Shown: positions 1-64,000 of the stretch, in pieces | How the letters are laid out: every line of letters begins with the position of its first letter | Position numbering within the stretch: the stretch's first letter is position 1 | Origin: Cyanobacteria bacterium CYA | GTDB lineage: Bacteria; Planctomycetota; Phycisphaerae; Phycisphaerales; UBA1924 | Direction of reading: 5' to 3' | Length of the DNA: 64,000 bases | Assembly (NCBI GenBank): GCA_008363215.1 | Contig: RHKP01000011.1 | Span: 1 to 64,000 of the forward strand | Made by a program: the position numbers and the translations under genes | The notes under the pieces: model-generated | Told to the model about the DNA's origin: nothing | The model's database searches: none | Seen by the model: only the letters and a program-made list of their open reading frames with translations

Positions 1-198
1 GGCAGATCCTCCAGCCGACCAACGCTGTACCAGGATCCCTTGCAGAATGGCCCGGCGGCGGACGCCCGGATCGTCGGCGATGTGCGGAGCCGGGTGTCCC
101 CCGTTGGCGATGATTGCGGCCCGGCTGCGGCCGAGCATGAAGATCGCACCGCCCGAGGGGAGCGAAGAGATCGAGTCCTGAAGCCGCCCGTTTCCCAC
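1..198 (-). CDS. Possible partial protein, N-terminus only
   Basis: A reading frame on the minus strand stays open from a GTG at 198 to the left edge (66 codons, no stop). A GGAAG element lies about six bases upstream of the GTG, and the layout would make it divergent from the pseudopilin gene at 277. The peptide (start MGNGRLQDS, with [13 protein letters not shown] further on) matches no family I recognise. In GC-rich DNA a 66-codon open frame is weak evidence, so this is offered only as a candidate for what fills the first 200 bases. The remaining bases 199-276 are the putative intergenic region. Confidence 0.25.
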
Positions 199-276
199 AG
201 GCGACTTCCGTTTGAACCTGTCGGTGGGTATTCTGTACCCAGGGGCGATTCCGCCCTGCCGACTGGGGAATCGGAC

Positions 277-1002
277 ATGACGCCGCGCACCCGCGCCTTC
301 ACGCTCATCGAACTGCTGGTGGTCATCGCCATTATCGCGCTGTTGATCGGTATCCTCCTGCCCGCCCTGGGCAAGGCCCGAGAATCTGCGCGTCAGGTCT
401 CGTGCACCAGCAACCTGCGCACGCTCATGACGGCCGTCACCGGGTACTGCAACGACAACGTCGACCGCATGCCCGAGCCCAACTGGGGCAACGAGGACGA
501 ATACGGGTGGCTCTACTACCGCAACATCCCCAAGACCTATGCCTCCGATCGTCGCTATGGACCCACCACCGGCGTCATCTGGCCCTACATCGGCGAAGAG
601 TCCACGGTCGTCAACGGGCTCGACCTGCAACTGGCCCAGACCTATCGCTGCCCCACGCACCGCGAGCCATACAACGGCGCCAGCGAAAAGACCACCAGTT
701 ACCTCATGAACGGAGCGGTGACCAACTACCACGACGTCACTCCGTTCCGCATCTACGAGTTCCGCCCCACCTCGGTCATCTTCTGGGAGACCGACGAAGG
801 CACCGGCACGACCGCGCCGTGGAACGATGGCGCCAGTTTCCCGTGGGAGGGTCAGACCAAGCGCCACGGCAGCGGCGCCACCGTCGCCCTTGTCGACGGC
901 GGATGCATGTGGATGGATCATGGCGAGTGGGATCTCGAACTCGAACGCAAGCCCGGCAAACTCTGGTGCTCGCCCGGCAGCAAGACCGGTGACGGATACT
1001 GA
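277..1002 (+). CDS. Type II pseudopilin-like protein (prepilin-type N-terminal domain)
   Basis: The 241-residue protein starts with a short basic leader, then [24 protein letters not shown], the class III prepilin signal cleaved before Phe and followed by a hydrophobic helix. This is known to be processed by prepilin peptidase and assembled or retained at the inner membrane. The C-terminal part has a planctomycete-type layout: SCTSNLRTL shortly after the helix and an [13 protein letters not shown] motif near the end (the H-x-G protein family often called DUF1559-like). The ATG at 277 was chosen because the leader must be short; the frame is open further upstream without support. No operon partner is visible; gspE and gspD are 31 kb away. 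Confidence 0.85.
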
Positions 1003-1115
1003 ACCACCTCACATCAACCCAACGGCGCTTCAACAAGCCGCGATCCGACGGGAGCGGTTTGCGTGGTCGAAGTGGATCGGGCCGCTGCCTTGCGGTCGCG
1101 GCTCGTCAAGCACGA

Positions 1116-2342
1116 TTACAGTTTCTTTAGCGCATCCACCAGTTGCTCGATGTGCGCGTCTGTGTGGGCCGCCGACATCTGGATGCGCAGGCGGGCCACG
1201 CCCTCCGGCACCACCGGGTATCCGAAGCCGATCACGAACACGCCGAACTCGAGCAGACGCTTGGACATCTTGATCGCCTTGGCTGTCTCGCCCACGATGA
1301 TCGGGCAGATGGCCGTGGGCGAGTCGATCACCTCGAAGCCGGCCGCATTAATTTTGCCTCGGGCAGTCTCCACGTTGTTCTTCAGTCGCGTCACGCGATC
1401 GGGCTCGTCCATCACGATCTGAATGGCCTTATCGGCGCTGCACGCGACCGTCACCGGCAGGGCATTGCTGAAGAGCGTCGGTCGGGCCCGCTGGATGATC
1501 AGTTCGGTCATGGTCGTGCTGCCCGCGATGAACCCGCCGGCGCCGCCGCCCAGCGCCTTGCCCAGCGTGCCGGTGAAGCAGTCGACGTGACCGATGCCGT
1601 TCTGCCCGATCATGCCGTGGTGCTCGTGCGTGCCGCGCCCGGTGCGCCCCATCACGCCGTGCCCGTGCGAGTCGTCGACCACCAGCATCGCGTCGAACTC
1701 GTCGCACAGGCGCCGCATGTCCGGCAGTCTGGCGATGTCGCCTTCCATGCTGAATACGCCGTCGGTCACGACCCATATCTGCCCGGTGACTTCCGCGTCA
1801 ATCGCGGCTTGGCGGAGTTTGTCGCGCAGGCTTTCCATGTCCGAGTGCTTGTACACCGTCTTCTTGACGCCCTTCTTGATCGCCGGCGTCAGGCGCATCG
1901 CGTCGATGATGCACGCGTGGTTCAGTTCGTCGGAGATGATGATGTCGCCCGCTTCGCAGAAAGTCGGGAACAGCGCCTCGGTGGCCGTCCAGCACGAAAC
2001 AAAGGTGTAACTCGACTCGGTGCCCATGTACTCGGCGATGGTGCGCTCGAGTTTCTCGTGCGGAGCAAAGGTGCCGCAGATGAAGCGGACCGACGCGGTG
2101 CCGGCGCCGTACGTGCGCAGACCCTCGATGCCGGCCTCGACCACACGCGGCTCGTTGGCAAGCCCCAGGTAGTTATTCGAGCAGAAGCACAGCGTCTCCC
2201 TGGTGCGCCCGTCGGGCTGGCGCAGTCGCACCACCGGACCCATCGGGCCCTCGAGCATCTGGAGCGTCTTGTACTGCCCCGCGTCGGACAGCCTGGCAAG
2301 CAGTTCCTCGGTGCGGATCTCGAACGGACGGGTGCGGCTCAT
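1116..2342 (-). CDS. kbl: Glycine C-acetyltransferase (2-amino-3-ketobutyrate CoA ligase)
   Basis: A 408-residue PLP enzyme of the alpha-oxoamine synthase family. Known reaction: 2-amino-3-oxobutanoate plus CoA gives glycine plus acetyl-CoA, the second step of threonine breakdown. Seen: CSNNYLGLANEP near residue 55, TASVRFICGT, DELNHACIIDAMRL, VDDSHGHGVMG, TGTLGKALGG with the PLP lysine at about K262, and the C-terminal GFGYPVVPEGVARLRIQMSAAHT. FICGT and YPVVPxGxARxRxQMSAAHT fit KBL better than BioF. The N-terminus is about 15 residues longer than the E. coli enzyme. No threonine dehydrogenase is adjacent. A threonine aldolase (24412-25443) is elsewhere in the window. Confidence 0.93.
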   Translation of the reverse strand: MSRTRPFEIRTEELLARLSDAGQYKTLQMLEGPMGPVVRLRQPDGRTRETLCFCSNNYLGLANEPRVVEAGIEGLRTYGAGTASVRFICGTFAPHEKLERTIAEYMGTESSYTFVSCWTATEALFPTFCEAGDIIISDELNHACIIDAMRLTPAIKKGVKKTVYKHSDMESLRDKLRQAAIDAEVTGQIWVVTDGVFSMEGDIARLPDMRRLCDEFDAMLVVDDSHGHGVMGRTGRGTHEHHGMIGQNGIGHVDCFTGTLGKALGGGAGGFIAGSTTMTELIIQRARPTLFSNALPVTVACSADKAIQIVMDEPDRVTRLKNNVETARGKINAAGFEVIDSPTAICPIIVGETAKAIKMSKRLLEFGVFVIGFGYPVVPEGVARLRIQMSAAHTDAHIEQLVDALKKL

Positions 2343-2445
2343 GGCGGCTCCTCGAAACAGGGGTGCGACATCCCGAGTCTAGCGCGAAGCGCCGTCCGGC
2401 CGTTTCCCAACAATCCCCGAGGGAGCCTGAAAGGAAGTAGGAAGC

Positions 2446-2664
2446 GTGAGGAAGAAGCCGAATATCGCCGGCATCGCCTGGCTGGTCTTCGTCGGACTGG
2501 CTGCCGCCACCGCCCAGAGTGTGCCGCTGGTGCAGACGTTGTGGCTGGCCCGGTCGGGCGCGACGATGCGCCAGGCCTCGCACGAACCTGAGCGGCCCGG
2601 CGTTTCGCCCGGCCCGGCCTCGCACGCCGCGGGCGGTGCGGGCCCGACTTCAACCGCGGGCTGA
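2446..2664 (+). CDS. Small membrane protein, unknown function
   Basis: A 72-residue protein starting at GTG 2446, preceded by a good purine-rich site (GGAAGTAGGA). Residues 7-24 (IAGIAWLVFVGLAAATAQ) form one hydrophobic helix after a basic MRKK start, giving an N-in anchor or an uncleaved signal. The rest is Pro/Ala/Gly-rich with no recognisable fold. It is divergent from kbl, with about 100 bases between the starts. No family is recognised. Confidence 0.5.
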   Translation: MRKKPNIAGIAWLVFVGLAAATAQSVPLVQTLWLARSGATMRQASHEPERPGVSPGPASHAAGGAGPTSTAG

Positions 2665-2690
2665 CCCTAGGGCGGGCCCGCCCAGCCCGC

Positions 2691-2696
2691 TATGCT
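2691..2696 (+). promoter_or_regulatory. Candidate -10 element TATGCT
   Basis: TATGCT ends six bases before the ATG at 2703, so a transcript starting at the usual distance would be leaderless. The same hexamer precedes starts at 4368, 11348 and 48608. No convincing -35 is seen here. Confidence 0.3.
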
Positions 2697-2702
2697 CTAG
2701 AC

Positions 2703-2840
2703 ATGCTTTGGTGCCTGTTTGGGCGCAACAAATGGACGACGCTCAGCGATCGTTACCGCAACGAGTGCCCGGTCAGGCTGACAGATGCGGTGCGCGGCCG
2801 ACGAGCCTATGTGCGCATTCTCGTGCGGCGCTGGGACTAA
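2703..2840 (+). CDS. Possible 45-residue basic small protein
   Basis: ATG 2703 to TAA 2838-2840 encodes a 45-residue peptide beginning MLWCLFGRNKW and ending LVRRWD. It contains two cysteines and many arginines. There is no Shine-Dalgarno site, but a TATGCT -10-like element sits directly upstream, compatible with a leaderless message. The peptide resembles no family I know. Support is only start context and the lack of any other gene in this stretch. Confidence 0.3.
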   Translation: MLWCLFGRNKWTTLSDRYRNECPVRLTDAVRGRRAYVRILVRRWD

Positions 2841-2953
2841 GGGGGGTTTTTCGCCGATGACCTCTCGGCCGGAAGGGCGCTCCTTGGCCGATCTTTGGTG
2901 GCAACTGGCCTTTGGACGTACCGACCCGGCTTGATGGGACGCGGAGGAAACGG

Positions 2954-3808
2954 ATGACAGATCAGGGCGTGCAGACCTCGACCATCGGAATGCGCTGGGC
3001 AAGGCGCATGGTCATCTTCGCCGTTCTCCTGCTCGGACTGGGCGCCTGGGCCAGTTGGGATGCGTTCGTGGTCTATCCCAGGCGCGGGCAGGCCTTCGCC
3101 GAGTGGGCCGAGTGGCAGTACCTGCTCATGCTCAAGGACGAGTCGCGCACCGACCCGGGCATCATGACCCGCAACGCCCCCGTCACCGATCCCCAGGCCG
3201 AACTCCAGCGCCTCCGCAAGGACGAATCCGCCCGGCAGCGCCCCAGCGTCGCCGCCCGATACGAGTGGCTGTACGCTCTCTCGCTGGTCGGGAAACTGGC
3301 GCCGGAGAACACCAACTACGCCGGCGTGGCCCCGCGCCAACGCGAAGAGCAACTGGCGCAGGCCTGGGCCAGCCGCGATAAACCGGCCGCGCTCCGGGGT
3401 TACGACATCCCCTCACAGTACCTGATGATGATTGTCGGTTACGGGGTCGGGGCCTACATCCTCTTCCTCCTCGCCCGCGTGGCGATCACCAAGTACCGCT
3501 GGAACCCGGCGACCCGCGCCCTCACTCTGCCCGGCGGCGCCACCATTACCCCCGCCGACCTGGCCGAAGTGGATAAGCGCAAGTGGGACAAGTTCATCGT
3601 CTTCCTCAAGATTCGCCCGGGCGTTCCCAGCATCGGCGACACCAGCGTCCGCGTCGACACCTTCCGACACGGCAAGGTCGAGGAGTGGATCCTGGAGATG
3701 GAACGCGAGGCCTTCGGCCCCCAAGAAGGACTGTCGCCGGAAGCCCCGCCCGCCGAGGTCGGTGCGCCGCCCGCGCCCGAAAGCCGTGTCGACTCGTCCG
3801 CAACCTGA
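2954..3808 (+). CDS. Two-helix membrane protein of unknown function
   Basis: A 284-residue protein. ATG 2954 has a strong GGAGGAAACGG site and was preferred over an upstream in-frame start at 2912. There is one hydrophobic helix near residues 18-38, a roughly 110-residue soluble loop rich in Arg/Glu, a second helix near 156-176 (YLMMIVGYGVGAYILFLLA), then a compact domain (RWNPATRALTLPGGATITPADLAEVDKRKWDKFIVFLKI) that resembles a PH-like or DUF-type bacterial membrane-associated fold, and a Pro/Ala-rich tail. It is followed after three bases by the DUF456 gene, so the two are probably co-transcribed. Function not recognised. Confidence 0.75.
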   Translation: MTDQGVQTSTIGMRWARRMVIFAVLLLGLGAWASWDAFVVYPRRGQAFAEWAEWQYLLMLKDESRTDPGIMTRNAPVTDPQAELQRLRKDESARQRPSVAARYEWLYALSLVGKLAPENTNYAGVAPRQREEQLAQAWASRDKPAALRGYDIPSQYLMMIVGYGVGAYILFLLARVAITKYRWNPATRALTLPGGATITPADLAEVDKRKWDKFIVFLKIRPGVPSIGDTSVRVDTFRHGKVEEWILEMEREAFGPQEGLSPEAPPAEVGAPPAPESRVDSSAT

Positions 3809-3811
3809 GCC

Positions 3812-4318
3812 ATGTTTTACGTTGCCGCCACGATCGTCACGCTGATGGCCTTTCTCGGCGTCGGGCTGACGCTTTTGACCCTCCCCGGAATATGGGTTGC
3901 CATCGGTACAGCCGTGCTCGTGGACCTTTTGTGGTACCCGGAGATGATCTCGTTGCGCGTGCTGATTGCGGCGCTGGTTCTGGGGGTACTGGCCGAACTG
4001 TCCGAACTACTTGCCTCGGCGGCCGGCTCGGCCAAGGCGGGCGGGACGCGCCACGGCGCCATCTGGAGCATCGTCGGCGCCATCGTCGGCGCCATCGCGG
4101 GAACTCCTTTTGTCCCGATCCTCGGCACCGTCGTGGGAGGCGTGATCGGCGCGGGCATCGGCGCCCTGCTGGGCGAGGTCGTCTTTGCCAAGAAAACGTG
4201 GGGTGAGGCTGCCAGGATCGGGCAGGGTGCGGCCGTGGGTCGATTGTTGTCCACCGTCATCAAGACCGGATTCGCCGCGGGCATTGCGGTGTTGCTGAGC
4301 GTCGCCGCCTGGTTCTGA
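3812..4318 (+). CDS. DUF456 family small integral membrane protein
   Basis: A 168-residue, very hydrophobic protein. The LLTLPGIWVAIGTA segment, a conserved glutamate in VLAELSELLASAAGSAKAGGTRHGA, and the Gly-rich GAIVGAIAGTPFVPILGTVVGGVIGAGIGALLGE region are the hallmarks of DUF456. Four or five membrane helices are likely. It begins three bases after the preceding membrane-protein gene. The biochemical role of the family is unknown. Confidence 0.85.
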   Translation: MFYVAATIVTLMAFLGVGLTLLTLPGIWVAIGTAVLVDLLWYPEMISLRVLIAALVLGVLAELSELLASAAGSAKAGGTRHGAIWSIVGAIVGAIAGTPFVPILGTVVGGVIGAGIGALLGEVVFAKKTWGEAARIGQGAAVGRLLSTVIKTGFAAGIAVLLSVAAWF

Positions 4319-4333
4319 GCGCTGCGCCATCGC

Positions 4334-4339
4334 TATGCT
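4334..4339 (+). promoter_or_regulatory. Candidate -10 element TATGCT before PIN-PhoH gene
   Basis: TATGCT lies 29 bases before ATG 4368, leaving a leader with GGAGGAGG and AGGGG. Confidence 0.35.
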
Positions 4340-4367
4340 GGTATCGGAGGAGGTCTCAAGGGGCACG

Positions 4368-5813
4368 ATGCCGAGTAAAGCCGACTTCAACGACGAACAG
4401 GTCAAGCACTTCGTCCTCGACACCAACGTGCTCCTGCACAACCCGAACGCGCTGTTCGTGTTTCTGGAAAACCACGTCATCATCCCATATCCGGTGATCG
4501 AGGAACTCGACAAGATGAAACGCCGGGAGGACGACATCGGGCGCAACGCCCGCGCCTGCATCCGGCATCTGGACAAACTGCGCGAGTCGGGCAAACTCAC
4601 CGAGGGCATCTCCTGGGGCAAGGTGGCCCTGGGGCCAGAGGCCGCACCCTCCACCGGTCTGAATGGCTCCACCGGCACCATTCGCATTGACGTGCGCGAG
4701 TACGACCGCCCGCCTGTCATCGCCGAAGATACGCCGGACAATCGCATCATTTCCGTCGCCTGGCATCTGTTCAACGACGGCGTCCGCGCCGTCTTCGTCT
4801 CCAAAGACCTCTCCGCCCGCATCAAGAGCGACTCGCTGGGCATCCGCACCGAAGACTTTGAAAACCAGAAGGTCGACGCCGAACGCCTCTACACCGGCTT
4901 CATCACCGCCGAAACCCCGGGTGAACTCATCGACGAAATGTATCGCGAGCGCATGCTCCCGATCGATCGCCTGGCCGACGTGCTCCGCGTCACCCCCGAC
5001 ACCGGCGAGCCCTATGTGCGCGAACTGGTTCCCAACCAATTCCTCGTGATGAAGGATCTGGGTGACGAGGCCCACTCCGGGCTGGGACGCCGCCTGGCCG
5101 ACACCGAGCACGTCCAGCCCGTCACCGCCCAGCGCAAGGCCACCTTCGGCATCATCGCCCGCAACGTTCAGCAGACCATGGCCATGGACCTGCTGCTCGA
5201 TGACGAAATCCGCCTGGTCACCCTCCTCGGCTCGGCCGGCACGGGCAAGACGCTCCTGGCGCTGGCAGCCGGCATGCACAAGGTCTTCAACGACCAACGC
5301 TACGACAAACTCCTCGTCGCACGCCCGATCATGCCGATGGGACGCGACATCGGCTACCTCCCCGGCGACAAGGACGAAAAACTCACCGCCTGGATGCAGC
5401 CCATCTTCGACAACCTCACCTACCTGCTCTCCACCCGCGGCTCACACATGCAGCAGGCCGAAAGCCTCTCGCCCGAACAGCGCATCACCAAACTCATGGC
5501 CGACGGGCGCCTGGTGCTCGAGCCGCTCACCTACATCCGCGGGCGCTCCATCCCGCATCAGTTCATGATCGTCGACGAAGCGCAGAATCTCACGCCGCAC
5601 GAGATCAAGACCATCGTCTCCCGCGTCGGCGAAGGCACCAAGATCGTCCTCACCGGCGACATCGGACAGATCGACAATCCCTACCTCGACTCGGCCTCCA
5701 ACGGACTGAGTTACACCGTCGAAAAGATGAAAGGCCTCGCCCTCGTCGGGCACGTCACCCTCGCCCGCAGCGAACGCAGCGAACTGGCCAGCCTGGCGGC
5801 GCAGCGTTTGTAA
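4368..5813 (+). CDS. PhoH family ATPase with N-terminal PIN domain
   Basis: 481 residues from ATG 4368, chosen because an AGGGG lies four bases before it; an ATG at 4335 overlaps a TATGCT promoter-like hexamer and is less likely. The PIN domain covers about residues 14-150, with the acidic VLDTNVLLHN (D18), IEELDKMKRR and a later acidic pair. The PhoH/P-loop domain covers about 270-470, with Walker A GSAGTGKT at 288-295, ARPIMPMGRDIGYLPGDKDEK, and Walker B VDEAQN at 402-407. Known for the family: predicted RNA helicase/RNase (PhoH2-like). Separate from its neighbours and convergent with the helicase gene. Confidence 0.92.
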   Translation: MPSKADFNDEQVKHFVLDTNVLLHNPNALFVFLENHVIIPYPVIEELDKMKRREDDIGRNARACIRHLDKLRESGKLTEGISWGKVALGPEAAPSTGLNGSTGTIRIDVREYDRPPVIAEDTPDNRIISVAWHLFNDGVRAVFVSKDLSARIKSDSLGIRTEDFENQKVDAERLYTGFITAETPGELIDEMYRERMLPIDRLADVLRVTPDTGEPYVRELVPNQFLVMKDLGDEAHSGLGRRLADTEHVQPVTAQRKATFGIIARNVQQTMAMDLLLDDEIRLVTLLGSAGTGKTLLALAAGMHKVFNDQRYDKLLVARPIMPMGRDIGYLPGDKDEKLTAWMQPIFDNLTYLLSTRGSHMQQAESLSPEQRITKLMADGRLVLEPLTYIRGRSIPHQFMIVDEAQNLTPHEIKTIVSRVGEGTKIVLTGDIGQIDNPYLDSASNGLSYTVEKMKGLALVGHVTLARSERSELASLAAQRL

Positions 5814-6111
5814 CAGAACAAACGCAGCGTCACGAGCCCGAAGCGCCAGCGAGGGAGCATGCGATCGACGGCGTTCAGAGCCCCCTGCGCCAGAGAGGGG
5901 CCTGTCAGATGTTCGACATCGCGGACGCTCCATGTCACGCCGGCGCCGATGGCGTGCCCGTGTCTGGGCATATCGGCGGCACGGAGTCGACGGAATCCCC
6001 CAGAATCCAGGAGGCTGCGATCCGGACCTGTGTTCCAGGGCTCGCAAAGGTCCGGCGTCCGATCACACACGAGATTGAACTGGAACTCACCGGAGGCGGC
6101 GCCCGCCCGCG
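5814..6111 (+). other. Convergent intergenic region, no gene seen
   Basis: These 298 bases separate two genes that end towards each other. Open frames here are short, lack ribosome sites and run into the flanking genes. A few short GC-rich inverted repeats occur, but none is followed by a T-tract, so no terminator is called. Confidence 0.5.
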
Positions 6112-9100
6112 TTATTCCGCCCGGCTCACCGCGTCGAGGATGGCGCACGCGCCGTTGCACCCGCGGGGGTCTCGCTCGAAATGGCCGCCGAGAATCCCGT
6201 TGATGGCCGTGGCGATCTGCTCGTGCACCGCAAGCCGATCGATCTCCGACAGCCGCAGTATGCCTACCTGTCCCTCGGCCGTCAGCCAGTATTCGGCCGT
6301 GCCCGTAAGCCCCTCGGCCCCGTACAGGTGCTCGAGCGCGATCGCGTAGAGCCCAAGTTGCAGGTCGTCGGGCTTGGGTTCGAGCAGCCTCTTGCTTGCC
6401 GAGCCGGTCTTGTAGTCGATGATGCGCAGCCCCGCCGGGCCGCGGTCGATGCGGTCGATCTTCGCGACCATGCGGTGCTTGACGGCGTTGTGTACGTAGT
6501 CGAACTCGATCTTCCTCTCCAGTTCGAGCGGCTCGGCGCCGGCGTCGTGCATGTGCTCGAATACCGTCTGCAACTGCGCTAATACCTGCATCTGCTCACC
6601 GGCGTCAAGAGGTTCGTCGACGTGATGCGCGTCGGCAAAAGCCTCGCGTCCGAACGTGAGCAGCGCATCCAGCCCGGGTGTGGGCTTTCCGTCGGCCTCG
6701 GCGTCGCGCCACCGCGTGTAGAAGCGCTCCAGCGCCATGTGCACCACCGCTCCCACCCGCACAGGCGCCAAGACCGGCTCCGGCAGTTGCAGCACGTGCG
6801 TCACGTAGTAGCAGCGCGGGCAGCGCAGGTACGCGTTGATGGTCGTGAAACTCAGATGCAGCGGCGGCCTGGGGGCGCAGAACAGGTTGCCGCCCGCGAC
6901 CTTCGCCAGCCCTTTCAACTCGGCCCTGATCTGCTCGGCAAAGCCCACGTTCCCCGCGAGGATCTCGGGCGAGGGGGTCTGGTCGGCTTCCAGCGACGCT
7001 ACGCACGCCAGCATGCGGGCTGCGTCGCTCAGGCGTTGCGCGACGCGCAAAACCTCCTCTGTGCTCGCGTCGGCGCGGTCGGCTGCATCGAGGGCCAGCG
7101 AAGCCTCCAGCCGAACGCGCTGCCGCGCCCGCGCCAGCACCTCGCGCCGCGAGGCGCTGGGCAGACGATCGAGTTCCGACACCTCGCCCCGCCGCGCAAA
7201 GCGGCCCAGTCCCTCTTCGGCCGCCCGCGCGAGAATGTCGTCCCCCTTCTGCTGCACGCACAGGCCGGCGCCGATGAGCAGAAATACGAGGTTGGTCGGG
7301 CCTGGCTTCTTGGGCATCTTGCCCAGCATCACCAGGCGTCGCATCGCGCGTGTGCATGCGACATAGAACACGCGGCGCTCCTCTTCGATCAAAGGCGGCG
7401 CGGCCCGGTCGCGCACAACCGCCTCCGGCGTCACCGGTGCGTCCTGCTTCATGGTCCTGGGGTACCCGTGCGGCGGGTAGCAGCGGGGCAGAAAAACGGT
7501 GTCAAACTCCAGCCCCTTGGACGCATGGGCGGTAAGGACTCGCACGCCGCCCTCGTCGCCCAGCCCCTGGCTTTCCGGGCCCGACACGCTGGCATCGAGC
7601 AGCGACGTGAAGCCCTTCTCGCTGTCGTCCAAGTCGTTGTAGTAGCGCCAAAAGGCCGCCAGGTCGCGCGGCTGCTCCAGCCGATCCAGCCGCTCGCGCA
7701 CGAAGCGCAGCGCCGCCACCAGCGACTCGACGCGCCGCGCCCGGATGCGTCCGCCGGGCAGATCGGCGTGCACCAGCCCGCCCTCGATGATGATGCGCTG
7801 TACCGTGCGGTCGGCGCTCTCGCTCGAAGCCGAAGCCGCGAACGTCTGCGCCAAGTGGCTCACGCGCTGCACATGCGGCGCCAGGCTCGGCTCTTCGGCG
7901 TAGCGATCGCACATCCACTGAATGATCGGAGGCATGTGCTGACCGGCGCCCAGCCGGCTCGCCTCGGCCTGCCAGGCACGCTCGCACCGACCAAGCCGCA
8001 GCGGGTCCACGCCGAAGGGCGGGCGCGAGAGCAGCCGTCGGGCCGCCCAGGTCTGCTCGGGTTCGAGCACCAGGCTGATCCATGCGAGCAAGTCCTGCAC
8101 GCCCTCGTCTTCGGCGGCATTGGGGCTGCGCAGCACCAGCACCGGGATGCCCTCCAGTTCCAGCGCCCCTGCGATGCGCTCGACCTCCGTGTTCGTCCGC
8201 GCCAGCACCGCGTAGTCTTTCCATGCCCGTTCCGGGCAGGCCTGCCGGTCCAGCAGCACCATCGCCGCGATTGCCTCTTCGCTCTGCGGGTCGTCGTCGC
8301 AGCACACCATTTCGACGCACGAGGGCAGATTTGCCTGTTCCCTGGGCGGGGCCACGACCTTGTCGGGCGCAAAGCGCACGGGGCTGGCGCCGATGATCGC
8401 GTTGGCGCAATCGATCACGGCGGCCCCGCTGCGCCAGTTCTCCGTCAGCAGCACGCGGTGCGCGTCGGGCCACGCGTCCTGAAAACGGAGAAAAGCGTAC
8501 TCGTCGGCCCCGCGAAAGGCGTAAATCGCCTGGTCGTCATCTCCCACCACGCACAGGTCCGGACGCCCCGGACCGCACAGGGCGATCAGCAGGCGGATCT
8601 GCCCGGCATTGAGATCTTGGAACTCATCAACCACCACGTGCGCGTAATCGTGCCGGCAGATGTCGCGCACCAGCGTGTGCTCGTTGAGCAGCCGCGTCGG
8701 GCGTGTAATCAGTTCGTCGATCGTAATCAACCCGCGCTTCATACACGCGCGGTCAAACAATGCGAACAGCCGGACGTGATCGGCAAATCGCCCCAGTTCG
8801 GCCCGCGGGCCCGGCTCGATCTTTGCATCACCCAGCAGTTGATCGAGCCGATCCTGCGCCTCCGGAGGTTCGAGTCCTGCGTTGCGCATGTCGGAAATGG
8901 CGCGCAGCGCGTCGCGCACAATCGATTCAAGCCCTCCGCCCAGCGCGTGCGCGAACAGGCGGTGCTCCACCACCAGCGAGCGGATCAGCCGGCGCTGCTG
9001 GGCCGAGTCCATGATCTGCGGCCTGGGCGGCAGGCCTGCCAGGTCGGCAAACCGCCCCAGAAGACGCAACCCGAAACTGTGGAAAGTCCCCGCGTGCACT

Positions 9101-9339
9101 CCGTCGGCCGCAGGGCCTCCCACCAGGGTGCTCAGGCGATCGCGCATCTCCTCGGCCGCCTTATTCGTGAACGTCAGCGCACAGATCCGCTCGGGCGCCA
9201 CGCCGCGCTTCTCGATCATGTGCGCTACGCGATGCACGATCACGCGCGTCTTGCCTGTTCCCGGACCGGCCAGCACCGCCAGCGGGCCCGCGTCATACTC
9301 CACGGCTTCGCGCTGCGCTGCGTTCAGCGACACGCTCAT
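6112..9339 (-). CDS. UvrD/Rep-type DNA helicase fused to a RecB-like nuclease
   Basis: 1075 residues. The N-terminal superfamily 1A helicase has the Q motif LNAAQREAV, Walker A AGPGTGKT (K30), motif Ia LTFTNKAAEEM, HAGTFHSFGLR, Walker B VDEFQD (D238-D242), VGDDDQAIYAFRGA and LTENWRS, then VLTAHASKGLEFDTVFLP and ACTRAMRRL. From about residue 820 comes a PD-(D/E)XK domain of the Cas4/RecB type: TTINAYLRCPRCYY, GAVVHMALERF, and the active-site IIDYKTG with D975 and K977. A similar fusion is known in AdnA/AdnB and other RecB-like repair enzymes. Role inferred: end-processing recombinational repair. Its start overlaps the rsmD stop by four bases (ATGA). Confidence 0.92.
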   Translation of the reverse strand: MSVSLNAAQREAVEYDAGPLAVLAGPGTGKTRVIVHRVAHMIEKRGVAPERICALTFTNKAAEEMRDRLSTLVGGPAADGVHAGTFHSFGLRLLGRFADLAGLPPRPQIMDSAQQRRLIRSLVVEHRLFAHALGGGLESIVRDALRAISDMRNAGLEPPEAQDRLDQLLGDAKIEPGPRAELGRFADHVRLFALFDRACMKRGLITIDELITRPTRLLNEHTLVRDICRHDYAHVVVDEFQDLNAGQIRLLIALCGPGRPDLCVVGDDDQAIYAFRGADEYAFLRFQDAWPDAHRVLLTENWRSGAAVIDCANAIIGASPVRFAPDKVVAPPREQANLPSCVEMVCCDDDPQSEEAIAAMVLLDRQACPERAWKDYAVLARTNTEVERIAGALELEGIPVLVLRSPNAAEDEGVQDLLAWISLVLEPEQTWAARRLLSRPPFGVDPLRLGRCERAWQAEASRLGAGQHMPPIIQWMCDRYAEEPSLAPHVQRVSHLAQTFAASASSESADRTVQRIIIEGGLVHADLPGGRIRARRVESLVAALRFVRERLDRLEQPRDLAAFWRYYNDLDDSEKGFTSLLDASVSGPESQGLGDEGGVRVLTAHASKGLEFDTVFLPRCYPPHGYPRTMKQDAPVTPEAVVRDRAAPPLIEEERRVFYVACTRAMRRLVMLGKMPKKPGPTNLVFLLIGAGLCVQQKGDDILARAAEEGLGRFARRGEVSELDRLPSASRREVLARARQRVRLEASLALDAADRADASTEEVLRVAQRLSDAARMLACVASLEADQTPSPEILAGNVGFAEQIRAELKGLAKVAGGNLFCAPRPPLHLSFTTINAYLRCPRCYYVTHVLQLPEPVLAPVRVGAVVHMALERFYTRWRDAEADGKPTPGLDALLTFGREAFADAHHVDEPLDAGEQMQVLAQLQTVFEHMHDAGAEPLELERKIEFDYVHNAVKHRMVAKIDRIDRGPAGLRIIDYKTGSASKRLLEPKPDDLQLGLYAIALEHLYGAEGLTGTAEYWLTAEGQVGILRLSEIDRLAVHEQIATAINGILGGHFERDPRGCNGACAILDAVSRAE

Positions 9340-10073
9340 GGCGCCTCGCCCCGACGCCGCATGTACAGATGAACGGCCGTCGACTTGTACACGTGCGTCT
9401 CAGGCCCTATCGCCCCTGCGATGCTCCGGTCGATATCAACGGGTCTGCCCCGCGCAGACCCGTGCAACTCGGCTTCGAGTTTGTCCACCGCCTTGTCGTC
9501 CAGATCGTCCAGGTCCGTGATGACGACGTGGCCGCCTTTGTTTTCGCCCTCGTGGCGGAGTCGAACCGGCACATCGGTCTCCTCGCGCCGGATGAAAGGC
9601 CACGGCGTGCGCACCATCGCATACCCGTCATCGCTCAGCAGGGCCACGATTCGCGCCATCTGCCCGCGCACGCGCTCCCACCCCTCCGGCGTCCGCACGA
9701 GGTCATAGGGCGGGTCGAGAAAGGCGATCTTGATCGGCGTGGGACACCGCGCCAGACACGCAGGCCCCAGCGCGTCGCCGATCACAACCTCGGCACAGTC
9801 GCCCGCCTTGAGCAACCCGATGTTCTGCTGCAATACCCCGGCAACACGCCGGTCTCGTTCGACCAGGATCACCCGTGACGCCCCGCGGCTGGCCGCTTCG
9901 AGCCCGAACGTGCCCACGCCCGCGAATCCGTCCAGCACCACGGCGTCGTCGAAATGCCCGCGCAGCAGGTTGAAGATCGACTCGCGCACCCGGTCGGGCA
10001 GCGGACGTGTCGGGCTCCGGTCGGGCGGACTGAGCAGTTTTCGGGAACGGTATCGGCCGGCAATGATGCGCAT
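9336..10073 (-). CDS. rsmD: 16S rRNA (guanine-N2)-methyltransferase RsmD
   Basis: 245 residues from ATG 10073, where the family signature MRIIAGRYRSRKL begins; an upstream in-frame GTG at 10112 would overlap the next gene. Seen: RPLPDRVRESIFNLL, the SAM-binding VLDGFAGVGTFGLEAASRGAS, and catalytic LDPPYD (D/NPPY class). Known role: N2 methylation of G966 in 16S rRNA. It is about 60 residues longer than E. coli RsmD; the extra C-terminal part (LDDLDDKAVDKLEAEL... onward) is not part of the methyltransferase core. It overlaps the downstream helicase by ATGA, implying coupled translation. Confidence 0.9.
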   Translation of the reverse strand: MRIIAGRYRSRKLLSPPDRSPTRPLPDRVRESIFNLLRGHFDDAVVLDGFAGVGTFGLEAASRGASRVILVERDRRVAGVLQQNIGLLKAGDCAEVVIGDALGPACLARCPTPIKIAFLDPPYDLVRTPEGWERVRGQMARIVALLSDDGYAMVRTPWPFIRREETDVPVRLRHEGENKGGHVVITDLDDLDDKAVDKLEAELHGSARGRPVDIDRSIAGAIGPETHVYKSTAVHLYMRRRGEAP

Positions 10074-10104
10074 CGATTCAGCAAAGCCGCCCGAACCGGC
10101 CTCG

Positions 10105-11178
10105 TCAACCACCCGCGCGGGATTGCCCGTGGTCCGCTCCGCCCGACGGCAGGGCCTCCGACAGCGCCTTCCACCCCGCGCCGCACTCCGGGCACCGCTC
10201 GGCCTTGAGATTGCCCGTCATGTCATATCCGCAGATCTCGCAGCACCCAGCCGCGTAACGCTTCCGCCGCTTCGACGCCGCGACGAGGAAAATCATCGGG
10301 CCCAGGGCCACAAACCCCAGCGGCACCAGCGCAAGCAGCGCCCACAGGCTGCCCTCGGCGCAATAGCAGTCCGACTTTCGTCGCGTGAACACATCCAGCG
10401 GGATGATCGCCAGAATCTCCACGCTTGTGCCGACGAAGATCAGGCTGGCCAGTTTCTTCAGCGCCGTCTCCGTGTCCTGGCCGCCGATGAACGCCAGCAG
10501 CAGCGGCGTGGAGACGATCCAGCCCAGCAGCAGCGGCGTCCCGCCGATAATCACCATCCACAGGTCGGAAATATCGACGTCCGCCACCAGCCGCACGAGC
10601 CCTGCCGCCGCCACCGCCAGCGCGTAGCCCAGCAGTCCCGTACACGCCCCGGCGATGTACGCGCTGATGATCGGCGACAACTGCCTGCGGCACAGCCGCA
10701 CCACGATCGGCACAGCGGGAACCAGCCCGATCAGCCAGAACAGCCAGAAGGCTGCTTCAAAGCGACCATGCGAAAACAGCAGGGTGTCGTCGAAGTTGAG
10801 CATCATCGCCGCTGACTGAAGCATCACGCCCAGCACGCCGATCGGTGTCGCCACCGCCGCCGCCAGCAGCAGTCGCACCCACACCGGCACGCGGGCCCGT
10901 GTTCCGCTCTTTCGCGCCGGCGGACGCACCGGCATCACGAAGATAAGTTGAGCCATCGTCACCCCGGCCACCAGCGTCAGGCCGACGCCCATCATGCCAG
11001 GGCTTCCCAACTCCTTGCCGATCGAGTTCAGGTCGCTCAGCGACATGCACAGCAACAGCGGCCAACTGGCGTACACCAGAACGCTCTGCACCAGCCAGAA
11101 TCCCAGGATCAGCCGCCGGCGCTTTCCAAGCCTTGCCCGGCGCAGGTGCCGGCTTTGGATATCCGGATCGGTCTGCAT
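10105..11178 (-). CDS. Polytopic membrane protein with C-terminal zinc ribbon
   Basis: 357 residues with about seven hydrophobic helices between residues 20 and 305, and a cytoplasmic-looking C-terminus holding CCEICGYDMTGN...CPECG, a four-cysteine zinc ribbon. The CxxCGYDLxGxxxxxCPECG ribbon is very common at the ends of planctomycete membrane proteins; its ligand is unknown. The gene lies upstream of rsmD, with 31 bases between the TGA and the rsmD ATG. Function not known; a regulatory or assembly role through the ribbon is only a guess. Confidence 0.8.
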   Translation of the reverse strand: MQTDPDIQSRHLRRARLGKRRRLILGFWLVQSVLVYASWPLLLCMSLSDLNSIGKELGSPGMMGVGLTLVAGVTMAQLIFVMPVRPPARKSGTRARVPVWVRLLLAAAVATPIGVLGVMLQSAAMMLNFDDTLLFSHGRFEAAFWLFWLIGLVPAVPIVVRLCRRQLSPIISAYIAGACTGLLGYALAVAAAGLVRLVADVDISDLWMVIIGGTPLLLGWIVSTPLLLAFIGGQDTETALKKLASLIFVGTSVEILAIIPLDVFTRRKSDCYCAEGSLWALLALVPLGFVALGPMIFLVAASKRRKRYAAGCCEICGYDMTGNLKAERCPECGAGWKALSEALPSGGADHGQSRAGG

Positions 11179-11311
11179 GTCGTGGTCAGGTTATCGACCT
11201 TTCGGATCCAGCGCCGCCGTCACGAACGGCATGCTGACCACGATGCCCGCACGCCACGACGTGGCCTTGGAACCACGCGGGACGGGCCTGGGAATCGACC
11301 TGGCGCGTTCC

Positions 11312-11340
11312 TTGGAGCATCGGCCCGCCATTTGTATGCT
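11312..11340 (+). promoter_or_regulatory. Candidate promoter TTGGAG-17-TATGCT
   Basis: TTGGAG (11312-11317) and TATGCT (11335-11340) are separated by 17 bases. A start at the usual distance would fall at or just before the GTG at 11348, so the lipoprotein message could be nearly leaderless. Confidence 0.4.
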
Positions 11341-11347
11341 GGAGGGT

Positions 11348-11776
11348 GTGCGTTCAGGCAGACTCAAGATCGGGCTTCTCCTCGCCGCCGGGCTCGTGCT
11401 CACCGGGTGCGGACATGCCCTGCGCGCTCCCGAGTTTCGACGATCCGAAGGATTGCCTGCGGGAAACCAGGGTGCATCGTGGGAGTCGGTTCTCCCCGGC
11501 CCGGCCTTCGCCCAGGTGACCCCCGGGCCCGAATATTCAAGGCGTGATGCCGCCCTGTCCTACCGGCCCGACGACCCCATGCTCGCATCCAGCGAGTGGC
11601 CCGAACGTCAGCGCCCGGAACTGGGACGTTGGCGCACCCTGCGCCTTCCGCGCGACGCCTCGGGTGTGATCTTCTTTCAGCCGGCTCCGGAAGATCGCGG
11701 CCGCGATCACCATGGACATGGCCGCGGCTGGGGCGATCCCTATTACGGGCGATACCGCTCATACGACAACCGCTGA
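11348..11776 (+). CDS. Small lipoprotein, unknown function
   Basis: 142 residues from GTG 11348. The lipobox LVLTGC follows a basic start and the hydrophobic LLLAAGL, so cleavage before the cysteine and lipid attachment are expected. An in-frame ATG at 11336 is possible but overlaps the -10 element. The mature part is Pro/Arg-rich and ends with a His/Gly/Tyr-rich tail (DHHGHGRGWGDPYYGRYR), possibly metal-binding. No known family recognised. It is convergent with the fibro-slime gene and shares a terminator hairpin with it. Confidence 0.7.
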   Translation: MRSGRLKIGLLLAAGLVLTGCGHALRAPEFRRSEGLPAGNQGASWESVLPGPAFAQVTPGPEYSRRDAALSYRPDDPMLASSEWPERQRPELGRWRTLRLPRDASGVIFFQPAPEDRGRDHHGHGRGWGDPYYGRYRSYDNR

Positions 11777-11806
11777 TTGCTCCGACGCAGACAGGCAGCG
11801 CAGACA

Positions 11807-11836
11807 GGCGCCCGTCACCTTCCGATGACGGGCGCC
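11807..11836. terminator. Bidirectional terminator-like hairpin
   Basis: GGCGCCCGTCA (11807-11817) and TGACGGGCGCC (11826-11836) form a perfect 11-bp stem with an 8-base loop, placed between two convergent genes. There is no strong T-tract on either side. Confidence 0.7.
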
Positions 11837-11887
11837 CGGCGTTGAAGAGGGGAGTCGTCCGGCGATGGGCCGGAGAAGCAACACCGA

Positions 11888-12811
11888 TCAGTCGTACAGC
11901 GCCGTCGTGGGAGGCACGTTGATGGGTCTCAGTCGCAGGTTCGTCTCGACACGCATGTTCGACAGGGTCAGGTGGCGTTCGGCGAAGAAGAGTTTGAGTT
12001 GCGCACGCTCGCCGTCAGCCAGCCAGTCGAGCCGGTCGATCGAGACGCTCTGAGACACGGCGCCGTGCACCCCGCCCAGGTCGATCACCATGCGACCGTT
12101 GATGAAGACCCACACGTCGTCGTCGCCGTAGAAGGTGAAGACCTGCCCGGCGTTCTTCTCCACCATGAACTCGGTGTCGAGTTCAAACGTGAGGAAGTAG
12201 TTGTGGTGGTAGGTCGGATCCATGTCGTTGAGCAACTGGTTGTCGATCGGGAAGAAGCCCTCCTTGGCACTGGTGCTGGAGTTGTCGTGGGCATGGAAGA
12301 AGTAGGTGTTCGAGTCGCCCATGCGCTGGAGCACGATGGGAACCTGCATTGACATGTTCACGCCCGGCACGTCGCGGTACCACTGTGAGAACGAGTTGGC
12401 GTTCGTGATGGTTGTGCCCGAGTAGTTCGACATCGATCCGGCCTGGTCACCCAGCGCCGGGTTGTACATCGCCGGGTTGATCTGACGGCCGGCCGAGTCC
12501 TTGTACTGCCTGCTCACCTTCTTCCCGCGCGAGCCGGTGAACACCGGCTTGCCGTCCTGGTCAAGTTGTTCGGCCACCAGCCCGACGATGTGCCCCGTGT
12601 TGTACTGCTGGAAGTCGGGGTGTCCTCCCGCCCGGTCAAACCGCTTGAAGTCGCGGGCGACTCCCACCAGTGAGATGGTGTCCGGCAGGTCGTCACTGGA
12701 GCTCGACGAACCCGAGGCCGTTCCGGAAACGAGCACAAGACCGGCGGCGAGCACCCCTGCTCCAACCATCCCCGCTCGCGATCGACGATTCCTGAGACTG
12801 TTCGCGAACAT
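11888..12811 (-). CDS. Secreted fibro-slime domain protein
   Basis: 307 residues from ATG 12811, which has a GGAGGAA site; upstream in-frame starts lack one. Signal peptide: MFANSLRNRRSRAGMVGAGV with cleavage near GTASGS. The body has DLPDTISLVGVARDFKRFDRAGGHPDF at the start and the diagnostic FTFYGDDDVWVFINGRMVIDLGGVHGAV. This is the fibro-slime domain, a PA14-related beta-sandwich known in extracellular adhesive or cellulosome-type proteins. It ends NVPPTTALYD without a sorting tail. It is divergent from murA and contains one of the very few AGCT sites of the resident DNA (12700). Confidence 0.88.
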   Translation of the reverse strand: MFANSLRNRRSRAGMVGAGVLAAGLVLVSGTASGSSSSSDDLPDTISLVGVARDFKRFDRAGGHPDFQQYNTGHIVGLVAEQLDQDGKPVFTGSRGKKVSRQYKDSAGRQINPAMYNPALGDQAGSMSNYSGTTITNANSFSQWYRDVPGVNMSMQVPIVLQRMGDSNTYFFHAHDNSSTSAKEGFFPIDNQLLNDMDPTYHHNYFLTFELDTEFMVEKNAGQVFTFYGDDDVWVFINGRMVIDLGGVHGAVSQSVSIDRLDWLADGERAQLKLFFAERHLTLSNMRVETNLRLRPINVPPTTALYD

Positions 12812-12995
12812 CGTGCATTCCTCCATTCGCGGGGTGCTGTCGCCCACGCGTGCTGATCCCCCCAACCTTGTGATTCGATCCACGCGCGTGCCACCCATCC
12901 TCGCCGTTGCGGTCGCTCCACACGCGAAACTGTGCCGATTGTGACGCCTGCGCCCACTTTCTCCCCCGCTGCACGGGCAGCAACCGACTGTCCGA

Positions 12996-13001
12996 TATGA
13001 T
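12996..13001 (+). promoter_or_regulatory. Candidate -10 element TATGAT upstream of murA
   Basis: TATGAT lies 22 bases before the murA ATG, leaving room for a short leader containing the GGAGG ribosome site. No good -35 was identified. Confidence 0.4.
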
Positions 13002-13023
13002 CGAGAGGGCACGGAGGATCGCG

Positions 13024-14331
13024 ATGGATACCTTTCATATCGAGGGCGGACGCAGGCTCGAAGGCACGATCCGCGTCAATGGCTCCAAGAACGCCGCCTT
13101 GCCGCTCATGGCCGCCGCTCTGCTTACCGACGGACCCGTCGTCCTGCGCGACGTCCCCGACCTGGCTGACATCCAGAGCATGAAGAAACTGCTCGATGAA
13201 CTCGGGTGCGAAGTCGTCGCAGGCGAACCCGGCGCCGACCCGGGCACACTGACGCTCAAGGTCAACGACCTGTCCGCCTCGCACGCCCGCTACGACATTG
13301 TCCGCACCATGCGGGCCAGCATCTGCGTTCTCGGACCCATGCTCGCCAAGCGCGGCCGGGCCCGCGTCTCCATGCCCGGCGGGTGCGCCATCGGCGAACG
13401 CCCCGTCGACCTCCACTTGCGCGGACTCAAGGCTTTGGGCGCCGAAATCGAACTCGACGGCGGCGACATCATCGCCACCGCGCCGCGCGGGCGCCTCCGC
13501 GGCGACACCGTCTTCCTCGGCGGCCCCTTCGGCTCGACTGTCCTCGGCACCGCCAACGTCATGTCCGCCGCCGTCCTGGCCGAGGGAACCACCATCATCG
13601 AGTCGGCTGCCTGCGAACCCGAAATTGTCGACCTGGCCGATCTGCTCAACGCCATGGGCGCCAGGATCTCCGGTGCGGGTACGCCCCGCATCGTCATCCA
13701 AGGCGTCCAGAACCTCGGCGGCGCCGACCACATCGTGATGCCCGATCGCATCGAGGCCGGCACTTTCATGTGTGCCGCCGCGATCACCAATGGCTCGCTG
13801 GTCATCGAGAACACCCCCTTCGACGCGATGCTGGCTGTCATCGACCGGCTGGACGAACTCGGCGTCTGTGTCGAATGCCTGGGGGCCAGGGACGCCCAGC
13901 GCGTCTCCTGCCGCGTCACCACCGGCCGCGTTCTACGCCCCATCCGCGTCACCACCCAGCCTCATCCCGGGTTCCCGACCGACCTCCAGGCCCAACTCAT
14001 GGCCCTGCTCAGCCTGGCCGACGGCAACAGCATCGTCACCGAAAAGGTCTTTCCCGAGCGCTTCCTCCACGTGGCCGAACTCAGCCGCATGGGTGCCGAA
14101 CTGCACCGCCAGGGCGCCACTGTCGTTGTCACCGGAGTGCGCGAACTGCGCGGGGCTCCCGTCATGGCCAGCGACCTGCGGGCCTCGGCCTCACTCGTCC
14201 TGGCCGGACTGGCGGCCCGAGGCAGCACCGTCGTCAACCGCGTCTACCACCTCGATCGCGGGTACGAAAAACTCGAACAACGCCTCAACGCGCTTGGTGC
14301 TTCGATCCGCCGCCTGTCCGACCCGGTTTGA
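13024..14331 (+). CDS. murA: UDP-N-acetylglucosamine 1-carboxyvinyltransferase
   Basis: 435 residues from ATG 13024 with an ACGGAGGATCGCG leader. Known role: transfers enolpyruvate from PEP to UDP-GlcNAc, the first committed step of peptidoglycan synthesis, in the cytoplasm. Seen: GGRRLEGTIRVNGSKNAALPLMAAALL at the N-terminus (K22-N23 pair region), the active-site loop MPGGCAIGERPVDLHLRGLKALGAE with cysteine at about 121, TTIIESAACEPEIVDLADLLNAMGA, and the C-terminal PHPGFPTDLQAQLMALLSLADG. Length and motifs are normal for the family. It is about 500 bases upstream of queA and not obviously in the same transcript as murE-murF-mraY. Confidence 0.97.
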   Translation: MDTFHIEGGRRLEGTIRVNGSKNAALPLMAAALLTDGPVVLRDVPDLADIQSMKKLLDELGCEVVAGEPGADPGTLTLKVNDLSASHARYDIVRTMRASICVLGPMLAKRGRARVSMPGGCAIGERPVDLHLRGLKALGAEIELDGGDIIATAPRGRLRGDTVFLGGPFGSTVLGTANVMSAAVLAEGTTIIESAACEPEIVDLADLLNAMGARISGAGTPRIVIQGVQNLGGADHIVMPDRIEAGTFMCAAAITNGSLVIENTPFDAMLAVIDRLDELGVCVECLGARDAQRVSCRVTTGRVLRPIRVTTQPHPGFPTDLQAQLMALLSLADGNSIVTEKVFPERFLHVAELSRMGAELHRQGATVVVTGVRELRGAPVMASDLRASASLVLAGLAARGSTVVNRVYHLDRGYEKLEQRLNALGASIRRLSDPV

Positions 14332-14371
14332 TGAGCAGGAAGGGGGACACGGGCGTCTCGCCTGCGATCCT

Positions 14372-14707
14372 TCACCACGCGATGTCGATCATGTTCCCCG
14401 TCGTCACCTGCCGCTCCAACCGGTAGACCTGCCGGACGATCTCTGTGCGCTCTTTCGGCGGCAGCGGGTTCAGATCACCCAGGCGCGGCAACAACCCCGT
14501 TTTCGCCGGCTCACCCGCACGCGAGACGCCGAGGCCCCGGCAGGTTGGCTCATAGGTATCGCCCGGGCGCGCCGGCGGGGTGCGGTTCAGGGCCTTCAGG
14601 AACTTGGGGAAGGGCACGGGTCCGAGCGAGCGCGGGGTCGCGCTGACCGCCCCGGCCGGGCAGGCCGGATCGAGTGCGGCGCGAATCTCCACAGACCCAA
14701 GACCCAT
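14372..14707 (-). CDS. Hypothetical 111-residue protein
   Basis: It fills most of the 540-base gap between murA and queA, convergent with murA. The translation starts MGLGSVEIRAALDP and ends with a credible-looking stretch, LPPKERTEIVRQVYRLERQV then TTGNMIDIAW. No ribosome site is clear before the ATG at 14707. No family is recognised. The coding call rests on amino-acid composition of the C-terminal half; it could be spurious. Confidence 0.4.
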   Translation of the reverse strand: MGLGSVEIRAALDPACPAGAVSATPRSLGPVPFPKFLKALNRTPPARPGDTYEPTCRGLGVSRAGEPAKTGLLPRLGDLNPLPPKERTEIVRQVYRLERQVTTGNMIDIAW

Positions 14708-14870
14708 GACACACCGGGGTGCACCCGACGTGCCTGACCTTGGTTCACCGCCAAGGTCTGATAAGAACCGGCGCCAATACTCGCCAGCCGGGGATTCGCG
14801 TGGAACGGGCTGGTTCGACCCGCCATGTCATGTTGCGTCAGGACAACGGTGCTGCCGGATACCATCGCCC

Positions 14871-15971
14871 ATGCTTCCGTCGGCGGCCTTGGACTATCAA
14901 CTCGACGAGTCGCTCATCGCGACGCGCCCGGCCGAGCCACGCGAGTCGGCGAGATTGATGGTTGTCAGCCGTTCGGACCCGGACCGGCTCGAACACCTCC
15001 GCATCGCCGACCTGCCCGCGCTGCTCGGGCCGGAGAATGTGCTGGTGTTCAATCGCACGCGTGTGCTGCCCGCTCGGTTTGTGGGGCGCAACATTGAAAC
15101 CGGCGGGCACGTCGAAGGCCTGTGGCTCCACGACCGCACCGATCGCCCGGCTCGCGCCTGGGAGACCTATATCAAGGCCCGGCGGTTTCGTCCCGGTCGG
15201 CAGGTGGAACTCGAAAGGCACGACGGGCGTGCGTCGGGCGTGGTGCTGTCACTTGTGGAAAGGACGAGTGCGGACGGTGCATGGCTGGTGGACGTGAGCG
15301 ATGCGCGATTGCGTCCGACGCCGGAGATTCTTGATGAAGTGGGGCTGACGCCTCTGCCGCCGTACATTCGCGGTGCGCGCAAGCGAGCCGGGCTGGATGT
15401 TCCCGATGCGACAGACCGGGAGATGTACCAGACGATGTTCGCCGGGGCGTCGGGTGGGGGCCCGGTTCAAGGGTCGGTCGCGGCTCCGACGGCCGGGCTG
15501 CATTTCACGCCGGCGCTGCTGGAGCGGCTGGAGCAGTCAGGGGTGCGACGGGCTGAGGTGACGCTGCACGTAGGCGCGGGGACGTTCAAGCCCATCGAGG
15601 CCGAGCATGTCGAGGAGCACGCGATGCACTCGGAGTGGTGTCGTCTGGGCGAGGGGGCCTGGGTGATGGACTGCCCGTGTCGGGTGATCGCTGTGGGCTC
15701 GACAAGCGCGCGCACATTGGAGAGTTTTGCGCACCGGGCGCCGCCTCGGGCCGAGTGGCTCTCGACCGACCTGCTGATCTCGCCGGGGTATGCGTGGAAG
15801 CGTGTGGAGGGGATGTTGACGAACTTCCACCTTCCGCGATCGACGCTGCTGGCCATGGTCGCAGGCTTTTTGCCCGGGGGGATCGAGCAGGTGCTCAGGC
15901 TCTATCGCATCGCGATGGAGAGGAACTATCGCTTCTACAGTTACGGCGACGCGATGTTGATCCTGCCGTGA
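14871..15971 (+). CDS. queA: tRNA preQ1(34) S-adenosylmethionine ribosyltransferase-isomerase
   Basis: 366 residues from ATG 14871. Known role: adds the ribosyl moiety of SAM to 7-aminomethyl-7-deazaguanine in tRNA, forming epoxyqueuosine. Seen: LDYQLDESLIATRPAEPRESARLMV, NVLVFNRTRVLPARF, GSVAAPTAGLHFTPALLERL, VTLHVGAGTFKPIEAEHVEEHAMHSEW, VGSTSARTLES and NFHLPRSTLLAMVAGFLPG, all standard QueA blocks. The gene is full length. murE begins 68 bases downstream on the same strand. No queuosine-pathway neighbours are in the window. Confidence 0.96.
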   Translation: MLPSAALDYQLDESLIATRPAEPRESARLMVVSRSDPDRLEHLRIADLPALLGPENVLVFNRTRVLPARFVGRNIETGGHVEGLWLHDRTDRPARAWETYIKARRFRPGRQVELERHDGRASGVVLSLVERTSADGAWLVDVSDARLRPTPEILDEVGLTPLPPYIRGARKRAGLDVPDATDREMYQTMFAGASGGGPVQGSVAAPTAGLHFTPALLERLEQSGVRRAEVTLHVGAGTFKPIEAEHVEEHAMHSEWCRLGEGAWVMDCPCRVIAVGSTSARTLESFAHRAPPRAEWLSTDLLISPGYAWKRVEGMLTNFHLPRSTLLAMVAGFLPGGIEQVLRLYRIAMERNYRFYSYGDAMLILP

Positions 15972-16039
15972 GTGCCCGGTGTGCCCGGCGCGCTCAACTG
16001 GCCGATGTTGAGTGAGACGGTCGAAGCGGAGCGTCGGTG

Positions 16040-17540
16040 ATGATGCTGGATCAACTCATTCAGGGGCTCGGCATCCGCGTGGTGCGCGGCGACGCCGGCG
16101 CTGCGCGCGTCAGCGACCTGACCGAGGACAGCCGCACCGCCATGCCCGGGTCGCTCTTTGTCGCCCGGCGCGGGCTTTCGAGCGACGGGCGGCGGTTCGT
16201 CGGCGAGGCCTGCGTGCTGGGCGCCAGCGCGGTGCTGAGCGATGACCCGGCGCTTCCGGTCCCCGGGAGCGTCGCGCTGTGCGCCTGCGACGACGTGGCG
16301 CTGACCACAGCCCGCCTGGCGGAGCGTTTCTACGGCAACCCCGCGACCAGCCTCGTGCTGGTCGGCGTGACGGGCACCAACGGCAAGTCGACGATCGCCC
16401 ACCTGGTCCACCGCATGCTCAACCGCTGCGGGGTGCGCTGCGGGCTGATCGGCACGGTGCAGATCGACGACGGGCGCGAGTTGGCCCCCGCTTCCATGAC
16501 CACGCCTCCGGCCCTCGAACTCAGCCGCACGCTGGCGACCATGGTCGAGGCCGGGTGCCGGGCGGCGGCGATGGAAGTCTCCAGCCATGCGCTTTCTCAG
16601 AAGCGGGCCGACGCCCTGTCATTCGACGTGGGCGTTTTCACGAATCTGACGCGCGACCACGCGGACTATCACCCTTCGGCCGAGCACTACCTCGACTCCA
16701 AGCGACGCCTGTTCGGACTGATCGAGCCCGGCGGACTGGGCATCGTCAACGCCGACGACCCGCACGCCGACCGCTTTGAGGCCGCCCGTCTGGCTCGCTG
16801 CTCGCTTGAGGGCAAGGGCGACTGGAGCGTCCAGGTGCGCTCGCACACGGTTGACGGGCTTGACCTGCACATCACCGGGCCCGATGCCGGTGCGCGATGC
16901 TCGGGCCAGTTGTTCGGCTCGTACAACGCCATGAACATGCTGGAGGCGTGGATCGCCGTGCGAGAGGTGCTGCTCCGGATCGACGGGCAGGCGCTGCTCC
17001 CTCGGCTCGAACAGGCGGCCGTTGGGCTCAAGGGCCCGCCCGGGCGGATCGAGCGCATCAGCCGTCCCGGCGACGACGTGTCGGTTTTCGTGGACTACGC
17101 CCACTCGCCCGATGCGCTGCAGAACGTGCTGGGGGCGGTGCGGGCGGTTGCGGGCGGGAGGCGTGTGTGTGTGGTGTTCGGCTGCGGTGGCGATCGCGAC
17201 CGCGGCGGACATGGCCGACCGCGTCATTGTCACCAGCGACAATCCGCGCCACGAAGCGCCCGGGCGCATCATCACAGAGATCATCGAGGGCATGACGTCC
17301 TCGGCGCGCGCACGGATCGAGGTTCACGTCGACCGGCGTGTCGCCATCGAGCGAGCCATCATCGAGGCGCCGCGGGGTGACATCATCGTCATCGCGGGCA
17401 AGGGGCACGAGCGCGTGCAGATCCTGCCTGACCCTTCGGGGGAGAGCGGGCTGATCGAGGTACCGTTCCTTGACGCCGACGTAGCCGGTGAGGCCCTGCG
17501 GGCGCGGCGCGGCAGAACGCCCGAGGCGGCCCGCGCATGA
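16040..17540 (+). pseudogene. murE: UDP-MurNAc-tripeptide ligase, frame disrupted at 17187-17206
   Basis: The first frame (ATG 16040, GGAG site 8 bases upstream) encodes normal MurE: the N-terminal domain, VTGTNGKSTIAHLVHRML (K near 116), AMEVSSHALSQKRADAL, NLTRDHADYHPS, VDYAHSPDALQNVLGAVR and VVFGCGGDRDR. It then diverges. The +1 frame resumes with ADRVIVTSDNPRHEAPGRIITEI, IIVIAGKGHE and runs to the TGA at 17538-17540, which overlaps murF by ATGA. The GKRPLM block normally between DRDRG and ADRV is missing: about 10 bases remain where the family needs about 39. MurE is essential in walled bacteria, so this is either a sequence error or a recent lesion. Apart from this the gene is complete. 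Confidence 0.9.
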
Positions 17541-18967
17541 GCTTCTGGAAGCCAGACACTCTCCGCGCGGTCGTCGCAGGCTCGTGGGTCTCGCGTCCGG
17601 GCGCGCGTACGCACGATCCGTTCGGTGTGACCATCGACTCGCGCAAGGCGCGTCCCGGGCAGGTTTTCGTCGCCCTGGCGGGAGAAAACACGGACGGACA
17701 CCGCTTCGTCGTCCAGGCGGCCCGCGCCGGGTGTGCGCTTGCGATCGTCGAACGCACGGATGTGGACCTGCCGCCCGACATCGGTGTGATCAAGGTCGAA
17801 AGCGCCCTTGAGGCACTTGGTCGGCTCGCGTCGGCCTACCGGCGCTCGGCCCCGTCGCTCCGCGTCGTCGCCGTTACCGGGAGTTGCGGCAAGACCACCA
17901 CCGTGCGGCTGATCGACGCGGTGCTGTCGCAGCGTCTGCGCGGCTCGGCGTCGATCAAGTCGTTCAACAACGCCATCGGCGTGCCGCTCACCCTGCTCAA
18001 CGCCCGCCCGTCCGACAACTACGTGGTCTGCGAGGTCGGCACGAATCACCCCGGGGAGATCGAGCCGCTGGCCCGGATGTGCGAGCCCGACGTGGCCGTC
18101 ATCACCAACATCGGGCGCGCTCACCTCGAAGGGCTTGGCGGGATCGAGGGCGTGGCGATGGAAAAGGCCTCGCTGCTCACGCACCTGCGTCCGTCCGGAC
18201 TGGCCTTCGTGCCGGCCGAATGCGCGCCATTGCGCCCGCATCTTCGCAGACTCGACCGGGAGCGGATCGTGACCATCGGCATAGGGCCCGAGGCCGACCT
18301 GCGTGTGACCGAGGTCACCAGGCAGGACGCGCGCGTGTGCTTCTCGCTCAACGATCGTGTGGAGTTTGAGATTCCGCTGCTGGGTGAGCACAACGCGCTC
18401 AACGCGGCCATCGCGGTAGGGGTGGGGCGGCGGCTGGGGTTGCGCGACGAGGAGGTGCGTGCGGGGCTGCGGAGCGTGCAGGGGGCCGAGATGCGCGGGC
18501 AACTGCTCGGCGTGGGGCCTGTGCAGGTGATCAACGACGCCTACAACGCCAACCCCGACTCGATGCTGGCCGGTCTCAAGACGCTGGCGGGCTGGACCGG
18601 GGCCCGACGGGTGGCGGTAGTGGGCGACATGCTCGAACTGGGCCAGACATCGCGCGAGGAACACCGCCTGCTCGGCGAGTGGCTCGGCGCTTCGGGGCGC
18701 ATCGACCTGGTCATTCTGGTCGGCGGGCTGGCGCGCGAGGCCTATGAACCGGCGCTGCGCGGGCTCGGGGGCGAGCGGGTGAGGCATTTCGACCGCCTCG
18801 ATGATCGCACAGGTGATGCCATGGCCCGCCTGATCGAACCGGGTGACGTGGTGCTGCTCAAGGCCTCGCGCCGCGTCGGGCTCGAACGCATGGTCACTGA
18901 ACTGGAGCGCCGCTTCGTTCCTGACATATCTTCGCCGGCGGGCGACCGGTCCTCGGCGCTGCACTGA
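17537..18967 (+). CDS. murF: UDP-MurNAc-tripeptide-D-Ala-D-Ala ligase
   Basis: 476 residues, starting at an ATG that overlaps the murE stop. Known role: ATP-dependent addition of D-Ala-D-Ala to the UDP-MurNAc peptide in the cytoplasm. Seen: FGVTIDSRKARPGQVFVAL, the P-loop VTGSCGKTTTVRL (K119), KSFNNAIGVPLTLLN, VCEVGTNHPGEIEPLARM, NIGRAHLEGLGG, VINDAYNANPDSMLAGL and VVGDMLELG. All Mur ligase landmarks are present. The P-loop is GSCGKTT rather than the usual GSxGKTT, with cysteine at the variable position. It is followed by mraY after 8 bases. Confidence 0.96.
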   Translation: MSFWKPDTLRAVVAGSWVSRPGARTHDPFGVTIDSRKARPGQVFVALAGENTDGHRFVVQAARAGCALAIVERTDVDLPPDIGVIKVESALEALGRLASAYRRSAPSLRVVAVTGSCGKTTTVRLIDAVLSQRLRGSASIKSFNNAIGVPLTLLNARPSDNYVVCEVGTNHPGEIEPLARMCEPDVAVITNIGRAHLEGLGGIEGVAMEKASLLTHLRPSGLAFVPAECAPLRPHLRRLDRERIVTIGIGPEADLRVTEVTRQDARVCFSLNDRVEFEIPLLGEHNALNAAIAVGVGRRLGLRDEEVRAGLRSVQGAEMRGQLLGVGPVQVINDAYNANPDSMLAGLKTLAGWTGARRVAVVGDMLELGQTSREEHRLLGEWLGASGRIDLVILVGGLAREAYEPALRGLGGERVRHFDRLDDRTGDAMARLIEPGDVVLLKASRRVGLERMVTELERRFVPDISSPAGDRSSALH

Positions 18968-18975
18968 GGTCTTGC

Positions 18976-20145
18976 ATGCTCTACCTGATTCACCAGATGC
19001 TGCGTGATTGGCTGTCCCGGCACGACGCCTACGCCATCTTCTCGCCGCTGGATGAAATCCAGTTCCGCGCCCTGGCGGCGGTGGGCGTCGCCTTTGCGCT
19101 GGTGCTGGCGTTCGGGCGACCGACCATCCGGCGGCTGATCCGCATGAAGATCGGGGACTCAGGTATCACCGACGCGGAGGCACTGCGCGAGACCGCCATT
19201 ACCAAGGCCAACACGCCCACTATGGGCGGCGTGCTTATCTGCGGGGCGATCGGACTATCGACGCTGTTGTTCGCCGACCTCCTGAACTTCTACGTGCAAC
19301 TCGGACTGGTCATCCTCGTCTGGCTCAGCGTGCTCGGCGGGTTTGACGACTGGCTGAAACTGACGGCCTCACGCCGCGGCGACGGGCGCCAAGGCCTGTA
19401 TGCGTGGGAGAAACTGGTCTTTCAACTCGGCATCGCCGTGCTCGCCGGCGTGTTTATCTACCGGCAGGGCAACACCGAATCGGCCCGGGATGTCGCCCAC
19501 GTGCTCAATCTCCCGTTCCAGAAGACTTATGTCTCCCTGATCGGCGGGCTGTCGGAAGGTCTGATCTTTCTGCCGATGGGCGCCTTTGTGCTCATAGCCA
19601 CGCTGATGATCGCCGGAGTTTCCAACGCAGCCAACATCACCGACGGGATGGACGGGCTGGCGACGGGCATCAGCGGCATTGTCTCGCTCTCACTGCTGCT
19701 TCTGGCGCTGATCGCCGGCACGGAGCCTTGGGCTCACTACCTGCTGGTGCCCAACGTGGTGGGCTCCGACGAACTGGCGGTGCTCGCGGGAGCGATGGCC
19801 GGAGCCTGCCTGGGCTTCCTGTGGTGGAACTGCGCGCCCGCCATGGTCTTCATGGGCGACACCGGGTCGCTGGCGCTGGGCGGTTTGATCGGGTACCTGG
19901 CGGTGGTGCTTCGGCAGGAAGTTGTCGCGCTGATTCTGTGCGGTGTTTTTTTGGTGGAAATCGGCTCGGTGATACTGCAAGTGGGGTACTTCAAACTGAC
20001 CGGGGGCAAACGCATCTTCCGCTGCGCCCCATTCCATCACCACCTGCACCTGGGAGGCTGGGCCGAGCAGCAGGTGGTCGCTCGCCTGTGGATCGTCTCC
20101 ATCCTGCTGGCGGTGATCGGGCTGGCCAGCATCAAGGTGCGTTAG
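18976..20145 (+). CDS. mraY: Phospho-N-acetylmuramoyl-pentapeptide transferase
   Basis: 389 residues with about ten membrane helices. Known role: transfers phospho-MurNAc-pentapeptide to undecaprenyl phosphate, giving lipid I at the inner membrane. Seen: ITKANTPTMGGVLI, the catalytic VLGGFDDWLKL (D124-D125), NAANITDGMDGLATG, WNCAPAMVFMGDTGSLALGG, and RCAPFHHHLHLGGWAEQQVVARLW. In many bacteria murD, ftsW and murG follow; here a kinase and an FHA protein follow instead. Confidence 0.97.
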   Translation: MLYLIHQMLRDWLSRHDAYAIFSPLDEIQFRALAAVGVAFALVLAFGRPTIRRLIRMKIGDSGITDAEALRETAITKANTPTMGGVLICGAIGLSTLLFADLLNFYVQLGLVILVWLSVLGGFDDWLKLTASRRGDGRQGLYAWEKLVFQLGIAVLAGVFIYRQGNTESARDVAHVLNLPFQKTYVSLIGGLSEGLIFLPMGAFVLIATLMIAGVSNAANITDGMDGLATGISGIVSLSLLLLALIAGTEPWAHYLLVPNVVGSDELAVLAGAMAGACLGFLWWNCAPAMVFMGDTGSLALGGLIGYLAVVLRQEVVALILCGVFLVEIGSVILQVGYFKLTGGKRIFRCAPFHHHLHLGGWAEQQVVARLWIVSILLAVIGLASIKVR

Positions 20146-20207
20146 CGGGCCGGGGGTTCTTGCGTTTCATATAGTGGAGCCGTCGGGTCGGATGGTCCGG
20201 TCCGCAT

Positions 20208-22472
20208 TTGGGGTGCCGACGCTTGTATCGCATCGACCTGCAGGTAGGAGAACAGGGCGCAGGCCCGCGGTTCTCGGCCACTCTGGAGGCTGGTGAGGAC
20301 TGCGTGCTCGGCCGCGCCAGTGCCTGCACCGTGGTCATTGATGACACCATGGCCGCCGACAGGCACTGCCGCCTGTTCCTTGACGCCGGACGCCTGATGG
20401 TCGAGAACCTCGATCAGGAAATCGGCACATGTCTGAACGGCGATTTCGTCGCCGATCCCATGCCCGTGGGTAACGGGTCTGAGTTGCTGGTCGGCACGAC
20501 CGTGCTGATCGTGAGCGTCCGTTCCGAGGGCTCAGGCACGCCGCCGGCCTCATCGTCGGAGCCGAGCGCCGCGGCGGTGCTGGACGAAACAGCCGCGATC
20601 GATCTCGCGGCGCCCGAGCCGTCGCGGGATGCTTCAATGACCGCCTCTGAGACGCATCAATCCGCGACGTGGGCCGTGCACCCCTTTGAGCCGCCTGGGC
20701 AGCGAGCCGGCGGGAGCGACGAGGAGGCGGTGACGCCTGCCCACGAGCCGTCCGCCGGCGAGGTGATGGGGCGCGAGCCGGTACGTGCCGAACCTGTTCG
20801 CGCCGGAGCGGGCCGCGTCGAACCGGTGCATGCAGAGCCGCCGCGTGCGTCCGAGCGCGAGCCTCTGGCGCCGTACCAGCCGCCCGGGCGCCGGTCTGAG
20901 GCGGTCGAAAGATCGGAGGCGGGCGCGAGCGGCGCGGGCGCCACGCGCTCGTGGGCTCACGCGATGACCTACAGCGCCGACGCCGATCTGGTCACGCGTA
21001 TCGAGGCCGACCTGCGCCATGAGTTTGCCGATCGCGTAGGCTCGCGCGATCGTGAGGCGATGCGGGCGCTGGTCAAGGGGGGTATCGAGCGGGCCCACGG
21101 ATACGGGCTTGTGCAGGAAGACCACATCTACCAGTTCCTGCGCTGCATGGTGATGCTCGACGACGAGATTGACGGGCGCAACCCCGATACCGAGGACGTC
21201 TGGCTCACGCTCAACCACGCGCGCCGCCCGGCCGCCCAGCGCATCGAACGCGCCGTGAAGATCGCCTCGCGCATCGCCGGCGAGCGAAGCGGCTCGCGGT
21301 CCAGGTCCGGCGCGGTCATGCGCCCGCCCTCGAGACCGGTTGCGCATACTGCCGTGCCGGAACCGGTTGCTGCGGCCTCGGGAACCCAGGCGCCGGCTGC
21401 CATTTCCAGTCCCGATGAAGAAACCGCCGCGGGCGACGTTTCCGCCGGCACGCACGCCACGCGCGCCACCCCGCCCCCGCCGTCTGACGCCGGCGCTGCC
21501 GAGGCCCTCCCCGAGATCGAGGGCTTCCTCATCAAGGAAGAAATCGGCGCCGGCGGCATGGGTCGGGTGTTCCTCGCGTATGACAACCAACTCGACAAGG
21601 ACGTGGCCATCAAGGTGCTGCGATCAGTCGATCCCGAAGCCCAGGAGCAGTTGCAGCACGAAGCCCGCGCCGCCGCCCGGCTCGAACACCCCAATATCGT
21701 GCAGGTCTCACGTTTTGAGAAACTCGGGCGCGGGGGTTTCTACGTCATGCAGTTCGTCCGCGGGCTCGACGGCTCCAAACTGGTCAAGAAGTTCGAGAGC
21801 GCAGGTGCCCACCAGTTGCCCGGCGAGCAGGTACTCAAGGCTGCCGGCGTGGATTCCAAACGCTCCCCCGCGGAACTGCGCGAACTGCTCGTACCAGACA
21901 AGAACGCCTATTACCGGCTCGTGGCCTACTGGATCGCCGGCGTGGCCGACGGGCTTGAACGCGCCCACACCGAGGGCGTCCTGCATCGGGACATCAAGCC
22001 GAGCAACCTGCTGCTTTCCGGGGACGGGCGCATGATGGTGACCGACTTCGGGCTGGCGGCTCGTCCGGCCGACCGGCAGGGCATCGGGCGCGCCCGCGTC
22101 GGAACGCCGCGCTACCTCTCCCCCGAGCGCGTGGCCGACTGGGCCTCATTCTCGGACGAAGTCCAGCACCGCGACGCGCGGGCCGACGTCTGGAGTCTCG
22201 GAGCCGTGCTTTACGAGTTCCTGACCTATCGCCCGGCCTTCAGGGGCAGCGTGCCGGAAGTACTCCGGGCGATCGTGACCGAAAGCCCAGCCCCGCCCGA
22301 CACGCTGGTCTGGTCGGTGCCGGAGCCCCTCCAACGGATCTGCCTGATGGCAATGGCCCGGCGGCCCGAAGACCGCTTCCTCAAGTCGGCCGACATGGCC
22401 GAATCGCTGCGAGGGTGGATTCGGGTCGATACGGGGATCGAGAAGAAGGGGCGAATTCCCTTCCTTTCGTGA
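20208..22472 (+). CDS. Ser/Thr protein kinase with N-terminal FHA-like domain
   Basis: About 754 residues; start uncertain (TTG 20208 or TTG 20223, no clear ribosome site). Residues about 5-105 read as an FHA-like sandwich (VLGRASACTVVIDD, DRHCRLFLDAGRLMVENL). A Pro/Glu/Ala-rich linker with EPVRAEP-type repeats follows to about 245. Residues about 255-365 are helical (LRHEFADRVGSRDREAMRALVKGGIERAHGYG, FLRCMVMLDDEIDG) and resemble, from memory, a small domain seen next to VgrG/Rhs genes. The kinase lies at about 437-730: IGAGGMGRVFLA, VAIKVL, LHRDIKPSN (D595), DFGLAA, GTPRYLSPE. There is no transmembrane helix. Its position after mraY suggests, but does not show, a role in wall control. Confidence 0.88.
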   Translation: MGCRRLYRIDLQVGEQGAGPRFSATLEAGEDCVLGRASACTVVIDDTMAADRHCRLFLDAGRLMVENLDQEIGTCLNGDFVADPMPVGNGSELLVGTTVLIVSVRSEGSGTPPASSSEPSAAAVLDETAAIDLAAPEPSRDASMTASETHQSATWAVHPFEPPGQRAGGSDEEAVTPAHEPSAGEVMGREPVRAEPVRAGAGRVEPVHAEPPRASEREPLAPYQPPGRRSEAVERSEAGASGAGATRSWAHAMTYSADADLVTRIEADLRHEFADRVGSRDREAMRALVKGGIERAHGYGLVQEDHIYQFLRCMVMLDDEIDGRNPDTEDVWLTLNHARRPAAQRIERAVKIASRIAGERSGSRSRSGAVMRPPSRPVAHTAVPEPVAAASGTQAPAAISSPDEETAAGDVSAGTHATRATPPPPSDAGAAEALPEIEGFLIKEEIGAGGMGRVFLAYDNQLDKDVAIKVLRSVDPEAQEQLQHEARAAARLEHPNIVQVSRFEKLGRGGFYVMQFVRGLDGSKLVKKFESAGAHQLPGEQVLKAAGVDSKRSPAELRELLVPDKNAYYRLVAYWIAGVADGLERAHTEGVLHRDIKPSNLLLSGDGRMMVTDFGLAARPADRQGIGRARVGTPRYLSPERVADWASFSDEVQHRDARADVWSLGAVLYEFLTYRPAFRGSVPEVLRAIVTESPAPPDTLVWSVPEPLQRICLMAMARRPEDRFLKSADMAESLRGWIRVDTGIEKKGRIPFLS

Positions 22473-22578
22473 GTGCTGATTCCCCCTGTTTTTATGGACG
22501 CAGGCGCCAAGAGCCGATAGCATCTCCCGTTGTGTGTAATCCCTTAGCCATGTTGATCTTGCGCGCAGCGGGCCCGAC

Positions 22579-23361
22579 ATGAGCCACGCCGATCGCTCCA
22601 TCATCGAGTTCGAGCCCGTCGAGGGCAAGGAACTGCCCGAGGTGACTCTGCGCGTCGGCCCCGGCGGAGTGTTTATCGAAGGTGACGAGTTTTCTGCCCG
22701 TCGCAAGGTGGCCCGTGGCGAATGGGTCACCATCGGCGACGTACGCATTCGCGTCCGCCGCGCCTCGGACCGCGATGAAGAGGGCGAGGTCAACAGTGTC
22801 AACTGGACCCGCCCCGAACTGCTCGTCTCCACCCTGGACAACGGGCACGTCCGGCGCCTCCGCTCCATCCTGCCCATGGAAGAGGGCTCCGACATCCTCA
22901 TCGGGCGCAGCGGCAAGAAGAACGACATCATCCTCAATGACGAGCACGTCTCGCGCCGGCACGTCCGCATCGTCGTCCGTGGCGGGCGCCACCTGATCGA
23001 AGACCTCGGCTCGCGCTGGGGCACCTACGTCAACGATGAGCGCGTCGAGAGCCCCACTCTGCTCGCGCACGGCGATGAGATTCGCGTCGGCAAGTCGGTC
23101 ATGCGCTTCGTCAAGTTCTCCGACGGCTTCGATTTTGCGACCACCGACGACGACAGCGGCGGCCCGGGTGCGACCGAACAGCGCCCCTCGTGGGTCGCGG
23201 CCTCGCCGATGCACGACTCAATGACGATCACAGCCACGACGCTGCTGGCTTCACCCGAGCAGGGCCTGCCCACGCCGCGCCCGGCCTCACCCGCCCCTCG
23301 GGCCGAAGAAGATGTCTCCGTCTCGGCCAGACTGACGGGTTGGATGCGGAAGAAGAAGTAG
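22579..23361 (+). CDS. FHA domain protein
   Basis: 260 residues from ATG 22579. A first beta-rich segment (residues 1-75) precedes a classical FHA domain at about residues 95-180: ILIGRSGKKNDIILNDEHVSRRHVRIVV, then LIEDLGSRWGTYVNDERV and LLAHGDEIRVGKSVMRFVKF. FHA domains bind phosphothreonine peptides. The C-terminal tail is Pro/Ala/Ser-rich. It lies about 100 bases downstream of the kinase, so a kinase-reader pair is a reasonable inference. No membrane segment is present. Confidence 0.9.
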   Translation: MSHADRSIIEFEPVEGKELPEVTLRVGPGGVFIEGDEFSARRKVARGEWVTIGDVRIRVRRASDRDEEGEVNSVNWTRPELLVSTLDNGHVRRLRSILPMEEGSDILIGRSGKKNDIILNDEHVSRRHVRIVVRGGRHLIEDLGSRWGTYVNDERVESPTLLAHGDEIRVGKSVMRFVKFSDGFDFATTDDDSGGPGATEQRPSWVAASPMHDSMTITATTLLASPEQGLPTPRPASPAPRAEEDVSVSARLTGWMRKKK

Positions 23362-23609
23362 CAGGCGCCCCGCGGGGTGGGCCCGGATCGATCGACGCTC
23401 CGAGCCGATGCAGCGGTGGCTCGTATCGCTGAATCGTGCTCCTCCGACTTGCCGAGCGCCGTCTGGTTCCCTCCATATTCTGCTCGCATCGGGGGTTGAC
23501 CATGCCCCCCGGCGCCCGGATGAAGGAGATCCCCCTCACCCCGGCTCAGCGATGGTGGCGGTATGATGGCGAGCACTCCAGCCGCCGGTCTGCGAGAAAA
23601 GGGGGAATC

Positions 23610-24206
23610 ATGAAGCGTCAACATCGATTGCTCGCCGCTGCGCCGCTCGCACTGGCGCTGATCTTCGGCGCGGGTCTTGCGGGGATGCCCGCGCTCCAGC
23701 CGGAGGATTCGGCCCACGAGATGCCCATGCTGCCGCCGCCCGGCGAGCAGCATGAGTGGCTGCAGCAAATGGTGGGCACCTGGAGCATCGAATCCAAAAT
23801 GACGCCTCCGGGCCAGGATCCGATCAAGTGCACCGGGACCGAAACCGTGCGATCGCTCGGCGGGCGCTGGACCATCGGCGAACTGTCCATCGAGATCCCC
23901 GGCATGGGTGCGATGCGCGCGGTGATCACGCTTGGCTACGACCCGCAGGCCGGCAGGTACCAGGGCACCTGGGTCGATTCGATCACCGATCACATGTGGG
24001 TGTACGACGGCACGCTCGACCCGACCGGCAAGATCCTCACGCTGGAAGCCGACGGGCCGAACATGATGGACCCCGCGGGCGGCATGGCCAGGTATCGCGA
24101 CGTGATCGAGATCAGGAGCGAGAGTCACTACACCCTGACCTCCTACACCTGCGTTGATGGCAAGTGGGTGCAGTTCGGCTCGGCGAACTATCGCCGACAG
24201 AAGTGA
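23610..24206 (+). CDS. Exported DUF1579 family protein
   Basis: 198 residues from ATG 23610, with GGGGG seven bases upstream and a TATGAT hexamer at 23562-23567. The signal peptide is MKRQHRLLAAAPLALALIFGAGLAG. The body holds HEWLQQMVGTWSIESKM, GTETVRSLGGRWTIGELSI, LGYDPQAGRYQGTWVDS and YDGTLDPTGKILTLEADGPNM, the pattern of DUF1579, a lipocalin-like beta-barrel family. Ligand and role are unknown. Stands alone. Confidence 0.85.
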   Translation: MKRQHRLLAAAPLALALIFGAGLAGMPALQPEDSAHEMPMLPPPGEQHEWLQQMVGTWSIESKMTPPGQDPIKCTGTETVRSLGGRWTIGELSIEIPGMGAMRAVITLGYDPQAGRYQGTWVDSITDHMWVYDGTLDPTGKILTLEADGPNMMDPAGGMARYRDVIEIRSESHYTLTSYTCVDGKWVQFGSANYRRQK

Positions 24207-24411
24207 TCTTCAAGTGGTGTGTGCTCCGGGCCGGCCGGTGCGCTTTCGTGCATGACGCGTCAATGGGCCCGGCCGCGAAGGATCGGACTGCACCTGGGCT
24301 ATCAGTGGCACGGGCTTGCCGGCCTGTGAATCGATCGCGGCCGCGGTTGTCCGGACGGCTGCTCGTCGGCTCACGCCGCGCATGTACGCCCCCGGCGAGC
24401 CGACCGACACA

Positions 24412-25443
24412 TCACACGAGGCGGGCGATGCGCCGTCCGGCTTCCTCGACATCGGCGCGCGTCACACCCAGATGGCACACGGCCCGGATGCGCGTCGGGC
24501 TTTCCGCGAGCATCCGCACGCCGGCCGCTTCCAACTTCTCGCACAGCGCCGGGGCGGTGCCGATTCCGGGTTCCACGTCGAAGTACACCATGTTGGTGTC
24601 GACGGCGCCCGCGTCGCAGCACAGGCCCGTGATGCCGCTGAGGTGACGCGCCAGCAACTGCGCGTGGGCGTGATCGTCGGCCAGGCGCTCGTACTGGTGT
24701 TCGAGCGCGTAGAGCGCTGCGCCGGCCAGCAGGCCCGACTGGCGCATTGACCCGCCGAGCATCTTGCGGAAACGCCGGGCCCGCACGATGGTGCCCGCAT
24801 CGCCGGCCAGTGCGCTACCGGCCGGGCAGCCCAGCCCCTTGCTGAAGCAGCAACTGACTGTGTCCGCGTGGGCCGCAAGTTTCGAGGGTGCGACATTCAT
24901 CGCCACGGCCGCGTTCCAGAGCCGCGCCCCGTCCATGTGCACGCGCAAGCCGAGTCCGTGGGCGAACTGGTCGATCGCGCGCAGCGCCTCGAGCGGCCAG
25001 ATGGCTCCGCCGCCGCGGTTCATGGTGTTCTCTATTGACACCAGCCGCGTGCGGGGGAAGTGGTGGTCGCTGTGGCGCACCAGCGGGCGGGCGTCATCGG
25101 GCGAAAAGATGCCGCGATTTCCTGGGGCGAAGCGGATCGAGCACCCGGCCACGGCCGCGTACCCGCCGCCCTCGTAGTGCTGAATGTGCGAGTCGGGGTG
25201 ACAGATGATCTCATCGCCCGGCTCGGTCTGAGAGCGAATGGCCAGCAGGTTGGCCATGGTGCCGGAGGGCACGAACACGGCCGACTCTTTGCCGAGCAGA
25301 TCGGCCACGTGCTGCTCGAGCCGCTTGACCGTCGGCTCATCGCCCAGCGTGTCGTCGCCGAGGGGAGCGTTCATCATGGCGCGGCGCATGCCCTCGGTGG
25401 GTTGCGTGACGGTGTCGGAGCGGAGATCGATGACGGTGGGCAT
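24412..25443 (-). CDS. ltaE: Low-specificity L-threonine aldolase
   Basis: 343 residues. Known role: PLP-dependent cleavage of L-threonine or allo-threonine to glycine and acetaldehyde. Seen: IDLRSDTVTQPTEGMRRAMMNAPLGDDTLGDEPTV at the N-terminus, VFVPSGTMANLLAI, ENTMNRGGGAIWPLE, VHMDGARLWNAAVAM, and SCCFSKGLGCPAGSAL with the PLP lysine near 202. Full length. With kbl it gives the host two routes from threonine to glycine. The genes on either side are unrelated. Confidence 0.94.
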   Translation of the reverse strand: MPTVIDLRSDTVTQPTEGMRRAMMNAPLGDDTLGDEPTVKRLEQHVADLLGKESAVFVPSGTMANLLAIRSQTEPGDEIICHPDSHIQHYEGGGYAAVAGCSIRFAPGNRGIFSPDDARPLVRHSDHHFPRTRLVSIENTMNRGGGAIWPLEALRAIDQFAHGLGLRVHMDGARLWNAAVAMNVAPSKLAAHADTVSCCFSKGLGCPAGSALAGDAGTIVRARRFRKMLGGSMRQSGLLAGAALYALEHQYERLADDHAHAQLLARHLSGITGLCCDAGAVDTNMVYFDVEPGIGTAPALCEKLEAAGVRMLAESPTRIRAVCHLGVTRADVEEAGRRIARLV

Positions 25444-25543
25444 TCAGGACGGTAGGGTCGTCGGACTGCCTTTCGGCGCATGGAAGAGACCGGGCCTGAT
25501 GCCCGATCTCCAAAGTGATTTCACCCGGTGCATCACCCGTCGC

Positions 25544-26797
25544 TTACGGGCAGCCTGCCGCGAACAGGTTCAGGTAGATCTGAACGTCGAAGAAGTTGTA
25601 CTGTCCGTCGCTGTTCATGTCGGCCGAGGCGTTGAGCGCCGACCAGTTGTTGAGGAAGTGCTGCACGTCGAAGAAGTTGAGTTGCCCGTCGCCGTTGCGG
25701 TCGGCGATGCAGGGTCCGCTTTCACACGCGTCGGGCTGGCTATTACCGTTGTTGTCAGCGCAGGTGGTGCCGTGTCCGGCGTAGGTGCCGCCGGCGCCGG
25801 TGCAGTCGGCCTCGGGCAGCACCAGGCAGAAGCCCGTCGGGAAGCAGCAGGCGCCCGTCGGGATCGGGCAGTCAGCCTCCGAGCAGTCGACCCCGTCACC
25901 CTGGTACGTCCCGCCGACCGCGACGCAGTTGTCGATGAACATCAGTTCGCACGTGCCGTCGGGCAGGCAGCAGGCGCCGAAGCCCTCAACGCAGTCAAGG
26001 CTCGACCACGTAGCGGCCAGCGCCCAGTCGCCCGTCGGACGGCACAGGAGGTCGAGTTGCGAAAACGTGTGCCATCCCGCCGGGCAGGCGAAGGGGCAGT
26101 TCATCGCGTACAGCCAGTTGGCGGTGCTGGCGCCCAGCCCGTCGCGATCCGTGGCCGGGAACGCGTTGCGGTTCGACGGCGGCGTGGAGCATGCCCCGCT
26201 CTGCGAGTTGTGATTGTCGATGCGGAAGCCGATCGTGAACTTGTTCGAGCCATTGGCGTTGGTGATGAAAATCTGCTCCGGGTCACCCGGATCCACCGAG
26301 ACTTCGATCAGTGTGCCATTGGTGCCCGGCGGCATGACCAGATGCGGAAGCACCAGGCCATCGGAGGAGTACTCGGCCACCAGTGTGCCGCTGGTCGGCG
26401 TGCCTTCCCATACCAAGACGCTCCACTCCGTCGTCGTCTGCACCACGGCGTTGAGCGTGACGAACAGACACTTCATCGTCTCGATCTTGATCGGGAAGGC
26501 CGATGCCGGCAGGGTGTATGTGGCCGCGGCGATTTCGTTCTCGACAAAGCCCGCCTGAGCCGTCCATTGAGTGGAACTGAAAGTAGGGTCGGTGTGCGAG
26601 GCGTCGTTGACGCACCCGCGCGGGCCGAAACCCCGGAAGTCGGCGTCGTGGATGATCTGTCCGGCGGTGCTGACGCGGAGCACATCAAACGAGTCCAGAT
26701 CGGCGGGGATGGGCTTTGCGCGCGGCCCCTGGGGTTCGACATGGCCCAGAGCCAGTGAAGCGGACAGGATCAGGGGAAGGCACGACCAGAACGACAT
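25544..26797 (-). CDS. Secreted protein with cysteine-rich repeats and dockerin-like tail
   Basis: 417 residues from ATG 26797 with a GGAGAG site. Signal peptide MSFWSCLPLILSASLALG. Residues about 20-270 form a domain of unknown type (SFDVLRVSTAG...). Two copies of a short cysteine module follow (GACCLPDGTCEL... and GACCFPTGFCLV..., each ending in a GGTYxGxGxxC segment), then a tail with two EF-hand-like repeats: DRNGDGQLNFFDVQHFLNNW and DMNSDGQYNFFDVQIYLNLF, ending AAGCP. This dockerin-like tail is frequent on exported Phycisphaerae proteins. Calcium binding is expected from the D-x-N-x-D-G-Q pattern. Confidence 0.82.
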   Translation of the reverse strand: MSFWSCLPLILSASLALGHVEPQGPRAKPIPADLDSFDVLRVSTAGQIIHDADFRGFGPRGCVNDASHTDPTFSSTQWTAQAGFVENEIAAATYTLPASAFPIKIETMKCLFVTLNAVVQTTTEWSVLVWEGTPTSGTLVAEYSSDGLVLPHLVMPPGTNGTLIEVSVDPGDPEQIFITNANGSNKFTIGFRIDNHNSQSGACSTPPSNRNAFPATDRDGLGASTANWLYAMNCPFACPAGWHTFSQLDLLCRPTGDWALAATWSSLDCVEGFGACCLPDGTCELMFIDNCVAVGGTYQGDGVDCSEADCPIPTGACCFPTGFCLVLPEADCTGAGGTYAGHGTTCADNNGNSQPDACESGPCIADRNGDGQLNFFDVQHFLNNWSALNASADMNSDGQYNFFDVQIYLNLFAAGCP

Positions 26798-27032
26798 GGT
26801 TTCTCTCCAGAACCTCAAGACATGCAAAACACCGGCTTGGCGCAGAATAGCAGGCCGGGCCTGGAACGCATACCCCGACCCCGGTGATTGGGACTTCCTG
26901 GAACGATCCGCAGCCCAGGCAGGTCCGGATTCACGAAAGTGCAGACTGGGTGACGACTTGCGCGATGCGATCACCCGTCCGATAGCCGGAGACAACTTTC
27001 GGCGGTACGGTTGCGTGAGGCGATTGCCCGGC

Positions 27033-28931
27033 CTATGGGGCGGCGCGATCGCGGGCCGAGCGCTCCGCCCGTCGCCTGGACCCCTCGTCGAGGATCCACT
27101 TGCGCAGGCGGATCGACCTGGGCGTCAGTTCGACCAGTTCGTCATCTTCGATGTACTCGAGGGCCTGTTCGAGGCTCATGACGCGAGCGCTCTTGAGCGT
27201 CACCGTCGCTTCCTTGTTGGCGCTGCGGATGTTGGTCAGGTGCTTGAGGCGGCAGATGTTCGCGAGGATGTCATTGTCGCGGTTGTGTTCGCCGACGATC
27301 TGCCCGGAGTAGACCTGGTCTCCCGGGCGGACGAACAGCACGCCGCGATCGTGCAACTGCTCGCACGCGTAGGTCGTCACCTGTCCTGACTCGGTCGAGA
27401 TCATCACGCCGTTGACGCGCCGGATCTGTTCGGTACTCACCGGAGCGAATCGCTCGAAGGTGTGGTGCATGACGGCCTGCCCCTGCGTGGCGGTCAGCAC
27501 GCGCCCGCGCAGCCCGATGAGGGCACGACTGGTCATCTCGAAGACTGAGTGGGCCATGCCGTCAGACCGCGATTCCATCTTTCGCAGGACGCCCTTGCGC
27601 TCGCCCACCAGTTGCATGACCCCGCCCACGGCCGATTCCGGGCAATCGATCACCACTTCTTCCACCGGCTCGCAGCGCTTGCCGTCGATCATGCGCTCGA
27701 TGACGATGGGTCGTCCCACAGCCAGTTCGAAGCCCTCGCGCCGCATGGTCTCAAGCAGGATGCCAAGGTGAAGTACGCCGCGTCCGGAGACAACGAACTC
27801 GTCGGCCCCGCGCCCCGGCTCGACGCGCAACGCCACATTGTGCTCCAGTTCACGCTCGAGCCGCGCCTTGATCTGCCGGCTTGTGACGTACTCGCCTTCC
27901 CTGCCGGCGAACGGGGAGTCGTTGACGCGGAAGGTCATCGAAATGGTTGGCTCATCGATGGTCACCGCGTCCATCGGATCGGGATGCTCGGGGTCGCAGA
28001 TCGTGTCCCCGATGTCGATGTTCTCGACTCCTGAGACTGCGCACAGATCGCCAGCCTCGACGCGATCACGCGGCACGCGCCCGAGCCCCGAGAACCCGTT
28101 GAGCGTCACAATCCTGGCCTTGCGCAACGAAGTCGAGCCGTCCGGCTCGTGCTTGATGACGGCCACCGGCTGACCCTGGCAGATGGTTCCCTGGAAGACG
28201 CGCCCGATGCCGATGCGCCCGACGTAGTCGGAATAGTCGAGCGTGGTCACCTGCATGCGCAGCGGCAGTTCGAGGTACACGTTGGGGTGAGGTACGTGAT
28301 GCACGATTGCCTCGAACACAGGGCGCATGTCGGTGGCGCCCTGTGGAGGCCACACCGTCGATGCCCAGCCTTCCTTCGCCGAGGCGTAGATCACCGGGAA
28401 GTCGAGGATCGCGTCGTCCTCGGCCCCCAGCGCGATGAACAGGTCCAGCACCTCGCTGACCACCCGATCGGGATCGGCGTCGGGCCGATCGCACTTGTTG
28501 ATCACCACCACCGGGCGCAGGTGCTCGGCAAGCGCCTTGCCGAGCACGAATCGCGTCTGCGGCATCGGGCCTTCGTAGGCGTCGACCACCAGCAGGCATC
28601 CGTCGGCCATGCGCACCACGCGCTCGACCTCGCCGCCGAAATCCGCGTGTCCCGGCGTGTCGATGATGTTCACGCGGTAGGCGCGACCGTCCGCCGCCGC
28701 GTAGGTTACGGCGCAGTTCTTGGCCAGAATCGTGATCCCGCGTTCACGCTCCAGCGGGTTGGAGTCCATGATCAGGTCGTGCTGTCCGCCCGCGAGTTTT
28801 TCCAGTTCCCCGGCCCGGAAGTTACCGGACTGCTTGAGCAACTGGTCCACCAGCGACGTCTTGCCGTGGTCGACGTGGGCGATGATCGCCACATTTCGCA
28901 GTGATGACACAGTGTCCGATGCGTCGGGCAT
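27033..28931 (-). CDS. typA: Translational GTPase TypA/BipA
   Basis: 632 residues, a ribosome-binding GTPase of the EF-G family. Seen: G1 [10 protein letters not shown] (residues 18-27), the switch region [19 protein letters not shown]3 [16 protein letters not shown]4 NKCDRPDA, then domains II, III, V and the TypA-specific C-terminal part with [16 protein letters not shown] and [40 protein letters not shown]. Known role: ribosome biogenesis and stress adaptation. Length is slightly above the usual 605-615. A TATAGT element lies upstream. Confidence 0.96.
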
Positions 28932-28973
28932 GGGCTCAACCAGGTGGGTGCGGGCGTTCGTGGAACGGCGTCA

Positions 28974-28979
28974 ACTATA
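28974..28979 (-). promoter_or_regulatory. Candidate -10 element TATAGT for typA
   Basis: Read on the minus strand, TATAGT lies about 43 bases upstream of the typA ATG at 28931. No -35 is assigned. Confidence 0.35.
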
Positions 28980-29144
28980 GGACGCCCCGGCGCGCCCCCG
29001 GCTGTTTCCCATCTTTCCCGCAGCGCACACCCGACGCACGCAGGCACCCCCAATCCCGGCATGGGTGGTCGAACCGCCGGTTTCGTGGTGTATTCACGAC
29101 ATCGGGCCGGGCATGTCCCCGGACCACCCGGACAGGAGAAGAGC

Positions 29145-30020
29145 ATGAAACGCCCGCTTCTTGTGTGCGCGGCCGCCGCGCTTGCCGCGCCCGCCGTGGC
29201 CGACATCGTCACGGTGTATGAGAATGACTTTGCCGCACGCACGCAGGTCGGGCGTGAGTGGATCACTGCTCCCGAATGGAACACGGCCGCCAACTTCGGC
29301 GGGTTCCTCGGACGCTTCACCCAGGAGCGACACACGCTCTTCCTTGGCGCCTATCGCCCCGACTCCGGCGCTGGAGGGAATGGCGGGGGCTCCGGGGGCG
29401 GAGGCAGCGGAGGTGGTGGAGGGGGCTCCGGCGGCGGAGGTAGCGGAGGTGGTGGCGGCTCAGGCGGCGGAGACGACCAGGGCGACGGTGATGGCTCCGG
29501 CGGCGGCGGGGGCGGCGGGGGCGACGGCACCAACCCCGGCATTTCGGGCTCCGACGCTGGCAACGGGCTCGACTCGCCCGACACCGCTCGCAGCACCGTC
29601 AACTACACCCTGGTCTTCGATCTCTATCTTCTTGACTCGTGGGACGGAGGATTCGCCGGTCTGTACGGGCCCGACTACTTTGCCGTCTCCGTGAACGGGC
29701 AGAGCCTGTTCGACGAGCCCATGCACTCCGTGCATGTCGACCAGAACTTCCAGGCGCCCGATGTCGGTCCCGTCCACCTGGGTTTCAACTCGCGTTATGT
29801 TGACTCGATCTACCGTGACATCACGCTCGAGTTCTCACTCGCCCTCCACGTGGACAACATCCGCATCGACTTCATCGGGCGTCCCAGCAGTGATAACGTC
29901 GATGACGAATCGTGGGGCATCGACAACGTGCGCCTCTTCGCGCAGGCCGTGCCCGCACCGGGATCGGTCGCCCTTGCCGGGCTCGGACTGGTGCTCTTCG
30001 GGCAGCGCCGCCGGGGCTGA
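29145..30020 (+). CDS. PEP-CTERM secreted protein with long Gly-rich insert
   Basis: 291 residues from ATG 29145 with an AGGAGAAGAG site. A signal peptide (MKRPLLVCAAAALAAPAVA) is followed by about 55 residues of beta-type sequence, then a stretch of roughly 55 residues made almost only of Gly and Ser with a few Asp (codons GGC/GGA/GGG). After it a sandwich-like region contains VNYTLVFDLYLLDSWDGGFAG and VDNIRIDFIG. The end, AVPAPGSVALAGLGLVLFGQRRRG, is a PEP-CTERM sorting tail (VPAPG, hydrophobic helix, RRR), recognised by exosortase-type systems. The ligand is unknown. Confidence 0.85.
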   Translation: MKRPLLVCAAAALAAPAVADIVTVYENDFAARTQVGREWITAPEWNTAANFGGFLGRFTQERHTLFLGAYRPDSGAGGNGGGSGGGGSGGGGGGSGGGGSGGGGGSGGGDDQGDGDGSGGGGGGGGDGTNPGISGSDAGNGLDSPDTARSTVNYTLVFDLYLLDSWDGGFAGLYGPDYFAVSVNGQSLFDEPMHSVHVDQNFQAPDVGPVHLGFNSRYVDSIYRDITLEFSLALHVDNIRIDFIGRPSSDNVDDESWGIDNVRLFAQAVPAPGSVALAGLGLVLFGQRRRG

Positions 30021-30028
30021 GCGGCGTC

Positions 30029-30889
30029 CTATCTGTCGACCTGCGTTGATGCCGGCCTCTGTGATTCGGGCAGGTCGAGCCGCAGTTCGAGCAACTGAGG
30101 CCAGAGCATTAGGCGATCAGGCGACGGCGGTGTCTGCGGTTTCCGCAGCAGCGCGTCGAGATCCTGGATCTGGATCATCATCGGCGACGGCTCGGGACCG
30201 GCAGGCCAGAACACTGTGGGCACATCGATGAGAGCGGGCTCGTCCGGCGGCAGGAGGATCGATCCGCCGCGTGCCAGCCAGTCTGCCCGTGGGTCATCGA
30301 ACACCCGTTGGAACGGTGCATACGCCGTCGCCGCATCACCCGCGCCCGCCAGCGATTGCACCGGGGAGAGTTCAAAGACCAGCCGCGGCGCGTCGAGCGT
30401 GGCGCGCTGATGGATCATCGCTGCCGTCGGAGCCGCCAAGCCCGCGTCTGATCGCAGGTCGGCCAGTTCCCGCTCGGCCAGTTGCGGGTCGAAAATGCGC
30501 GCCACCTCCGGATCGAGTTCAATGCTTCGCGCCGTCGGCGGCATCGTCCGCGGCCTGCCCGGCTGCTGGAGGATCGCCAATCCCGCTCCGGCCAGCACCA
30601 GCACCGCCGCGACGACGACCCGGGCCGGGCTGAGCAGCCGGCGCCCGCGCACACCGCGCCGGCGGGGCGGCAACATCCGGCTGAGTACCGCCTCGGTCAC
30701 GTCCGGTCCGTTTGCCGGCTCGCGCAGCGCGAGCAGGATGTCGGTGGTGTCGCGGAACGTGGCCAGCGCTTCCGGCTCATGCTCGAGATCACGCGCCAGG
30801 CGATCCTGCTCCTCGGGCGGCATCTCCCGGTCGAACAGTCGCTCAAGAGCCTCGTCCAGACGGTTGCGATTTGGCGTGTTCATACTCAT
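30029..30889 (-). CDS. Membrane-anchored anti-sigma factor
   Basis: 286 residues from ATG 30889, overlapping the sigma-factor stop by four bases (ATGA). The N-terminal half is a helical cytoplasmic region (LDEALERLFDREMPPEEQDRLARDLEHEPEALATF). One membrane helix follows (VVVAAVLVLAGAGLAILQQ, about residues 98-116), then an extracytoplasmic domain of about 165 residues. The layout and gene order fit a transmembrane anti-sigma factor for the adjacent ECF factor. The HxxxCxxC zinc motif of ZAS anti-sigma factors is absent. Confidence 0.78.
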   Translation of the reverse strand: MSMNTPNRNRLDEALERLFDREMPPEEQDRLARDLEHEPEALATFRDTTDILLALREPANGPDVTEAVLSRMLPPRRRGVRGRRLLSPARVVVAAVLVLAGAGLAILQQPGRPRTMPPTARSIELDPEVARIFDPQLAERELADLRSDAGLAAPTAAMIHQRATLDAPRLVFELSPVQSLAGAGDAATAYAPFQRVFDDPRADWLARGGSILLPPDEPALIDVPTVFWPAGPEPSPMMIQIQDLDALLRKPQTPPSPDRLMLWPQLLELRLDLPESQRPASTQVDR

Positions 30890-31458
30890 GACTGCTGGTT
30901 TCCCCTGCGTTGTTCCAGCCACTCACTGTCAGCCAGAATCTCACGCAGTCGCCGTCGCCCGCGGTGCAGATAACTCTTGACCGTGCCCTCCGGCAGATCG
31001 AGGTGGCGCGCGATCAGCGCGATCGTCCAGTCAAACTGGTGAAACAGGATCACTACTTCCCGCTGCGTTTCGCTCAACTGTTGCAATGCCCTGTCCAGCG
31101 TGCTCGAAAGTTCCGAGCGCCACTCGCCCGCGTCGGCCGCGCCGCTGCGATCCGTTGCCCGCTCGACCGCCTCGCTGTCCGGCGTCGGGCGGTGCTTCTG
31201 GGCCATGTTCAAATACACCCGGCGGGCGATCGTGAACACCCACGTCGAAAACCGGTAGCGAGGGTCAAACCGATCGAGATTCGTCAGAACCCGGACAAAC
31301 GCCTCCTGAACAACATCCTCGGCCACGTCAGCCCGACCCGACATTCGCAGAATGTACGAGTACAACGCCCCCTGATGAGCCCGGATGCACATCGCCGCGG
31401 CCTCGCGGTCGCCCGCGGCCGCCCGGCGGATCAGTTCGCTTTCCTGTGCCCGGTCCAT
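30886..31458 (-). CDS. ECF RNA polymerase sigma factor
   Basis: 190 residues. Region 2: HQGALYSYILRMSGRADVAEDVVQEAFVRVLTNLDRFD and YRFSTWVFTIARRVYLNMAQKHRP. Region 4: LQQLSETQREVVILFHQFDWTIALIARHLDLPEGTVKSYLHRGRRRLREIL. This is a canonical two-domain ECF factor of the RpoE/SigW type. It is translationally coupled to the downstream anti-sigma gene. The target regulon cannot be read from the window. Upstream is the decayed PEP-CTERM gene. Confidence 0.93.
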   Translation of the reverse strand: MDRAQESELIRRAAAGDREAAAMCIRAHQGALYSYILRMSGRADVAEDVVQEAFVRVLTNLDRFDPRYRFSTWVFTIARRVYLNMAQKHRPTPDSEAVERATDRSGAADAGEWRSELSSTLDRALQQLSETQREVVILFHQFDWTIALIARHLDLPEGTVKSYLHRGRRRLREILADSEWLEQRRGNQQS

Positions 31459-31558
31459 TCACCACCTGGAGTCATCATGCGCCCACAGGTATTACACATT
31501 CTTCTTCGACCGGTTGCAGCAAAACAAGAACCCGGTGTACGGATGGCGGCCGCCTCGC

Positions 31559-31925
31559 TCACAGCCGCCCTCGTCTTCTCCCCAGGCCAGCCAGTGCCAA
31601 CTACGCCAAGGTCGCCGGGGCGGGCACACGGGCCCAGTCGCGCGCGCTGCCCATCGATTCCAGCCCGAACTGGGTCAGCCTCCGTCGAGCGCTGCGCCTC
31701 CCGCAGATAGCCTCGAAGGTTCCCCGAACCCGGGCGCTGTTGTCAGCGGTCACGAAGTTGAACGTCCCAACGTGGGAGTAGCCGGGAGTGAGCAGCGGGA
31801 CGTTCCGCGCCTGGTAAGAGCCGGGAATCCAGATGACATTCACCCTGACGAGTCCGGCATGTGCATTGGTTGGACAAGACACCGGCCGCGGCCCCGAGGA
31901 CCGCGCTTGCCTGTGTGCATCGCAT
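31559..31925 (-). pseudogene. Disrupted PEP-CTERM protein gene
   Basis: An ATG at 31925 with a GGAGG site eight bases upstream opens a signal peptide (MRCTQASAVLGAAAGVLS). After AAC the frame is broken; dropping one C of the AACC near 31864 joins it to NAHAG, LVRVNVIWIPGSYQARN and GYSHVGTFNFVTADNSARVRG. This second frame ends VPAPATLA followed by TAG (31601-31603). Beyond the TAG the same frame reads LALAGLGRRRGRL then TGA (31559-31561), which completes a PEP-CTERM tail. So the gene carries a frameshift and a nonsense codon inside the sorting helix. The centre is also not obviously conserved. The flanks (31459-31558 and 31926-32022) hold nothing else I can see. Confidence 0.6.
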
Positions 31926-32022
31926 GATGAACCTCCCTCCCCGGGCCCGAAGCCATGACCCCTTGGCGATCCGATCGCGAAGCGACGGCCAGTTCCTCGC
32001 AAGACTCAGGATTCTCGGCTTC

Positions 32023-33720
32023 TTAGTGAAGTACGCGGAACACTTCGGCTTCGTCGGTCAGTCCAGCCTTCACCTTCTCGCCCGCGTCCACCCGCATCGG
32101 CTCGAACCCGGCTTCGACAGCCGCCTCCATGAGCGTGACTGCGTCGCGGTTTTCGGCCGTCATGCGTCGCAGTGTGTCGGTCATCTGCATGATTTCGTAG
32201 GCTGCCAGGCGACCTTTGTAGCCCGTGCCGAAGCAGGTCTCGCATTGCCTGCCTTCGGCCAGTCCCGAGCCGCGACAGGTTGGACAGGTGCGGCGCAGCA
32301 GGCGCTGGGCCATCACGCCCAGCAGGCTCGACGTGATCAGATACGGCTCGACGCCGATGTCGACCAGGCGCGGGATGGCGCTGGGCGCGTCGTTGGTGTG
32401 CAGCGTCCCGAGCACCAGGTGCCCGGTCAGCGAGGCCTGCACAGCCAACTGGGCGGTTTCCATGTCGCGGATTTCGCCGATGAGGATGACGTCGGGGTCC
32501 TGGCGCAACAGGGCGCGCAGACCCGTGGCGAACGTGACGTTGCGCTTGGGGTTCACCTGCATCTGGCTGATGCCGTCGAGCCGGTATTCCACCGGGTCTT
32601 CGATCGTCATCACGTTGCGGCTCATGCGGTCGATGCGCCCAAGGGCCGCGTACAGCGTGGTCGTCTTGCCCGAGCCGGTCGGGCCGGTGACCAGCAGCAT
32701 GCCGTTGGGGCGGTCGATGATGTCCATCAGGTGCGTCTGCATCTTCTTGGACATGCCCACCGCGTCGAGGCTCAACTGCGTCTGGCTTTGGTCGAGCAGA
32801 CGCAGCACCACGCGCTCGCCGTAGATGGTCGGAATCACCGAAAGCCGGATGTCCACCTTCTTCGAGCCGATCCGCACCGTCGTCTGCCCGTCCTGCGGGC
32901 TGTGCCGATTGGCGATGTCCAGTTCGGTCATCACCTTCAGGCGGCTGGAGATCGCCGGCGCCAGAGTCATCGGGGGCGTGAACGCGTCGTACAGCATCCC
33001 GTCCACGCGGAAGCGAATCACCAGCCGATTCTCCTGCGGATGCACGTGGATGTCGCTGGCACGCCGGCGCAGCGCCTCGAACAGGATCATGTTCACCAGC
33101 CGGATCACCGGCGTCTGTCGCGCCAGCGCCAGCAGGTCGTTGCCCGCGCCGACCGAGCCCGCGGCCGCGGCCAGCGCCGACTCGTCGAGCGGAATCTCCT
33201 CGACGATTTCGGTCACCAGGTCGCCGCGCTGCTCGTACCCGCGGTTGATGATGCTCGCCACCGCGCCGCGCGGGCTGAGCACCAGCCGGATCGGCATGTC
33301 CACCCGGTCTTCCAGCAGACTGAACACGCTGGGCACCATCGGCTGCGATGTGGCCACCGTCAGTACGTGCCCGTCGGAATCCAGCCCGGCGACCGAGTGC
33401 GAACGCGCCACGTCCGGCGGCACCAGTTCGTAAAATCGACTGGCCGACTCTTCCAGCCGCGGCTCCGGGACGTACTTCAACCCCGTCCGCTCAGCCAGTT
33501 TCTGCAAGCCCGTCTGTTCATCCAGCGCCAGCAGTTGGAGCAGCACATCCCACGGTTCAGCGTCCGAACCCACCGCACGCGGAAACTGCGCCAACTGCTC
33601 GGGCGGCGCCTTCAGCCCCGTGCCCATCATCGACGCCACACGCGACCAGTCCTCCACCAGTCCGCCCGCAGGCGTTCCGGCCGGCACGATCGCCCGGCTC
33701 TGTCCGTTCCGACGCGCCAT
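32023..33720 (-). CDS. gspE: Type II secretion / type IV pilus assembly ATPase (GspE/PilB)
   Basis: 565 residues. N-terminal GspE N1/MshEN domain to about residue 190, then the AAA-type secretion ATPase: ASDIHVHPQENRLVIRFRVDGML, Walker A TGPTGSGKTTTLYAAL (K352), the Asp box MTIEDPVEYRLDGI, Walker B LRALLRQDPDVILIGEIRD, the His box LTGHLVLGTLHTNDAPSAIPRL, and a four-cysteine CPTC...CETC zinc motif. Known role: powers pseudopilus or pilus assembly at the inner membrane. It starts right after the gspD stop. The pseudopilin genes at 277 and 48608 are plausible substrates. Confidence 0.94.
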   Translation of the reverse strand: MARRNGQSRAIVPAGTPAGGLVEDWSRVASMMGTGLKAPPEQLAQFPRAVGSDAEPWDVLLQLLALDEQTGLQKLAERTGLKYVPEPRLEESASRFYELVPPDVARSHSVAGLDSDGHVLTVATSQPMVPSVFSLLEDRVDMPIRLVLSPRGAVASIINRGYEQRGDLVTEIVEEIPLDESALAAAAGSVGAGNDLLALARQTPVIRLVNMILFEALRRRASDIHVHPQENRLVIRFRVDGMLYDAFTPPMTLAPAISSRLKVMTELDIANRHSPQDGQTTVRIGSKKVDIRLSVIPTIYGERVVLRLLDQSQTQLSLDAVGMSKKMQTHLMDIIDRPNGMLLVTGPTGSGKTTTLYAALGRIDRMSRNVMTIEDPVEYRLDGISQMQVNPKRNVTFATGLRALLRQDPDVILIGEIRDMETAQLAVQASLTGHLVLGTLHTNDAPSAIPRLVDIGVEPYLITSSLLGVMAQRLLRRTCPTCRGSGLAEGRQCETCFGTGYKGRLAAYEIMQMTDTLRRMTAENRDAVTLMEAAVEAGFEPMRVDAGEKVKAGLTDEAEVFRVLH

Positions 33721-36195
33721 TTACGAATCTCCGTCGATGATCGGTTCGGATTCTTCGGGCCTGGCTTCCTCCGCCGGCCGGCGTCCCGGCGACAAGACAG
33801 TCTCGATGCGCGAGGGCGACAGTCGCGGCGTCAGCGGATCAAGGTCGGCCGTGCCCTGCGGGCCTCGGGTCAGCAGGCGCAGATCCTGAAAGTTCGGATC
33901 CGTCAGGATCCGCGGCGTGATGAAAATGTACAGAAGGCTCTTGGTGCGACCCTTGTTCGTGTCGCGGAACAGGTGACCCACGATCGGGATGTCGCCCAGC
34001 AGCGGAACCCGCACCACCGTGTTGAGCGTGTTGTCCACCTCGATCCCGCCCACCACGATCGACGCGTCCGACGGAATCGTCGCGATGCCCGTCACCGAGT
34101 TCTCTGCCTTCGGCGGCGGGATGCCGTTGGCCCCCTGCCCAGTGAAGTTCGACAGGACCACCTCATATTCGAGCCTGATATAACCGGCCTCGCTGATCGT
34201 CGGCGTCACGGTCAGTTCGGTTCCGGCCTCCTCGTAGCCCTGGAAACTGACGATCGTCGAGTTATCGCCCTGGCTGGTGCTGGTGGTCGGCTCCTGATCG
34301 ATCGCCGCGATGGTCGCCTCTTCGTTGTCGTTCACGAGCAACTGCGGGGAGGAGAGAATCCGCGAGTCAGTGTCCGTTCGCACCGCGCTGATGATGAACG
34401 GGATCATGTCCGAGCGGATCAGTGCCGAGGTGAACCCCGGCAGGTTGGGAGACACCGTGCGAGGTGTCTGGAAGCCCCCTGTCCCCGCCGTGCTCAGCCC
34501 GAAGATGTTCTGCGCCTGGAACTGGCCGGCCGACAACTGGCTCTCGACCGCCAGCCGGAAGTCACGCTGGTCGCTCACCGCCACGATCTGCACTTGCAGG
34601 TACACCTGCGGGCGGCGCAGGTCCAGTCGGCCCACCAGTTTGGCGAACTCGTTCTGCTGCTTCTTGGGAGCCTTGACGATCACCTGGTTGTTGGATTCGT
34701 CGGCGATCACGAACACGCGGTTCGGATCGGGCGCAAAGCCCGCCTCCTCGCCCTGCGGCCCGATCTGCTGCTGCTGGAACTGCGGGAAGGACTGCTGCCC
34801 GCCGCCCGGAAGCAGCGGCGAGTCGCCCGTCTGCGACTGCCCCGTGATCAACCCCTGGATGATCGACGCCACGTCCTCGGCCCGCGCATTGCTCAACTTG
34901 TAATACTCGAGCGTGATGATGTCCTCGCTCACGTCCAGCAGGTCGATCCACTGCGCCAGTTCCTCCTGCTGCGACTCGGTGCCGTAGTAGATGATTGACT
35001 GCCGGCGCTCGTCGACCACCATGATCGGCCCGCCGGTGATCTGCTGGTTGGTCTGCCCGAACTGGTTCTGCTGCTGTTGGTTCTGAAAACGAATCACGTT
35101 GTTGAACTGGTTGTTCTGGCGGGTCGTGTCCTCCAGCGTGATGACCTCGCCCAGCCCGCGCTGGCGTGCCAGGTCGGCGATCTGGAGCACCGCCGAGCCG
35201 GCGAAGTACTGCTTGTGCTCCATCGAGTTCCGAACATCGATCACCCGCATGACTTCGAGCACCTGCGCCAGTTCCGAGTCGTTGCCGCGGAATATCAGCG
35301 CGTTCGACTGCGCGTCCACCGTCAGGCGGTCGGCAATGTTGTCCAGCGCGCTGCCCGAAGCACCGGGCGCCGCCTGCCCGGGCACCTGTCCCTGCTGTCC
35401 CTGGTTGCGCGGGTTGATCTGCCCGGGCAGCCCCGTCGCCGTGCCCGAACCTACCAGTTGCACCAGCCGCTCGCGTGCCACCGGCGCGGCCACGTGCTCC
35501 AGTTCGATCCGGCTGAAGCGAGCCTCCTGGTAGCGGTCGCGCAGGTTGGCGATCAGTTCCTCCACCCGCGCAATGTTCCGCGCCGGCCCGGTCATGACGA
35601 TCACGCCCAGTTCGTCGATGTACGCGATGTTCTGCGGGCTCTGCCCCGGCGCGGACGCCTGCTGGCCCAGCACCGTCTGGATCGCGTTCTGCAATCCCGT
35701 CGGACGAAGCCCGGCGGTATCGATGATCTTGCTCGTGGGGCGCTCCCCGCCGAAGGACACCGGCACGTTGGCCTTGGGCTGCACGGTGTAGATGCCGCTG
35801 GTGTCCTGCGAAATCGTGTAGTCGTACTGCTCGAGCAGCGCGTCGAGCAGGTTGAGCAGTTCACTCTTGGGCACGTCCACCGGGGCGTTGAACATCACTG
35901 TCCCGGTCAGCGTCCCCTTCACCACGATGTTGATGCCCAGCGTCGAACCGACGTAGTCCACCAGCGTCGACAACTCCACCGGCTCGGAAAAGGCCTCGAA
36001 CGACACCGACTCCCCGTGGTCGGCCGGCTGCTCGTGGCTGCCTGCCTTTGGTTCGGTCGGACGAGGCCCGCTGATCACCTCGGGCGCGATGGGCTCGCCT
36101 TGCTCGTCAAACTCCTGCCCCAGTGCCGACCCACCGGCGGCCAGAGCCGCCCCGCACAGTGCCAACAGACGCCACTTCCGTGCTTGCCTTTTCAT
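33721..36195 (-). CDS. gspD: Type II secretion system secretin
   Basis: 824 residues from ATG 36195, preceded by GGTGGG. Signal peptide MKRQARKWRLLALCGAALAAGGSALG. N-domains follow (N0 about 55-130, then N1-N3 repeats, one with an NQxxxQGQVPGQ-rich low-complexity loop and another Gln-rich loop near NQQQQNQFGQTNQQ). The C-terminal secretin domain contains VGGIEVDNTLNTVVRVPLLGDIPIVGHLFRDTNKGRTKSLLYIFITPRIL. Known role: outer-membrane pore for folded proteins. Ends one base before the gspE start, so one transcript. GspC, F, G and pilotin genes are not adjacent. Confidence 0.94.
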   Translation of the reverse strand: MKRQARKWRLLALCGAALAAGGSALGQEFDEQGEPIAPEVISGPRPTEPKAGSHEQPADHGESVSFEAFSEPVELSTLVDYVGSTLGINIVVKGTLTGTVMFNAPVDVPKSELLNLLDALLEQYDYTISQDTSGIYTVQPKANVPVSFGGERPTSKIIDTAGLRPTGLQNAIQTVLGQQASAPGQSPQNIAYIDELGVIVMTGPARNIARVEELIANLRDRYQEARFSRIELEHVAAPVARERLVQLVGSGTATGLPGQINPRNQGQQGQVPGQAAPGASGSALDNIADRLTVDAQSNALIFRGNDSELAQVLEVMRVIDVRNSMEHKQYFAGSAVLQIADLARQRGLGEVITLEDTTRQNNQFNNVIRFQNQQQQNQFGQTNQQITGGPIMVVDERRQSIIYYGTESQQEELAQWIDLLDVSEDIITLEYYKLSNARAEDVASIIQGLITGQSQTGDSPLLPGGGQQSFPQFQQQQIGPQGEEAGFAPDPNRVFVIADESNNQVIVKAPKKQQNEFAKLVGRLDLRRPQVYLQVQIVAVSDQRDFRLAVESQLSAGQFQAQNIFGLSTAGTGGFQTPRTVSPNLPGFTSALIRSDMIPFIISAVRTDTDSRILSSPQLLVNDNEEATIAAIDQEPTTSTSQGDNSTIVSFQGYEEAGTELTVTPTISEAGYIRLEYEVVLSNFTGQGANGIPPPKAENSVTGIATIPSDASIVVGGIEVDNTLNTVVRVPLLGDIPIVGHLFRDTNKGRTKSLLYIFITPRILTDPNFQDLRLLTRGPQGTADLDPLTPRLSPSRIETVLSPGRRPAEEARPEESEPIIDGDS

Positions 36196-36264
36196 TTCAC
36201 CCACCGCTGCGCCCTCCAGGGTCGGCTACCGTAGCCACGGCGCCCATCTCTTGAACCAGATTGA

Positions 36265-37212
36265 ATGCGAATCGTCTCGCTCATGCCATCGGCCACCCAG
36301 ACCCTCGTGCTCCTGCACGCTTCCGGTGATCTGGTCGCCTGTTCTCACGACTGCCGGGCCGATGCTCGACTCCCCCGGCTCACCTCCCAGCCTACCGGGA
36401 GGGGGGCTTATTCGCTCGTCTCCGAATGGCTTGTACGCGACATTGATCCCGCAGGCCACCCGCTTTACACGCTCGATACAGACCGATTGGCCTCCCTCAA
36501 GCCTGATCTGGTCATTTTTTCCTCCGACCTTCTTGATCCGGGAGTCGTTCACGCGGCCGCTCATCACAGATCGGCTGAAACCGGTCTTGCACCGACTCTG
36601 CTCGACCTGCAACCTCGCACCATCGAGGACATCTTCGACGACGTGCTCCGAATCGGGCAGGCGTGCGGACGGACCGCCGCAGCCGAGGCTCTGACTGTCC
36701 AACTCCGGGCGCGAATGTACGAAGCCCAGGAGTACGTGGCCTCGTTTGAGCCCCGTCGACCAGTGGTTGCCTTGCTGGAGTGGACGTCGCCGCTGGTGTT
36801 GGCAGGTCATTGGCGGGTGCAGATGATCGAGCGTGCAGGGGGAGAACACCCGTGGAACCCGACCGTGCCGGCGCATGGCGCGGGGGCGGCCGCCGGGCCG
36901 CAGCAGGCACAACGCCGCGCCGGTCCGCCCATTTCCACCTCACCCCTGTCCATTTCCCACGCCCGCCCGGATTCGGTTGTCATTGCGGTGCCCGGCGCCT
37001 CGCTCGAACAGGCCGGCGCCTTGGCAGACCTGCTGCTTGCCGAACCGTGGTTTGCCGATCTTCCGGCCGTCCGCAGGGGGCAGGCTGCCGTGGTCGATGG
37101 CCGGATGTTTCACGAGCCGGGTCCGAATTTGGTGGACGCCTGCGACTGGCTGGTCGGGTGGGTGCAGGATCGACCCCACCTGCTTGGAGGGGTGTCATGG
37201 CGACCTCTCTAG
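36265..37212 (+). CDS. Cobalamin-type ABC substrate-binding protein, cytoplasmic form
   Basis: 315 residues. Seen: MRIVSLMPSATQTLVLLHASGDLVACSHDC, LASLKPDLVIFSSDLLDPG, LLDLQPRTIEDIFDDVLRIG, VVALLEWTSPLVLAGHWRVQMIERAGGEHPW, PGASLEQAGALADLLL and GRMFHEPGPNLVDACDWL, the two-lobe BtuF/FepB fold. There is no signal peptide, as in the soluble cobalamin-binding-like proteins whose role is uncertain. No permease or ATPase gene is adjacent. Divergent from gspD with about 70 bases between starts. Confidence 0.8.
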   Translation: MRIVSLMPSATQTLVLLHASGDLVACSHDCRADARLPRLTSQPTGRGAYSLVSEWLVRDIDPAGHPLYTLDTDRLASLKPDLVIFSSDLLDPGVVHAAAHHRSAETGLAPTLLDLQPRTIEDIFDDVLRIGQACGRTAAAEALTVQLRARMYEAQEYVASFEPRRPVVALLEWTSPLVLAGHWRVQMIERAGGEHPWNPTVPAHGAGAAAGPQQAQRRAGPPISTSPLSISHARPDSVVIAVPGASLEQAGALADLLLAEPWFADLPAVRRGQAAVVDGRMFHEPGPNLVDACDWLVGWVQDRPHLLGGVSWRPL

Positions 37213-37241
37213 GCCGCACCAGACCGATACAGAAAGTGGAA

Positions 37242-37314
<73 letters not shown>

Positions 37315-37344
37315 GCGGCGCCCGCACGGGGGCCGGCGAGGGCA

Positions 37345-37373
37345 AGTTTAGCGCGGGGTATGGCGTGTGGCAA
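37345..37373 (-). promoter_or_regulatory. Promoter of tRNA-Lys, TTGCCA-17-TAAACT
   Basis: On the minus strand TTGCCA (37368-37373) and TAAACT (37345-37350) are separated by 17 bases, about 30 bases upstream of the tRNA 5' end. Fits a housekeeping sigma-70 type promoter. The rest of 37315-37627 shows no gene. Confidence 0.6.
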
Positions 37374-37627
37374 AGGGCATCAGGCATGCGAGGCAGCCGC
37401 GCGGAGGTTCAACCTTGCCCCGGGGGATGGACGATGCGTGCCTGCCCGGGCGGGGTTGCGCCGGGGCGGGGTCAATTGACAACCGGGGGGCGTGGTTCTA
37501 CCGTCCCGCTGCTCCGGAACGGGTAAACCCGGGGTTCGTTGGCAAAGTTCACGCCGGTTGAGACGGTTCGGGCACGCCGGACCTCGTGGCCTGTGAGCCG
37601 ATCGGTGATGCGAAGGAGCGGTTCGGC

Positions 37628-37828
37628 ATGCAACCCACCCATCGTCAGTCCTATGGACGTTCGCGCCGGCGTCGATCGCATCACGCATTGACGCCCAAGA
37701 GCCCGACCATCTGCCCTCTGAGCGGCACGCCGAAGATGCATCATCGCGCCTGTTCGCAGAGCGGGTACGTGCGTCCCGGGCTGGTCATTCGAGTCAAGAA
37801 GCTGGGAATCGGAGTTGCCAAGGACTAA
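37628..37828 (+). CDS. rpmF: 50S ribosomal protein L32
   Basis: 66 residues from ATG 37628 with an AAGGAG site ten bases upstream. Basic N-terminal part (THRQSYGRSRRRRSHHALTPKS) then CPLSGTPKMHHRACSQSGYVRPGLVI, the L32 pattern. The zinc ribbon is degenerate: each CxxC position reads CxxS, so only two of four cysteines remain. This is common among zinc-independent L32 variants, though they usually lose all four. Followed by plsX after 40 bases, the conserved rpmF-plsX order. Confidence 0.85.
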   Translation: MQPTHRQSYGRSRRRRSHHALTPKSPTICPLSGTPKMHHRACSQSGYVRPGLVIRVKKLGIGVAKD

Positions 37829-37868
37829 TCACGTCAAGTGCGGTTCCCAAGGGCGGGGGTAGCCGTCA

Positions 37869-38903
37869 ATGCGCCTTGCTGTCGACGTCATGGGTGGCGA
37901 TCATGCCCCGGAAGCGGTGCTGAAGGGATGCATCAGGGCGCTGGATCTGCTGGAGTCCGGCGACGAACTGGTCTTGGTCGGAACTGCGGACCTGATCAAC
38001 GAACTGATGCGTGAGTGGGGGGTGTCCGACCCGCGCATTACGATCGATCACGCCCCCGACACCATCGAGATGCACGAGTCGCCCGCCAAGGCGGTGCGCA
38101 GCAAGCCCGACTCGTCGATCGTGCGCATGGCGCTGCTCGGCTCGAAGAAGGTCGATCGTCCGTGTGACGTGGTCCTAAGCGCGGGCAACACCGGCGCGTG
38201 TGTGGCGGCGGCGATCATGCACATGAAGCGTCTGCCGGGCGTGCATCGTCCCGGAATTGCAGTGACGATTCCGGCGTTTCACGGTCCGATCGTGCTGTGC
38301 GACGCGGGGGCCAATCCTGAGCCGCGGGCCACGCACCTGTGGCAATACGCGATCATGGCCGACACATACTCCAAGCACGTGCTTGGGACGAAGAACCCGC
38401 GTGTGGCGCTGATGAACATCGGGTCGGAAGAGGGCAAGGGCTCGGACCTGGTGAAGGAAGCCCGCGACCTTCTGCGCGAGACGCCGGACATCAACTACAT
38501 CGGGTACGTCGAGGGGCGTGACTTCTTCGCCGGCGCCGCCGACGTGATTGTGACCGACGGGTTCGTCGGCAATACGATTCTCAAAATGGCCGAGGGCATG
38601 GCCAAGAGTCTGTTCGAGGCGATCGCGCAGGAGATATTCGAACTTGACCCCGACCTGGCGTTGCAGTTCGAGCCGGTCGTCAAGCAGATCTACGCGAAGA
38701 ACGACTACCACGAGTACGGCGGGGCGCCGCTTCTGGGCGTCAACGGCGCGATGATGATCGCGCACGGATCGAGCCAGCCCCGGACCATCACGGCCGCGAT
38801 CCGCAACAGCAAGGCGTTCGTGCGGACGGCGACGAACGAGGCGATCGTGGCGCGGATCGCGGAGATCGAGAGCCGCATGGGCCCGGTGGTCGAGCGCGCC
38901 TGA
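37869..38903 (+). CDS. plsX: Phosphate acyltransferase PlsX
   Basis: 344 residues. Known role: makes acyl-phosphate from acyl-ACP, the first step of phospholipid synthesis through PlsY. Seen: MRLAVDVMGGDHAPEAVLKG, IEMHESPAKAVRSKPDSSI, VVLSAGNTGACVAAAIMHMKRLPGVHRPGIAV, LCDAGANPEPRATHLWQYA, LMNIGSEEGKGSDLVKEA, VTDGFVGNTILKMAEG, and YGGAPLLGVNG. All conserved blocks are present. A hairpin terminator follows; fabH, the usual next gene, lies 1.1 kb away beyond an oppositely oriented gene. Confidence 0.97.
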   Translation: MRLAVDVMGGDHAPEAVLKGCIRALDLLESGDELVLVGTADLINELMREWGVSDPRITIDHAPDTIEMHESPAKAVRSKPDSSIVRMALLGSKKVDRPCDVVLSAGNTGACVAAAIMHMKRLPGVHRPGIAVTIPAFHGPIVLCDAGANPEPRATHLWQYAIMADTYSKHVLGTKNPRVALMNIGSEEGKGSDLVKEARDLLRETPDINYIGYVEGRDFFAGAADVIVTDGFVGNTILKMAEGMAKSLFEAIAQEIFELDPDLALQFEPVVKQIYAKNDYHEYGGAPLLGVNGAMMIAHGSSQPRTITAAIRNSKAFVRTATNEAIVARIAEIESRMGPVVERA

Positions 38904-38937
38904 TCGGGCAAGAGGCACAAGCAGACAAAAAGGAGAA

Positions 38938-38972
38938 GGGAGCATTCCGAGTGGAACGCTCCCTGTGGTTTT
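38938..38972. terminator. Bidirectional terminator between plsX and a PEP-CTERM gene
   Basis: GGGAGCATTCC (38938-38948) pairs with GGAACGCTCCC (38953-38963), with one A-C mismatch and a 4-base loop. TTTT follows on the plus side and an A-run (38925-38932) on the left gives a T-run to minus-strand transcripts. Confidence 0.8.
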
Positions 38973-38990
38973 GTGCCGAGTGAGGCGTGA

Positions 38991-39524
38991 TCAGGCGCGG
39001 CGGCGACGGGCGACGAGCCCGCCAAGGCCGACAAGAGCGATCGTAGCCGGGGCCGGGATGGTGAACGACACGTTGTCAACCACGAAGCCCTCGCCCGAGT
39101 TGGCTTCCTGCCAGACGACGCGGACGATGCCCGCGCCCGACAAGGTGATGAAATCGGCCGCACTGGCGGACACGCTGTCGACCAGGTTGTTGTTCGCGTC
39201 GTAGGCCCAGCCGTTGATGTAGTCCACTTCGCCGTCGTAGCGTCCGTTGATGAGGTTCTCAAAGGAGACAGATTGCACGGCCTGACTGAAGTCGACGGTG
39301 ATGGGACCGGCGTCGAAGGTGCTCGACAGAACGTGCCCGGCATTGCCGAACAAGGATCCAAAGTCGCGGATTTCAAGCCCGGGGCCGGTGAAGGTCACGT
39401 TGGTTCCCTGGGAACTGAGGATCAGCGTCTCACCGGCGATGCCGCCGACTGCCACGGCTTCAAAGTCAAAGTCCTGGGCAAGCGAGACCGAGGCGGCGAG
39501 GCTCATGACGACAAGAAACGACAT
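38991..39524 (-). CDS. PEP-CTERM secreted protein, start region interrupted
   Basis: 177 residues from ATG 39524. A hydrophobic signal (FLVVMSLAASVSLAQ), a beta-rich body (VTFTGPGLEIRDFGSLFGN, ITVDFSQAVQSVSFENL, VVDNVSFTI) and the sorting tail PAPATIALVGLGGLVARRRRA. The best ribosome site (AGGAGAG) is spaced for an ATG at 39533, but that frame reads ATG AAG TAA, then ATG of the call. The present start has no basic N-terminus. Either translation restarts at TAAATG or the start was damaged by a nonsense change at codon 3. The gene lies between plsX and fabH in opposite orientation. Confidence 0.75.
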   Translation of the reverse strand: MSFLVVMSLAASVSLAQDFDFEAVAVGGIAGETLILSSQGTNVTFTGPGLEIRDFGSLFGNAGHVLSSTFDAGPITVDFSQAVQSVSFENLINGRYDGEVDYINGWAYDANNNLVDSVSASAADFITLSGAGIVRVVWQEANSGEGFVVDNVSFTIPAPATIALVGLGGLVARRRRA

Positions 39525-39533
39525 TTACTTCAT

Positions 39534-39980
39534 GGTTTCTCTCCTACAAGACTGGCTTCTCACGCAGTGTCCGCTCCCGCCCGGTCGGGTTCCTCTTGAA
39601 CAAACACCGCAAAGGCGGGGTTCGGCCGGCGCCCTCAACAACACCAGAGCGCACCATCATCGGCCACTTACAGCGAACCGGACGAGTGTACCGGCATCCG
39701 CGATGAGGCGTCAAGGGAAAAACGACCTCGAACACGAGGCATCAAGTCGAAATGGCAAGATGTAACCCTCAGTGAAGGGGCCGGGCCTGCGCCGGCGCTT
39801 CCGGCTTTGCGGGCGCGGCGGCGGGCCGATCCGGTGAACTCCGAGGCTGCACACGAGCACCGGACCGCTGCGGGCGGTGGGGCGGCAACGCTACTATTCG
39901 CAGGTCCCAGGGGGTCGCAGAACCGGATCGGCGTGAACAGGTGGGGATTCGGCGGGGAAACCCCGTCCGACGGGAGAGCG
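39534..39980. other. Divergent intergenic region before fabH
   Basis: No gene with a ribosome site is seen in these 447 bases. The fabH frame is open upstream to 39807 but the added 58 residues look unlike protein and the fabH core begins after 39981. Promoters for both flanking genes probably lie here; I could not place them with confidence. Confidence 0.5.
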
Positions 39981-41003
39981 ATGAACACGACTGTCCCACA
40001 AAACAGCGGGTGGCCGAGCGTCGGGGTGAAGATTACCGGAACGGGGATGTACGTCCCCCCCAGTCTGATCACCAACACCGATCTTGAAGCGATGATGGAT
40101 ACGTCGGACGAGTGGATTCTGCAGCGGACGGGGATTTCGACTCGCCACCGGGCGCTTCCGGGACAGTCGCTGCGGCATCTGGCGGTGGAGGCGGGGCGCG
40201 CGACGCTGGTTGACGCGGGACTGAGCATCAAGGACATCGACCTGCTGATCCTGGCCACGGTGGGGGCCGAGACCACCTGCCCGGCGACGGCGTGCCGCGT
40301 GGTGGATGAACTGGGCGGCGGGAACGCGGGGGCGCTGGACCTGGTGGCCGCCTGCTCAGGCTTTGTGTACAGCATGAATCTGGCGCACAACATGATCCGG
40401 TGTGGTCCGATGCGGCGCGTGATGGTTATCGGGGCTGAGCACCTGACGCAGTTCTGCGAGTACACCACGCGCGGGCGCGGAACGGCGATCCTGTTCGGAG
40501 ACGCGGCGGCGGGCGCCGTGTTCGAGGCCTGCCCCGATCCGTCGCGCGGAGTGCTGGCTCAGGCGATGCACTCGGACGGCTCGGGTTGGAAGGATCTGTT
40601 CCTGCCCCACCTGGCGCGAGACTTTCCGCCGGACGCGGAAGACCGCGACATGCTCGGCGTGCTGCACATGAACGGGCGAGCCGTCTTCAAGTTCGCCGTC
40701 AAGACATTCTGCGACCTGATCGACGACACGCTGCGGAAAGCGTCGATGCGGGCGGACGAGGTGGACATGTTCGTGTGCCACCAGTCCAATGTCCGCATTC
40801 TTGATGCGGCCCGCGAACGCTTCGGTATTCCGGCCGAGAGGTTGTACGTGAACATTGACCGCTACGGGAACACGTCGGCGGCCTCGGTGCCGATCTGCCT
40901 GGACGAGTTGCGCAAAGCCGGCCGGGCCTGCGACGGACACAAGGTGATGTTCGTCGCGTTCGGCGGCGGGCTGACGTGGGCCAGCAGCCTCTGGCAGTTG
41001 TGA
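39981..41003 (+). CDS. fabH: 3-oxoacyl-ACP synthase III
   Basis: 340 residues from ATG 39981 with a GGGAGAG site. Known role: condenses acetyl-CoA with malonyl-ACP to start fatty acid synthesis. Seen: GTGMYVPPSLITNTDLEAMMDTSDEWILQRTGI, LDLVAACSGFVYSMNLA with catalytic C125, LFGDAAAGAV, CHQSNVRILDAA with H267, and RYGNTSAASVPICLDEL with N297, the full Cys-His-Asn triad. It is separated from rpmF-plsX by a PEP-CTERM gene. The C-terminal WASSLWQL matches the family. Confidence 0.96.
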   Translation: MNTTVPQNSGWPSVGVKITGTGMYVPPSLITNTDLEAMMDTSDEWILQRTGISTRHRALPGQSLRHLAVEAGRATLVDAGLSIKDIDLLILATVGAETTCPATACRVVDELGGGNAGALDLVAACSGFVYSMNLAHNMIRCGPMRRVMVIGAEHLTQFCEYTTRGRGTAILFGDAAAGAVFEACPDPSRGVLAQAMHSDGSGWKDLFLPHLARDFPPDAEDRDMLGVLHMNGRAVFKFAVKTFCDLIDDTLRKASMRADEVDMFVCHQSNVRILDAARERFGIPAERLYVNIDRYGNTSAASVPICLDELRKAGRACDGHKVMFVAFGGGLTWASSLWQL

Positions 41004-41004
41004 G

Positions 41005-41976
41005 TCAGACGACGCGATTGGGCGGTTCACGTCGTTCAAGGATGGCCTGCGCGTTGTCGGCCACCATCTGCGTCATCATCTCGCGGAAGCGGACTTCGGC
41101 GCTTCCTATGTGCGGGGTGAGCACGGTGTTGGGGGCGCTGAGCAGGTCGGGGTGAATGGTCGGCTCATTCTCGTACACGTCGAGCCCTGCGCCCCAGATT
41201 CGACCCTCGTGCAGGGCGCGCGCCAGGGCGGCTTCGTCCACCGTCGGGCCGCGCGAGGTGTTGACGAGGATGGCGTGCGGGCACATGAGCGCCAGGCGGC
41301 GTTCGTCGATCAGGTGGGTGGTCTCGGGCGTGAGCGGGGTATGGATGGAGACCACATCGGCGCGACGCAGCCCGTCGTCGAGATCGACGCGCTCGCCCGC
41401 CAGCGGGGCCAGTTCAAACTCCCAGTGCTTCGAGCGGGCCGTGTACAGGATCTTCATTCCCCACGCATGCGCGCGCAGGGCGGTCGCAAGACCGATCCGC
41501 CCGGCCCCGACGATCAGCAGGGTGCGCCCGGTCAGGTCGCGCCCGAGCCACTCGGCCATGCCGAGCGGGCCTTTGGCCGGGTACTCGGGACTGCGGGCGT
41601 AGCGGTCGGCTTCGATGAGGCGCCGGGCGGTCGCAAGGATGAGCAGCCAGGCCAGATCGGCGGTGCCCTCGGTGACGACGTTGGGCGTGTTGGTGACGAT
41701 CAACCCGCGTTGCCGGCAGGTGGCCAGATCGATGTTGTTGACGCCGACGGCAAAGTTGCACACGCCGCGCAGGTCAGGTCCGGCCGCGTCGAGCAGCGCG
41801 GCGTCGACCCGCTCGGTGAACATGGGGACGAGGACATGGGCGCCTCGGACGAAGCCGAGCAGGGCGTCGCGCTGCGGGAGCCCATCGCCCAGAACGTCCA
41901 CCCGGGCGCCGGGGACGACCAGTTTGCCGGGGACTTTGCGAGTGACGGCCACGCGGGGGAGGGAAGGCTGACTCAT
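41005..41976 (-). CDS. D-2-hydroxyacid dehydrogenase (glyoxylate/hydroxypyruvate reductase-like)
   Basis: 323 residues from ATG 41976. Seen: NFAVGVNNIDLATCRQRGLIVTNTPNVVTEGTADLAWLLIL, the NAD(P) loop LLIVGAGRIGLATALRAHAWGMKILYTARSKH, VVSIHTPLTPETTHLID, VNTSRGPTVDEAALARAL, GLDVYENEP and LTPHIGSA. These give the Arg-Glu-His catalytic set of the family. TARSKH after the second strand hints at an NADPH preference. It abuts the fabH stop on the opposite strand. Exact substrate not determined. Confidence 0.92.
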   Translation of the reverse strand: MSQPSLPRVAVTRKVPGKLVVPGARVDVLGDGLPQRDALLGFVRGAHVLVPMFTERVDAALLDAAGPDLRGVCNFAVGVNNIDLATCRQRGLIVTNTPNVVTEGTADLAWLLILATARRLIEADRYARSPEYPAKGPLGMAEWLGRDLTGRTLLIVGAGRIGLATALRAHAWGMKILYTARSKHWEFELAPLAGERVDLDDGLRRADVVSIHTPLTPETTHLIDERRLALMCPHAILVNTSRGPTVDEAALARALHEGRIWGAGLDVYENEPTIHPDLLSAPNTVLTPHIGSAEVRFREMMTQMVADNAQAILERREPPNRVV

Positions 41977-42023
41977 GCGCAAACCGTAGACTGAACGGAT
42001 CGCCAAGGGAGGCAGGTCAGGGC

Positions 42024-42767
42024 GTGCGATTGCTGGCGTGGAACATCCTGCACGGGGGCGGAACACGGCGCACGCCGGGGATTGTGCTCTCGATCCTGGA
42101 GCACCAGCCCGATGTGATCGTGCTGAGCGAGTTTCGCATGATGATGGGCGGGCAGATGGCGGGGGTCTTGGCCGATCATGGGTGGAAGCACCGGCACGCG
42201 ACCCCGCTGGAGGACGGGCGGAACGGAATGGTCATCCTGTCGCGAGTGCCTCTCGAGCCGGGGCCTTGCCCGCTGCCGGAGCACCGGCGGGGTTTGTGCG
42301 CCGAGTTGGAGGGCGGGTTGATCGTGACGGCGGTGCATATTCCCGACGCGCGGGCGGGTGACCACCACGCGGTGGGGCGCAAGGCGGCGTCATGGGCGGG
42401 GCTGCTCGAGCACGCAGGGTGTCGGCGCGAGGAAAAGCACGTGATTATCGGGGATTTCAACACCGGCAGGCACCGGCTGGATGAGGCGGAGTCGACGTTC
42501 ACCGCTACGGCATTGCTGGGGCGCCTGGCGACGATGGGGTACGTCGATGCGTACCGGGCGGCCGAGCCGTCGGGGCGCGCCTGGTCGTGGCAAAGCCATG
42601 CCGGACGGCGATTTCGGCTCGATCACGCGTTCGTTTCCGGGGGGCTGGCAGGGTGCGTGGGGCGTGTGGAATACTCGCATCGGGAGCGTCGGGAGCGGCT
42701 GTCGGACCACGCGGCGTTGATCGTGGAACTGGATTTCGAGCGGAAAAATGAAGGAAATCGCGGGTGA
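42024..42767 (+). CDS. Endonuclease/exonuclease/phosphatase family protein
   Basis: 247 residues from GTG 42024. Seen: LLAWNILHGGGTRRTPGIVLSILEHQPDVIVLSEF (metal-binding Asn and Glu), GMVILSRVPLE, HVIIGDFNTGRH (catalytic Asp and Asn), FRLDHAFVS and RLSDHAALIVEL (Asp-His pair). This is the DNase I-like fold; substrates range from DNA to phosphoesters and cannot be told. No signal peptide. Divergent from the dehydrogenase gene. Confidence 0.88.
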   Translation: MRLLAWNILHGGGTRRTPGIVLSILEHQPDVIVLSEFRMMMGGQMAGVLADHGWKHRHATPLEDGRNGMVILSRVPLEPGPCPLPEHRRGLCAELEGGLIVTAVHIPDARAGDHHAVGRKAASWAGLLEHAGCRREEKHVIIGDFNTGRHRLDEAESTFTATALLGRLATMGYVDAYRAAEPSGRAWSWQSHAGRRFRLDHAFVSGGLAGCVGRVEYSHRERRERLSDHAALIVELDFERKNEGNRG

Positions 42768-42864
42768 GGCTGAAAAAGCAGGGGAATTCGGCTTGCTGAT
42801 CCGATAATGTTGCGGTACAAACCTGCTTCGTTCATGCACGGAGCACAAGAACCGGAGTCCAGAG

Positions 42865-43254
42865 ATGGCCAAGAGAACAGCAAAACGGACCGCCAAGACC
42901 ACCGCCCCGAAACCTGCCGCCAAGAAGCCGACGAAGATCGTCTCGGCCGACAAGCCTCGCACGAAGAGCGAGATTTTCGGCACCTTGGCTGATTCGGTGG
43001 GGATCAGCAAGAAGGACGTGGCCGCCGTCTTCGACACCATGGGCGCGATGATCGCGGCGGACCTGAAGAAGGGCAAGGCCGAGCAGTTCACCGTGCCGGG
43101 GATGATGAAGATCACGGTCGTCCGCAAGCCGGCGACCAAAGCCCGTGAGGGGATCAATCCGTTCACCAAGGAGAAGACGGTTTTCAAGGCCAAACCGGCC
43201 CGCAACGTCGTCAAGGTCCGCCCGATGAAGGGGCTCAAGGACATGGTCTCCTGA
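42865..43254 (+). CDS. HU-family histone-like DNA-binding protein with basic N-terminal tail
   Basis: 129 residues. The first 30 are Lys/Ala/Thr-rich (MAKRTAKRTAKTTAPKPAAK), resembling eukaryotic H1 tails, and precede a normal HU/IHF core: KSEIFGTLADSVGISKKDVAAVFDTMGAMIAADLKKG, EQFTVPGMMKITVVRKPATKAREGINPFTKEKTVFKAKPARNVVKVRPMKGLKDMV. The DNA-binding arm (RKPATKAREGINPFTKE) contains the intercalating proline. Ends with a strong intrinsic terminator. Confidence 0.94.
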   Translation: MAKRTAKRTAKTTAPKPAAKKPTKIVSADKPRTKSEIFGTLADSVGISKKDVAAVFDTMGAMIAADLKKGKAEQFTVPGMMKITVVRKPATKAREGINPFTKEKTVFKAKPARNVVKVRPMKGLKDMVS

Positions 43255-43283
43255 ACTGTTCAGGACACGTCAGATGAACGTCG

Positions 43284-43317
43284 CGCGCCCGGGCCGATGC
43301 CCGGGCGCGTTGTTTTT
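43284..43317 (+). terminator. Intrinsic terminator of the HU gene
   Basis: CGCGCCCGGGC (43284-43294) and GCCCGGGCGCG (43299-43309) form a perfect 11-bp GC stem with loop CGAT, followed by TTGTTTTT. Textbook rho-independent terminator. Confidence 0.93.
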
Positions 43318-43369
43318 CCCGATTGCGCGGCGACAGCACAGCCGGCGGGGCGTCAACACCTGCGGCGCG

Positions 43370-43738
43370 TCAGCATTGCAGCCTCAGTCGGTTGCCATAG
43401 TGCAGTTCGAGATAGCGGGCCACGTAATCCACGATGGACTGGCAGTCGGGGATGTCGGGGTTGTTGGTGCGTCCCATCGGCTCAAATCGCATGCCCTTGA
43501 AACGGACGACCGCGTCCTCGACCGTCAGCCCGTACTGAAGGGCGATACTGAAAGCCCGGCAGAAAGCCTGGCACATGCCCGAGAGGGCCGAGCCTTCCTT
43601 GGCGACTTTGATGAAGATCTCCCCCGGGGTGCCGTCCTCGTACAGACCCACGGTCAGGTAGCCCTCGTAGTTGCTCACGCTGAACTTGTGCGTGACCGAA
43701 TGGCGGGTCGAGGGCAGACTGCGGCGGGTTGCGATCAT
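43370..43738 (-). CDS. TSCPD-domain protein (NrdJ C-terminal domain homologue)
   Basis: 122 residues from ATG 43738, chosen for the AAGGAGG about 12 bases upstream; the frame is open to 43879. Seen: HKFSVSNYEGYLTVGLYEDGTPGEIFIKVAKEGSALSGMCQAFCRAFSIALQYGLTVEDAVVRFKGMRFEPMGRTNNPDIPDCQSIVDYVARYL. This is the small domain at the end of B12-dependent ribonucleotide reductases, here as a stand-alone protein. No NrdJ catalytic gene is nearby. A role as reductase accessory is inferred only from homology. Confidence 0.88.
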   Translation of the reverse strand: MIATRRSLPSTRHSVTHKFSVSNYEGYLTVGLYEDGTPGEIFIKVAKEGSALSGMCQAFCRAFSIALQYGLTVEDAVVRFKGMRFEPMGRTNNPDIPDCQSIVDYVARYLELHYGNRLRLQC

Positions 43739-43908
43739 GGGCTGAGCATCCTCCTTGACGCCTGGCATGGTTTGGCCGGTCGAGTCCATCGCGGGCACTG
43801 TAGCCCGAGCCGGCTTTGGCCGAACTGCCTGAGCCGGGCACCGAGAATATCGGGCTTGCCCGCGCCGTGCGCTCAACAATCGCAGACACCCCCGGTTCGG
43901 GCCAGGCG

Positions 43909-44298
43909 ATGTGGATGAGGCTTGCTTCGCCCTCCTGTCCGGTCGATACTTCTCCCGGGATGGAACCTTTCGGCCCGGAGACTTCGGCCCGTCCGCGGGC
44001 GCTGCTCAGCGGGGTGACGCTGCTGATTGCGCTGACGCTGTCGGTGCGCGTGCTCGACGCGGCCTACGCCGTACCGGCCTTTCGTCCCATGGTGGCGCAG
44101 GCGGCGGTGCGGTTGCTGGCCTCGGCGGGCGAACTGGAATCTCACAAGCCCGCGGAGAGCGCACGACCCGCCCACTTCCGTCCGGTGGCGGTTTCACTCG
44201 TTCTGGGCGGGCCGGGCGAAACGGCGTCTGCCGGACCCATCGCCCCCCTGCGGTGCGAACTGCTGAATCTGCCGCCTCCCTCAAGCGTGCATGCCTGA
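43909..44298 (+). CDS. Hypothetical single-helix membrane protein
   Basis: About 129 residues from ATG 43909 (an upstream in-frame ATG at 43816 is possible; neither has a good ribosome site). One hydrophobic helix (LLSGVTLLIALTLSVRVLDAAYA), then a short extracytoplasmic part with no recognised domain. It lies 136 bases upstream of secA on the same strand. No family recognised. Confidence 0.45.
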   Translation: MWMRLASPSCPVDTSPGMEPFGPETSARPRALLSGVTLLIALTLSVRVLDAAYAVPAFRPMVAQAAVRLLASAGELESHKPAESARPAHFRPVAVSLVLGGPGETASAGPIAPLRCELLNLPPPSSVHA

Positions 44299-44433
44299 GT
44301 CGCTGCGCGCCCGCACTGGTGGGCGCGTCCGTCCCCGCATGAACATGGCCCGAAAGCAGGCAGACCTGCTCGGGTTCCGCGCCCCTTCCGATTCCCCTTG
44401 GCGCCCCGGCGCACCCACGAAAGAAGCAGATTC

Positions 44434-48456
<4,023 letters not shown>

Positions 48457-48573
48457 AGGCCGCACGAACTCCGATCAACGGCACGTCGGCGGATCTTGCG
48501 GGCTGTCCGGGGCGTATACGCTTGCATCAGGCGGGTGGCCGCCCCGTCGTCGGCTTGTCGGGTCGAGCCGCGG

Positions 48574-48579
48574 TATGCT
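48574..48579 (+). promoter_or_regulatory. Candidate -10 element TATGCT before pseudopilin gene
   Basis: TATGCT 29 bases upstream of ATG 48608, a distance fitting a short leader with the GGGGAG site. Confidence 0.35.
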
Positions 48580-48607
48580 CGTCGCTTCTCGTGCTCATTG
48601 GGGAGTC

Positions 48608-49381
48608 ATGATGTCACGCGCCCGACCGGGATTCACACTCATCGAACTGCTCGTCGTCATCGGCATCATCGCCATTCTCATCGCCGTCTCGGTGGTGGTG
48701 GGGGCCAAGGTTGCCAGCAGCGGCAAGGGCTCGGCCACGGCTGACACCATCCGCGTGCTCGACGCCGCCCTGGGCGACTACATCAATCGCGTGGGCAAGA
48801 ACCCCGATCCGGTCACCCGCGTTACGCTGGTCAGCGGGTCGGGCGTCAATGTCTTCCCGCTCATCGACGGGAAGGACACCGGCACCGACAAGTACATCAA
48901 CTCGGTCGGGCTGTTCATCCAGCAGGCCGAGGGGACCGGAGGTGTCGGCACCGCCATCGCGGCGATCAACGACAAGTATGTCCGCCGCTACGACCCAGAC
49001 GCCAACGGCCCGCAAACCGAACTGACCACCGTGTTCGATGCGTTCGACCGCCCCATCCGATTTGTGCATCCGACCTTTGACGGCACGTGGACCGGGGCCC
49101 CCCGCCCGGCGGGCGCGGTCGGCACCGCGATCGATCTGAGCAACCCGGCCGCCAGCCCGATCAAGGATCAGACTCTCCGCAACGACCTGGCTATTCGCGA
49201 GGTGCGCCGCAACTTCCTGACCGACGAGGACCGCACAGCCAATGCCTCGCTGGTGGGAGACTCCGACGGAGGCGTGTGCCCGTCGCCCAAGCCCTACTTC
49301 TACTCGGCCGGGGACGACGGAGACCCGTCGACCCTGACGGACAACATCTACACCACCAAGCCGCGCACAGCGGCCGAGTGA
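48608..49381 (+). CDS. Type II pseudopilin-like protein
   Basis: 257 residues from ATG 48608 (GGGGAG site); an ATG at 48575 overlaps a TATGCT hexamer. Leader MMSRARPG then [27 protein letters not shown], a prepilin signal with the conserved Glu at +5. The remainder (ADTIRVLDAALGDYINRVGKNPDP, FDAFDRPIRFVHPTFDGTW, YFYSAGDDGDPSTLTDNIYT) has the calcium-site-like end of GspG-type proteins. Lies downstream of secA but about 150 bases away, probably its own transcript. Confidence 0.85.
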   Translation: MMSRARPGFTLIELLVVIGIIAILIAVSVVVGAKVASSGKGSATADTIRVLDAALGDYINRVGKNPDPVTRVTLVSGSGVNVFPLIDGKDTGTDKYINSVGLFIQQAEGTGGVGTAIAAINDKYVRRYDPDANGPQTELTTVFDAFDRPIRFVHPTFDGTWTGAPRPAGAVGTAIDLSNPAASPIKDQTLRNDLAIREVRRNFLTDEDRTANASLVGDSDGGVCPSPKPYFYSAGDDGDPSTLTDNIYTTKPRTAAE

Positions 49382-49428
49382 GCCGGGGGTCCGAGAACGC
49401 CGGTCCCGGCCCGGTAACATGGGCTGGA

Positions 49429-51039
49429 TCACGGGTGTAAGCCCCTCGGTGGAGCCGATCGCGGGCTGGGCGTATCATCGACCCTGACCACGGGGTGTAG
49501 CGCAGCTTGGTAGCGCGTCTCGTTCGGGACGAGAAGGTCGGAGGTTCGAATCCTCTCACCCCGACTTTTCGAGAGATCAAGCCCTTCGGCGAGCACGTCG
49601 AAGGGCTTTCTCATTGTGGGAACGAGACTTACGCCATCGAGCCGGCAGTTCAAACAGAGGATTTCGAGGATTCGCCGTTTGGTGGCGTAATCAGCAGAAA
49701 CCCACGTGTTTTGCAGGGTTTGCGAGAGTTCAAACACCTTGGCGGCCAGTTCCGCCGTTTCGTCGTGCGAGCGGTCCAAAACGTCCAGTTGTAGCTTGAT
49801 GGATGCCAGCCGGTCCCGTAGCTCGGTGTGCTTGCGGGCAAAGGTGTCCTGATCCACGTCGTCGGCAATCCGCAGGTTCAGGAGCCGATCCTGCTGTGCG
49901 ACCAGCAGCGACGCCTGCCGCGTCAGTTCCTCCCGCTGGGCGCGGGCGTCCTTTTGGGCGTCGCGGGTCTGAGAGGCCAGGACCATGCGGAACCAGTCGC
50001 GGACTTCCGGGTCCTCCACCTTCATCTTGCCGAACAGCTCGAGAATCTGCCGATCGAGCACAGGCTCCGGTACTCTGTCGCGGGGGTGCCCGGCCGCAGT
50101 GTACCCGCTGCACCGGTAGTACACGTACCGGCGCTCGGCGGTCGTCTTGAAGCGCTTCACCACCTGTTCGCCGGTGATCGCCCGGCCGCAGTGCCCGCAG
50201 GACATGAACTCGCCAGCGAAGGTCATCTGGTGGGCGTGGTAAACATGCCCGCCGAGAAGGGCGTGCGCCCGGTCCCAAGTGGACCGCTCGACAAGCGGCG
50301 TCTGCCTGCCGGGATACCACTGCCCCTTGAACGGAATCTCTCCGATGTACGCCCGATCGGTGAGGATCGCGTGCAGCTTGCTCCGGGTGAACTTCGGGGA
50401 ATCCGCACGATACGTCAAGCCATCGGCGTGCAGGCGATCGCGAAGGGCATCGAGCGTCAGCGGCTCGTAGGCGTAGAGGTGGAAGACGCGCTTGACGTTC
50501 TCCGCCGCGGGCGGATCAACTTCGGTGACACATCGTCCCTCACGACGGACGTTGCGGTAACCGTAGGGCGCCTTGCCCACGAACCAGCCTTCCTGGACGC
50601 GACGGGCGAGGCCCTCGCGGACATCGACTGACTGTTGCTCGGTGTAGAAGCTCGCCATGTTGGCGAGCGTCCGCCGCATCATGCGACCGGCCGGGTTGTT
50701 CTCCGTCGGCTGCGAAACGGAGATGAACGCGAGACCGTACTCGCTTTCCAGCCGTTCAAGTTCCACGTAGTCGAAGAGGTTGCGGGCCGCGCGATCGACC
50801 TTGTAGAAGAGCAGAGCGTCGAGTTCTTCGGCGTTCTTCTTCGCGTAGGCGATCAGCTCGCGGAACGTCTTCCGCTCATCGCTCTTGCTCGCCGTCTCGG
50901 CGATGCGGAACAGGCGGACAATCTCGCCGCTAGCGGAAGTCGCGTAGCGCTTGAGCGCATCCTCCTGGACCGCGAGCGAGAAACCCTCACGTTCTTGCTC
51001 CCGCGACGACACACGAGCCAGGGCGACGAACCGTTTCAT
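49429..51039 (-). CDS. Large serine recombinase (integrase) ending in tRNA antisense
   Basis: 536 residues. The resolvase domain starts VALARVSSREQEREG (catalytic Ser11 expected), with YKVDRAARNLFDYVELERLESEYGLAFISVSQPTENNPAGRM and RRVQEGWFVGKAPYGYRNV. The Recombinase domain (VKRVFHLYAYEPLTLDALRDRLHADGLTYR) and zinc beta-ribbon (FMSCGHCGRAITGEQ, YYRCSGY) follow, then a coiled coil near residues 370-430. The last about 45 residues (GERIRTSDLLVPNETRYQAALHP and beyond) are the complement of tRNA-Pro and flank, so the native C-terminus was replaced or extended on integration. Known for the family: unidirectional integration. It probably inserted the element here. Confidence 0.92.
   Translation of the reverse strand: MKRFVALARVSSREQEREGFSLAVQEDALKRYATSASGEIVRLFRIAETASKSDERKTFRELIAYAKKNAEELDALLFYKVDRAARNLFDYVELERLESEYGLAFISVSQPTENNPAGRMMRRTLANMASFYTEQQSVDVREGLARRVQEGWFVGKAPYGYRNVRREGRCVTEVDPPAAENVKRVFHLYAYEPLTLDALRDRLHADGLTYRADSPKFTRSKLHAILTDRAYIGEIPFKGQWYPGRQTPLVERSTWDRAHALLGGHVYHAHQMTFAGEFMSCGHCGRAITGEQVVKRFKTTAERRYVYYRCSGYTAAGHPRDRVPEPVLDRQILELFGKMKVEDPEVRDWFRMVLASQTRDAQKDARAQREELTRQASLLVAQQDRLLNLRIADDVDQDTFARKHTELRDRLASIKLQLDVLDRSHDETAELAAKVFELSQTLQNTWVSADYATKRRILEILCLNCRLDGVSLVPTMRKPFDVLAEGLDLSKSRGERIRTSDLLVPNETRYQAALHPVVRVDDTPSPRSAPPRGLHP
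49491..49564 (+). tRNA. tRNA-Pro (anticodon CGG)
   Basis: 74 bases. Acceptor CGGGGTG pairs with CACCCCG, discriminator A, D arm TAGCGCAGCTTGGTAGCGC, anticodon stem TCTCG/CGAGA with loop TTCGGGA (CGG), variable AGGTC, T arm GGAGG TTCGAAT CCTCT (last pair G-T). CCA not encoded. It marks the left edge of the foreign DNA. Its AGCT at 49504 is the last one before many. Confidence 0.97.
49579..49608. terminator. Terminator-like hairpin after tRNA-Pro
   Basis: AAGCCCTTCG (49579-49588) and CGAAGGGCTT (49599-49608) give a 10-bp stem with a 10-base loop, followed by TCTCATT. It could end the tRNA transcript. It lies inside the recombinase reading frame, encoding KPFDVLAEG. Confidence 0.6.
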
Positions 51040-51045
51040 GGCGAA

Positions 51046-51261
51046 TCACTCCCGAGCGAGAAGATCGAACAACCGTCCAACGCTCAGGAGAATTGTAATC
51101 GCCTCATCGCGGGAAATCGCGCGCCGGTACCGCGGATTCCAGACTTTCTGCGTCAGGCGGACGAGTTCCGGAGTGATCCACGCCGGCGTGCCGGCGGGCA
51201 TGGCACGCTCGTCGCCATCGCGCTCGCGCGCGACATCGGGTTGTGGCCGTGCCAGGTCCAT
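51046..51261 (-). CDS. Small protein partnered with the recombinase
   Basis: 71 residues from ATG 51261, or 51 from ATG 51201. The conserved-looking part is PAWITPELVRLTQKVWNPRYRRAISRDEAITILLSVGRLFDLL, a short helical protein. Stop is six bases before the recombinase ATG, so co-translation is likely. Small genes of this kind are often found before serine recombinases in planctomycetes and other bacteria (recalled, not searched). Could be a directionality factor, but there is no evidence. Confidence 0.65.
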   Translation of the reverse strand: MDLARPQPDVARERDGDERAMPAGTPAWITPELVRLTQKVWNPRYRRAISRDEAITILLSVGRLFDLLARE

Positions 51262-51277
51262 CCCGCGAACTGCTCCG

Positions 51278-52033
51278 TCAGGCGTGCTGTGGTTGCCCCA
51301 GGCGGTCCTTGAGCCGCTGGTAGGCGGCGCTCACTTCCTTGAAACGTTCAACGGCGAGTTCGATCAGGTGCGGCTCGACATTCTGGCCGTTGAGCCGGTC
51401 GGGGTGATACTTGCGGCAGGCGTCGCGGTATGCCGCCTGCACCTGCTCCCACGTCGCATCGCGCCTCAGCCCGAGCTTCTCCAGGTCGGCGTCGTGCGCG
51501 CAGCCGCGATTATCGACTTCTGCCGAGCATGAACGCCGCTCGTTGCCATTGGCGGCACTATCCCGTTTCTGCGCCTCCGCATCTTCACGAAGGACGTGAT
51601 TCACCAATGCCAAGGCGTCCTCGAACTCGGCGCGGGCCTGCCGCCAGAAGAAATCAGTCCCGGCGGCGGAGAACTGCACGGTGGACAGGGCGTTGAATGT
51701 CACCTTGGCCCACGCTCCGCCGGGTCGCTCCTGAAACATGGCGCCGAGAACCATCGGCACCTCCCGCCAGCCGATGTCTCTCTCGCACGGAACACTTCTC
51801 ACCTGCGGGTCGCCGCGCCCGTAGATGTCGAACCCGTCTTTGGTTTCCAGGACAGTGCAACCACGGGTCACGAGGAACCGCCTCAGGATGGTGCGCAGCG
51901 CCGCTGCGGAAATCGGCGCCGTCAACTCGTTCGACCAGCGCACATTGACAGAGGTGCTGTCCTGTTGACGGCGCACCCATTTCCAACCCTGCGCGGCCGC
52001 AGCGACGATCAGTATGAAGACCAGAAGTCCCAT
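51278..52033 (-). CDS. Membrane-anchored J-domain protein
   Basis: 251 residues from ATG 52033 with a GGAGTG site. N-terminal helix MGLLVFILIVAAAAQGWKWV anchors it. A middle domain (SVNVRWSNELTAPISAAALRTILRRFLVTRGCTVLETKDGFDIYGRGD) is not recognised. The C-terminal J domain has LEKLGLRRDATWEQVQAAYRDACRKYHPDRLNGQ with the HPD motif, and ends AVERFKEVSAAYQRLKDR. J domains stimulate DnaK ATPase. In this operon it may serve the conjugation-like ATPase; inference only. Confidence 0.82.
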   Translation of the reverse strand: MGLLVFILIVAAAAQGWKWVRRQQDSTSVNVRWSNELTAPISAAALRTILRRFLVTRGCTVLETKDGFDIYGRGDPQVRSVPCERDIGWREVPMVLGAMFQERPGGAWAKVTFNALSTVQFSAAGTDFFWRQARAEFEDALALVNHVLREDAEAQKRDSAANGNERRSCSAEVDNRGCAHDADLEKLGLRRDATWEQVQAAYRDACRKYHPDRLNGQNVEPHLIELAVERFKEVSAAYQRLKDRLGQPQHA

Positions 52034-52037
52034 CGCT

Positions 52038-52337
52038 TCACTCCCTCTCCTGCTGCGGCGGCTCCGGCTCACGCTCCACGTCGCGCTGCTGCTCCGCCTG
52101 CTTCACCCGCTCGTCGATGATCGAGGGCGCCGGGTCGTCTCTCGACGGCGCGGCGTCCTTATCCGGCTCCAGTCCCGCCGAGACGAGACCGGGCGGCTTG
52201 GTCCCGATCATGCCGTACTCCGGGTGCTGCGCCGCCGTGTTCGGGCCGTAGAACACCGAGCCCAGCTCGTGCAGGCCGTGGCGCCAGTAGGCCGCCAGCA
52301 CTTCGCGGCTCCGGCTGAGATTCTCGCGCAGGTTCAT
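52038..52337 (-). CDS. Small acidic/basic mixed protein, unknown
   Basis: 99 residues from ATG 52337 with a strong AAGGAG site eight bases upstream. N-terminus MNLRENLSRSREVLAAYWRHGLHELGSVFYG is helical; the second half is Pro/Glu/Arg-rich and likely disordered. Four bases before the J-domain gene start, hence same transcript. No family recognised. Confidence 0.65.
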   Translation of the reverse strand: MNLRENLSRSREVLAAYWRHGLHELGSVFYGPNTAAQHPEYGMIGTKPPGLVSAGLEPDKDAAPSRDDPAPSIIDERVKQAEQQRDVEREPEPPQQERE

Positions 52338-52360
52338 GGGTGAACTCCTTTCCTGTGTCG

Positions 52361-52963
52361 TTACCGATCGCCGCGCATCCGGCGGAACTCTTCGGCCAGG
52401 CTGCGCTGCTCGATGAAGGCGTCGTGCATGTCCGCGGCGCGCCGGCCTTCATAGCCGGCGGCGGCGTTCGTCGAGATGAACAGACCGAGGCCCGCGAGCA
52501 TGAGGTAGCCGCCGAGCGGTTCGCTCCACGCCATCACCGGCGGGCCGGACAGAAAGACGATGAGCGGCTCCAGGCAGCACTTCGCGAAGCGTTCCGAGAG
52601 ACGGCGCGATATCCGCAGCAACCCTGGACGCCCGGAGTACCTGGTGTGCGGCTGACCGCCACCGCGCCTGACTCGCAGCGCCGTACGCACACGCGCCCAC
52701 AGCAGCATCAGCAGGTACGCGCCCAGGAACAGCAGCACGCCCGATACATCGTGTTCCTGCCAGAAAAGCGGGTAGAGCAGGATGAGCAGGAATCCCGCAG
52801 CAGCCTGAAAACCGAAGTAACGTTCGCCGAACGAGTCTGAGCGGTGCAGAAAGACCTCGACCGTCACCGCCAGCGATCTCGCCGCGAAAAGGATCCACGA
52901 AAGCGCGTTGCCGATTCCGTCGATTGAAGAGACTGGCTGCTGCTGTTGCTGAGGGCCAGGCAT
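52361..52963 (-). CDS. Polytopic membrane protein with Gln-rich N-terminus
   Basis: 200 residues from ATG 52963 with AGGAAGGA upstream. MPGPQQQQQP opens the protein, followed by helices near residues 18-38 and two adjacent ones (FQAAAGFLLILLYPLFW and VSGVLLFLGAYLLMLLW), a basic loop, then two more near IVFLSGPPVMAW and LGGYLMLAGLGLFISTNAA. The C-terminus is charged (AFIEQRSLAEEFRRMRGDR). Could be the membrane partner of the adjacent VirD4-like ATPase. Not recognised. Confidence 0.7.
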   Translation of the reverse strand: MPGPQQQQQPVSSIDGIGNALSWILFAARSLAVTVEVFLHRSDSFGERYFGFQAAAGFLLILLYPLFWQEHDVSGVLLFLGAYLLMLLWARVRTALRVRRGGGQPHTRYSGRPGLLRISRRLSERFAKCCLEPLIVFLSGPPVMAWSEPLGGYLMLAGLGLFISTNAAAGYEGRRAADMHDAFIEQRSLAEEFRRMRGDR

Positions 52964-53007
52964 GGTTGTTCCTTCCTGAAGCGGACGCGCCGGTCGCACC
53001 GGTGCCA

Positions 53008-54504
53008 TCACAGGTCCTGCCGGAAAGTCACACGCAGCCACGTCGTGCCCGTGCTCCGGAACAGCTCTCCGCTCTTGACGACGATCGCATCGGCCTCCCA
53101 ACCGTGCGCAGGGCCGCCGGAGCGCAGGCGACAAAACGCCGATGGTTCGACGGTGTACTGGTACTGCTCGCTGAATCCCATCGACGTGCCGCCGCCCTGC
53201 CCGAGCAGATCGAGTCCCATCACGGCGGACCACTCGTCGTCGGCGGAGCGGTTCACGTTGCCACTTGCCATGAGCGCGCGTTCGCGCCCGATCAGGTCTG
53301 CGGCGAGAGTGTTGGTGCGCTGGCAGGTGTTGCAGTGGAATACGAGCGTGCCGAAGTTGGAGAGCAGGCTCTCGGCTTCCGCGCGGCCCGCGTCTCCCGT
53401 GCCCAGCGCCGCGTCAAGATTGGCGATATTCTGTGTGATCAGAATCGATGCGCACCGCGCGCCGCGACAGGTGGACTGGAACAGGCTGTCCTCACTGTGC
53501 AGCAGGTAGTGCCCCTCGTCCGCCCAACAAAACACGGGGCGAGGACTCTCGCGGATGTCGCGGCGCTCGATCGACCGCTGAAAGGCCGTTTTCCACAGAA
53601 GATTGGCGTAGAGGCCCGTGACGCCAAATTCCTTCAGCGAGAGGTCCACCAGGATGATGCGGCCCCGCTCCGCATCTACCGGCGTCACGTTACTGCCGGC
53701 GCAGAACAGGTCACGCAGCGTCCCGCGCAGGAGGCAGTCGCATGTTGCGGTGAATAGCGACACGATGACGCTGCGCGTCTTTTCACTCAGCGCCGGAAAC
53801 TCGACAAGCCAGTAGTCGGCGATGATCTCCAGGTCCGCCGATTGGCTTGGGGTTCGCGGACGCTGCTCCGCCTCCGTCAGCAGCCTGAAACAGCGCGACG
53901 TTGACCGCCACTGCTCCGACCGCACGTCGTCCAGCGATTGCGGCGCGCTGATGACCAGCCGGTACAGGTCCAGCACGGACACGCGGCCGGTCGCGAGGAT
54001 CAGCAGGCCCACGCCGCTCCTCAGCAGGCGCAGGCAGGCGTTGCGCCAGTACGGCTCGTTGTCGCGCCCGCCCTGGCTGCGGTCGCGCGACGAGAAGTCC
54101 ACCAGCCGGGCCAGCAAGTGCACCACATTCTCCACCTGGCCCGCCCCGGGTCCCTCGCGTTCGACCTCGAAGGCGACCGGATCGAACCGCCAGTGATTCT
54201 GCGGGCCAAACGCCACGAGATCGCCGCCGCGGCCTTCCTCGGTGCACAGTCTCTGCCACATCGGAAGCTCGTTCTTCACGGTGAGGACCAGCCCTCCGCA
54301 GCCGAGTCGCACCAGCGACCGCGCGGCGTGCTTGGCCGACGACGTGCTCTTCGAGCTGCCCGTCATGCCCGTGATGAATATGCCGGACATGCTTCGCAGC
54401 AGGTCGATGCGTTCCCCGCCGGGCAGCCGCAGCACCGGCGCGGCCATGTCCCACTCGCCGTGACTTCGATGAACGGGTTGCTTTCGCTTGAAACGCTCCA
54501 GCAT
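53008..54504 (-). CDS. VirD4/TraG-like coupling ATPase
   Basis: 498 residues from ATG 54504 with a TAGGAG site. Walker A IFITGMTGSSKSTS (K52; GxxGxxKST form), Walker B PRPVFCWADEGHYLL (D329-E330), then TCRGARCASILITQNIANLDAALG and FGTLVFHCNTCQRTNTLAADLIG, matching the TraM-recognition and arginine regions of type IV coupling proteins. No N-terminal membrane helices are present, unlike canonical TraG; the neighbouring membrane gene could supply them. Known role of the family: bring DNA or protein to a secretion channel. Relaxase and channel genes are not in the window. Confidence 0.83.
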   Translation of the reverse strand: MLERFKRKQPVHRSHGEWDMAAPVLRLPGGERIDLLRSMSGIFITGMTGSSKSTSSAKHAARSLVRLGCGGLVLTVKNELPMWQRLCTEEGRGGDLVAFGPQNHWRFDPVAFEVEREGPGAGQVENVVHLLARLVDFSSRDRSQGGRDNEPYWRNACLRLLRSGVGLLILATGRVSVLDLYRLVISAPQSLDDVRSEQWRSTSRCFRLLTEAEQRPRTPSQSADLEIIADYWLVEFPALSEKTRSVIVSLFTATCDCLLRGTLRDLFCAGSNVTPVDAERGRIILVDLSLKEFGVTGLYANLLWKTAFQRSIERRDIRESPRPVFCWADEGHYLLHSEDSLFQSTCRGARCASILITQNIANLDAALGTGDAGRAEAESLLSNFGTLVFHCNTCQRTNTLAADLIGRERALMASGNVNRSADDEWSAVMGLDLLGQGGGTSMGFSEQYQYTVEPSAFCRLRSGGPAHGWEADAIVVKSGELFRSTGTTWLRVTFRQDL

Positions 54505-54515
54505 GATCGTGACTC

Positions 54516-55340
54516 CTACCTGCCGTTGCCTGACACCGCCCTCACGACATCCGCCAGCGCACCGCCACCCTCCGCGGCGTTCCTCACCCGTGTTGTGACA
54601 TCGACGAGCAGGGCCACGACGCACTCGACCGAGAGGGTCGGTGCGGCGACGGACACCGATCGGCCCTCGCCCAGCGCGATGACGACGCGCTCGCGTGGTG
54701 TGGTCGCCCGGCGCCCCTGTCGTCGGCTGCCGGGAGCCTTTGCACGGGCCCTTGTCTGCTCGACAAGCTTCTGGCGAGTCATGCGTCCGCCGGCAATCTC
54801 GTCCGCGAGGCGTCGCTGCTCTGCCGGGTCGCTCACCTTCACCAGCTCGTAGGCGCTGCTGTAGGGAATGCGGCCGTCATGGACGTGCGCAAGGATGTCG
54901 GGAGGCAGCAGCAGAAGTGACGTGAGCTTGGAGACCATCGCCGGTGACGACCCCGTGCGCCGTGCGGCCTCCGCAGCGGATCGCTGCGCGGCCTTCATAA
55001 GCCGGTCGTAGGCTTTCGCCTTCTCGACGGGGTTCAGGTCCTCTCTTGCGCAGTTCTCGATCAGTTGCAGTTCGATGATGTCCGCTTCGCTCAGGTCGCC
55101 CTCCACGACCACGGCGGGAATCGTTGTCAGCTCCGCCCGCTTCGCGGCCCGCCAGCGCCGCTCACCGGCGATGATTGCGTAGCCGCCATCGGCACGGCGT
55201 ACGGAGATCGGCTGCTGTACGCCGACAGTCTTCATCGTCATCGCCAGCGACCGGAGTGATTCATCGTCGAATCGCTCCCGCACCTGCGGCGTGGGGTGCA
55301 CGGTGTCGATCGGCAGATCATGAATCGTGCGCGTACGCAT
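54516..55340 (-). CDS. parB: ParB/Spo0J-family partition or regulatory protein
   Basis: 274 residues. ParB N-terminal nuclease-like domain: IDTVHPTPQVRERFDDESLRSLAMTMKTVGVQQPISV and YAIIAGERRWRAAKRAELTTIPAVVVE (CTP-binding GERRxRA), then IELQLIENCAREDLNPVEKAKAYDRLM, and an HTH (SAAEAARRTGSSPAMVSKLTSLLLLP). No parA is adjacent, so a solo role on the element. The stop lies 11 bases before the ATPase gene start. Confidence 0.92.
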   Translation of the reverse strand: MRTRTIHDLPIDTVHPTPQVRERFDDESLRSLAMTMKTVGVQQPISVRRADGGYAIIAGERRWRAAKRAELTTIPAVVVEGDLSEADIIELQLIENCAREDLNPVEKAKAYDRLMKAAQRSAAEAARRTGSSPAMVSKLTSLLLLPPDILAHVHDGRIPYSSAYELVKVSDPAEQRRLADEIAGGRMTRQKLVEQTRARAKAPGSRRQGRRATTPRERVVIALGEGRSVSVAAPTLSVECVVALLVDVTTRVRNAAEGGGALADVVRAVSGNGR

Positions 55341-55343
55341 GGG

Positions 55344-55676
55344 CTACTTCCTTGTTCTGTCTTGCAGTTCCTGCACTTCAAGCTCGTCGTAGAGCAGACG
55401 CTTCTTCCGCTCGCCGAGAGCCGAGCGGACGGACGCGATCGCCGCAACGACGTAGCCAACGTCGTCAAGCCAGCCGATGCCAGGGACCACATCGGGGATC
55501 AGATCAACCGGACTCGGGATCAGCAGGAGGAGCCCCGCCGCCATCGCGTACTTGGCCAGCTCCAGGCCCACCGCCCGCAGCTTGCTCTGCGGCAGCGAGA
55601 GCAGGGCCATGAACGCCAGAATCAGCACCGTGCCGCAGATCAGGAATACTTTGAGAAACGAGAAGAACTCAGCCAT
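55344..55676 (-). CDS. DUF1232 (YkvA-like) membrane protein
   Basis: 110 residues. N-terminal helix FSFLKVFLICGTVLILAFMALLSLP, then LAKYAMAAGLLLLIPSPVDLIPDVVPGIGWLDDVGYVVAAI, the DUF1232 signature. Function of the family is unknown. Three bases separate its stop from the parB start. Confidence 0.85.
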   Translation of the reverse strand: MAEFFSFLKVFLICGTVLILAFMALLSLPQSKLRAVGLELAKYAMAAGLLLLIPSPVDLIPDVVPGIGWLDDVGYVVAAIASVRSALGERKKRLLYDELEVQELQDRTRK

Positions 55677-56164
55677 GTGTTTGCCCTTTCAGCGTTCAGT
55701 TGCCGCGTGTCTCCATCGAGGCCCCCGTCGTAGCGCCTTGAGCTTCTGGACATGCGCCAGCCAACATCCCAACCCGCTCGGCCACCTGTGCGGCCGGTCA
55801 GCGAACCGTCGATAACGGGCTCCATCGAGCCCAAATGCTGGGGTGTTTCTGGCCCTTCAAGGAGCTTTCTGGCCTCTTCAAGCCCAGTTCTGACGACTTC
55901 AAGTGCGTTCCGGGCTTGAAAACGATGTCTTTGCGACCACGCGGCCCGCTCCACCGTGATCGACCCGGCTAACCGATTGGGCTGCCGTTCCTGAAGATGG
56001 CATTGGACCATCGCAGGGACTCGACGTACTAGCGCAGGTCGGCGCCGTAGCGCGCTCAGACATGCGAGCATCGCGAGTGCTGAATCGTCGGAATGTTCTC
56101 GTACGTTCGCGGCCGGAGTTCGGATACACTCATTCCGCATGTCTGGCAGGAGTCGCTGCGCCAT
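55640..56164 (-). CDS. Hypothetical 174-residue protein with heptad segment
   Basis: From ATG 56164, spaced correctly from AAGGAG (GGAGTGGAAC ATG). It overlaps the DUF1232 start by 37 bases. Arg/Ala-rich, with a leucine heptad LEVVRTGLEEARKLLEG that causes a 21-base DNA periodicity. No family recognised. The good ribosome site argues for a gene, the low-complexity C-terminus against. Confidence 0.45.
   Translation of the reverse strand: MAQRLLPDMRNECIRTPAANVREHSDDSALAMLACLSALRRRPALVRRVPAMVQCHLQERQPNRLAGSITVERAAWSQRHRFQARNALEVVRTGLEEARKLLEGPETPQHLGSMEPVIDGSLTGRTGGRAGWDVGWRMSRSSRRYDGGLDGDTRQLNAERANTWLSSSRFSKYS
55855..55903. repeat. Three CTTCAAG repeats at exact 21-base spacing
   Basis: CTTCAAG occurs at 55855, 55876 and 55897, and an inverted CTTGAA at 55915. 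TTTCTGGCC is also duplicated at 55846 and 55866. May be an iteron-like binding array near parB, or simply the heptad codons of the gene across it. Confidence 0.4.
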
Positions 56165-56223
56165 GTTCCACTCCTTCGGAGGACAGCTCGACAACGTTCG
56201 TGAGTCGCCCGCTGCAATCCACT

Positions 56224-56251
56224 TTGAACATACGCAATAGCCCGCGATGAT
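56224..56251 (+). promoter_or_regulatory. Candidate promoter TTGAAC-16-GATGAT for the XRE gene
   Basis: TTGAAC (56224-56229) and GATGAT (56246-56251) precede the XRE gene start by about 55 bases. Confidence 0.35.
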
Positions 56252-56270
56252 TCACCGACACGGAACCGTC

Positions 56271-56286
56271 GCCGTGCCGACACGGC
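56271..56286. promoter_or_regulatory. Inverted repeat, candidate operator
   Basis: GCCGTG CCGA CACGGC is a perfect 6+4+6 palindrome between the candidate promoter and the ATG at 56309. Plausible autoregulatory site for the XRE protein; unproven. Confidence 0.35.
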
Positions 56287-56308
56287 ACCGCCACAGGAGA
56301 CACCGAGT

Positions 56309-57454
56309 ATGGCTGAGCGTCGAGGAGACTCTTACAAGCCCCGTGTTCTCGAGATTCGGCGTCTCCGTCTCGCCCGAGAGTGGACCATTGAGACTCTCGC
56401 CGACAAGGCTGACGTGCCCAAGAGAACTGTTGAGCGGATTTGCAGCGGCTCACCTGGGAGCCTTCGGAACTTCACGAAACTCGCGGAGGCGTTCGGAACG
56501 ACCGCGGACAAGCTCTTTGTGGATGCGGTGAGATCAGATGATCTGCTGACCGGCCCGCTCGCCTTTCAGATGCGCCTGGATGTGGCAGGACAGCTCCCGT
56601 CGCTCAACCACACGGCGGATCTCACAGAAGCGGCTGCCCGGAGTCTTGAGCACTTGAGGTCTTCCGGAATCCCGGTACATGATTCGCGCCTGGCACTCGC
56701 AGTCGCGCAGTCGCCTATACCCGCGGAGTCTGGCGAGCACGGCACGTACATTCTCGTCGGGCTGGCTTGGTCACAGTTCGATAAGTTCTCAACATTGGCG
56801 CTCGTCCGAGAGGACAAGTATCGCGCCTTCTTTGATGCCGCCGTCGAGCGCACTCTCACGATCACATCGTTCGACGCTTATGGACGCTTATTTCCGCCAG
56901 CCCTCCAGCAGGGCGGCCCTTGGCCGGTGATACAGGCAGTACGGCAGCCGCCGCACTCGCTTGATCAGAAACACCACCCCCTGACGATCGTGGATATGCC
57001 GCAGGCGTTTCAGTATGTCCGCCCTTCCGACTTCGACAAGGGCATCCACACAGGCTCGGTCCTTGCCTACTGCAACCAGATCGCGGAGATTGGAGCTCGC
57101 GAGTTTCAGCACGATACATGGGCTGACGACCTTACCGCTGTGCCGGCCGGTACGTATATCTGTTGCGGGTTGTCGTGGCGCAACAGCCTGGGCATAGAAG
57201 ATGCAGCAGTCCTCATCAGGGCGGAGAAGTTCAACGACTTTGATCGAGCGGTCCGCTCCCGAACCATTGACCTCGACAACTTCGATGACTTCGGGCGCAT
57301 CTACCCCTCGGACGAACAGTGGCCGGGGCAGATCTGGGAGTACTTGAAGCGTGACAAGCCCCTCCCGCACGGGCGCGACCTCGGGGATCGCCGCTACAGC
57401 CTGACCGTCGCTTGGTTCTACTATGTATTCCCTCCCGCGGCCAACGATCGCTAG
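56309..57454 (+). CDS. XRE-type regulator with internally duplicated C-terminal region
   Basis: 381 residues, AGGAG site. Helix-turn-helix at about residues 14-72: LEIRRLRLAREWTIETLADKADVPKRTVERICSG...LAEAFGTTADKLF. The C-terminal part holds two related copies: residues 145-206 (GTYILVGLAWSQF...FFDAAVERTLTITSFDAYGRLFPP) and 281-340 (GTYICCGLSWRNS...FDRAVRSRTIDLDNFDDFGRIYPS). The duplication is not assigned to a family. May sense a ligand. First plus-strand gene of the element, divergent from the conjugation-like operon, so a likely repressor of it. Confidence 0.82.
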   Translation: MAERRGDSYKPRVLEIRRLRLAREWTIETLADKADVPKRTVERICSGSPGSLRNFTKLAEAFGTTADKLFVDAVRSDDLLTGPLAFQMRLDVAGQLPSLNHTADLTEAAARSLEHLRSSGIPVHDSRLALAVAQSPIPAESGEHGTYILVGLAWSQFDKFSTLALVREDKYRAFFDAAVERTLTITSFDAYGRLFPPALQQGGPWPVIQAVRQPPHSLDQKHHPLTIVDMPQAFQYVRPSDFDKGIHTGSVLAYCNQIAEIGAREFQHDTWADDLTAVPAGTYICCGLSWRNSLGIEDAAVLIRAEKFNDFDRAVRSRTIDLDNFDDFGRIYPSDEQWPGQIWEYLKRDKPLPHGRDLGDRRYSLTVAWFYYVFPPAANDR

Positions 57455-57576
57455 CATGCTACGATCGAATCAGAGCTTGAATCCCTGTCGCCGTGTGATA
57501 TTCTCGGTGCCACAACTGTCGCCGAGGGGGTGGTCTGAACAATCAGGAAATCGCGCTACTCATCACAGCCAACCGC

Positions 57577-58116
57577 GTGCTGGACAAATACAATCTCAGC
57601 CCGGCCGATGCCGAAGTTGACCTTCAGCGCGCGGCGTCTGGTGAATACTCGCTGGTGTTTACGCCTGCGAGCTCTGATGCAACGGTGCTCAACGCCTTCC
57701 GCAGAGTGATCGCCGCGTTCGGACTCAGCGAGAACAGTGCCAGGCTGGACGGCACGTACGGCGACCTTCACGCAGAGCTTGTCCGGGTTCTCCATCTTCT
57801 TCCTGACAGGCGCCCATTTGATGCCGTTGACAACGTCAACACCGCGCTCATGAACAAGGTTGTCGAACTGGCCGACCGCTACGGTGTCAATCCCTGTGCA
57901 TTCGTTGCGGGCATTCGATCGGAGGGAGCACGCTCCATGATTCAATTTGACATGCCGCCCCAGGATGCCGCCGAGCAGACACGCTTCGGACGCATGCTGG
58001 CCGCTTTGGGCCTGACTGTGGGTGCAGACACTCCCACGCTGCGAGGATCAGACGAAGAACTCTACGACAGTCTCCAGAGCGCCATTGACCGCGCACCGAA
58101 GGCGCGGCCGCGATAG
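57577..58116 (+). CDS. Hypothetical protein, start codon uncertain
   Basis: 179 residues from GTG 57577, but the frame reads back through NNQEIALLITANRV to a CTG at 57535 preceded by GAGGGGG, which looks like the natural beginning. No ATG, GTG or TTG is available there. Helical-looking, two similar halves possible (FRRVIAAFGLSENSARLDGTYGDL and FGRMLAALGLTVGADTPTLRGSDEEL). 120 bases after the XRE gene. No family recognised. Confidence 0.6.
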   Translation: MLDKYNLSPADAEVDLQRAASGEYSLVFTPASSDATVLNAFRRVIAAFGLSENSARLDGTYGDLHAELVRVLHLLPDRRPFDAVDNVNTALMNKVVELADRYGVNPCAFVAGIRSEGARSMIQFDMPPQDAAEQTRFGRMLAALGLTVGADTPTLRGSDEELYDSLQSAIDRAPKARPR

Positions 58117-58150
58117 TTGGACACGGTGCCAGGAGCGAGGACGAGCGTTG

Positions 58151-58483
58151 TCACGACATGATCAGTGTGTTCAGTACCTCTGCCGGAATCCACGCCCGAA
58201 GTGGCATCCCCGGTGCGATGCTGAAAAGCCGCACCCCGTACCCGCAACCAATCCGTCGGGGCGTGGAGAGCCTTCGTCGCAGGCGATCGTGTACGACAGC
58301 GTGGGCGCTCTCCACGTCCGGGCTGCCGAACCGCAGTTCACGGAGCGGAGCCCCGACCCGGCCGTATCGTACCGTGACAACCCAGTGATCGAGCAGGTCA
58401 CGCCCGACCGACACTTCGTACCGACGGTGATGATTCCGCTCATCGCTGTGCGCTTCGAGCGCGATCGTCAGGAGGTCGAGCAT
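58151..58483 (-). CDS. WGR-domain small protein
   Basis: 110 residues starting inside the resolvase gene end (16-base overlap, so coupled). Residues about 20-85, RRYEVSVGRDLLDHWVVTVRYGRVGAPLRELRFGSPDVESAHAVVHDRLRRRLSTPRRIGCGYGV, fit the WGR domain (here YGR), known from PARPs and bacterial MolR-type proteins as a nucleic-acid binding module. The tail is short. Its job beside a resolvase is unknown. Confidence 0.72.
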   Translation of the reverse strand: MLDLLTIALEAHSDERNHHRRYEVSVGRDLLDHWVVTVRYGRVGAPLRELRFGSPDVESAHAVVHDRLRRRLSTPRRIGCGYGVRLFSIAPGMPLRAWIPAEVLNTLIMS

Positions 58484-59061
58484 CCGGCCTCCGATTTCTC
58501 CGGCTCGCGCAGATATTGGTAAAGCGTCTCCCGGCTGATCCCGAACTCGCGGGCCAGGCGTGCCTTCTTTTCTCCGGACGCCGCACGAGTCCGAAGCTCG
58601 GCGACCCGGTCCGCCGAAAGTTTGCGCTGCCGCCCGCGGTACACTCCCCGTTGCTTGGCCAGGGCAATCCCTTCCCGCTGTCGTTCCTTGATGAGGTCCC
58701 GCTCGAACTGCGCCACGGCGCCGAGCACCGTGAGCATGAGGTTCGCCATCGGCGATTCCTCGCCGGTGAAAAGCAGGTTCTCCTTGATGAACTGCACGCG
58801 GACGCCGCGCCGTGTCTGCTGCTGGACGAGCCGGCGAAGGTCGTCCACGTTGCGGGCCAGGCGGTCCATGCTGTGGACGACGATCGTGTCGCCTTCCCTC
58901 GCATAGGCCAGCAGCGAAGTGAGCTGCGGCCGATCCGTGTCTTTGCCGGATGCGGCTTCCGTGAATACGCGGTCGAGCGGCACGCCTTCAAGTTGCCGCT
59001 CCGCGTTCTGATCGATGGTACTGACCCGGATGTACCCGATGCGCTGTCCCTTCCCCGACAC
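58468..59061 (-). CDS. Serine recombinase of resolvase/invertase family
   Basis: 197 residues. GQRIGYIRVSTIDQNAERQLEG (catalytic Ser14), VFTEAASGKDTDRPQLTSLLAYAREGDTIVVHSMDRLARNVDDLRRLV, AQFERDLIKERQREGIALAKQRG, and a C-terminal Hin-type HTH (RLAREFGISRETLYQYLR). Close to Tn3-type resolvases. Its upstream 59062-59261 region holds res-like half-sites. It suggests a second, embedded transposon-like unit. Confidence 0.93.
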   Translation of the reverse strand: MSGKGQRIGYIRVSTIDQNAERQLEGVPLDRVFTEAASGKDTDRPQLTSLLAYAREGDTIVVHSMDRLARNVDDLRRLVQQQTRRGVRVQFIKENLLFTGEESPMANLMLTVLGAVAQFERDLIKERQREGIALAKQRGVYRGRQRKLSADRVAELRTRAASGEKKARLAREFGISRETLYQYLREPEKSEAGCSTS

Positions 59062-59084
59062 TGACCCTCCATGACTGTCAGGTC

Positions 59085-59190
59085 AGGTCTATGACATCGC
59101 GCCGCAGGTGTCAACAAATACTTGAATGGACTCAAACCTGACGGACTTCACCGGAAGTGTCTGACATCAGGTTGGGGTAGACTCTATCCT
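59085..59190. promoter_or_regulatory. Candidate res (resolution) site
   Basis: Within the 200 bases upstream of the resolvase are AACCTGA...TCAGGTT (59143 and 59167 region, inverted), TGTCTGACA, and TGTCAACA half-sites, arranged as in Tn3-type res regions. Exact subsites not resolved. Confidence 0.35.
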
Positions 59191-59261
59191 TACAGGTGCC
59201 GCAACAGCGACTTGTTCCGTGAGTGTCTGCCACTACCTGTCCAAGGGCGCCGATGACCGCG

Positions 59262-59582
59262 TCAGAGTGCATCGAGCCCCAAGGTACTGGTGTCGTTGTT
59301 AGACTCATCGGGCGACGACCATATGAGGCACTTCACATTGCCCCAGCCCTCCTTGGTGCACGTCTGTGTGCACCTCAATACCTTGCCGCTGCCCGCGACC
59401 ATGTAACAGGCAATAGTACGTCCAGGGCGTTCTCCATTCTCGGTGCACGCGTCGCCGAACCTGTTACATGGCGGTAGCGTCCCGCCTTCTTGCGCAATTG
59501 CGAATGCCGGAGTCTGCACACCAGGCAGGGTGCTGATCGCGACGACGCATACTGTAAGTAGGGAAAGGCAACTCGTCTTCAT
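59262..59582 (-). CDS. Small secreted cysteine-containing protein
   Basis: 106 residues with AGGAGGAG before the ATG. Signal peptide MKTSCLSLLTVCVVAISTLPG... cleaved near AFA. Mature part has six cysteines (PPCNRFGDACTENG, TIACYMV, LRCTQTCTKEGWGNVKC) suggesting disulfides. No family recognised. Sits between resolvase and IS3 remnant; may be element cargo. Confidence 0.72.
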   Translation of the reverse strand: MKTSCLSLLTVCVVAISTLPGVQTPAFAIAQEGGTLPPCNRFGDACTENGERPGRTIACYMVAGSGKVLRCTQTCTKEGWGNVKCLIWSSPDESNNDTSTLGLDAL

Positions 59583-59599
59583 AATGGACTCCTCCTAGG

Positions 59600-59797
59600 C
59601 TATGGCACTACATCTACACTACCAGTGAGAAGTAAAGAATGAGTTAACATGTTTCGTATCGCGCTAACTTCTTGGGGATGAGGCGCTTTCGGAGTTAGCG
59701 CATCTGCATCCGAGCGTGCTACAGCCGCCGCCAGCATCGCCTCCGCCTCACGCAGCTTGGTCACGATCTGCTCTGGTGTATGCCTCGTCCGCTTCAT
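59600..59797 (-). pseudogene. Truncated IS3-family transposase OrfA
   Basis: 65 residues. MKRTRHTPEQIVTKLREAEAMLAA is the well-known start of the small transposase subunit of IS3 elements. The normal continuation (LGVSEATYHRWRxxYGG) is missing and replaced by unrelated residues, so the copy is a 5' remnant. No OrfB follows. Confidence 0.82.
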
Positions 59798-59798
59798 C

Positions 59799-59838
59799 GA
59801 GAGTCTCCTGGGCCCGACCGGGGCCCCGCGGGACTCTC
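59799..59838. repeat. Inverted repeat before IS3 remnant
   Basis: GAGAGTC (59799-59805) and GACTCTC (59832-59838) flank a GC-rich core containing GGGCCC twice. May be a hairpin in the IS3 leader or an end of the IS. Confidence 0.4.
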
Positions 59839-59958
59839 ATTCCACATGGATCAGGATTTCGGGGGCAGGCCATGAGAGCCTCGCCGGTCTATCCCGGAGC
59901 AGGCGACCGCCGCTACGAGACTATTCCGGGCTGCATAATGCTTCGATAGCATGGGGGT

Positions 59959-60555
59959 ATGAGCGTCGGACCACGGAACGACAGTTCTATCAGCCCCAGC
60001 GAACGGCCACATTCCGCCAAGGGTTTGCCACAGACTCCCCCGGCCGACCTGCTGGCAGCCGTCTATGACCACCTTCGCGCCCTCGCCCAGCGGCAGCTCG
60101 CTTCCGAAAGACCGGGGCACACGCTCTCCGCCACCGCCCTGGTCCACGAAGCCTACCTCCGCCTGATGGGGCCCCGCCAAGCTCCCTGGGAGGCAGAAGC
60201 CCACTTCTGCGCCGCCGCGGCCGAGGCCATGCGGCGCATCCTGATCGATCATGCCCGCGCCCGATGCACCGCCAAGCGGGGCGGATCGGTCGGCCGGCGA
60301 GCCGCCCTGCGGCTCACCGAACTGCCCGACCCGGGGTCCGACGACGATTGCGCCGGATTCCTGATCCTCGACGAAGCCATTTCCCGCTTAGAGGGCGCTG
60401 ACCCGCAGGCCGCGGCCGTCGTTCGGCTGCGGTACTTCGCCGGCCTGAGCATCGACGAAACCGCCCGCGCCCTGGGCGTCTCCGAGCCGACGGTCAAGCG
60501 GGCCTGGGCCTTCGCGCGGGCCTGGCTCAAGGAGGCCATCGAGCGCGAGCCGTAG
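59959..60555 (+). CDS. ECF-type sigma factor of the planctomycete TIGR02999-like group
   Basis: 198 residues, GGGGGT site before ATG 59959. LAAVYDHLRALAQRQLASERPGHTLSATALVHEAYLRLMG (region 2), HFCAAAAEAMRRILIDHARARCTAKRGG and VVRLRYFAGLSIDETARALGVSEPTVKRAWAFARAWLKEAI (region 4). The group usually sits before a WD40 or TPR kinase, as here. Its stop is 11 bases before the kinase ATG. It contains AGCT sites (60083, 60180 region), matching the foreign DNA. Confidence 0.9.
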   Translation: MSVGPRNDSSISPSERPHSAKGLPQTPPADLLAAVYDHLRALAQRQLASERPGHTLSATALVHEAYLRLMGPRQAPWEAEAHFCAAAAEAMRRILIDHARARCTAKRGGSVGRRAALRLTELPDPGSDDDCAGFLILDEAISRLEGADPQAAAVVRLRYFAGLSIDETARALGVSEPTVKRAWAFARAWLKEAIEREP

Positions 60556-60565
60556 GAGACCTGCA

Positions 60566-63500
60566 ATGGATCACGACCTGGCGCGCGTTCGGGCAATCTT
60601 CGATGAACTGATCGAGGCGCCGCCGGAGGGTCGGTCGGCGCTGCTCGCCGAGCGTTGCGGAGACGACACCGCGCTCAAGCGCCGCGTCGAGGCGCTCATC
60701 GCCACCGCTGAATCGGATGATCCGTTCCTCTCACAGCCGACGCGATCCCGCGTGACGCCATCGACCGTCGAACTGCCGCCGCTCGCCGAACGGCCGGGGA
60801 CTCGCATCGGTCCCTACAAGCTGCTCCAGGAGATCGGCGAGGGCGGCTTCGGCGTCGTCTTTATGGCCGAACAGGACCAGCCTGTCCGTCGCCGTGTCGC
60901 GCTCAAGGTCATCAAGCTCGGCATGGACACGCGGCAGGTCGTGGCCCGCTTCGAGCAGGAAAGACAGGCGCTGGCGCTCATGGACCACCCCCACATCGCC
61001 AAGGTGCTGGATGCGGGCGCGACGGAATCCGGCCGACCCTATTTCGTGATGGAATACGTCAAAGGCGACCCCATCACTGCGTTTGCCGACGCCCACAAGC
61101 TCAGCGTGCCCGATCGTCTGGAACTGTTCTCCCAGGTATGCGCCGCCGTTCAGCACGCCCACACCAAGGGCGTAGTCCACCGTGACCTCAAGCCGCGCAA
61201 CGTGCTGGTCAGCATGACCGATGGCAGACCCTTTGCCAAGGTCATCGACTTCGGCATCGCCAAGGCGACGGGCGCGCGCTTGACCGAGAAGACCCTCTTC
61301 ACCGAGCACCGGCAGCTCATCGGGACGCCGGAGTACATGAGTCCTGAGCAGGCCGAGGGTTCGCCGGACATCGACACCCGCACCGACGTGTACTCGCTCG
61401 GTGTGCTTCTGTACGAGTTGCTGACCGGGGCCACGCCGTTCGATGCCGAGCGCCTGCGCTCCGCTGCCTACGCGGAGATGCAGCGGATCATCAAGGAGGA
61501 AGAACCGCCGAGGCCGAGCATGCGGCTGTTGCGCGGCTTGGACACGCTGGCTGCCACCGCCGCCGCCCGTCAGACGGAGCCCGCCAGGCTTGGCTCGCTG
61601 ATCAAGGGAGAGCTGGACTGGATTGTCATGAAATCGCTGGAGAAGGACCGCGCCCGGCGCTACGAAAGCCCGAACCAACTCGCAACCGACGTGCGGCGGC
61701 ACCTGACGGGCGAGGCCGTTGGAGCGGCACCGCCGACCACACGCTATCGGTTCAGCAAGTTCATGCGGCGAAACCGGCGACTCGTAATCGCGGGGGGAGG
61801 CGTTGCGGCGACGCTCCTGCTTGGCATCGCCGGCACGTCTTGGCAGTGGTTACGCAATCGTGACACCGTGCGCTTCGGGCAGCAAGTCATGACCAGGGTG
61901 TATTTCGACGACATTCTGGGTGGCCGGGTAGGCGAGCCCGGCAATCCAAATGCCCAGATTCCAGGAAACATCGGTTACAACGGTGACGAGCCAGGAGCCA
62001 TCAGTATCGAGACTGTCGGCAAGCCTGACCGCGATGGATACTTCCGCCGTCTCCACGACAACGTCTTTTTGAAATGGGTTGATCGCGACCAGCGCGAGGC
62101 GGATGGCAAGCTGCTATTCGAGATCGCGGGCCATCTACTCGGGAAGGCATGGAGAGAGGGGGCAGAGCAGCGCAAGGCACTCCAAGCCGCGAATGTCTCG
62201 CTCACCCAGGAGCGCGACCGCGCCCGACTGTCCGGGGCAGCGGCCGAGTACGCACGTTGGACTTGGTATGAAGACCCTTCGACATGGGGGACGGATGCGC
62301 GGCGCGCCTTCGAGGCGATCGTTTCGACTCGCACGGAACTGCTCGGTCCTGAACACATCGACACCATCAAGGCCCGGTGGATGCTGACCGTTGCGCGCCG
62401 TGATGATGGAATTGGGGACGATGCCGCGTGGTGGCGAGCGACCGATGCCGACTTCACGATGCTCGCCGATTGCCTGGAGCGAGCCGGCGGCCACGCCGAC
62501 GCGGAGCTCTCCGACTGGTACGGGCGTGCCCTCCACTTCGCATTTGTGCGCCTTGATCCCGAAGCGACGATGCTCTGGGCGGGTCGGTGCGCCAAGGCCA
62601 TGACCGAGATCCTCAAGACCGACGGCCTCAATGCGGCGTGCGTGCCGTACCGCCGACTCGCCGACATCCTCCCGGTGTCGCACGCCAATGAGATCACCGC
62701 GCCCATGATCGACGACATGGCGAGCCGAGTGGCGAACCTCACCCGCGCCGAGGTTCTCGAAATGATGGCGTTGATTACACGAGAGCAGTACGACGCCCTG
62801 GCCAAGGCGGCAAATGATTGTCTGGCAGCATCACCCGGCGATCCCCATGCCCACACCGCCCTGGCGATCGCCTACCTTGGCATGCACATGCCCGATGAGG
62901 CGATGCGGACCGCTGCCATCGCTGCTTCGCAGCGAGCAAAGGCCGGGTTGGCCGAGTCGCCCGCTGACGCTGCGGTGGTCGCCATGTGTATGCAGCGTCT
63001 GGGCCGCGTGGATGAGGCGCGGGCGGAGCTGACGCGCGCCCGCGCGCTCGCCCAAGCCGATCCAACCCGACCGTGCGCCGACTTTCTGGCGCAGGCCGAC
63101 GCCCTGATCGATCCGCAGCCGACGCCGGAGCAAAGGCTGGCCGAGGAGGCCCGGGCGCGCCAGGCCGCAGAGTATCGCGAGAACATCTCCGTCGCTTCGA
63201 TGGCCATCGCCGTCGGCGATGTGGCGACCGCGCGCAACCGGCTCGATGCCTGTGATCCTGAGTCCCGCGGCTGGGAGTGGCATTACCTCACCGGCCGTTC
63301 GGATACAAGCGTACGTGTGCTGGAGGATGGCGCGGAGTGCGTGTACAGCATCGCCCTCTCGCCCGACGGCACGCGTGCTGCCACAGGCTATCGTGGAGGC
63401 CGACGAGACGCTCGTGTCTGGGACGTGGCTTCGGGAAAGCTTCTTGCGACGCTGCCCGCCAAAGGAGGCAGCAACATTGTCGACTTCTCGCCCGATGGCG

Positions 63501-64000
63501 CTCACCTTCTTGTCTGCGGCCTCGACAGTGCCGTCGTCTGGGACATCGCTGAGCAGCACGCAGCAGTCACTTTACCTGTCGCTCGGTCCGCTTCGCCCGA
63601 AGGCATGTTCTCGCCGGACGGTGCCCGCATCCTGACCTGGGAGTGGGCCAAGCCACCGCACGTCTGGGACTCCCGCACGGGCGCTCTCATCGCCACGATC
63701 CCACTTGCGATGGATGACGATAAGGCGAAGGACGGCCTCTCCGACGCCGCCTTCTTGGCCGACGGTACTCGCGTCGTCACCGGGCACATCGACCACGCGA
63801 AGATCTGGGACGTCGCAACCGGCTCCCTCCTGCACACCCTCGCGTGCGAAGATGAACAGGCCAGAGAGATCGAGGCCTCCCCCGACGGCCGTTCGATCAT
63901 CGGCTTTGGCTTCAGCAGCAAGGTCATCGTCTGGGATGCGGCAACAGGCGGTGTCCGGGCGACGCTCGTGATCCAGCATGACGGCGGGCTTGTCGATGCG
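60566..64000 (+). CDS. Transmembrane Ser/Thr kinase with TPR-like and WD40 regions, partial
   Basis: At least 1145 codons, open to the window end; ATG 60566, start MDHDLARVRAIFDELIEAPP. Kinase domain about residues 85-350: IGEGGFGVVFMAEQ, VALKVIKLGMDTRQVVARFEQE, VVHRDLKPRN (H205-D207), IDFGIAKAT, GTPEYMSPEQAEGS. Membrane helix near 407-427 (IAGGGVAATLLLGIAG). Extracytoplasmic part: unknown segment, TPR-like helices near 745-845 (HAHTALAIAYLGM, AVVAMCMQRLGRVDEARAEL), then at least four WD40 repeats from about residue 925 (IALSPDGTRAATG...ARVWDVASGKLLATL). Coupled with the ECF sigma factor; the pair probably signals from surface to transcription. Confidence 0.93.
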   Translation, partial: MDHDLARVRAIFDELIEAPPEGRSALLAERCGDDTALKRRVEALIATAESDDPFLSQPTRSRVTPSTVELPPLAERPGTRIGPYKLLQEIGEGGFGVVFMAEQDQPVRRRVALKVIKLGMDTRQVVARFEQERQALALMDHPHIAKVLDAGATESGRPYFVMEYVKGDPITAFADAHKLSVPDRLELFSQVCAAVQHAHTKGVVHRDLKPRNVLVSMTDGRPFAKVIDFGIAKATGARLTEKTLFTEHRQLIGTPEYMSPEQAEGSPDIDTRTDVYSLGVLLYELLTGATPFDAERLRSAAYAEMQRIIKEEEPPRPSMRLLRGLDTLAATAAARQTEPARLGSLIKGELDWIVMKSLEKDRARRYESPNQLATDVRRHLTGEAVGAAPPTTRYRFSKFMRRNRRLVIAGGGVAATLLLGIAGTSWQWLRNRDTVRFGQQVMTRVYFDDILGGRVGEPGNPNAQIPGNIGYNGDEPGAISIETVGKPDRDGYFRRLHDNVFLKWVDRDQREADGKLLFEIAGHLLGKAWREGAEQRKALQAANVSLTQERDRARLSGAAAEYARWTWYEDPSTWGTDARRAFEAIVSTRTELLGPEHIDTIKARWMLTVARRDDGIGDDAAWWRATDADFTMLADCLERAGGHADAELSDWYGRALHFAFVRLDPEATMLWAGRCAKAMTEILKTDGLNAACVPYRRLADILPVSHANEITAPMIDDMASRVANLTRAEVLEMMALITREQYDALAKAANDCLAASPGDPHAHTALAIAYLGMHMPDEAMRTAAIAASQRAKAGLAESPADAAVVAMCMQRLGRVDEARAELTRARALAQADPTRPCADFLAQADALIDPQPTPEQRLAEEARARQAAEYRENISVASMAIAVGDVATARNRLDACDPESRGWEWHYLTGRSDTSVRVLEDGAECVYSIALSPDGTRAATGYRGGRRDARVWDVASGKLLATLPAKGGSNIVDFSPDGAHLLVCGLDSAVVWDIAEQHAAVTLPVARSASPEGMFSPDGARILTWEWAKPPHVWDSRTGALIATIPLAMDDDKAKDGLSDAAFLADGTRVVTGHIDHAKIWDVATGSLLHTLACEDEQAREIEASPDGRSIIGFGFSSKVIVWDAATGGVRATLVIQHDGGLVDA

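Follow-up and report, generated by a model that had tools for sequence, protein, structure and literature searches.

A 29-nucleotide deletion breaks the single murE gene of a draft Phycisphaerales genome

The known MurE proteins (TIGR01085; solved structures 1e8c, 7b53 and 2wtz), which are UDP-N-acetylmuramoyl-L-alanyl-D-glutamate ligases, have in common with the gene described here three Mur ligase domains, a GTNGKS ATP loop and a GCGGDRD motif. The likeness extends to location, since the present murE adjoins murF and mraY. It has been reported that none of the genes murABCDEFGJ is essential in the planctomycete Planctopirus limnophila (PMC10632474).

The window, that is the whole stretch of DNA that was analysed, comprises 64,000 nucleotides (positions 1–64000 of contig C5) of a draft Phycisphaerales genome of 3.57 Mb in 44 contigs, which is 94.9% complete. 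Its gene order is murA, queA-like, murE, murF and mraY, the first two having been named by reading their translations. A genus mate (G001) was the main reference for nucleotide and amino acid comparisons. Among named relatives the closest is Phycisphaerales bacterium PLA8 (JAHDXL010000006.1), a metagenome-assembled genome to which the 5' part of MurE has 86% amino acid identity.

The murE gene is divided between two reading frames (Table 1). The 5' part matches TIGR01085 at nucleotides 16103–17206 (profile positions 2–373 of 472; 317.9 bits) and by itself exceeds the curated cut-off of 257.3. It contains PF01225, PF08245 and the first 53 positions of PF02875, and shows 86% amino acid identity to the G001 homolog. 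MurE similarity in this frame ends at 17206 and is regained in the +1 frame at 17199–17208. The 3' part matches TIGR01085 positions 381–456 (nucleotides 17199–17432; 78.7 bits) and PF02875 positions 69–127, with 84% amino acid identity to G001. PF02875 is split between the two frames (1–53, 69–127), and a single open frame with the complete C-terminal domain was not found. In the out-of-frame tail of the 5' part, the differences from G001 fall mainly at the first codon position of the tail's own frame (19, 6 and 5 at the three positions).

Table 1. Features of the murE region (window coordinates)
Feature	Position	Strand	Remarks
murE, broken	16040–17540	+	readable in the first frame as far as about 17206 and in the +1 frame between about 17199 and the stop (17540)
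murE 5' part, original frame	16040–17206	+	N-terminal, middle and start of C-terminal Mur ligase domain, ending GCGGDRDRG
16-mer GCGATCGCGACCGCGG	17190–17205	+	part of the GDRDR side alone; no repeat unit
likeliest deletion junction, position ambiguous	17199–17206	+	bases compatible with the MurE profile on both sides
murE 3' part, +1 frame to original stop	17199–17540	+	second half of C-terminal domain
out-of-frame tail of murE 5' part, premature stop	17207–17380	+	ORF 16037–17380
murF, intact neighbour	17537–18967	+	TIGR01143, 359.7 bits
mraY, intact neighbour	18976–20145	+	TIGR00445, 287.8 bits

Alignment with G001 by BLASTN over 16911–17700 gave 81% identity, with gaps totalling 29 nucleotides, all at the site of the lesion. 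In the 43 relatives whose version of it is gapless, the block bounded by GCGGDR and TSDNPR has 33 codons (99 nt); here it measures 70 nt, so that exactly 29 nt are missing. An earlier note on this DNA, which had suggested that murE lost some 29 bases including a KRPLM-type block, with a +1 shift, is borne out by both comparisons. It had also called for comparison with the murE of relatives; the gap is present against all 43, and no relative with a readable block has the shortened motif. The missing 29 nt include the conserved KRPxM segment, which in the C-terminal Mur ligase domain falls after PF02875 position 53 and before position 69. About ten codons are gone, and among them are a Lys, an Arg and a Met invariant in 43 of 43 relatives. 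The lesion is a genuine feature of the assembled sequence. Because invariant residues are missing, the gene as written is predicted to be incapable of encoding a working MurE ligase, the enzyme that adds residue three of the stem peptide.

An intact murE elsewhere in the genome, which the same note had named as part of what would count against it, was not found: a profile search of the 94.9%-complete assembly detected no second copy, the other Mur-like hits being MurF, MurC, MurD and a further Mur-ligase-like gene on contig C1. Of the other genes tested for the stem peptide and for lipids I and II, MurC, MurD, MurF and MraY exceed their cut-offs and a MurG-like gene is open; the curated MurG cut-off was reached in none of five genomes compared, and the low score is not peculiar to the present genome. 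Of 60 further genomes drawn from the same genus, family and order, 58 carry murE over the TIGR01085 cut-off. Two order-mates from one related family, G040 and G060 (99% and 91% complete), have murC and murD and no murE, murF or mraY over the cut-off; G060 also lacks a murG match, and G063, of the same genus as G040, has murE. In these two genomes the murE-murF-mraY block is either missing from the assemblies or lost.

In the +1 frame the 3' piece differs from G001 at 11, 8 and 35 first, second and third codon positions over 110 codons, and the 5' piece at 38, 23 and 117 over 380 codons. By this pattern the 3' piece still shows codon-level constraint, with no sign of decay, and the break is thus either recent or absent from the living population. 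No other broken conserved gene was found among about 32 orthologous ORFs compared with G001 over about 49 kb, and the assembly is therefore not error-prone in general; the remaining apparent frame changes are found before or at gene starts, or where an ORF overlaps its neighbour, and a generally poor assembly was rejected as an explanation.

The same comparison gave some observations on the remainder of the window. Synteny with the murE contig of G001 stops near nucleotide 23363, and the 24.4–49.4 kb portion compared matches, in inverted orientation, G001 contig C4, which places a rearrangement or contig join near 23.4–24.4 kb (about 23363–24415). On the minus strand, the C-terminus of the ORF ending at 25544 (25544–25715) has a roughly 55-residue module that contains two EF-hand-like repeats (DRNGDGQLNFFDVQ... 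and DMNSDGQYNFFDVQ...) and resembles the dockerin-type modules of planctomycetes; G001 has similar DNA at more than 25 sites, and the assignment is putative. Upstream of the probable ATG of this dockerin-like ORF, the DNA at 26800–26995 (minus strand) is well conserved with G001, though not in frame, and may be a conserved leader or regulatory region.

To place the junction, every break point was rated by the fit of both sides to the relatives' column frequencies. The scores form a plateau of 53.7–57.1 across the interval given in Table 1, with values of about 51.5 just outside it and about 41 at 17189. The heptamer CCGCGGC fits either side, and the scores are compatible with 0 to about 7 shared nucleotides. 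Random 29-nt deletions in the region would share at least 5 nt in 0.9% of cases, a figure which, with the shared length bounded only at 0 to about 7 nt, is not evidence of slippage. A search of plasmids, a viral collection and a genome collection found no intact allele of the same species, the closest being that of PLA8 (86% at the amino acid level). An imperfect palindrome around 17193 was considered as a special hairpin and is unexceptional (7 such sites in the window; 4–13 in simulated sequence), as is the octamer GCGATCGC, seen 10 times with 8–11 expected. A literature search on slippage returned nothing helpful for bacteria.

The earlier note had gone further and supposed that the intact gene held GCGATCGCGACCGCGG twice, one copy and the spacer having been lost by slippage or by collapse in assembly. 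The 16-mer lies where it was placed. In the 5' frame, with codons counted from 16040, it gives ..GDRDRG; in the +1 frame, which happens to be open throughout it, it gives AIATA. The arithmetic agrees with both the 29-nt length and the frame. Both peptides were said to belong in MurE. This holds for GDRDR, whose residues are found in 42–43 of the 43 relatives (31 for the last Arg), but AIATA fits only where the 16-mer ends. The putative second copy would occupy block columns 13–17, at which the relatives have Met (43/43), Gly or Ala (43/43), mostly Ala, Arg or Lys, then Val, Ala or Ile (43/43), and Ala (40/43); Thr in the fourth of these columns occurs in 0 of 43. At the nucleotide level, the 16-mer matches the left site in relatives at 11.5 of 16 positions and the supposed right-copy site at a mean of 6.5 (best 11; background 5.0, 95th percentile 9), and the two sites within the same relative agree at 5.1 of 16 on average and at most 8. 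The relatives thus lack the repeat, and their invariant Met and Gly/Ala columns contradict a second copy. "AIATA" is for the most part an out-of-frame reading of the GDRDR bases. With the right copy contradicted by the relatives, chance is the best account of why the +1 frame is open ahead of the junction: the DNA is GC-rich, and out-of-frame ORFs are common in the window, many appearing in the ORF list. Collapse of a 16-nt direct repeat is accordingly very improbable, while the slippage part of the proposal may be retained with no more than about 7 nt shared. Sixteen nucleotides is also shorter than the k-mers usual in assembly, and a repeat of about 7 nt is far shorter still and would not normally collapse a de Bruijn assembly. 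Repeat-driven assembly collapse of murE is for this reason unlikely, and slippage, a minority variant, some other error or a genuine deletion fit better.

The lesion is an ordinary small deletion or an assembly-level error. As assembled, the genome's only murE carries a single 29-nt deletion that removes the KRPxM stretch and shifts the frame; its breakpoint lies most likely at 17199–17206, and its ends may have shared at most about 7 nt (CCGCGGC). Of its possible origins, an error or minority variant captured in the assembly, for example through slippage in the template or library at this GC-rich spot, is the likeliest. We infer this over a mutation that has become fixed in living cells at odds of about 60 to 40. 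In its favour are the exact 29-nt gap against relatives, the single copy, the presence of murE in 58 of 60 genomes, the open state of the other pathway genes tested, the constraint on the 3' piece and the position of the lesion as the sole break among about 32 genes. Against it, an assembly generally prone to error would be expected to show further frame breaks, of which there are none in the genes compared, and a loss of 29 nt is not a typical sequencing error.

The main alternative is that the deletion is genuine, recent and fixed in the lineage. In that case murE would be a recently formed pseudogene, its loss tolerated because planctomycetes can dispense with genes for peptidoglycan precursors. 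It is the only lesion in the roughly 49 kb compared, order-mates G040 and G060 are without murE, murF and mraY over the cut-off, and real loss could be survivable given that the P. limnophila mur genes, murE included, are reported non-essential (PMC10632474). That organism, however, belongs to another class (Planctomycetia), and the rest of the pathway tested here is open and conserved, the 3' piece is without decay and nearly all the other genomes searched keep the gene; we regard a fixed deletion as possible rather than probable. The further step, that a very recent natural knockout of murE, with the other mur genes tested intact, marks early peptidoglycan loss or dispensable synthesis in the class, is doubtful. 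Function, whether by a programmed +1 frameshift or with MurE made in two pieces, can scarcely be entertained: MurE similarity is retained in both pieces, but about ten codons, including the invariant Lys, Arg and Met, are absent however the frames are joined, no slippery motif was recognised by eye at the junction, and no relative whose block could be read has the same break. Programmed frameshifting calls for an arrangement conserved among relatives and for a shift that restores the full domain; neither is seen here.

An error or minority variant in the assembly, the preferred reading, makes the locus mainly a matter of quality control, since automatic annotation would call murE absent or truncated and might suggest a missing step in peptidoglycan synthesis. 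Were the deletion real, it would be a natural test in the Phycisphaerae of the dispensability of murE reported for P. limnophila.

Unlike the known MurE genes, the present one has its frame broken after GCGGDRDRG and its KRPxM segment gone. It resembles the frameshifted conserved genes of draft and metagenome-assembled genomes in having a single disruption in a gene otherwise constrained and intact in relatives, and differs in that 29 nt are involved instead of the one-base indel typical of long-read errors. With microhomology deletions, which arise by slippage between short direct repeats, it has in common a small deletion in GC-rich coding DNA and an ambiguous junction that would allow up to about 7 shared nucleotides, although the length shared here is given only as an upper bound.
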